Under the pieces are notes generated by a model. That model was not told the origin of the DNA, searched no databases, and saw only the letters and a list, made by a program, of their open reading frames with translations. A stretch of DNA of 23,617 nucleotides from positions 1-23,617 of IMG/VR virus record IMGVR_UViG_3300017786_000148; one strand, given 5' to 3'. This stretch comes from a virus. How positions within the stretch are numbered: the stretch's first letter is position 1; each line of letters begins with the position of its first letter. Of the stretch, positions 1 to 23,617 are shown piece by piece. Both the position numbers and the translations under genes were made by a program.

Positions 1-247
1 AAGTATAATTGCCTGTCGCCACATCTGACATTGAACTAAAATTGAAACTGTTATTGATGGCAACTGTACCTGTGCCTTTAAATTGACACCAAGCTTTGCA
101 TAATCCTTGTTGAATATCAACTGTATTAGAACCCTCACCACGAATTGACATAGAGTTTGCGGATGAACTTACTATAGGAGTTGACCCAATAGTCATATTG
201 GTTGAATTGGTTTTACCAGTAAGTTTGTCTATAATTAATTCACTCAT
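1..247 (-). CDS. Fibre/decoration protein, partial (3' end outside window)
   Basis: The first 82 codons are visible, beginning MSELIIDKLTGKTNST; the frame is still open at the window edge, so this gene is incomplete. The start ATG overlaps the TGA of the upstream gene (ATGA), which suggests translational coupling. Around residues 55-82 there is a KAWCQFKGTGTVAINNSFN-type stretch followed by a SDVATGNYT motif. I know this module from small phage tail-fibre and virion proteins of marine phages, where it forms a beta-sandwich-like unit. The upstream 128-aa protein carries a diverged copy (KLIVKYNMSGAVQGTSLNV, DSATGRH), so the two are adjacent paralogues. It is probably an outer virion or fibre component; the exact role is unknown. 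Confidence 0.8.
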   Translation of the reverse strand, partial: MSELIIDKLTGKTNSTNMTIGSTPIVSSSANSMSIRGEGSNTVDIQQGLCKAWCQFKGTGTVAINNSFNFSSMSDVATGNYT

Positions 248-630
248 GCTAAGTCTCCAAATAAAGTAACACTACAAAAATCTGTGTCTGAATAGACATT
301 ACCATCATCCCCATCCACCATACCGACTCGTGTTTCACTTGAACTTACAGTATTTCCATAATCTTGAGCTACTATCATTGCGTGGTTAGAACCACCTAAA
401 GTATCTGAAGTTGTGGCTGAAAAAACAAACTTTGCAGTAGTAAAATCTTTGGTAAATTGTTGAGAATGTCTGCCAGTGGCAGAATCCACTACAGAATAAA
501 CATTTAAAGAAGTTCCTTGAACTGCGCCAGACATATTGTATTTAACAATTAATTTTGCAGCATGTTGCTTCGTTAGTGTTGTGACACCACCAGTTACACT
601 TTGTAATGTATTTACTTTGAATGTACTCAT
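244..630 (-). CDS. Small fibre/decoration protein (128 aa)
   Basis: It starts MSTFKVNTLQSVTGG, the 'STxKVNTLQ' type of opening seen in many phage fibre-associated proteins. From about residue 25 it holds a beta-rich module (KLIVKYNMSGAVQGTSLNV ... DSATGRHSQQFTKDF) that matches in layout the module in the next, partial gene, so the two look like a tandem duplication. The ATG is preceded by GGTAGGATAAT, a good ribosome site, and lies 1 nt after the upstream stop. There is no signal peptide or membrane segment. A structural role at the fibre or virion surface is inferred from family resemblance and position in the late fibre cluster; no enzymatic motif is visible. Confidence 0.8.
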   Translation of the reverse strand: MSTFKVNTLQSVTGGVTTLTKQHAAKLIVKYNMSGAVQGTSLNVYSVVDSATGRHSQQFTKDFTTAKFVFSATTSDTLGGSNHAMIVAQDYGNTVSSSETRVGMVDGDDGNVYSDTDFCSVTLFGDLA

Positions 631-631
631 A

Positions 632-1132
632 TTATCCTACCACCAATGTTCCACCAGAATCTACTGTAATTGTTATACCTGTTGCAACTGAAACTGGCCC
701 TGCACATAAAGCGTTTTCTGTTCCAGTAATTGTTACATTTGTATTAAGTTCTTTTTCGTGTACTCTAAAAATGTTTCCTCTACCATCTGTTGTATTTGGA
801 TCACCTTTGAATGCACCTACATCAAAAGACAATGCACTTCTTTGAACTGAGTCTGATGTTGGTACTGAAGAACTCTCATTTATCCCAGCGATAAACAATA
901 CATAGAAGTTCACACCACTTGGTGGTGCAGCCGTCATAGTAAGAGTTGTTCCTGAAACAGAATAAGCATCTGTAGGTTCTTGGCGAACATTACCTACAAA
1001 CACTGCAATGTCAGCAGATGTACCAACACTTCTATTCAATGTGAATGCTACAGTTGACCCATTTGGTGTAAAATCTTGTTTTGTAACAGAAGCACCAAAA
1101 TTATTTGAGCGTTGATTTCCTATAAACGGCAT
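632..1132 (-). CDS. Modular virion protein with one GDGSTVAFTL-type module (166 aa)
   Basis: The N-terminus (MPFIGNQRSNNFGASV) is followed by one beta-rich module: an opening NGSTVAFTLNRS, a central VFVGNVRQEP and a closing YSVSGTTLTMTAAPPSGV. The same opening/centre/closing order recurs in the 200-aa and 269-aa proteins of this cluster. The C-terminal part (about residues 95-166) ends in a glycine/threonine-rich segment (VSVATGITITVDSGGTLVVG), typical of fibre C-terminal beta stretches. It sits directly downstream of a 112-aa protein, and the paralogous 115-aa gene is likewise followed by a module protein, so this pair seems to be duplicated. A ribosome site AAGGTAG precedes the ATG. Likely a tail-fibre or baseplate-periphery protein; exact role unknown. 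Confidence 0.8.
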   Translation of the reverse strand: MPFIGNQRSNNFGASVTKQDFTPNGSTVAFTLNRSVGTSADIAVFVGNVRQEPTDAYSVSGTTLTMTAAPPSGVNFYVLFIAGINESSSVPTSDSVQRSALSFDVGAFKGDPNTTDGRGNIFRVHEKELNTNVTITGTENALCAGPVSVATGITITVDSGGTLVVG

Positions 1133-1143
1133 ATTATTCTACC

Positions 1144-1482
1144 TTATGTTTTTTCCATAATTCCCATTACAACATCAAGAGAGGAAGCTGTTCCTGCCTT
1201 GACTTTGAGAATATCAGTTGCTTCCAGAATATATTTCTGTCCAGCAAGTGTTTCCAATGTAGTATTCGCTGGAATACTAACATTCTCTAATAATTGATGT
1301 GTTGTAGCTGGACTAGCAGAAGAATCAGTAAATTGAACTTGGACAGTTGCGGCCGCTGTTGTCTTATTAGCGATGGCAAGTCCTAGAACAACCACTTGTG
1401 TACTTGCTGGTGCAGTATACAATGTATCATAAGCAGCGTGATTTACGTTAGCAAGTGCTGCATTTTTGAAAGTGTTCGCCAT
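1144..1482 (-). CDS. Small virion protein, paralogue of the 115-aa protein (112 aa)
   Basis: It begins MANTFKNAALANV and continues with YTAPASTQVVVLGLAIANKT, DSSASPATTHQLLENVSIPA and a closing DILKVKAGTASSLDVVMGI. The 115-aa protein at 4340-4687 has the same layout: MAN-FKNA, YTA, a central DSSASAS..HIVKNAPVP and a closing KVQVYASAATVDVVASIL. I recognise this as a common small all-beta protein of marine myoviruses, usually called a virion structural protein. No enzyme motif is present. The ribosome site is AGGAAAATAAA before the ATG. It may be a surface decoration or a fibre-attachment piece; that is inference. Confidence 0.8.
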   Translation of the reverse strand: MANTFKNAALANVNHAAYDTLYTAPASTQVVVLGLAIANKTTAAATVQVQFTDSSASPATTHQLLENVSIPANTTLETLAGQKYILEATDILKVKAGTASSLDVVMGIMEKT

Positions 1483-1497
1483 TTTATTTTCCTATGT

Positions 1498-2100
1498 TTA
1501 TCCTAAAGCAATTGCAAGAGCAGTTGCATCATCCTCTGGGTCAAAGTTCAACTTAGCACGAGTAACTGCTCCATTAGCAACAGTATTTAGTGTGTTAGTT
1601 CCATTTAATTGTATAACTTGAATATTCTTTGTTCCTGCTGTTGGAGCTCCAGTAAAAGTAAGTACATCACCTGTTACAGTATATGCAAAAGAAGAACCAA
1701 ATCTTTGATATACGTTATCTACAAATACAACAAAGTTTTCAGCTGTAGCAACAGGTGTTCTTGTTAGAGTAAATGCAACTGTAGAACCATCTCCATTAAA
1801 CTCATCCATGTGAGTATTTGAATTAGCAGACTTTGCGGTAATAAGTTCATTACCCATAAAGACGATAGAAACCCTATCCGTATTTGGTATCACCTCAGAA
1901 AAAGTAATCTTAGGTTGTCCTGAGATATTACTTGTAGTATATGAGAACTCTGGTTCTTGAACAATACCATTCAATACCACCAACAAAGAAGATGGAGGTG
2001 CCATGAAATCAAGATTAAAGGTAGTAGCAGTGCCATTACCTAGTATGACTTGTCTATCAAATACACCATAGGAAGGTGTTGCTCCAATATAATCTGACAT
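1498..2100 (-). CDS. Modular virion protein with two GDGSTVAFTL-type modules (200 aa)
   Basis: Two related modules lie in tandem. A diverged one covers about residues 14-85 (VILGNGTATTFNLDF, then VVLNGIVQEP, then GQPKITFSEVIP). A canonical one covers about 98-170 (FNGDGSTVAFTLTRTP, VVFVDNVYQ, YTVTGDVLTFTGAP). The N-terminus MSDYIG resembles MSNYIG of the 269-aa protein. The last residues, ATALAIALG, closely match the end of the 228-aa fibre protein (GIALAVALG). The ribosome site AAGGAAAACAATA precedes the ATG. It lies right after the 57-aa gene that follows the adhesin. It is most likely a fibre, collar or baseplate-edge component; no catalytic residues are apparent. Confidence 0.8.
   Translation of the reverse strand: MSDYIGATPSYGVFDRQVILGNGTATTFNLDFMAPPSSLLVVLNGIVQEPEFSYTTSNISGQPKITFSEVIPNTDRVSIVFMGNELITAKSANSNTHMDEFNGDGSTVAFTLTRTPVATAENFVVFVDNVYQRFGSSFAYTVTGDVLTFTGAPTAGTKNIQVIQLNGTNTLNTVANGAVTRAKLNFDPEDDATALAIALG
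1768..1795 (-). repeat. 28-bp module repeat, copy in 200-aa gene
   Basis: Differs at two positions from each of the copies at 3676-3703 and 3907-3934. It encodes the GDGSTVAFTL core of the second module of the 200-aa protein. Confidence 0.9.
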
Positions 2101-2122
2101 TATTGTTTTCCTTTAGTCATAT

Positions 2123-2296
2123 TTAGTCTGCGTCTGCAATGGTTAAAGTGCCTGCTTCTACTTGGCGCATTATTTCTGCGTAGAATCTATTATCTGGGTT
2201 GAGAGGAATTGACCATCTTGTGCCATCTATTATTGCAATGATACCGTCTTTTTTAAACGCTCCATAATCTTTATATTTTGCAGATTCTATATTCAT
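2123..2296 (-). CDS. Adhesin-associated small protein (57 aa)
   Basis: An intact 58-codon frame fills the space between the 403-aa adhesin gene and the 200-aa gene. It starts MNIESAKYKDYGAF, includes IIAIIDGTRWSIPLNPDNR and ends YAEIMRQVEAGTLTIADAD. The AAGGAG ribosome site at 2305-2310 lies 8 nt before the ATG and overlaps the adhesin stop codon, strong support for translation. The C-terminal pattern P-x-N-x-x-Y-x-E-I-x-x-x-V-x-x-G-x-x-I-x-D-A is shared with the 62-aa protein at 13766-13954, which also directly follows an adhesin gene. The pattern resembles the 'NxDYQxYLxWxAxGN' ending I know from many small phage tail-fibre-associated proteins. Role unproven; an adhesin assembly partner or tip protein is plausible. 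Confidence 0.85.
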   Translation of the reverse strand: MNIESAKYKDYGAFKKDGIIAIIDGTRWSIPLNPDNRFYAEIMRQVEAGTLTIADAD

Positions 2297-2297
2297 C

Positions 2298-2317
2298 TTT
2301 ACAACTCCTTACAACTC
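2298..2317 (-). repeat. Tandem 10-bp duplication at adhesin stop codon
   Basis: Two adjacent 10-mers (2298-2307 and 2308-2317) differ at one base. The duplication spans the adhesin stop codon and creates the AAGGAG ribosome site of the 57-aa gene. Confidence 0.85.
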
Positions 2318-3520
2318 AGCATCAAATTGAAGACAAGCAGAACCATCTCCAACGGATCTATTGTTTCTATAAAAGTGTACTGAGTATCCTTGCGTTCCAT
2401 TTGTATTGCCTGTAAAATCTAACCAAGTATTTCTTGTGTCACCCCCTATATTCCAAGCAGAATCAAAAGCAATAGTTCCAGCCAATGATGTATCCCCTTG
2501 TTGAGCAACCCAAGCGCCCGCATTTGTTCCTATGCAACTAACAGCAGGCTGTGCTCTCATTTCTACTGGATATTCCATAACACCTTTTACTCTATTACCA
2601 GAAGCTGTCATAAAAGAACCTCCTAACATCCCATATGCAACATCATCTTTAGTTCTATTATAATATCTCTGACAAGCAAGTAGGTGGTCTGTAGATAAAC
2701 GGTGTTCAAATGGTGTCGCTGCACTGCCAGTTTCAAATTGGATGCCTGTGATTTCCCAATCATTGGCAAGGTTATCTGCAAAGTTTACTTGTCCAGTTGC
2801 ACTACTAGGGTCAGTGCCTGCCCTCCATGCAGTATTTAATGTACCACCTTGCACCGCTGAACCAGCAACTAACCAAAATGAAAACTCTAAAGAACTATTA
2901 ACATCATTATCTAATTTACCAGATGCATCTGCTGGAAAAGTTATAGTGTATCTATTCCAGTTTGCATTTGCAACTGTGTAAGAACCAGAAACATCTCTAC
3001 CATTGTCTCTGTCATATATCTCAACAACATAAACACCAGTTTTATTTGTTTTAACATAAAAAGATAAAGTCATAGGTAAAGCATCAGAACCATGTCCTTT
3101 TGCAAATCTTTGACATTCTCGACCTTCAAGTTTATGTATTATCTTTACTTCTTCATTAGATGCAATAGACGTATCAGCAGTTGTACAGTCCATCTTTAAT
3201 GATTTAGAAAACCCTGCTAAATCTGTTACATTGTTTTGAGAACAAGTATATGTACTTCCAGTATTTTGTTTATATACTGCAAACCTATCTAAAACATATT
3301 GATTACCAACATTGGATGATGAGGTTTTTCTTTGAGATACCATCATTTCGCTATTGACAATAACATTTTTTCCACCACCACCGATACCAGCTGTTTTTGC
3401 TGGTGTGATTGCACCATCAGCAATCTTTGCAGTTGTTACTGCATCATTAGCAATATCTGTCGCAGTAAGAGTTACATCACTATTTAAAAGTTCAGCAAGA
3501 TTTTTTGAATTACTAGCCAT
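2309..3520 (-). CDS. Adhesin / receptor-binding tail protein, copy 2 (403 aa)
   Basis: The N-terminal ~45 residues are a collagen-like string of short repeats (TDIANDAVTTAKIADGAITP) of the sort that anchors or trimerises phage fibres, followed by a glycine hinge (GIGGGG, about 45-50). Then comes the familiar NVIVNSEMMVSQR segment (52-64), a carbohydrate-binding-like beta-sandwich core (MTLSFYVKTNKTGVY, about 150-164) and the conserved WEITGIQFETGSAATPFEH block (about 255-273) followed by CQRYYNRT. It ends CLQFDAEL. The 424-aa protein at 13964-15238 has the same order of parts but little identity in the middle. The start ATG overlaps the upstream stop (TAATG). The recognition surface is probably in the variable middle and C-terminal parts. 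It very likely binds host surface glycans; that is inference from the family. Confidence 0.88.
   Translation of the reverse strand: MASNSKNLAELLNSDVTLTATDIANDAVTTAKIADGAITPAKTAGIGGGGKNVIVNSEMMVSQRKTSSSNVGNQYVLDRFAVYKQNTGSTYTCSQNNVTDLAGFSKSLKMDCTTADTSIASNEEVKIIHKLEGRECQRFAKGHGSDALPMTLSFYVKTNKTGVYVVEIYDRDNGRDVSGSYTVANANWNRYTITFPADASGKLDNDVNSSLEFSFWLVAGSAVQGGTLNTAWRAGTDPSSATGQVNFADNLANDWEITGIQFETGSAATPFEHRLSTDHLLACQRYYNRTKDDVAYGMLGGSFMTASGNRVKGVMEYPVEMRAQPAVSCIGTNAGAWVAQQGDTSLAGTIAFDSAWNIGGDTRNTWLDFTGNTNGTQGYSVHFYRNNRSVGDGSACLQFDAEL
3417..3454 (-). repeat. 38-bp direct repeat, adhesin copy 2
   Basis: Partner of 15111-15148, with one mismatch (c/t at the 23rd base on the plus strand). It encodes IANDAVTTAKIAD near the start of the 403-aa adhesin; the mismatch accounts for the Val/Ile difference. 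Confidence 0.92.
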
Positions 3521-4329
3521 TAGATTTGATACCTCGCCATAATTTCTGAAAGAGCAACTGGAGCAAATGTTAGTGTAAGTGTCACACCACTAATTGAATA
3601 GTCACTAGTTGGTTTAAGAGCAATACCGTTATAGAAAATAAATGCACTATTGGTTGTTGCACCAGCAGTACCTAAAGTAAATGCCACTGTAGAACCATCA
3701 CCAGTGAATGTGTCGTACTGAAAGTCTGTACTTCTACGAGCAATTGATCTGATTGTTAAATGTTTTGTTTCAATCTCTGCAGCGGCTGCTGGTGCTGTTG
3801 TGAATGTTAATGTTGTACCAGAGAGACTATAGTTTGTTGTTGCCTTCTGAAGAATACCATCAACGAAAACCATAATACCAGCTACGTTTGCTGGTTCTTC
3901 CGAAAGAGTAAATGCAACCGTAGAACCATCACCAGTAGCAACATCTGTTGTAAAACTTTTTAAGTTTGCAGCAAGTTCGTTTACACCAACAGAACCAGCT
4001 GGTGGTTTCATGTTGATTGTTCCAACACCTCTGTGTATCATGTAAATCGAACCACTAGATGGTATTGCACCAGCGAATTTTAAAATCTTTGGATTACCAT
4101 CTGCATCATTGTGAATTGTATATGCAACATCTGGTTCTTGTACCACGTTATCTAGAACTACATGTATGTTTTCTGTATTTCCACCAGGCACTTCTATTGA
4201 TAATGCTACTGCATTAGTATGAGCAACACCACTAACTGTAATGGTACTCAAGTTAGAACCTAGAAAATCTTCTTTTAGGAACGCTGGGGATACTTTATTT
4301 AAGTGTGGTACACCAATATAGTTAGACAT
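3520..4329 (-). CDS. Modular virion protein with three GDGSTVAFTL-type modules (269 aa)
   Basis: Starts MSNYIGVPHLNKV, then carries three modules. The first, about residues 20-105, is diverged (VVLDNVVQEPDVAYTIHND, GNPKILKFAGAIP). The second, about 130-195, is canonical (GDGSTVAFTLSEEP, VFVDGILQ, YSLSGTTLTFTTAP). The third, about 205-269, is also canonical (GDGSTVAFTLGTAG, FYNGIALKP, YSISGVTLTLTFAP). The diverged first module resembles the first module of the 200-aa protein, so the 200-aa protein looks like a shorter relative of this one. The ATG has AAGGGGTAAAAT upstream. It lies between a 115-aa virion protein and the adhesin, consistent with a connector that joins adhesin to baseplate or fibre; this is inference. 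No catalytic motif. Confidence 0.82.
   Translation of the reverse strand: MSNYIGVPHLNKVSPAFLKEDFLGSNLSTITVSGVAHTNAVALSIEVPGGNTENIHVVLDNVVQEPDVAYTIHNDADGNPKILKFAGAIPSSGSIYMIHRGVGTINMKPPAGSVGVNELAANLKSFTTDVATGDGSTVAFTLSEEPANVAGIMVFVDGILQKATTNYSLSGTTLTFTTAPAAAAEIETKHLTIRSIARRSTDFQYDTFTGDGSTVAFTLGTAGATTNSAFIFYNGIALKPTSDYSISGVTLTLTFAPVALSEIMARYQI
3676..3703 (-). repeat. 28-bp module repeat, copy in module 3 of 269-aa gene
   Basis: Near-identical to 3907-3934 and 1768-1795 (two mismatches each). It encodes GDGSTVAFTL in the last module of the 269-aa protein. Confidence 0.9.
3907..3934 (-). repeat. 28-bp module repeat, copy in module 2 of 269-aa gene
   Basis: Near-identical to 3676-3703 (231 nt away) and 1768-1795. 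It encodes GDGSTVAFTL in the middle module of the 269-aa protein. Confidence 0.9.
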
Positions 4330-4339
4330 ATTTTACCCC

Positions 4340-4687
4340 TTATGTTACATCTTGTAGAATTGATGCAACAACATCTACAGTTGCAGCCGAAGCATATACT
4401 TGCACTTTATCGTTTCCGTTTAAAACAACCTTCTGTCCTGATACTACTTTCAACGCCGAACCAACTGGTACTGGTGCATTCTTAACAATGTGGAAACTAG
4501 CTGACGCACTACTATCCCTTACTAAGACTGTTACCGTTACAGCAGAAGTTCCTGTGTTTGCAATATCAAGTTCAATAAGAATTGAATTAACGGCAGATGA
4601 ACCATCATTAGCAGTATAAACATCAGTCGGCGAACTAGAATTAGTACTGATACTTGTTGCAAAAGCATTTTTAAAATTGTTTGCCAT
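4340..4687 (-). CDS. Small virion protein, paralogue of the 112-aa protein (115 aa)
   Basis: It begins MANNFKNAFATSI and shows the layout YTANDGSS, ILIELDIANTGTSAVTVTV, RDSSASASFHIVKNAPVPVG, GQKVVLNGNDKVQVYASA. This is the all-beta small structural protein seen in many marine T4-like phages and is paralogous to the 112-aa protein at 1144-1482. It is the first gene after a perfect late promoter octamer (4709-4716), with the ribosome site AAAAGGAAAAG in the very short leader, so it may be made at high copy. It probably decorates fibres or the virion; no direct functional motif. Confidence 0.82.
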   Translation of the reverse strand: MANNFKNAFATSISTNSSSPTDVYTANDGSSAVNSILIELDIANTGTSAVTVTVLVRDSSASASFHIVKNAPVPVGSALKVVSGQKVVLNGNDKVQVYASAATVDVVASILQDVT

Positions 4688-4708
4688 TCTATTCTTTTCC
4701 TTTTATTT

Positions 4709-4716
4709 TATTTATA
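4709..4716 (-). promoter_or_regulatory. T4-type late promoter octamer
   Basis: Perfect TATAAATA on the minus strand in the 33-nt space between the 228-aa and 115-aa genes, 22 nt before the ATG at 4687. Its upstream flank (TCGT) is the same as that of the octamer before gp25. Transcription would start about 5-7 nt downstream, giving a leader of roughly 15 nt that just contains the ribosome site. It would drive the 115-aa gene and the rest of the fibre cluster. Confidence 0.75.
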
Positions 4717-4720
4717 ACGA

Positions 4721-5407
4721 TTAACCAAGAGCAACCGCAAGAGCAATACCGAAGCCTTCAGTAGCAATTTTACCACCAGATGCTGGGAATGTTAATGAAC
4801 CATTCATAGCACCAGTTAGGTCTGTTATTCCTGAAGATCCTATTGCAAGTTTTCCTGCCGCTTCTATATCACCAGTAACATCTAGTCCTTCATTAATTTG
4901 AATACCACCAGAGTAAACTGTTAGTTTATTAGAATTATTAAATGCAAGATGCACATTATTTTTTGCACCAGCGTCATCACTTTCTAGAAGAATGATATAA
5001 CCATCTTCCAATAGAATTTGACTACCAGCATTCGCACCACCAACATCTGTTCCATCTATCTGAAGAACATCTAAGTCAGTGATAGTGTTGATAATTAGAT
5101 CACCTGTACCACTGTGTTGTATACGAGAATTTGTTGCATCATGGAATAGTTGTAAATCATCATCGTTACCAAACTTAACTCTAAAATTACTTGACCCTGT
5201 GGAGTCGTTAAAGTCAATAACACTTGGAAATAAAACACTACTCAAAGCAGAATCTATTTCAGTTATTGATTCTGCAATAGTAGATACAGCTGTTCCATTA
5301 ATAGTAGTTGGAAGAGCTGATACATCACCGACATCTGCGCCGAGATTATTAAACTCTACTCTCCACTGTTCAAATGTGGTACTAGCTGGTGCGTTACGAT
5401 TTGCCAT
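4721..5407 (-). CDS. Fibre-like protein with LEDG motif and ALAVALG end (228 aa)
   Basis: The N-terminal part (FEQWRVEFNNLGADVGDV, residues 12-29) is a leader typical of marine phage fibre proteins. It is followed by an FGNDDDLQLFHDATNSRIQ segment (79-97) of the 'FGDSDDLxIYHDGSNS' type and GTGDLIINTIT, which form repeating beta-strands in phage fibres. An ILLEDGYIILLE motif (131-142) matches repeats in gp7. It ends GIALAVALG, very similar to the end of the 200-aa protein. The ATG overlaps the stop of the 74-aa gene (TAATG). Likely a short fibre or fibre-anchor subunit; no chaperone or enzyme motif seen. Confidence 0.8.
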   Translation of the reverse strand: MANRNAPASTTFEQWRVEFNNLGADVGDVSALPTTINGTAVSTIAESITEIDSALSSVLFPSVIDFNDSTGSSNFRVKFGNDDDLQLFHDATNSRIQHSGTGDLIINTITDLDVLQIDGTDVGGANAGSQILLEDGYIILLESDDAGAKNNVHLAFNNSNKLTVYSGGIQINEGLDVTGDIEAAGKLAIGSSGITDLTGAMNGSLTFPASGGKIATEGFGIALAVALG

Positions 5408-5631
5408 TACTTCTTATCCATTAACTGTATCAACAAAGATTTTATTTCGTGCATTTCACACTTTAAAGTATTTATCTCTCTAACCGTGTCTCTTAATTGA
5501 TCTCGTTCTATTTTTTTATTCTCCATAGATTTCATATATGATTCATAGGTAGAACGATTTGTGTTTATAATAGCTTTACTATTCATGTCTCGTTCTAGTC
5601 CTTTGTATCCTTCTACTTTTAATCTATCCAT
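5407..5631 (-). CDS. Small coiled-coil phage protein (74 aa)
   Basis: I chose the ATG at 5631, 1 nt after the preceding stop, giving MDRLKVEGYKGLERDMNSK. A longer frame needs a TTG start inside the upstream gene. The pattern 'LKVEGYxxLxRDxxSxAIINTNxxxY' (residues 4-30) is one I recognise from small conserved proteins of T4-like cyanophages and other marine phages, where no function is assigned. From about residue 35 the protein is highly charged and helical (ENKKIERDQLRDTVREIN ... EIKSLLIQLMDKK), consistent with a coiled coil. Its position between the giant DUF4815-type protein and fibre genes suggests a virion or assembly role; that is inference. Confidence 0.85.
   Translation of the reverse strand: MDRLKVEGYKGLERDMNSKAIINTNRSTYESYMKSMENKKIERDQLRDTVREINTLKCEMHEIKSLLIQLMDKK
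5469..5476 (-). promoter_or_regulatory. Possible late promoter variant inside the 74-aa gene
   Basis: GATAAATA on the minus strand fits the looser NATAAATA late consensus reported for T4-like cyanophages. It lies within coding sequence, about 62 nt before the 228-aa gene, so a chance match is quite possible. Confidence 0.25.
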
Positions 5632-5632
5632 C

Positions 5633-8600
5633 TTACAACGCCAATGCAATAATTCTTAGGTTTTTAATTCTTGGTACTTCAACTGTTGAAGTTGATTTTA
5701 GTTCCAATTTAACAGCAGCAGTTGAATAACTATTCAGTCCACTGATAGTGTATTCTCTCTCAGCAAAGAACGCTGGGTTCTCATCTGGATTATCAGTTCT
5801 ATCAGGTGTTGCAAGTCTGTATGGAATACTATCGAAATCTCTAATATCCCCTTCTTCTATAATCTTATAATAAACATTAATTGTAGCTGGATCTGGACGA
5901 TTTGCCTCAAACAATATCTTCAGAGCAGTTGCTGGATTCTCAACCGAAAATCTCTTAGTCATATAGTTTGCAGCGTTTGATGTACCAATTGGAGCAATAC
6001 CATCCAAGTATCTTTCATGTTGTGTTATCACAGCATTACTTGTTGTTTCACTCGCTGGAGCTGGAGTTATTCCAATAGAGGCACCATCACTTGCAACAGC
6101 AGTAATAGTAAATGTTGTGTTATTACTTGAAGTTCCAGATACCGTAATTTCTTTACCAATGTCAAGTGTTAAGAATTGACTCTTAATGTTAGCAACAGAA
6201 GTAGTAACTGTTCCATTAGTATTGAAGACCATAGCACCAGTTGCATTAGATACTATTCTATCATCTAATGCCGAAACATTAAATGATGAACGTGTATAGT
6301 TACTAATTTTATTAGTTGTACAACATAGAGATATTCTTTCAGTATCTAGAACTGGTGATAACCATTCACTAGTTGTTGACATGTTAGCAGTAATACTTCC
6401 AGATGTTCCAGAAATAATATTATTAGTTCTACCACCATTTAGATTTAAGTTTTGATTTAATTCGTTTGCAATCAATTCTCTTTCAGATGGATAGTAGTTT
6501 GAGTTTTCAGATATGAATGTTGCCGCAGACTTTGAATATCCTGTGTCCATACCTGTCCAACGATATGTAATTTCTGTGCCTGGCAACTTGACTTGTGATA
6601 CTGCAAGTTGCAGAACATCAATAGTAATATTTCTTGTAGCTGTAATACCAGAACCACCAACAAAGTCGTGTGTCAGATTTGCAAGTGTACCACCAACAAC
6701 ATCTGAAGATGCGACAGGAATAGTATATGCATCTAAGTCAACATTTGCAATTGTGTGATCTTTGTTAAAGAACTCTGAGTCAATACCAACAGTAGCACTA
6801 TTCGCACCATATAATCCATCTGTTATACCTCTGAGTTTAACTTTATCACCAACCTTCATACCATGATTTTTGTGGAGAACCCTGATAACAGCTGAGTTAG
6901 TATTTACTTCAAATGGGTTTGTTGGAAGTGATTGTCTAGGAACAATTGAATTAACAAATGTTGGAACACCAATAGATGTTGTCTGGAACTTAGCACGATA
7001 GAGAGTAAACTTCACATCACGATATTGATGTGGTGTCCATGACTGTCCATTCTGTGATAGGAATAATGTTCCTGCCAATGGATTCGCAGAAATCAATCTA
7101 CCGTCTGCAAGATTTGTTTTACCAACTTCTGAGAAGAATACTCTACATCCTGGCTCATCAACCTTAATTACAATAGCATATTCAGCATCGTCTTTAAGAT
7201 ATACTGGTGAGTCAAACTCAAAAGTTGTCGAAGAAGAAGCATCAGATGAAACATTAATCTCTTCTGGTTTAAGAACTTTTTGTGCAAGTACTTTGTTTGA
7301 TGGGTGTCCATCAACAGTATCAGTTAACTGAACATATACAGGTCGTGTACCAGCAGTTTGGAAGAACAAGTCAACTTTAGTAACGAATGCACCTTCTTCA
7401 CCTTGGTTAATAAATGTCTGTGCAAGTGGATCATGACCTCTTCTTGGAGGTGGAGGCGGAGGCGGTGGATCAGCAACAAACGAACTTGCAATTTGTCTTC
7501 TAGATGTATTAACACCACCACGAAGTTCTCTACTAACAGTTCTTTCTCGTTGAACTCTATCACGAACAAACTCTGCTTTTCTTACATTAAGAATTGTTTG
7601 TTCTCTCTCTTCTGCAATACCAGTTGCAGAATAAATTCTTTCTGCGGCTGATGTAAACGCACCAGTTGTTTTTTCGTTATTGACATTATCAATAAGTCTG
7701 AATACTCTTTCACCAGTTCTGAAGCGAAGTGTATCTGTATTTGGAAGATAGAAAACTCCACTAAATTGACCAATAGAATTGGTTACTAGATTGGAAGAGT
7801 TTGTAAATACTGTTGGGTTGGTTGTTGTTGAAGTACCACCATTAATTTCTGTAATAGTAACTTGGTTAACTCCACCACCATTTACACTTTTTCTACTTAC
7901 TGTACCAGTACAAACATCACTTATGGCAAATCCATTAATTATGTTTGTTGCGTATACTTCTCTAATTGATGTACTGCCTGGCCCTTCCATTGCAACGTGA
8001 CAAGAAGCCTGAAGTCTTTGACAAGAACCACCAGATGAATATGAACTAACAGTACCCAGCACACTACCATCAATATTTGTAATTGTAAAGGTATTTGCTG
8101 AAGTATTAACAGAAGTAACAAGATAATTATTTTGTAAAGAATTTCTAAAGTTCAATTGTGTTGAACCACTAATACTACTAAGTTGTACATGGTGTCCAGG
8201 CCGTATACCTGATACACTTGCAACGGTTATTGTTGCAACAGTCGTACTGTTTTTAACAACACCAGAAATATTAGTTGCAGTTTGAGTTTGGTTACGAATA
8301 ATGTCACCATAGTTAAATGCATTTGCAAAATCATCTTCACCGTCTGTAAAACGAGCAGAGTCAGTACTACCACTTGAGCCAGGCGATTGAATATCTTTAG
8401 GACTAAATCTAATGTTTGAACCATTGACTTTGAAAATATCAGCAGGACGAACAAAGTTACTTACATCTTCATTATCAAAGAATGCATGAACTCTTGTTTT
8501 TGGTTTTAGGTTTCCTACGTTTACAGATATTGGTCGAGAACGCATGAAAGGAATCATAGAGATACTAGTAATTCTGTCTCCAAGATTATTTGATTCCACT

Positions 8601-11600
8601 GTAGACTGCATAGTAGTTCTAATACCAGAACTAACTTGTCCTACTTGTTGTGAGAACACCTGTCTACTCTGAACTGTTTGTGTGGTTGTGTATTGTGTAC
8701 CACCACGAACCCTTTGAGCTGAAGTATTATTTCTACGAGATAGAACTTCTGTTCTAGTTGGAACTCTACGTCCATACCAGTTATCCTGCCATGAATTCCA
8801 TACTGTTCCTGTTACACCAGCTGCATCTGCAAGTTCACGAATAACATCAAAGTTATTATCGTCATTCACAACTACGTCTGGACGGCGTTCAACATCATTC
8901 CAATCATCTGAATATGGAACTAAGAAAATCTCACCAGTAAATGGTGCAACCTTATATGGGTTTGTATCAAAACTATCTGAAGCAAATGGATTCTTAATAT
9001 GTTCTTCTGATGTATATGGAAGAGTAACAATTCCGTCTGGATGCATTGTATAATTTGCAGAAGATCTACTTGCATCACTGGTAACAGATTCAAGCATCTG
9101 TACATTATCAGTAAATGCCTTTGGACGAGCTTCACGTTCAGTCATGTCAACTGCGATATTATAATCTGTATTTTGAATATCACCAATAATGTGTCCAGTG
9201 AAGTTGTCTACAACAAAACCATTCTTTAGTCTATCAAATCCAGCAGAGTCTTTAATTACCAAATCAGCAGTTTCTTTTTCTAGAAGATTGAGAGATGTGT
9301 AGTACTCTAGATTTGTAATTCTCTTATCAAGTTTACCAATGTCACGCATTGTATATCTACGATTATCAAGTTTAGTAACTTGAACTTCATTCAACGACAC
9401 GACATATGGTTCATAAACCATTTCAAATAGAACCATTCCACTGTCTGGTTGTTGTGGTTTCTGTGGATCAAGAGCTGGTACACCTTGGATAATATCAAAT
9501 CTACCAAGTCTATCCATGAACATGATATCCATTCTTGCGAGGAAGAATGAGAAGTCTGCTTCCATGTTTGTACCGATAGCAGGAAGTTCTGAAACAACAG
9601 CAGTTGCATTTGTAAAGTTTGCACCAGTGTCATCAATACGAGGTCTAAAGTCAATGCAGTCTCTTAGTTCAAAGAAACTACCATCACCGTTTGCAGATGT
9701 GTAAGTTGGAATAGCAGTGTAATCTACAACACCATCATAGGAGTCAACAGAAAAGTAATCACCAGCACCATGTGTAAAGAAATCGAATGTAACACGCAAC
9801 GCACCAGTTGGAGCTGGTTGTCCTGGCTTTAGTTTAATTCTTGCGAGATCATAGAATGCATCTCTCTGTCCACCATCAAAATCATATCTCTCTGTGATAT
9901 CAATTGCACCAGAAGTTGCATATGCACCAAATCCACTGGGTTGCATTGAAACACTTGTAAGTTTAAATCCATCTGCCTTTCCAAGTGTAACCTCTGTTGA
10001 TTGTACTGAAGTTTGACCAGTGATATCAACTGTAGCAGCAGACTGAAGTGTTTTAGTTTTTTCTGTAGCGTCATTTGCAGATACACGAATAGATGCAATC
10101 AATGTAACTGTGTCACCATTTGCCAATACATTAGTAATACCAGCATTAAGTCCACTAAATGTTATTGTTCTATCCGAACCACTCAATCCCATTTTTGCAC
10201 TAGTGATATCAACAATGTCACCAGCTGAACGAGGACTTGCCCCTGTTGCAACAACAAGAGTATAGTTTCTCAAGTCTGAAATAGGTCTGAATGTTTCATC
10301 TGAACCAGCAACTGTAAATGAAACTGAGTTTGTTGATACGGTTGCAGGCGCAAACTTTCTTCTTACTGTATATGCAGTAGACTTTTCGTTGTCTGGGTTT
10401 GAAGTTGAGTCACCACGAATTTTTCTAACTCTGAAAAAGTTTGTTGGGAATACAAGTAACTTTTGATCTGGACGAACAAGTTCTGCTTTAAATCTTTTGA
10501 TTGTACCACCAGAGACAGCAGCTGCACCATTAGCATCTAGTGTAATTGCTTGTTGTCCACCAATACTTGCGACAGAACCAATGAGTGTATCGTTGAGGAA
10601 AATAACATCACCAGTTTCAACTTCTTGTAAGAATACTGTACCAACACCAGTAATAGTAGTACTACCTGTTGTAGATGTTGCAGTACCAGTTAGTGATACG
10701 AGTGTAGGACTTATGTTTGCAGTAAAGGTTGCACCAACATTATCTACAGATTTCACATCTCTTTCAAAATCGAAACCAGCATTCATGTTGATATCGAAGA
10801 GTCCAAGTTTAAATTTCTTTGTCGCAAGTGTACCCTGATAGTCACCATCGTGTAGAATAAATGAACGAGCTCTTGCAGAACCAATCTGTGTATTCTGTCC
10901 TAAATCTTCATATAATCTGATAACTTCAAACTCATCAATCTCTGGTACACCAGACACAGCTGTTACGAGAACAAAATTACCGATTGGTGTTTGAATTGGT
11001 TTATCGTTAACACGACCAAATGTTCTTGGTTTATCAGTCTTGACAAACTGAGTTGTCATAGTTTCTAGTTCATAACCTTCAACATATGCTTTGCCAGGCT
11101 CAACTGCGAATACTAATTTAGATTCCTCACCACCAGAAGCCTGAGTATAGATACCACGATTTGTTCCATCGTTTAGATGTTCACGAGTTTCAGAAAGGAA
11201 TGGACGAACTTCATAGTTACCACTTTCATCAAATGTTCTACGAGCAAGTGTATGTTCCAACTCAGCATAGTCTGCATACTTTTTAAACTTTTCAACAGTA
11301 CCTTGATTAACACGAGCAAGTTCGATGAAGTCGGTGTCATCAGTTGCAGTAAGAGTTTTCTTTGATAAGGTAAGATTGATTTTAAATCTGTGAGCGCCTG
11401 GCGCATTTGTGTTTGATGTTCCAGTTGCATTATCTAGAAGAGATGCATCTTCTTCAGGTGAAACAAAACTTTCTGCAATAGTCCAACCAACTCTATAAGA
11501 AGGAGTTGAACTATACTTGTCTAAAAGTATAACCTGTTCTGAATTTTCTACAAAGAAACCATTGACAAAGTAAACACCTTTGTGTACAAGTATAGCAGAA

Positions 11601-12145
11601 CCAGTTCCTACTGGATCGTTTGTCGATTGAATATTTGCACCAAGTTCTGTTACTTGATTTGTTGTTAGTAGTGGGTTTAGTGCAGTTGTATTATCAGCAT
11701 TTGTTGCAAGAACAGTTTCACCAGACGCAAATGTTTTTGTCTCTCCATCTGTACCACTATCTTCATACTTGAAATATATTGTTAAAGGATCATCACCAGA
11801 AGCTGCAACTGTACCAATTACTTTTGCTTTGACACCAGTTGTTTGTCCAGTAATAATTTTGTTTTGAAAATCTGTTCTATAACCTTCAACGTCTTGTGCA
11901 TTGTAAATTGATTCAACTTTAAGATATTCATATTCCATGTCGATATTAATATCGCCTGGAATTACCATAGAACCTTGTTCAAAAACATGTTCACCAAAGT
12001 TATTAAGTTGTCTTTGGATTACAGTTTGTAATTGTGTAAGTTCACGAGCCTGAATTGAAAAGCCAGGACGAAACATAACACGATGAAAGTTCTTGGTTGA
12101 ATCAAAGTCATCATAGTATGGGTTTACGTTGAAGTTAGTAGCCAT
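5633..12145 (-). CDS. Giant DUF4815-type baseplate/tail virion protein (2170 aa)
   Basis: The N-terminus has the DUF4815 signature as I know it: FNVNPYYDDFDSTKNFHRV, MFRPGFSIQARELTQLQTV and FEQGSMVIPGDINID within the first ~75 residues. Around 1195-1230 lies MIPFMRSRPISVNVGNLKP followed by RVHAFFDNEDV, a block common in phage tail proteins. A run of eight prolines (residues 1560-1567, encoded at 7445-7468) separates this half from a DPLAQTFINQGEEGAFVTKV domain and later beta modules (HKNHGMKVGDKVKLRGI; FTITAVASDG). It ends LRIIALAL. It is the largest gene here, follows gp8 and has no T4 equivalent I can name; the place matches where T4 has gp9-gp12. Probably a peripheral baseplate or fibre-platform protein. 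The ribosome site AATAGGAATG precedes the ATG. No frameshift is seen over its whole length. Confidence 0.88.
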   Translation of the reverse strand: MATNFNVNPYYDDFDSTKNFHRVMFRPGFSIQARELTQLQTVIQRQLNNFGEHVFEQGSMVIPGDINIDMEYEYLKVESIYNAQDVEGYRTDFQNKIITGQTTGVKAKVIGTVAASGDDPLTIYFKYEDSGTDGETKTFASGETVLATNADNTTALNPLLTTNQVTELGANIQSTNDPVGTGSAILVHKGVYFVNGFFVENSEQVILLDKYSSTPSYRVGWTIAESFVSPEEDASLLDNATGTSNTNAPGAHRFKINLTLSKKTLTATDDTDFIELARVNQGTVEKFKKYADYAELEHTLARRTFDESGNYEVRPFLSETREHLNDGTNRGIYTQASGGEESKLVFAVEPGKAYVEGYELETMTTQFVKTDKPRTFGRVNDKPIQTPIGNFVLVTAVSGVPEIDEFEVIRLYEDLGQNTQIGSARARSFILHDGDYQGTLATKKFKLGLFDINMNAGFDFERDVKSVDNVGATFTANISPTLVSLTGTATSTTGSTTITGVGTVFLQEVETGDVIFLNDTLIGSVASIGGQQAITLDANGAAAVSGGTIKRFKAELVRPDQKLLVFPTNFFRVRKIRGDSTSNPDNEKSTAYTVRRKFAPATVSTNSVSFTVAGSDETFRPISDLRNYTLVVATGASPRSAGDIVDITSAKMGLSGSDRTITFSGLNAGITNVLANGDTVTLIASIRVSANDATEKTKTLQSAATVDITGQTSVQSTEVTLGKADGFKLTSVSMQPSGFGAYATSGAIDITERYDFDGGQRDAFYDLARIKLKPGQPAPTGALRVTFDFFTHGAGDYFSVDSYDGVVDYTAIPTYTSANGDGSFFELRDCIDFRPRIDDTGANFTNATAVVSELPAIGTNMEADFSFFLARMDIMFMDRLGRFDIIQGVPALDPQKPQQPDSGMVLFEMVYEPYVVSLNEVQVTKLDNRRYTMRDIGKLDKRITNLEYYTSLNLLEKETADLVIKDSAGFDRLKNGFVVDNFTGHIIGDIQNTDYNIAVDMTEREARPKAFTDNVQMLESVTSDASRSSANYTMHPDGIVTLPYTSEEHIKNPFASDSFDTNPYKVAPFTGEIFLVPYSDDWNDVERRPDVVVNDDNNFDVIRELADAAGVTGTVWNSWQDNWYGRRVPTRTEVLSRRNNTSAQRVRGGTQYTTTQTVQSRQVFSQQVGQVSSGIRTTMQSTVESNNLGDRITSISMIPFMRSRPISVNVGNLKPKTRVHAFFDNEDVSNFVRPADIFKVNGSNIRFSPKDIQSPGSSGSTDSARFTDGEDDFANAFNYGDIIRNQTQTATNISGVVKNSTTVATITVASVSGIRPGHHVQLSSISGSTQLNFRNSLQNNYLVTSVNTSANTFTITNIDGSVLGTVSSYSSGGSCQRLQASCHVAMEGPGSTSIREVYATNIINGFAISDVCTGTVSRKSVNGGGVNQVTITEINGGTSTTTNPTVFTNSSNLVTNSIGQFSGVFYLPNTDTLRFRTGERVFRLIDNVNNEKTTGAFTSAAERIYSATGIAEEREQTILNVRKAEFVRDRVQRERTVSRELRGGVNTSRRQIASSFVADPPPPPPPPRRGHDPLAQTFINQGEEGAFVTKVDLFFQTAGTRPVYVQLTDTVDGHPSNKVLAQKVLKPEEINVSSDASSSTTFEFDSPVYLKDDAEYAIVIKVDEPGCRVFFSEVGKTNLADGRLISANPLAGTLFLSQNGQSWTPHQYRDVKFTLYRAKFQTTSIGVPTFVNSIVPRQSLPTNPFEVNTNSAVIRVLHKNHGMKVGDKVKLRGITDGLYGANSATVGIDSEFFNKDHTIANVDLDAYTIPVASSDVVGGTLANLTHDFVGGSGITATRNITIDVLQLAVSQVKLPGTEITYRWTGMDTGYSKSAATFISENSNYYPSERELIANELNQNLNLNGGRTNNIISGTSGSITANMSTTSEWLSPVLDTERISLCCTTNKISNYTRSSFNVSALDDRIVSNATGAMVFNTNGTVTTSVANIKSQFLTLDIGKEITVSGTSSNNTTFTITAVASDGASIGITPAPASETTSNAVITQHERYLDGIAPIGTSNAANYMTKRFSVENPATALKILFEANRPDPATINVYYKIIEEGDIRDFDSIPYRLATPDRTDNPDENPAFFAEREYTISGLNSYSTAAVKLELKSTSTVEVPRIKNLRIIALAL
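7445..7468 (-). repeat. Polyproline tract in the giant protein (8 x Pro)
   Basis: Eight consecutive proline codons (a mix of CCA, CCT and CCG) encode P1560-P1567 between VAD and RRGHDPLAQTF. Mixed codons argue for selection on the peptide rather than simple slippage. It probably forms a rigid linker between two domains; long proline runs can also stall ribosomes unless EF-P helps. Confidence 0.9.
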
Positions 12146-12167
12146 TTATTTCACATTCCTATTATGA

Positions 12168-13733
12168 TTAGAATTCGACAACAATTTTTATATCTTCTGT
12201 TTGGTCAGAAGCACGAGAAATTGGTCTACGATTTTCTACATAAATTAATTTTCCACTATCTGGTTCTAGTTCTGGAAGGGCAAACCCTCCACCACCAGAT
12301 GTGAATGCAATAGATCCACCATTACTTAGTGTTTCCGTTGGTGATGTATTTGCTGGAGTTCCAGTAGCACCAGATGTACCACCTGTAATAGTATTAGTTC
12401 CAGTAAATGCAATGTATTGTTGATATGTCGAAGATGAACTATTTGAGTTAATACCATAGTTTAAAAATTGTTCTTGTTGATAGTAAAGAATATTATTTGT
12501 AGCATCAAACTCTACAACTCTACCAGTTGCATTATTAGTAGCCTGTGTAATCTTTTCATCTGGTTCAAATGTTCCAGTAGCAGAAGAAAACTTCACTGCA
12601 TATGTTAGTCTTGCTTGTGTTGCAGTTGCAGCTGTTGTTGTACCAGCATTTGTTGGGTCAACAAGTATACCAACTTCTCTAAAATCGTTTCCGATTGCAA
12701 AATCATCAGTTTCAGTTTGTTCTAGTTTGGTGTTCATCATTACGAAGTGTCCACCAAGTTCTTCTTGTCCATTGAACCCATGTCCAACTTTTGGTGAAAT
12801 TACTGGCGAGATAACACCATTACTACCACTACCAATTGTTGTTGCAGTTGATAAATTTGCATCCTTATAAACCTCACCTAGATTTACCACACCATAAGTG
12901 TAGTTCTGTCCAGCAGCTTCAATTTGTGTATTGGTTGTTGCGTTAGAACCGAAAGCTTTAATCTCTCCACCAACCACAACAATCTTAACTTTACCACCAC
13001 TACCGTCACCACGAATTGGTGAATAATAGATACCGCCTGGCCCACCAGCACCGTCAGTTCCGTTGCTGTTAGAATAACCAGAACCAGAAGTAACTCTAAC
13101 AACTTTGATAGGAGCGCCTGAATATGGTGCAGTATCACCTGATGCTGTCACAGCATCAGCAGAAACAGTTGTGTCTGTTTTTACTGGCATGAAATCTGTT
13201 GTAACAAACTTCTGAACCTCAGATGTTGTGAGTGTATACATGTACTGAAGATAGTAACCACCTTCAAAGAATGGTGTGGATGAAGTTGATGTTGGCCCAT
13301 TTGCACCAGCAGCAATGGCATTTCCATTATTATTGTCTAGTACTTTATAAACTTTAAACTCTGAAGTCATAAAGTAATACTTTGCATCATACAAGTTAAT
13401 CGCACCAGACTGTGCTGGGTTAGTTGTTGTTACATCATGTTCGTACATGTCATAAACTGTTCCGTTAACATAGTTCCTACGAGGAACACAAAATGAAACG
13501 TCAGTAGATCCAATTCTCTTGGCAGCAAGCATTGAATCCCACTTATAACTTTCTACAGTAACAGTATCTTGAGGTGCTGGTGGTGTTGTATCTGTACCAC
13601 CAGATGTTGTTGTAGTAAAAGGTGTTGCTTTACCAATGAATAGATAATAATTTGATGCAGCTGTTTCTGAAAAAGATTCCAAAAACTGTTCTGCATTATG
13701 TTGTCTGAATTTTTCAGTAATAATTGCTGCCAT
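12168..13733 (-). CDS. 8: Baseplate wedge protein gp8
   Basis: Matches T4 gp8 as I remember it at both ends. The C-terminus KLIYVENRRPISRASDQTED (from about residue 495) parallels T4 gp8 'GEMIYMENRPPIIMAMDQTE'. An internal CVPRRNYVNGTVYDMYE (82-98) parallels 'VIPRRDWG', and GGYYLQYMYTL parallels 'GYVWEYLFEI'. T4 gp8 (334 aa) forms a dimer in each wedge, between the gp6/gp7 core and the periphery. The protein here is longer (521 aa), mainly through extra Gly/Ser/Thr-rich segments and a FEPDEKITQATNNATGRVV module before the C-terminus, of a type also seen in gp7. It starts MAAIITEKFRQHNAEQF; the ribosome site is TATAGGAAAG. An AATAAATA octamer lies 19 nt upstream. Confidence 0.92.
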   Translation of the reverse strand: MAAIITEKFRQHNAEQFLESFSETAASNYYLFIGKATPFTTTTSGGTDTTPPAPQDTVTVESYKWDSMLAAKRIGSTDVSFCVPRRNYVNGTVYDMYEHDVTTTNPAQSGAINLYDAKYYFMTSEFKVYKVLDNNNGNAIAAGANGPTSTSSTPFFEGGYYLQYMYTLTTSEVQKFVTTDFMPVKTDTTVSADAVTASGDTAPYSGAPIKVVRVTSGSGYSNSNGTDGAGGPGGIYYSPIRGDGSGGKVKIVVVGGEIKAFGSNATTNTQIEAAGQNYTYGVVNLGEVYKDANLSTATTIGSGSNGVISPVISPKVGHGFNGQEELGGHFVMMNTKLEQTETDDFAIGNDFREVGILVDPTNAGTTTAATATQARLTYAVKFSSATGTFEPDEKITQATNNATGRVVEFDATNNILYYQQEQFLNYGINSNSSSSTYQQYIAFTGTNTITGGTSGATGTPANTSPTETLSNGGSIAFTSGGGGFALPELEPDSGKLIYVENRRPISRASDQTEDIKIVVEF

Positions 13734-13751
13734 TGTTCTTTCCTATAATAT

Positions 13752-13759
13752 TATTTATT
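13752..13759 (-). promoter_or_regulatory. Late promoter octamer (AATAAATA) before gp8
   Basis: AATAAATA on the minus strand in the 32-nt space before gp8 differs from TATAAATA only at the first base and fits the NATAAATA form. Its distance to the ATG (about 19 nt) matches the spacing before gp25 and the 115-aa gene. It would allow gp8 and the giant protein to be transcribed separately from the receptor-binding cassette upstream. Confidence 0.55.
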
Positions 13760-13765
13760 CTGTTC

Positions 13766-13954
13766 TCAGAAGGGTGCATCTGAAATTGTATTACCATCTG
13801 CTACCCATTTTAAAATCTCTTGATAGTCTATATTACCTTCTGCTACTGGCACAGATGTTGTGATACCAGTGATTTCATTACCATCTGCATCATTGTATAC
13901 AACCATTAGATTACTATCATCATTCGGTATTTTTGTTACTGTTTTAATTTGCAT
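13766..13954 (-). CDS. Adhesin-associated small protein (62 aa)
   Basis: It starts MQIKTVTKIPNDDSNLMVVY, followed by a short beta-rich section (GNEITGITTSVPVAEGNI), and ends YQEILKWVADGNTISDAPF. The ending fits the 'DYQEYLxWVAxGNT' pattern I know from small phage tail-fibre-associated proteins (XkdW-like and relatives). It also matches the end of the 57-aa protein at 2123-2296, which likewise follows an adhesin gene. The ribosome site CATAGGAATAAATT (overlapping the adhesin's last codons) lies just before the ATG, and the gap to the adhesin is only 9 nt. Candidate roles are an assembly partner for the adhesin or a small tip protein; neither is shown by sequence alone. Confidence 0.85.
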   Translation of the reverse strand: MQIKTVTKIPNDDSNLMVVYNDADGNEITGITTSVPVAEGNIDYQEILKWVADGNTISDAPF

Positions 13955-13963
13955 AATTTATTC

Positions 13964-15238
13964 CTATATGTCTGCACTAAAATGAAATTGTAATGATGCT
14001 CCAATAATAAATTGATCGTGTCGAACAGTACTAGGTGATATGTAATATGTTCCTACCATACAACCAGAATTAGAATGAGCGTGTCTAGCCAATGTGTTGA
14101 GATTTCCGTTCCCAGCCTGATCTGTATAACCTTGGTTCTGATAATAAAATTCAACTTGACTACCGCTTGGAGCACTACCTCCTGAGAAATTAGAATTACT
14201 AATGTTATGTGTCAATGTGGGAATTGTTCTCATTGTTACTGGAAAGGGTACATGAAAAGCAAAATGTCCTACGTTAGTGCCTGCAACAACTGTACCAAAA
14301 TTTACATTTGCAGTAAGATTGGTTTGAGCTGCCTGTCCATTGCCTCCAGACATAGGATTGTAAAAGTACCGTTGACAAATCGCAAGGTCTTCAGATGATG
14401 TAAGATGCTCGAATGGTGTGGCCGTGTCGCCAACTTCCAATTGAACGCCTGTAATTTCAAATGTAGCTCCAGCGGTATTAGACCAATCCTGAGCAAAGTT
14501 TGGAAAATATCCAGCAGTTTGTGTTCTATTATACCAAGCCTCTGTAACTGCCTGTGAGTGTCCAGTGTAAGTAGTTCCATAATCAGGACAAATAACAACT
14601 GTAAACCCATGATCGGTATTATCATCAATTTGAAGATTTGAGTTGCCAGGAACTGTACATGTTACTTTTGTCCAAGTGTTAGCTGCAAGTGTAAAAGCTT
14701 TGTTGTAATAATAAGATGTTCCATCTATAGTTCTAAACTGACTATAATAAGTTCCAGCTAAAGAACTTTTAACCCAATAACTAAGAGTTAACTTTGAATT
14801 TGGATCTGTGTAATTCCAACCAGATCTAGCAATATTTTGTGCTTCGATATGTTGTTCCAACTGTGAAAAAGTTCCAGCAGCGTTACTTGCAGAAGTAACA
14901 GTTGCATGATAAGACTTACGAAACCCAAGAGTATATGGAGTGTCACTAGAACTTAAAGTATGTTGAGACTGTGTAAGAGTACCACCACCGCCATAGTTTA
15001 ATTTCCATCTATCAACGGTTTGATACAATCCTGTTGTACTACTAGTGCCTCTTTGAGCAATATTAAAAGCACCATTAATAATAATATTTCTGCGTCCAAG
15101 ATTTACTGTGTCAGCAATCTTTGCAGTTGTTATTGCATCATTAGCAATCTGTGCTGTAGTGATAGTACCAGCTGCAATATCAGCAGCTGATACCGCTAAA
15201 TCAGCAATTGCATTAGAACCTAATCTATCTAGAGCCAT
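13964..15238 (-). CDS. Adhesin / receptor-binding tail protein, copy 1 (424 aa)
   Basis: The N-terminus (1-48) is a short-period repeat string: SAADIAAGTITTAQ, IANDAITTAKIADTVN. Then follow NIIINGAFNIAQRGTSSTTG (51-70), TVDRWKL (74-80), a beta-sandwich core with LTLSYWVKSSLAGTY (150-164) and the EITGVQLEVGDTATPFEH block (261-278) followed by CQRYFYNP. It ends ASLQFHFSADI. I recognise this layout from host-specificity proteins of marine phages; the core resembles carbohydrate-binding modules. The 403-aa paralogue shares the framework but differs in the recognition parts. It is paired with the 62-aa protein downstream and the 257-aa fibre protein upstream. The ribosome site AAGGAAGG precedes the ATG. 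Glycan binding is inferred. Confidence 0.88.
   Translation of the reverse strand: MALDRLGSNAIADLAVSAADIAAGTITTAQIANDAITTAKIADTVNLGRRNIIINGAFNIAQRGTSSTTGLYQTVDRWKLNYGGGGTLTQSQHTLSSSDTPYTLGFRKSYHATVTSASNAAGTFSQLEQHIEAQNIARSGWNYTDPNSKLTLSYWVKSSLAGTYYSQFRTIDGTSYYYNKAFTLAANTWTKVTCTVPGNSNLQIDDNTDHGFTVVICPDYGTTYTGHSQAVTEAWYNRTQTAGYFPNFAQDWSNTAGATFEITGVQLEVGDTATPFEHLTSSEDLAICQRYFYNPMSGGNGQAAQTNLTANVNFGTVVAGTNVGHFAFHVPFPVTMRTIPTLTHNISNSNFSGGSAPSGSQVEFYYQNQGYTDQAGNGNLNTLARHAHSNSGCMVGTYYISPSTVRHDQFIIGASLQFHFSADI
15111..15148 (-). repeat. 38-bp direct repeat, adhesin copy 1
   Basis: Matches 3417-3454 at 37 of 38 positions, in the same orientation. It encodes the repeated N-terminal segment IANDAITTAKIAD of the 424-aa adhesin. 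Confidence 0.92.
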
Positions 15239-15263
15239 AGGATACCTTCCTTATGATTTTATA

Positions 15264-16037
15264 TTACAGAGCGGCGACTGCTGTTTTAAACGCAGCAAAG
15301 TCTGCTGAACCAGCAACCAATGTTTTCCACTGTGCAATTTTATAGTAACCTGTCACAGTTGTTGCAGTAACAGTTGTTGCCGCAATAGTACCAGCTGCAC
15401 TAATATTACCACCGTTGATTGTCATTGTTCCATCTGTAATTGTTGCTGATGTAAGTGAAGTCATACCAGCGATAGTTGTTATAGTAGCACCAAGTGCCAT
15501 ACCAGTTGAACCAAGAGTAATCTGACTGTTTGTAAGTGCAGAGTTTGGTAGTGCTGTTATTGTGTTGGCGCCACCATTGATAGTCTTGTTGGTAAGTGTA
15601 TCAGTTGATACTCTACTCACCAAAGTTGAGTCTGCACCAGCAGGAAGCAATTGTATGTTAGTAACACCAGCTGAGTGTGGTTGACCGAGAAGCTTTTGTC
15701 CATGTGAATTCGATTCACAGTTTAGTGTAATTGATCCAGAGTTTGAACCACCACCACGAATTTCAACGATTTGGTTTCCAGCAGAAATTTTTAGGTTAGC
15801 AGATGATCCTGATTTGATACCACTACTACCATCTATTTCTGGGTCGGTTAAAGTTTTGTTTGTTAAAGTTTCTGTACCAGTGAACGTAGCAAAGTCATCT
15901 GCGCTAAGAGCAGACCCATTACCGAGTTTGGTATAGATTTCTACAAAGTTGGCGTTGAGTTTGCCTGCACCAGTGCGGAGGTCATCACCTGTTCCGTCAT
16001 TTGCAGCCGAACCACGCCCGATTGGTTGATATGCCAT
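15264..16037 (-). CDS. Fibre-like protein with LTNKT repeats (257 aa)
   Basis: The N-terminus (GRGSAANDGTGDDLRTGAGK, LNANFVEIYTKLGNGSAL, residues 8-45) is a domain I know from many marine phage fibre and tail proteins ('ANDGTGDxLRxAxxKxNxNFxELY'). Two copies of a TETLTNKTLTDPEIDG / TDTLTNKTINGGANT motif follow (about 53-70 and 143-160), then threonine- and isoleucine-rich strand repeats (TTIAGMTSLTSATITDGTMT, TIAATTVTATTVTGYY). This suggests a trimeric beta-rich shaft. The C-terminus is a short helix-like ADFAAFKTAVAAL. It is the first gene after two late promoter octamers and lies just upstream of the adhesin, so it may be the shaft or anchor on which that adhesin sits; inference. Confidence 0.85.
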   Translation of the reverse strand: MAYQPIGRGSAANDGTGDDLRTGAGKLNANFVEIYTKLGNGSALSADDFATFTGTETLTNKTLTDPEIDGSSGIKSGSSANLKISAGNQIVEIRGGGSNSGSITLNCESNSHGQKLLGQPHSAGVTNIQLLPAGADSTLVSRVSTDTLTNKTINGGANTITALPNSALTNSQITLGSTGMALGATITTIAGMTSLTSATITDGTMTINGGNISAAGTIAATTVTATTVTGYYKIAQWKTLVAGSADFAAFKTAVAAL

Positions 16038-16069
16038 TTCTGGTTTCTCCTATTAAATTATTATACCTT

Positions 16070-16077
16070 TATTTATA
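16070..16077 (-). promoter_or_regulatory. T4-type late promoter octamer (proximal)
   Basis: Perfect TATAAATA on the minus strand, 33 nt before the 257-aa gene, in the 80-nt space after gp7. It is one of two octamers 40 nt apart in front of the receptor-binding cassette. Confidence 0.75.
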
Positions 16078-16109
16078 CATTTAGGTCAAAGGTATTCTGT
16101 GGTTTAAGT

Positions 16110-16117
16110 TATTTATA
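16110..16117 (-). promoter_or_regulatory. T4-type late promoter octamer (distal)
   Basis: Perfect TATAAATA on the minus strand, immediately after the TAA stop of gp7 (16118-16120). The 80-nt space 16038-16117 holds both octamers and a ribosome site (AATAGGAG), with no clear terminator hairpin. It may give a longer leader than the proximal octamer. Confidence 0.7.
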
Positions 16118-19100
16118 TTACGTTCCTTCATCATATGTTACTGAAGATGATATAGCACCACCTTGTGCCTCATCGAATTGTTCAATAACCATATCGAATG
16201 TGTAAGGTGTTTCAGTATCAGAAGTTTCAGTAACTAGTTTTCCACCTAGAGCATCTTCAAGTGATGTGAAACTTCCAGTATCTTGATTAAGGAATATGAA
16301 ACTTCCAGCATTTGTTCCACTTCCATCTGTACCATCAAGAAGAACATTAGAATTGTCTTCAAGTAATTGATTGCCTGGCGTACCATCAAGTAACATTCCA
16401 AACGCAGTAGAGTCGAATAGTCCAGCAAGTGAACCCACATCGAATAGTCTAGAGGTTGAATCGAATGATTCAAATCTTGTTGCAGATGTATCACGAGGGA
16501 ATATTCTTTCATCGAATGTTGCTGGATCAAATGTAACATTGTTTGCATCAAACTTGACACTGTTCTGATCAAATCTATTAACGGTGAAGTCAAACTTCAA
16601 GTTACTAGTATCAAATCTATTCGTTCCGAATGCAGTAGCCTCTGAGAACTCTTGTCTGTTGTCATCGAATGATCTAAACGTATCATCAAATCCATTAATA
16701 CGAAGTCCTCTAGAAATAAATATCTCGCCTGGAGGTGGTACGTTAGTTTTTGTTCGATATGCAGAAAGAGGAATAATGATATTCGTTTCGTCAAATGAAT
16801 TTGTTTCAATCTGGTACTTATCTTCTTGGTCAAATTTTATACTTGTATTAGAAAAATTTGTTCTTCCAGTAACATCAGACCTTACTGATACTTGATCGAC
16901 TCTGATATGTCCAAACTGATTTAGTGTATAGTATGCACCCTCATTATCTGCCCTGATTGCTCTTGATCTAAATCCATCAGAGCCAGGATAGTGCTGTGCA
17001 TATGCAACACTGTCGATTGGTGGTTGTGTAAATGCATACTTGGGTAACAAGTCAAGAGTTGGGCCAAGTGCTTGTGGTGAGTTACCAGCAATCCCACCAC
17101 TAAATTGCACAGATACACTAACAGAAGATGTAAGTGTTAGTTCTCGTGTACCAGATGATAGAGGTGCATCCTCTTGACCTTCTCTAGTAATATCTCTACT
17201 AAAGATAATATTGTCACCAGTTTCAAGAAGAACATCATTTCCATCTTCAAGTAAAAGATCACCTTCTTCTGCTCGTAGTGTTGTACCATCAGTCTTAGTA
17301 CCCAACCTTCTACCAAACACTTCAACAAAAAGTGTTCTGAGTGTAGATGCAAGTTCTGGTGTAAATGTTTGAGTATCACCTGTGAAGTCGATAATATCAC
17401 CAGCAGCTGGGTTGCGAATACGCAAAGAATTAAGTTGTGCATCTGCTAAGGATGTTGCAAATGATACCTCACCAAACACGTTCCACCCAGCTGGGTGAAT
17501 TGAACGTCTAATAGAGTCACGCCAAAGATTAATTGATTCACCAATACGAACAACATATGAATAATCTTGATAGTAGAAACTATCTTGAACCTTCATAGAG
17601 TTTTCGCTTATGTGTCCTCTTTCAGTTACAAACTGTCCACCAGTATTTGCAATTGCAGTAATAGCAGTTGTAGCCTTTGAATGCTCACATTGAACAACTG
17701 TACCAATAGCACCACCAGCAGTTTTAATAATATCACCAGTAAAGAAATGTTCTACTGGTGTTTCTAATTCTAAAATCCTATTAGTAGGATTAAAAGATAC
17801 GATAGATGCAGTATGGGTTGTTAGTGTATCACCAATCGTGAAAGCGCCAGTTATATCTTTAACTATAATATTTCTGTTCATGGTAATCTTTGGAATAGAA
17901 CTATAGCCTAATCCAAGATTATTAATCTGAATTCCTAATACTTTACCAACACCACTTCTTGATAATGCCAAAGAAGATACATTAGAACCTATACTAGAAC
18001 TTATACTAATAGTTGGTAGTGTTGTATATCCATCACCATTAGATATCATTCGTATTTTAGAAATAGAGGTAGCTTCAGCTGCAACACTCAAGTCAGTAAA
18101 GGTTTGTGTCTCAACGATTATATTGTTACCATCTTCTAATATAAGATGGTCTGTTTCTGTTAACTGTTGTTCTTGGTGTAAGAAGAACTCTTCTGATTCT
18201 TCTCTGAGAAGTTTCTCAATACCCTCACTTCCCTCACGAATAATCCTACCACCATCTTCAAAGAGTAGATCATCACCAGCATCTGCCCCAGATGTATTAG
18301 ACTTATCTAGAAGTAGAGTATAGAACTCTTCAACAATGTGATCACCATCTTCAAATAAAAGTTTATCAACATGTTCTAAGACAATATCATTGTGATGCGT
18401 TTCACCTTCATATACAATGTTGTCTACTTCTGTTTCGTCTTCCAAAACAAAAGAACCACCAAGGATTGTAATCCTTGCAGATGCACCAGCACCATTTGTA
18501 TTTGAATTATTAAAAACAACTTCATCGTCATAAGTGTAGTTTACACCACCATTCTCAATATGAACTTCATCAATACCGCCTGCACCTACAGCAGAAACGG
18601 CAGCCTGAACTCCGATACTACCTAAGAGTTCAAAGTTAACTTTATCGCCTGCTTTATAATATGCACCTTGTTCTGTTACTGTTGTTTCATTAACAATACC
18701 AGAAACTTCTGCACGAATAAGTTGGTCAAGTTCATTAGAAACAGCGTTGACAGTTTCACCAATAGTGAACTCACCATTTATTGTTGTCCTATCAAGATTA
18801 AGTTCAGCAATAAGTTGTGCGCCTTCTTTATACTTGATAACTGTTTGGACAACAGCAGTAGCTTCAGATGTCTCACCTGTTATAACTCTACCAACAATCT
18901 GTGAGTAATCAGATGTACCAATCTCTGTAACACGCATAAGAAAATCATCAGACCACTGACCATCAGATATCCTTAAAACATTTTCTCTTGGGTAAATGAG
19001 AGAGGACTCTTCATCAAAGAGAATTCTAAAAAATAGTTTGTGTCCTTCTTCCGTACCTTTTGTCTCATACAAGTCTCTGATGTTCTTCATCAGATTTCTT

Positions 19101-19654
19101 TTTGATATCCCATCTGCAACTGTCTCTGGAATAGATTCCATAATAGCTGCTTTGAACTTATCTAAGAATGCATAAACAGTATTGTCAGTATCGGCATACG
19201 CAAGAAGTTGTTGAATGTTTTGTACTGGATTTGCTTTGTATGAAACAACTGGGGCCTTTGCACCAGAGGTTTCTCCTACAACATTCTCTCCCTCTTCAAA
19301 TCTTTGTTGGGATGTAATGTAAAGAACTTGGTCTGAATCATAATCGTCTACAAGAATAGTGGCAGTATAACCACTAGTCTCACCACGAATTATTTCACCA
19401 GCCTGAAACTTACCAACAGACTCTTCAAGAACAACTTTCTCTTCTATCTGAGAAAGAATATAGTTTACACTATTTGTTTCTTGAATAACATAATCGTTTG
19501 AACCGCCCAATTTAAGTTGAGCAGCTTCCATGAACTGAAAATAATGTTTCAGAAATTTGATAAATTGTGGGTGTTCTGACTGAACGAATTCAGGCAGTTG
19601 ACTTTGAATATGAGGTGAAATCTTATTCGTTAGTTTTGGAGTACGTCCATCCAT
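16118..19654 (-). CDS. 7: Baseplate wedge protein gp7, rearranged (1178 aa)
   Basis: Two blocks match T4 gp7 as I remember it. RDLYETKGTEEGHKLFFRIL (193-212) parallels 'YDFYSTKGIEASYKFLFKVL', and YYQDYSYVVRIGESINLWRD with RRSIHPAGWNVFG (694-727) parallels 'RSYYVMKIKSNLPSSRWKSD' and 'RFVHPVGFGF'. In T4, gp7 wraps around the gp6 dimer and sets up wedge assembly. T4 gp7 (about 1032 aa) begins with several propeller and FN3-like domains. Here the protein starts almost directly with the conserved core (SQLPEFVQSEHPQFIKFLKH, 18-37), while long new segments are inserted: GETSGAxA modules (about 86-140 and 259-270), LLxEDG repeats (432-515, 800-811, 1097-1108) and an FD-rich array (988-1083). Position after gp6 fits the T4 order. 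Confidence 0.82.
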   Translation of the reverse strand: MDGRTPKLTNKISPHIQSQLPEFVQSEHPQFIKFLKHYFQFMEAAQLKLGGSNDYVIQETNSVNYILSQIEEKVVLEESVGKFQAGEIIRGETSGYTATILVDDYDSDQVLYITSQQRFEEGENVVGETSGAKAPVVSYKANPVQNIQQLLAYADTDNTVYAFLDKFKAAIMESIPETVADGISKRNLMKNIRDLYETKGTEEGHKLFFRILFDEESSLIYPRENVLRISDGQWSDDFLMRVTEIGTSDYSQIVGRVITGETSEATAVVQTVIKYKEGAQLIAELNLDRTTINGEFTIGETVNAVSNELDQLIRAEVSGIVNETTVTEQGAYYKAGDKVNFELLGSIGVQAAVSAVGAGGIDEVHIENGGVNYTYDDEVVFNNSNTNGAGASARITILGGSFVLEDETEVDNIVYEGETHHNDIVLEHVDKLLFEDGDHIVEEFYTLLLDKSNTSGADAGDDLLFEDGGRIIREGSEGIEKLLREESEEFFLHQEQQLTETDHLILEDGNNIIVETQTFTDLSVAAEATSISKIRMISNGDGYTTLPTISISSSIGSNVSSLALSRSGVGKVLGIQINNLGLGYSSIPKITMNRNIIVKDITGAFTIGDTLTTHTASIVSFNPTNRILELETPVEHFFTGDIIKTAGGAIGTVVQCEHSKATTAITAIANTGGQFVTERGHISENSMKVQDSFYYQDYSYVVRIGESINLWRDSIRRSIHPAGWNVFGEVSFATSLADAQLNSLRIRNPAAGDIIDFTGDTQTFTPELASTLRTLFVEVFGRRLGTKTDGTTLRAEEGDLLLEDGNDVLLETGDNIIFSRDITREGQEDAPLSSGTRELTLTSSVSVSVQFSGGIAGNSPQALGPTLDLLPKYAFTQPPIDSVAYAQHYPGSDGFRSRAIRADNEGAYYTLNQFGHIRVDQVSVRSDVTGRTNFSNTSIKFDQEDKYQIETNSFDETNIIIPLSAYRTKTNVPPPGEIFISRGLRINGFDDTFRSFDDNRQEFSEATAFGTNRFDTSNLKFDFTVNRFDQNSVKFDANNVTFDPATFDERIFPRDTSATRFESFDSTSRLFDVGSLAGLFDSTAFGMLLDGTPGNQLLEDNSNVLLDGTDGSGTNAGSFIFLNQDTGSFTSLEDALGGKLVTETSDTETPYTFDMVIEQFDEAQGGAISSSVTYDEGT
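16400..16700 (-). repeat. FD-rich repeat array in gp7 C-terminal region
   Basis: Residues about 988-1083 contain roughly a dozen Phe-Asp pairs with regular spacing of mostly 6-8 residues, for example NRFDTSNLKFDFTVNRFDQN then SVKFDANNVTFDPATFDE and ESFDSTSRLFDVGS. At DNA level this appears as repeated tcgaatg/tcaaat units on the plus strand. It looks like a peptide-level repeat, perhaps a beta-solenoid or a chain of short binding motifs. Confidence 0.8.
18110..18361 (-). repeat. LLxEDG peptide repeats in gp7
   Basis: Three copies lie at residues 432-443 (LLFEDGDHIVEE), 463-474 (LLFEDGGRIIRE) and 505-515 (ILEDGNNIIVE). Two more lie later in the protein (LLLEDGNDVLLE near 800 and LLEDNSNVLLDG near 1097), and one occurs in the separate 228-aa fibre protein. 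Acidic and hydrophobic residues alternate, which suggests a beta hairpin that could pack against copies of itself. Confidence 0.8.
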
Positions 19655-19667
19655 TTAAAAAAACCTA

Positions 19668-21617
19668 TCAATAACCAGAGGAGCTGGAAGAGTGACTATG
19701 AGAATCAGAACTTGAAGAACTTGAACTTGAAGAAGAGGAACTTGAAGTTGAAGAGATTGTTGTTCCACCACTTGCAGCACCACTTGTAGCTTTACCGAAT
19801 GTACCAACCACAGTATGAGAGCCAGGCGAAGGAGTACTTCCCTGTTGATCTGTCTGTGCAGTAATTCTTGAACCACCACTATCAATACTTAAAAGTTGAT
19901 TTCTTACTGGAACGATATCATTTGAATCTGGAATTGCAAAGAAGTGAATTGTACCATCACCATTCATAGTAGATGTGATCTGTAAATCATTTACAGTAAT
20001 TGTACCTGTAGTATAATTGATATCACCAGCGTTTGCATTTATATAAACTCTTGATTGTGCGACTACCTGATAAACTCTTACGATACCAGAACCATCATCA
20101 TCAATGAAATGTGTTGCAGTAGAACCAGCGACAGTAAATCCTGTTGATGATATTACTGGTGGTTCATCATCATGTGGATGATAGATTGAATTATAAAATT
20201 TTATAACATATTGTTTCTTAGTATTAATCTGAGCTCTTTGTGATTTGTACATTCTAATATTAGAAATGTTGCTAATGATAGAAGTGTCGGATGTATCAAT
20301 CAATCTAGATATTTCTGAGAAACGATACATACCGTCAAACTTTTCTAGATTATTATCACTGTATTCTGAAATTGTATTTGCAACTATTGTTTCTAAGTCA
20401 CCAGAACTCTTAGTAGTTGTTGTCGGATCATATCTAAAGTTTACATCCATGATGACGTAAATGTTTTCTGGATCAACAATAACTGGACGAACCGAAGCAA
20501 TGTTATAAGATTTTAATTGTGAGACAATATTTTCTTTTTGAGCTTCAGTTAAGAATGTTCCTTGAAGTGGACTAATAGAAATATAAACCTGTCCATAAAC
20601 TGGTGGATCATTATCTTCTCCACCCCACACTTGGATAGTTTTAATGTTGGGATATATCGTAGGAAGAATTTGTTTATAATCAAATCCAGTGACAGCACGT
20701 TTCTGTGCAGTATAACTGAGAGGTGCATAGTACTTGATTGATTGAATTGTTTCTGCTTCATCACCACCAGATGCAGATTGAATAGTAGACACCGCAACAT
20801 TTGTTTGTCCATTGATAGATGTTACAGTAAATTGGTTTGCACTATTAGCTAATGTTTTATTTGTAACAACGTATTCCATAATAATAATGTTACCATCAGA
20901 AAGTTTCTTACCAATTACATCATCTCCAAAGTAAACTTCAAATCTACCGTCATCTGTTTCTTGTAGAAAGTATACTGGATCAGAACCAGTTGTGCCTGTG
21001 ATTTCACTGGCAAGTGCAAATGTTTCCAATGTAGTATCTGTGGCAGATTTCTGTACTGACACTTTAAGTGTTGTCGTATCAGCTCTATCATTCGCCAACA
21101 AATATTTCTTTTCTGGATTGTTATAATCTACTGTGTACTTTGTTGTTGTGAGTGTACCTTCATAGATTGGAATGTTTGAAAAGATAAGAAGTCCGTTTGT
21201 AATTTGTGTTGTGATATCTTCATTAGTAACAAAACCATAAGTCGAGTTGTTTACTGAAGTTGAAAACTTTGTACCTTTAGGCATTGTCAAGTTTGACAAC
21301 TGATTATTAGTTACAGTAATCTCTACTCTTGCAACTGGAGCCCTTGCAGAACGTGGAGTATATCCCAAACTCTTTGCGTGTGATACAACTGAACCACGAG
21401 TTGTCGCACTATCCAAAAACATTTCATTCGTTGCAAAGTTGGCATTCATTGCAAGATAATGAGTATTGTATGCAAGTAAGTCTATGATAGTTGAAAGTCC
21501 AGAACCTTCAAAGTTATAATCAGAGAACTCTGACTGGCCCTTCATGTATGTTTTTAAATTATTTTTTATTGCATCGAAATCTAATTCGGTAACATTAACT
21601 TCTGATTTATTTGCCAT
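19668..21617 (-). CDS. 6: Baseplate wedge protein gp6
   Basis: The N-terminal third carries the gp6/J-like signature: FEGSGLSTIIDLLAYNTHYL (36-55), NANFATNEMFLDSATTR (58-74), then VVSHAKSLGYTPRSARAPVA (77-96). Length (649 aa) is close to T4 gp6 (about 660). In T4, gp6 dimers form the continuous inner ring of the baseplate and bind gp25, gp53 and gp7. The middle part includes VYFLQETDDGRFEVYFGDDV and RAVTGFDYKQILPTIYPNIK, both typical. The C-terminus is unusual: a run of 13 serines (625-637), then DSHSHSSSSSGY. Start ATG (21617) directly abuts the gp25 stop, so the two are likely translated together in the right ratio. Confidence 0.95.
   Translation of the reverse strand: MANKSEVNVTELDFDAIKNNLKTYMKGQSEFSDYNFEGSGLSTIIDLLAYNTHYLAMNANFATNEMFLDSATTRGSVVSHAKSLGYTPRSARAPVARVEITVTNNQLSNLTMPKGTKFSTSVNNSTYGFVTNEDITTQITNGLLIFSNIPIYEGTLTTTKYTVDYNNPEKKYLLANDRADTTTLKVSVQKSATDTTLETFALASEITGTTGSDPVYFLQETDDGRFEVYFGDDVIGKKLSDGNIIIMEYVVTNKTLANSANQFTVTSINGQTNVAVSTIQSASGGDEAETIQSIKYYAPLSYTAQKRAVTGFDYKQILPTIYPNIKTIQVWGGEDNDPPVYGQVYISISPLQGTFLTEAQKENIVSQLKSYNIASVRPVIVDPENIYVIMDVNFRYDPTTTTKSSGDLETIVANTISEYSDNNLEKFDGMYRFSEISRLIDTSDTSIISNISNIRMYKSQRAQINTKKQYVIKFYNSIYHPHDDEPPVISSTGFTVAGSTATHFIDDDGSGIVRVYQVVAQSRVYINANAGDINYTTGTITVNDLQITSTMNGDGTIHFFAIPDSNDIVPVRNQLLSIDSGGSRITAQTDQQGSTPSPGSHTVVGTFGKATSGAASGGTTISSTSSSSSSSSSSSSSDSHSHSSSSSGY
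19707..19745 (-). repeat. Poly-serine tract at gp6 C-terminus (13 x Ser)
   Basis: Thirteen consecutive serine codons (mixed TCA, TCT, AGT, TCC) encode S625-S637, followed by DSHSHSSSSSGY. The mixed codons indicate selection for the peptide. The tail is likely disordered. Confidence 0.92.
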
Positions 21618-22061
21618 TTATCTAAGTCTCTCTAAAAATACGTTTACAGTCTGAGCACCAGATGGAGAGTTTACAACAAAAAATTCTATGGTAACATTGT
21701 ATGCGTTTTGATCTACGTTTGCTGTTGATGATACGTTGATAAGTTCTACTCTAGGTTCAAAGTTTGTAATGACATCTTGAACGTGCCGTGAAAGAACGCT
21801 CTCTACGATTGGTGTTACTGGTTCAAATAAAACTGCACGAACATCAGAACCAATCTCTGGATGAAATGGCCTTTCATAGAAGTTCGTATTAATTAAATTA
21901 CGAACACTTCTCTTCACTGCTTCAACATTAGTGAGCTTAGTTATATCACCAGTAAGAGGATGAGCAACAAAATTTAAATTCAAGTCAGAGAAGACTTGTG
22001 CGTTTCTATCTGAATCGTTTGTTGCAGACGCATCTCTAAATGCAGTTGGATTAGCAGCCAT
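21618..22061 (-). CDS. 25: Baseplate wedge protein gp25
   Basis: The gp25/lysozyme-like (GPW/gp25) family core is present: VEAVKRSVRNLINTNFYERP (46-65) followed by FHPEIGSDVRAVLFEP (66-81), then the NFEPRVELINV segment (about 98-108) typical of the family. Length (147 aa) fits (T4 gp25 about 132). In T4, gp25 sits next to gp6 in the wedge core and nucleates sheath polymerisation. In T4 gene 25 lies away from gene 6; here it abuts gp6, an arrangement common in other contractile systems. It is preceded by a perfect late promoter octamer and AAGGAG ribosome site, so it heads a transcript. Starts MAANPTAFRDAS. Confidence 0.95.
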   Translation of the reverse strand: MAANPTAFRDASATNDSDRNAQVFSDLNLNFVAHPLTGDITKLTNVEAVKRSVRNLINTNFYERPFHPEIGSDVRAVLFEPVTPIVESVLSRHVQDVITNFEPRVELINVSSTANVDQNAYNVTIEFFVVNSPSGAQTVNVFLERLR

Positions 22062-22078
22062 TTAATTCTCCTTAATTG

Positions 22079-22086
22079 TATTTATA
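22079..22086 (-). promoter_or_regulatory. T4-type late promoter octamer before gp25
   Basis: Perfect TATAAATA on the minus strand in the 31-nt space after the nuclease gene, 17 nt before the gp25 ATG. The expected start point almost coincides with the AAGGAG ribosome site at 22068-22073, so the leader would be about a dozen bases. It likely drives gp25, gp6 and gp7. Confidence 0.78.
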
Positions 22087-22092
22087 ACGAAA

Positions 22093-22494
22093 TTACAAAA
22101 CGACTAGAGCTCTATTCTTTATATGTTCTTCTTCTATGTCATCTTTCGACTGTCCATAATATGCAACAGCATGATGTTCTGATATCATCTTATCATTAAG
22201 AATACTTCCATCAGTCAATTTAAATTGACCAAGTATCCTACCATATTTACCCTTCCCATCCTTGACAGTCACAAGAGTCTGGTTAGAACCTACAGGCATA
22301 TGTGCCTTAACATATTCCTTTGCAGCTGTTCCATACTTCTTTTCTTCCAAGTCTCTCGTTCTAGATTCTGGTGTATCAATACCATAAAAACGTATACGTT
22401 GTTTTCTCAACCATACACCAAACCCCAAGTCAATGTCAACGTCTGTTGTGTCACCATCAACCACTCTTAATATCTTACAATTATATTCGTACAT
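22093..22494 (-). CDS. Staphylococcal-nuclease-like protein (133 aa)
   Basis: SNase/thermonuclease fold with the key residues in order: D15 in VVDGDT, R35 in RIRFYGIDTPES, D40, T41 and E43 in the same segment, and R86 in KGKYGRILGQ. These correspond to D21, R35, D40, T41, E43 and R87 of staphylococcal nuclease, a calcium-dependent enzyme that cuts DNA and RNA. I chose the ATG at 22494 because GGAGG lies 5 nt before it and it begins 1 nt after the PAAR stop; a longer frame would overlap the PAAR gene. There is no signal peptide or membrane segment, so it acts in the cell or from the virion. Position between the spike tip and gp25 is unexpected for a nuclease. Role (host DNA breakdown, defence against other phages, or delivered enzyme) is not decided by sequence. 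Confidence 0.92.
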   Translation of the reverse strand: MYEYNCKILRVVDGDTTDVDIDLGFGVWLRKQRIRFYGIDTPESRTRDLEEKKYGTAAKEYVKAHMPVGSNQTLVTVKDGKGKYGRILGQFKLTDGSILNDKMISEHHAVAYYGQSKDDIEEEHIKNRALVVL

Positions 22495-22495
22495 C

Positions 22496-22792
22496 TTATC
22501 CTCCAGCGAATACGTTAGACGAACCAGAGTTGGATGCATTAGGCACCCATGAACCGTGTCCACCTGTTGCGTCACCTTTTCGATGAACGCCTATACCATT
22601 TACAAATACGGTTGAACTTCCAGCTGTTGCTGGATCTCCGCATGATGTTGTGTCTCCAATCCTAACAGTCGCTGCACCATTTGTAAATACATTTGGTGAA
22701 CCAGCTGCGTATGCGGTTTGGTGAAACGGATTAGGTGTAGGACTTGCGTGACCTACATGACTATCTAATCCAACTCTTGTTACTTCAGGCAT
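22496..22792 (-). CDS. PAAR-domain spike-tip protein (gp5.4-like)
   Basis: The 98-aa protein has the PAAR repeat layout: SHVGHASPTPNPFHQTAYAA (11-30), AGSPNVFTNGAATVRIGDTT (30-49), SCGDPATAGSSTVFVNG and IGVHRKGDATGGHG. Histidines and one cysteine (H12, H15, C51, H75) are suited to bind the metal at the tip, as in known PAAR proteins. T4 gp5.4 (about 97 aa) caps the gp5 spike and pierces the outer membrane. Here it follows the hub/lysin gene by 8 nt, the expected order. Ribosome site AGGAATAATT lies before the ATG. The C-terminal SGSSNVFAGG repeats the SPNVFTNG turn. Confidence 0.95.
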   Translation of the reverse strand: MPEVTRVGLDSHVGHASPTPNPFHQTAYAAGSPNVFTNGAATVRIGDTTSCGDPATAGSSTVFVNGIGVHRKGDATGGHGSWVPNASNSGSSNVFAGG

Positions 22793-22800
22793 AATTATTC

Positions 22801-23617
22801 CTATGCGTATATCTGATAGAACTTACCGTACTCTTTATATCTTCTATGATTATAAAAAGTTGCAATATCAAATCTATTACCAGACGGTTTAAGTGAAATG
22901 TGTAACCAAGGATTACCAGAACCACCAGTTTGATATTCTAGTAAGAATTGATCGTGCGGTACATTTTCACGAACCCACAATGCAATATCATAATACTCAG
23001 ACCTTGATGCACCACTAAATTGCATATCAGCAGCCATTCCTCTTTCATGCTGAGATGCACCTTTCGCTGGGCGGAAACCAGAAGTGATAAACATATTTGG
23101 GTATTGGTCTTTTATTGGATCAAGAACATTAGTTGCCAAGTTCTTGAGATTATTTATTATGTCTTCTAGAGTTAAACCGTGTTGTTCTTTTATCTTATGT
23201 CCGAACGCCGCATTCTTTGATACGTCACCAACCTTATAATGTTTTGATATCTGTAGACTATAATCAACACTCTGTTCCGTAAGTGTAACCTGTTCAACAG
23301 CTCCTACTGATTGATTACCAGCCTCTACAGATGCTATGTTTGGATTTTCTCCTGTTTCTGCACCGTGTTCCGTAATGTCATCTGGAACACTTGGCTCTGC
23401 AATTAATCTTCTTGACGCACTTTCCGTATTATATCTACCCTCAAGCGCATTGAAAGAATAATCAGAGAATGATGTCGGTAGATATTTTCCAGCTGCAACC
23501 GCAGCTTTGATTTCATCTTCACTCTTCTCAACATCATCGTCACCCATAAACTCACCTTCATCTGGCAATTCTATTCTTGGTTTCTCATCAAGGACTATTG
23601 CCTCAGGTGGTTCAGTA
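22801..23617 (-). CDS. Baseplate hub / tail lysin with M15 peptidase domain, partial (5' end outside window)
   Basis: The frame is open to the window edge; 271 codons are visible and the TTG at 23568 is probably just an internal codon. The visible N-terminal ~100 residues are acidic and low in complexity. The C-terminal ~140 residues form an M15 (Peptidase_M15_3/VanY-like) domain: SGFRPAKGASQHERGMAADM with H and D seven residues apart (codons 23047-23049 and 23026-23028), then FLLEYQTGG and NPWLHISL with the third ligand H (codon 22900-22902) and the catalytic E. Such enzymes cut peptidoglycan peptide cross-links. Its place just before PAAR fits T4 gene 5, whose product carries a glycosidase domain; here a peptidase may take its place. 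The identity of the upstream part as gp5-like hub is inferred. Confidence 0.85.
   Translation of the reverse strand, partial: TEPPEAIVLDEKPRIELPDEGEFMGDDDVEKSEDEIKAAVAAGKYLPTSFSDYSFNALEGRYNTESASRRLIAEPSVPDDITEHGAETGENPNIASVEAGNQSVGAVEQVTLTEQSVDYSLQISKHYKVGDVSKNAAFGHKIKEQHGLTLEDIINNLKNLATNVLDPIKDQYPNMFITSGFRPAKGASQHERGMAADMQFSGASRSEYYDIALWVRENVPHDQFLLEYQTGGSGNPWLHISLKPSGNRFDIATFYNHRRYKEYGKFYQIYA

Follow-up and report, generated by a model that had tools for sequence, protein, structure and literature searches.

The two small proteins encoded directly behind the adhesin genes of a marine phage are each probably the stand-alone fiber-binding module of a Tfa-like intermolecular tail-fiber chaperone, a "mini-Tfa". 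The window analyzed here is the 23,617-nt (23.6-kb) virus record IMGVR_UViG_3300017786_000148 in its entirety. It carries a minus-strand baseplate and fiber cluster of a T4-like marine phage, with homologues of gp6, gp25, gp8, and PAAR. The closest named DNA is that of Methylophilales phage Melnitz, at 75% identity only over 0.67 kb. The two small genes are real, and their lengths (57 and 62 aa), coordinates, and distances from the adhesins ahead of them (12 and 9 nt) are as an earlier, sequence-only reading had given them (Table 1). The two adhesins are themselves homologous (27% identity, E 3e-30). Identical copies of the 62-aa protein occur in the viral contigs L180 (4001-4186) and L181 (575-760), so close relatives of the window phage are present in the collection.

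Table 1. Adhesin-partner pairs in the window and their landmarks.
Feature	Position	Strand	Support
Adhesin 1, 403 aa	2309..3520	-	C-terminus QFDAEL; phrog_4492 "tail fiber protein", E 6.7e-45
Adhesin 1 domains: CBM4/22-like beta-sandwich (about residues 50-265), then variable distal domain			AF2 model, residues 50-265, against CBM4-2: VIA-align Z 12.8, rmsd 2.8 over 158 residues
Codons of the conserved adhesin 1 C-terminus D-A-E-L	2312..2323	-	AEL/SEL ends in 211 of 228 distinct pairs
Shine-Dalgarno-like GGAG, 8 nt 5' of the 57-aa start codon	2305..2308	-	TAA-GGAGTTGTAAAG-ATG
Small partner 1, 57 aa, group A	2123..2296	-	Similarity to Melnitz gp178 and HMO-2011 gp27; AF2 pLDDT 90.8
Adhesin 2, 424 aa, same family as adhesin 1	13964..15238	-	C-terminus FSADI; phrog_4492, E 5.9e-50
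Shine-Dalgarno-like AGGA, overlapping the adhesin 2 stop codon	13962..13965	-	ATATAG-GAATAAATT-ATG
Small partner 2, 62 aa, group B	13766..13954	-	Profile match to the family; 41% identical to HTVC100P gp37

Two further features of the cluster were observed. Neighboring genes at window positions 632-1132, 1498-2100, and 3520-4329 (minus strand) have a common repeated fiber-type domain (phrog_18673) and lack a member of the small-partner family behind them. A staphylococcal-nuclease homologue (PF00565, E 5.9e-12) lies at 22093-22575 (minus strand) between the gp25 and PAAR baseplate genes, an unexpected location for such a protein.

Judged by their homology, the small genes belong to one widespread, uncharacterized family. 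The C-terminal halves of the two window proteins align by BLASTP (14 of 34 residues identical; E 8e-5 for a single comparison), and hhalign joins the profiles of their respective relatives at E 1.4e-19. The shared C-terminal ending that had been proposed from sequence is therefore one of homology, although not literally a motif of fixed spacing, since the two endings align only with a gap of one residue (G-TLTIADA versus G-N-TISDA). Hidden Markov models of group A and group B match the same 260 open reading frames (ORFs); the two groups therefore constitute a single family. Over its full length, the 57-aa protein shows 56% identity with Melnitz gp178 and 52% with HMO-2011 gp27, both of which lie directly behind a homologous adhesin. 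Their records are labeled "tail assembly chaperone" and "hypothetical", respectively, and we found no functional work on either protein in the literature.

Relatives in other phages had been expected to be functionally undescribed, and the databases bear this out. Neither Pfam nor NCBIfam offers a meaningful model for the two window proteins or for 89 family members, and none of these proteins matches the Tfa-like models PF02413, PF16778, and PF14301. Matches to curated chaperone domains are confined to longer relatives, through their C-terminal half. Among the 89 members, the matching PHROG profiles are phrog_20370 (45 members), phrog_34019 (8), and phrog_5784 (8), all annotated without a function. 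None of the three picks up the 57-aa protein. The AF2 model of this protein (pLDDT 90.8, pTM 0.75) comprises three strands with a single helix and a short tail. The best rows listed in a structure comparison against the PDB were chemokines and unrelated proteins (Z of at most 5.5); families outside these rows, among them a fold like that of Mu Tfa (5YVQ) or Pam3 gp25 (7YPX), may match as well. We take the chemokine-like rows as a coincidence of simple topology. Searched by sequence against solved structures, the module gave no notable match.

The small gene and the adhesin form a fixed pair. One scan used small proteins of group A alone, a second used group B, and a tally covered all viral loci. 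Immediately 3' of a match to the adhesin model, the viral contigs carry 215 distinct members of the family. Only seven apparent exceptions were found, and each can be explained. Three are tandem second copies directly behind a first member (L035:2649-2837, L120:3958-4140, and L125:1427-1522). Another three lie at contig edges (L059, L064, and L065), two of which still show an upstream frame ending in AEL or AEF. The last (L027) is an ORF-start artefact whose adhesin is visible on inspection. Equal abundance of such small ORFs away from adhesins would have spoken against pairing; the tally of 215 members against seven explained exceptions favors it. Chance is ruled out because the pairing is conserved in hundreds of contigs. 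We found it in Kyanoviridae, Autographiviridae, Peduoviridae, other phages, and cellular genomes. The family thereby shows a hallmark of Tfa-like proteins, that of being encoded immediately 3' of the fiber served.

The pairing also holds when approached from the adhesin. Two alignments of adhesins (A2 and A4) proved too divergent to scan the collection with, and the closer alignment set A5 worked. In this favorable sample, restricted to the closest 80 loci and seeded with adhesins that all had partners, a family member follows 76 of the 80 adhesins by HMM and, with L145 added by eye, 77. The remaining three adhesins are followed by a variant ORF of 59-66 aa (L112:1180-1359, L146, and L175). 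These variants (MSYS...FQEWLRNN...AKIDADELTIQEAE) resemble the family at their end and differ from it elsewhere.

The adhesin family has a fixed A/S-E-L C-terminus behind a hypervariable tip. The distal beta domain that follows the CBM4/22-like part is very variable among relatives (median distance 0.79). Nevertheless, the last three residues in 228 distinct pairs are AEL in 176, SEL in 35, and AEI in 6; adhesin 2 of the window ends in ADI. We rejected the idea that A/S-E-L is restricted to adhesins with an adjoining partner. Among named phages picked by adhesin similarity, Synechococcus phage S-N03, Vibrio phage D254, S-CRM01, and a Nitratidesulfovibrio phage have A/S-E-L-type adhesins with no adjoining partner, and the genomes of D254 and S-CRM01 contain no family member anywhere.

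The module is also found fused to known chaperone domains. At the N-terminus of L245 it precedes PF16778 (Phage_tail_APC, E 4.5e-13), and in L273 and L277 it precedes DUF4376 (E 1.5e-20 and 1.6e-19, respectively). A protein of Stenotrophomonas phage Silvanus also has DUF4376, and its N-terminus is linked to the module through L277 and L278; the group B profile does not match it, while a long-form profile does (E 8e-4). With other C-terminal extensions, the module occurs in S-2L, B23, Alfacinha1, and FoX4, where the longer proteins likewise sit behind fibers. Fusions to recognized chaperone domains are few (n = 4), and all four fetched loci with module-bearing PF16778 or DUF4376 chaperones have A/S-E-L-type fibers (one ending in SAEF), compared with 1 of 59 loci in which such chaperones have other N-termini (Fisher 8e-6). 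It is therefore the N-terminal module, and not the C-terminal half, that tracks the fiber type. Together with the linkage to the adhesin, these fusions argue for the role of assembly partner, one of several that had been suggested for the small proteins.

Structurally characterized chaperones provide the closest comparison. The chaperone gp25 of Pam3 (PDB 7YPX) grips the distal end of its fiber with an N-terminal beta domain (residues 1-55), while its C-terminal helical half trimerizes (PMC9608196). Pam3 gp25 resembles the small proteins in being encoded directly 3' of its fiber and in the make-up of its N-terminal domain, roughly 55 residues that contain beta strands and a short helix. It differs from them in its length (162 aa) and in its C-terminal helical trimerization half, which is absent from the 57- and 62-aa proteins, as judged by their size and by the AF2 model of the former. 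The Pam3 fiber also differs from the window adhesins, being of a TNF-like and glycine-rich type.

Larger chaperones with DUF4376 (PF14301) offer a second comparison. V22 gp27, which has a C-terminal DUF4376 domain, has been shown experimentally to be a fiber chaperone needed for a functional fiber (PMC7289586). V22 gp27 and A5 gp9 are encoded directly 3' of a marine phage fiber, as the small proteins are, but are larger (195-239 aa). Their DUF4376 is the domain that forms the C-terminal half of the module-bearing L273 and L277 and that is absent from the window proteins. Furthermore, the V22 fiber ends in ITVNF rather than AEL, and V22 gp27 has a different N-terminus from the module. No sequence similarity of the module to Pam3 gp25 or to the V22 gp27 N-terminus was detected, which counts against the chaperone-module reading, as do the A/S-E-L-type adhesins with no adjoining partner and the small number of fusions. 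Phage_tail_APC proteins likewise lie directly 3' of fiber genes in many fetched loci; their domain, fused to the module in L245, is absent from the window proteins, and their usual members have other N-termini and fibers that end otherwise.

A mechanism can be proposed from these relatives. The small protein would bind the conserved distal end or the C-terminal strand of the nascent adhesin and would guard that end until the trimer has folded. It may then leave, or stay as a loose cap. Because the helical trimerization half is missing, each small protein would work on the fiber trimer as an individual monomer. Modeled as one read-through chain, adhesin and partner scored pLDDT 79 and pTM 0.71, values for the chain as a whole and not for an interface.

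In the main rival reading, the small protein stays in the virion for good, as a cap or a minor structural subunit of the fiber tip. Mu Tfa behaves in this way, remaining attached to the tip, and a role as cap is possible for chaperones (PMC10579305). A conserved adhesin C-terminus beside a conserved partner would fit a lasting interface, and the small, compact, and (by AF2) confidently folded form of the protein also favors this rival. However, Pam3 gp25, the chaperone of the solved complex, is absent from virions (PMC9608196), and V22 gp27 is reported to lie outside the final complex (PMC7289586). We found no virion proteomics in the literature for a member of the small-protein family. On balance, we regard a permanent cap as unlikely, and a chaperone module as the better explanation.

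The small gene is usually translationally coupled to the adhesin, and would then be translated in step with the fiber. Where the gap is at most 4 nt, adhesin codon -3, which encodes the A or S of the ending, is GCG or TCG in 167 of 200 pairs, with GAG next in most of them; in 160 of 200, GGAG occurs within the last nine adhesin coding bases. At longer gaps, GCG or TCG is found at this codon in only 1 of 22 pairs (Fisher p 7e-14). At short gaps, the end of the adhesin gene thus also provides the partner's ribosome-binding site. Both window pairs are of the long-gap class, each with its own GGAG or AGGA. At the protein level, we rejected the idea that A/S-E-L is a mere by-product of Shine-Dalgarno overlap, because it persists with non-Shine-Dalgarno codons at long gaps and in adhesins with no neighboring partner, and because the equally serviceable ACG (Thr) and CCG (Pro) never occur at that position. 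Thus, the protein sequence is under selection too.

In phages it is common for genes to lie a short gap apart and for Shine-Dalgarno sequences to be shared. Since both occur in the pairs described here, the linkage might reflect operon structure only, with a small protein of unrelated function traveling with the fiber gene. We consider this quite improbable: the pairing persists from Kyanoviridae, Autographiviridae, and Peduoviridae to other phages and cellular genomes, the module is fused to known chaperone domains, and it tracks the C-terminal type of the fiber rather than gene position.

Small partners are more conserved than the adhesins that precede them. In group A, the median distance is 0.37 for the partner, 0.59 for the CBM part of the adhesin, and 0.79 for the tip, which is near saturation. 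Partner and tip distances correlate only marginally there (Mantel r 0.08, p 0.04). The correlation is higher in group B (r 0.25), but the CBM part and the tip correlate in that group too. The sequence-only reading had each small protein matched to its own adhesin; with a correlation that is weak to absent, this was not upheld, and a generic partner would fit these distances better than tailor-made pairs. Adhesin residue -4 differs by group, being D in 98 of 106 group A sequences and mixed in group B, and ranks 4th of 343 columns; shared descent may account for this difference, because other high-ranking columns lie elsewhere.

A second role suggested earlier, that of a receptor-binding tip or decoy ligand, fits poorly with so conserved a protein. 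The gp38 of T2-like phages is encoded directly 3' of the fiber, and gp38-type tip adhesins have hypervariable glycine-rich receptor-binding loops. A gp38-like tip or decoy matched to its own adhesin would agree with this gene position and with the modest variation of the N-terminal loops, yet it is very improbable for proteins that are far less variable than the adhesin tips, show almost no matching to them, and have neither glycine-rich repeats nor glycine-rich hypervariable loops.

Chaperones with PF16778 and other N-termini, for example at L001:7026-7334, L089:1452-1772, L012:2895-3281, L032:3582-3965, and many other loci, are found with a different fiber type. Their fibers often end in (M)EIAG or EVAG (MEIAG-like). 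Tentatively, fibers and chaperone heads may obey a modular code: a fiber's terminal residues, or its distal fold, would set which head follows, the three-strand and helix module for A/S-E-L fibers, and APC chaperones with other N-termini for MEIAG-type fibers. It is possible that, in marine phages, the head alone, with no trimerization domain, suffices for a widely exchanged family of hypervariable adhesins.

Adhesins set which bacteria a phage infects, and in the dominant marine phages they have hardly been studied. Should the small genes encode the missing folding partners, co-expression would make this class of adhesins testable. A small ORF behind an A/S-E-L fiber would also be a simple rule pointing to true host-binding fibers in metagenomes. 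Finally, the single-module form raises the question of how much of a fiber chaperone is needed.

What the first reader, a model, noticed from the sequence alone, without database searches (positions are those of the whole stretch)
22093..22494. Nuclease with intact catalytic residues among tail-tip genes
A complete SNase-like gene lies between the PAAR tip and gp25, tightly packed on both sides. It would be expressed late, together with tail genes. A late nuclease could be packaged in or on the tail and delivered with the DNA, could degrade leftover host DNA, or could act against competing phages. The pairing with a PAAR protein recalls contractile systems in which PAAR proteins carry toxic cargo.
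Basis: partly seen in the sequence, partly recalled or inferred. Interest (0 to 1): 0.55.

Follow-up and report, generated by a model that had tools for sequence, protein, structure and literature searches.

The report
Roaming phage nuclease beside tail genes
A marine virus of bacteria carries an intact DNA-cutting enzyme between two tail genes, but relatives carry the same enzyme at several other places in their genomes, so it is most likely an ordinary soluble enzyme that works inside the infected cell and not a weapon carried on the tail.

Summary
Window 22093-22494 (- strand) encodes a 133-aa staphylococcal-nuclease-fold protein (Pfam SNase E 3.7e-12; model matches solved SNase). It lies 1 bp after a PAAR gene and 31 bp before gp25. 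Residues matching SNase D21, R35, D40, E43, R87 and Y113 are invariant in 71 of 71 distinct relatives. The tail-cargo reading is not supported. (1) Relatives up to 80% identical sit elsewhere: before terminase gp17, or among metabolic genes. (2) Its history is largely uncoupled from gp25: distance correlation 0.24, against 0.65 for gp6-gp25. (3) It adjoins several PAAR types, and 8 of 67 loci have no PAAR within 700 nt. (4) Pelagiphages HTVC008M and Mosig lack it; their PAAR abuts gp25. (5) The cyanophage S-SCSM1 orthologue is not among the named proteins of that virion proteome. In the gp25 slot it ends just upstream of a late promoter (TATAAATA, 78 of 78 loci) and has none of its own, so it is probably the last gene of the hub-PAAR unit. 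Best reading: a single-copy, exchangeable, diffusible nuclease (T4-GC228/phrog_452, known from cyanophages) that degrades DNA late in infection. Tail delivery is not excluded (about 0.08). Interest is modest.

The parts
22093..22494 (-). SNase-fold nuclease, 133 aa (PF00565, phrog_452, T4-GC228-like)
22499..22504 (-). ribosome-binding site GGAGGA of the nuclease, formed by the last two codons of the PAAR gene
   Evidence: sequence
22496..22792 (-). PAAR-motif tail-tip protein, 98 aa, no fused effector domain found
   Evidence: PF05488 E=8e-11, phrog_281
22801..23617 (-). C-terminal part of the baseplate hub / tail lysozyme; weak M15 peptidase match (below Pfam cut-off); the frame is open to the window end, so the gene is cut
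   Evidence: phrog_894 E=7e-15; Melnitz homologue annotated baseplate hub subunit/tail lysozyme (matched)
22079..22086 (-). T4-type late promoter TATAAATA of gp25, just after the nuclease stop
   Evidence: same place in 78 of 78 gp25 loci with upstream sequence
21618..22061 (-). gp25-like baseplate wedge subunit
   Evidence: PF04965 E=2e-12, phrog_261 E=1e-45
19668..21617 (-). gp6-like baseplate wedge subunit (used as co-inheritance control)

Best explanation
The gene is a free-standing, single-copy, apparently catalytically competent SNase-fold nuclease of the cyanophage T4-GC228 / phrog_452 family. In the window's lineage it has been docked cleanly between the PAAR stop codon and the late promoter of gp25. 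SHOWN: family, fold, invariant active site, purifying selection, one copy in each complete genome examined that has it, an empty site in relatives, several alternative genome positions, and exchange largely independent of the neighbours. INFERRED: it is translated from the hub-PAAR late transcript, stays soluble in the host cytoplasm (no secretion signal or tail-binding domain seen by eye), and cuts DNA in trans late in infection, mainly host chromosome or left-over unpackaged DNA. Since its function does not seem to need its position, the tail neighbourhood is probably a landing site and expression slot, not a clue to being a tail part. FURTHER GUESS: if it needs millimolar calcium as staphylococcal nuclease does (recalled), it would be nearly silent in the cytosol and switch on when the cell opens into seawater.
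For: Family and fold. Active site 71 of 71 distinct proteins. dN/dS about 0.04-0.13 in 13 pairs. Position in 148 rows with a full-length gene (the window is counted twice and some contigs are held as two loci; 71 distinct proteins): next to gp25 in 100, next to gp17 in 30, beside an IscA-like gene in 9, other in 9. Nuclease 73-80% identical to the window's at the IscA-like site. Named complete genomes: Melnitz has it before gp25; Syn9, S-SM1 and S-SSM5 before gp17; S-TIM5, S-SSM7, S-H38, P-SSM2, MED4-213, P-TIM68 and S-SCSM1 among metabolic or unknown genes. Label tree: 12 changes of position over 77 proteins, gp25-vs-rest 4. Distance correlation nuc-gp25 0.24 against gp6-gp25 0.65; nuclease close but gp25 far in 92 of 351 pairs, against 1 of 202 for gp6. 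Empty sites: HTVC008M, Mosig, L147, L148. One place per record in 420 of 420 records with a match. S-SCSM1 virion proteome.
Against: Within the gp25 lineage the position is very stable: 66 of 69 gp25 loci with enough upstream sequence have the nuclease directly before gp25, and PAAR ends within 250 nt in 59 of 67. At least eight loci carry a different SNase subfamily (about 50% identical) in the same slot beside a 69-88% identical gp25, which could mean selection for a nuclease right there. The tree is weakly resolved; starred branches force only one change for the gp25 label. No activity, timing or localisation data exist for any member in what I read.
Confidence: 0.62

Rival explanations
1. 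Late DNA-processing factor tied to packaging: the nuclease works with the terminase (trims or debranches concatemers), as HNH proteins do beside terminases in other phages (recalled). The gp25 slot is then only a second place from which the same late factor is made.
For: The gene lies directly between gp16-like and gp17 genes, or directly before gp17, in 30 of 148 rows; before gp17 in Syn9, S-SM1 and S-SSM5; right after terS-terL in Flavobacterium phage Fpv11. Sullivan 2010 Table 2 lists Enase VII among genes present in 5 of 16 cyanophages and an endonuclease among those in 15 (that this endonuclease is T4-GC228 is my reading).
Against: Most copies are not beside terminase (118 of 148 rows). 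The gp17-gp18 region is a known hypervariable insertion region in cyanophages (PMC3037559 section 27). HTVC008M and Mosig lack the family and so must package DNA without it.
Confidence: 0.16
2. Tail-tip or virion cargo: the nuclease binds PAAR, hub or gp25, rides in the virion and enters the host with the DNA, or strikes host or competitor DNA at once.
For: Stable neighbourhood PAAR-nuclease-gp25 (66 of 69 loci; 59 of 67 with PAAR within 250 nt). Precedent: the hub homologue of Bacillus element BtI1 has an N-terminal staphylococcal-nuclease domain (PMC2147016 section 14, passages read).
Against: No fusion and no extra domain. Several PAAR classes are found next to one nuclease family, and 8 of 67 loci have no PAAR within 700 nt. 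History largely uncoupled from gp25. Orthologues up to 80% identical sit away from the hub and gp25. Orthologue not named in the S-SCSM1 virion proteome.
Confidence: 0.08
3. Selfish free-standing nuclease that spreads by cutting empty sites, as Sullivan 2010 suggested T4-GC228 may have mobilised a carbon-metabolism cassette.
For: Clean insertion between PAAR stop and gp25 promoter with empty sites in relatives; repeated change of position; the proposal for T4-GC228 in PMC3037559 Fig. S7 legend and section 27.
Against: The fold is SNase, a class known for non-specific cutting (recalled), not a homing family; strong purifying selection and wide presence in cyanophages fit a useful gene better; one copy per record.
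Confidence: 0.07
4. Competition or superinfection function: it destroys DNA of a second phage entering the same cell.
For: Would fit a late, active, exchangeable nuclease. The only PADLOC match is the SNase domain of a candidate defence protein (SNc+LTD, E=1.5e-8), a domain-level match.
Against: Nothing specific; no self/non-self discrimination is apparent.
Confidence: 0.05

Closest known systems
Cyanophage endonuclease T4-GC228 (PF00565; e.g. SSSM7_206, SSM1_125, PSSM2_233; phrog_452)
   Same: Same family: phrog_452 E=4e-35; 41-45% identity to the window protein for the cyanophage rows of alignment A1; one copy per record
   Different: The window copy sits before gp25 in the tail operon, not in the carbon-metabolism / gp17 region; open frames at the cyanophage matches are longer, 155-163 aa in the records
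'Nuclease-like protein' of Methylophilales phage Melnitz (QZI94884.1)
   Same: 62% identical, same place: hub, PAAR, small ORF, nuclease, gp25
   Different: A 51-aa ORF lies between PAAR and nuclease, and no TATAAATA precedes gp25 there
Staphylococcal nuclease (thermonuclease)
   Same: Fold and catalytic residues
   Different: About 22% identity in the structural alignment; no secretion signal seen by eye; shortened C-terminus; calcium dependence untested
BtI1 hub protein with SNase domain (PMC2147016)
   Same: SNase domain linked to a contractile-tail hub
   Different: There it is fused to the hub; here it is a separate, roaming gene

Membership tests
SNase superfamily (PF00565) | Profile match above curated cut-off | tested here: met
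   47.1 bits against a cut-off of 21
SNase superfamily (PF00565) | OB-type SNase fold | tested here: met
   AlphaFold2 model pLDDT 85; Foldseek top hits staphylococcal nuclease, E 3.5e-8, TM 0.67
SNase superfamily (PF00565) | Catalytic and metal residues (SNase D21, R35, D40, T41, E43, R87, Y113; residue roles recalled) | tested here: met
   D15, R35, D40, T41, E43, R86, Y112 invariant in 71 of 71 distinct proteins; alignment
SNase superfamily (PF00565) | Calcium-dependent, non-specific nuclease activity | not testable with these tools
   needs a bench assay
T4-GC228 / phrog_452 cyanophage endonuclease | Sequence family | tested here: met
   phrog_452 E=4e-35; T4-GC228 labels on the matched genes of S-SSM7, S-SM1, P-SSM2, S-SSM5
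T4-GC228 / phrog_452 cyanophage endonuclease | Location near the carbon-metabolism cassette or gp17 (usual, not strictly defining) | tested here: not met
   window copy lies before gp25
PAAR-linked cargo / effector | Fusion to PAAR or own tail-binding domain | tested here: not met
   separate 133-aa ORF with only the SNase domain
PAAR-linked cargo / effector | Conserved pairing with PAAR | tested here: not met
   PAAR within 250 nt in 59 of 67 gp25-slot loci, 8 without; several PAAR classes; orthologues at other sites
PAAR-linked cargo / effector | Presence in virions | tested here: inconclusive
   not named among the S-SCSM1 virion proteins; S-CREM2 lacks the gene; S-SM1 list not readable here
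Free-standing homing endonuclease | Homing-family fold (HNH, GIY-YIG, LAGLIDADG) | tested here: not met
   the only Pfam match above its cut-off is SNase
Free-standing homing endonuclease | Site-specific cutting of the empty site | not testable with these tools
   needs cleavage and mixed-infection assays

The most novel reading that the evidence does not exclude
A stand-alone SNase is carried on the PAAR tip or hub of a T4-like tail and delivered into marine bacteria with the phage DNA: a tail-borne nuclease effector that swaps alleles, and whose slot has accepted a second SNase subfamily without losing a nuclease.
Probability: 0.08. Interest if true: 0.65.

Novelty: new member of a known kind. 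Interest (0 to 1): 0.3.

Why it matters
It shows that a gene can sit stably inside a tail operon for a whole lineage without evidence of being a tail part, a useful caution against guilt by neighbourhood in phage annotation. The family is widespread in marine T4-like cyanophages and often lies beside terminase, yet no function has been tested in what I read; an activity and knock-out test would settle whether it recycles host DNA, aids packaging or clears DNA at lysis.

Tried and rejected
Tail-cargo reading: rejected as best explanation after the position survey, the co-inheritance test and the PAAR survey.

Virion evidence from record labels: S-SM1 was read for 'virion' labels over 40000-89000, but T4-GC969, detected in virions per the paper text, is itself labelled hypothetical, so labels tell nothing. 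Table S8 of Sullivan 2010 could not be opened (supplement cap 0). S-CREM2 has a full virion table but no copy of the gene. S-CREM1 (14 proteins detected) is too shallow and its gene was not looked for.

GTG start at 22575 for the nuclease: rejected; relatives match from the ATG at 22494 and the ribosome-binding site fits that start.

Phage nuclease GBSV1-NSN (PMC2390534): only 10.0% identical to staphylococcal thermonuclease by that paper, not used as a relative.

Papers seen. Passages by 'find' only: PMC9004378, PMC2147016, PMC2984593, PMC9964418, PMC2390534, PMC7029224. Passages plus named sections: PMC3037559 (sections 17, 26, 27), PMC9602691, PMC10665884. In PMC9004378 (Melnitz) a word beginning 'nuclease' occurs once, in methods; in PMC7029224 not at all. 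My searches listed no paper on this gene order; that is not proof that none exists.

Labels from my own reading, not from a call: gp13-gp16 names in the IMG/VR loci, IscA/MazG/IscU-like names, staphylococcal nuclease residue roles and calcium need, HNH-terminase precedent. The gp17 query was checked by its hit on annotated gp17 of Syn9.

Rows dropped before counts: partial or interrupted nuclease genes under 115 aa or not matched near residue 1; two gp25 loci without upstream sequence and 11 with under 450 nt; the late-promoter count was spoiled by those two loci and was redone; P-SSM2 and C48C1 handled by hand (P-SSM2 left out because its frame in the record was unclear).

Full report
OBSERVATION. 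The open reading frame at 22093-22494 on the minus strand is real: 133 aa, Pfam SNase E=3.7e-12, phrog_452 'endonuclease' E=4e-35. Its AlphaFold2 model (36-row alignment, pLDDT 85) finds staphylococcal nuclease as the top Foldseek hits (E 3.5e-8, prob 1.00, TM 0.67), and a profile of 36 relatives finds the same entries (E 5e-9). Counterparts of SNase D21, R35, D40, T41, E43, R87 and Y113 (roles recalled) are D15, R35, D40, T41, E43, R86 and Y112, each invariant in 71 of 71 distinct relatives. In 13 pairs dN/dS is about 0.04 to 0.13. So the enzyme is under strong purifying selection with an intact active site.

ANATOMY. The nuclease ATG lies 1 bp after the PAAR stop; the last two PAAR codons, GGA GGA, provide its ribosome-binding site. 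On the other side 31 bp separate it from gp25 and contain TATAAATA (22086-22079), the T4-type late promoter. It stands within 60 nt upstream of gp25 in 78 of 78 related loci that hold that sequence (80 loci, 2 skipped for lack of sequence), 24-31 nt before the start; none stands before the nuclease (0 of 66). In the window alone TATAAATA occurs 4 times against 2.1 expected, so a single hit would mean little; the conservation is the evidence. The nuclease is thus probably the last gene of the hub-PAAR unit, without a late promoter of its own, and gp25 opens the next late unit. Melnitz is an exception, without TATAAATA between nuclease and gp25. The promoter of the hub unit would lie outside the window and was not seen.

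EMPTY SITES. In cultured pelagiphages HTVC008M and Mosig the PAAR gene runs straight into the gp25 promoter with no nuclease, and neither genome has the family anywhere. IMG/VR loci L147 and L148 show the same arrangement; L130 has no recognisable nuclease.

WHERE RELATIVES SIT. Starting from gp25 (80 loci), 69 had at least 450 nt upstream and 66 of these had the nuclease there. Starting from both queries, 148 rows held a full-length nuclease (the window appears twice and some contigs as two loci; 71 distinct proteins): 100 next to gp25, 30 next to gp17, 9 beside an IscA-like gene, 9 other. The search kept the best 80 of 282 nuclease relatives and 80 of 340 gp25 relatives, so the proportions are not population frequencies. 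Named genomes agree: Melnitz before gp25; Syn9, S-SM1, S-SSM5 before gp17; S-TIM5, S-SSM7, S-H38, P-SSM2, MED4-213, P-TIM68, S-SCSM1 among metabolic or unknown genes; C48C1 among unknown genes and shortened to 114 aa; Flavobacterium phage Fpv11 right after terS-terL. Each of the 420 phage records with a match has one place, and 6 of 8 complete genomes scanned with phrog_452 have one, the other two none.

TREE AND CO-INHERITANCE. On a tree of 77 proteins the position label needs 12 changes (least possible 4; shuffled mean 27.3); the gp25 label needs 4, though well-supported branches force only 1. Position is therefore mostly inherited but appears to have changed repeatedly. Among 52 non-redundant gp25-slot loci, distance matrices correlate at 0.24 for nuclease and gp25, against 0.65 for gp6 and gp25. 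Pairs with close nuclease but far gp25: 92 of 351; the gp6 control gives 1 of 202. Pairs with close gp25 but far nuclease: 23 of 118; the gp6 control gives 0 of 118. The nuclease is exchanged without its neighbours. The positive correlation that remains (1 of 500 permutations as high) says it is not fully free.

PAAR. PAAR ends within 250 nt of the nuclease in 59 of 67 loci with enough sequence; one has it 1.1 kb away and seven have none in the sequence held, which for some is under 1 kb. Several PAAR sequence classes occur beside the same nuclease family. Pairing is common but neither obligatory nor type-specific, and is expected if PAAR simply ends the hub operon.

VIRIONS. S-SCSM1 encodes the family member SSCSM1_161, annotated 'endonuclease'. 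Its virion proteome holds 45 proteins: 29 structural, 13 unknown and three named others, none a nuclease (PMC9602691 section 13). This is indirect: a cyanophage, another genome position, a small protein, and the supplementary list was not read. I found no virion data for any phage with the PAAR-nuclease-gp25 order.

WHAT IS KNOWN. The family is the cyanophage T4-GC228 endonuclease. Sullivan et al. 2010 (PMC3037559) call it highly conserved and near carbon-metabolism genes and guess that it may shuffle that region; their Table 2 lists 'endonuclease' among genes in 15 of 16 cyanophages (equating it with T4-GC228 is my reading, and the section text and Fig. S7 legend give the two cluster numbers in opposite ways). 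A link of SNase to a contractile-tail hub has one precedent that I read, the BtI1 hub protein (PMC2147016), which keeps the tail reading alive.

CONCLUSION. The most likely role is a diffusible nuclease acting in the infected cell late in infection (0.62). A packaging-linked role is next (0.16) because of the recurrent place beside terminase. Tail cargo is down to 0.08. The finding is a new member of a known kind in an unusual but explicable place.

Noticed in passing
L052, L057, L058, L065, L068 and others: The nuclease lies between gp16-like and gp17 genes with gaps or overlaps of a few bases, inside the terminase operon; a packaging link would be worth testing.
   Followed up: partly
L093, L095, L096, L098, L099, L132, L133, L134: The same slot before gp25 holds a different SNase subfamily (about 50% identical, 153 aa) although gp25 is 69-88% identical to the window's.
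   Followed up: partly
upstream ORFs (e.g. L020, L108, L114, L161 against the window 22496-22792): The tail-tip PAAR protein is swapped between several sequence classes at a fixed place between hub and gp25.
   Followed up: partly
L002:7834-7989, L152:2863-3048, L125:617-814: Small ORFs of 51-65 aa, some with a hydrophobic start, lie between PAAR (or hub) and the nuclease in some relatives; nature unknown.
   Followed up: no
window 4709-4716, 16070-16077, 16110-16117, 22079-22086: All four TATAAATA sites of the window are on the minus (coding) strand and lie just upstream of genes; 16070 and 16110 are a close pair.
   Followed up: no
L003:5001-5345: Phage C48C1 has a shortened 114-aa member, which would lack the C-terminal helix; may be inactive or a frameshift.
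   Followed up: no
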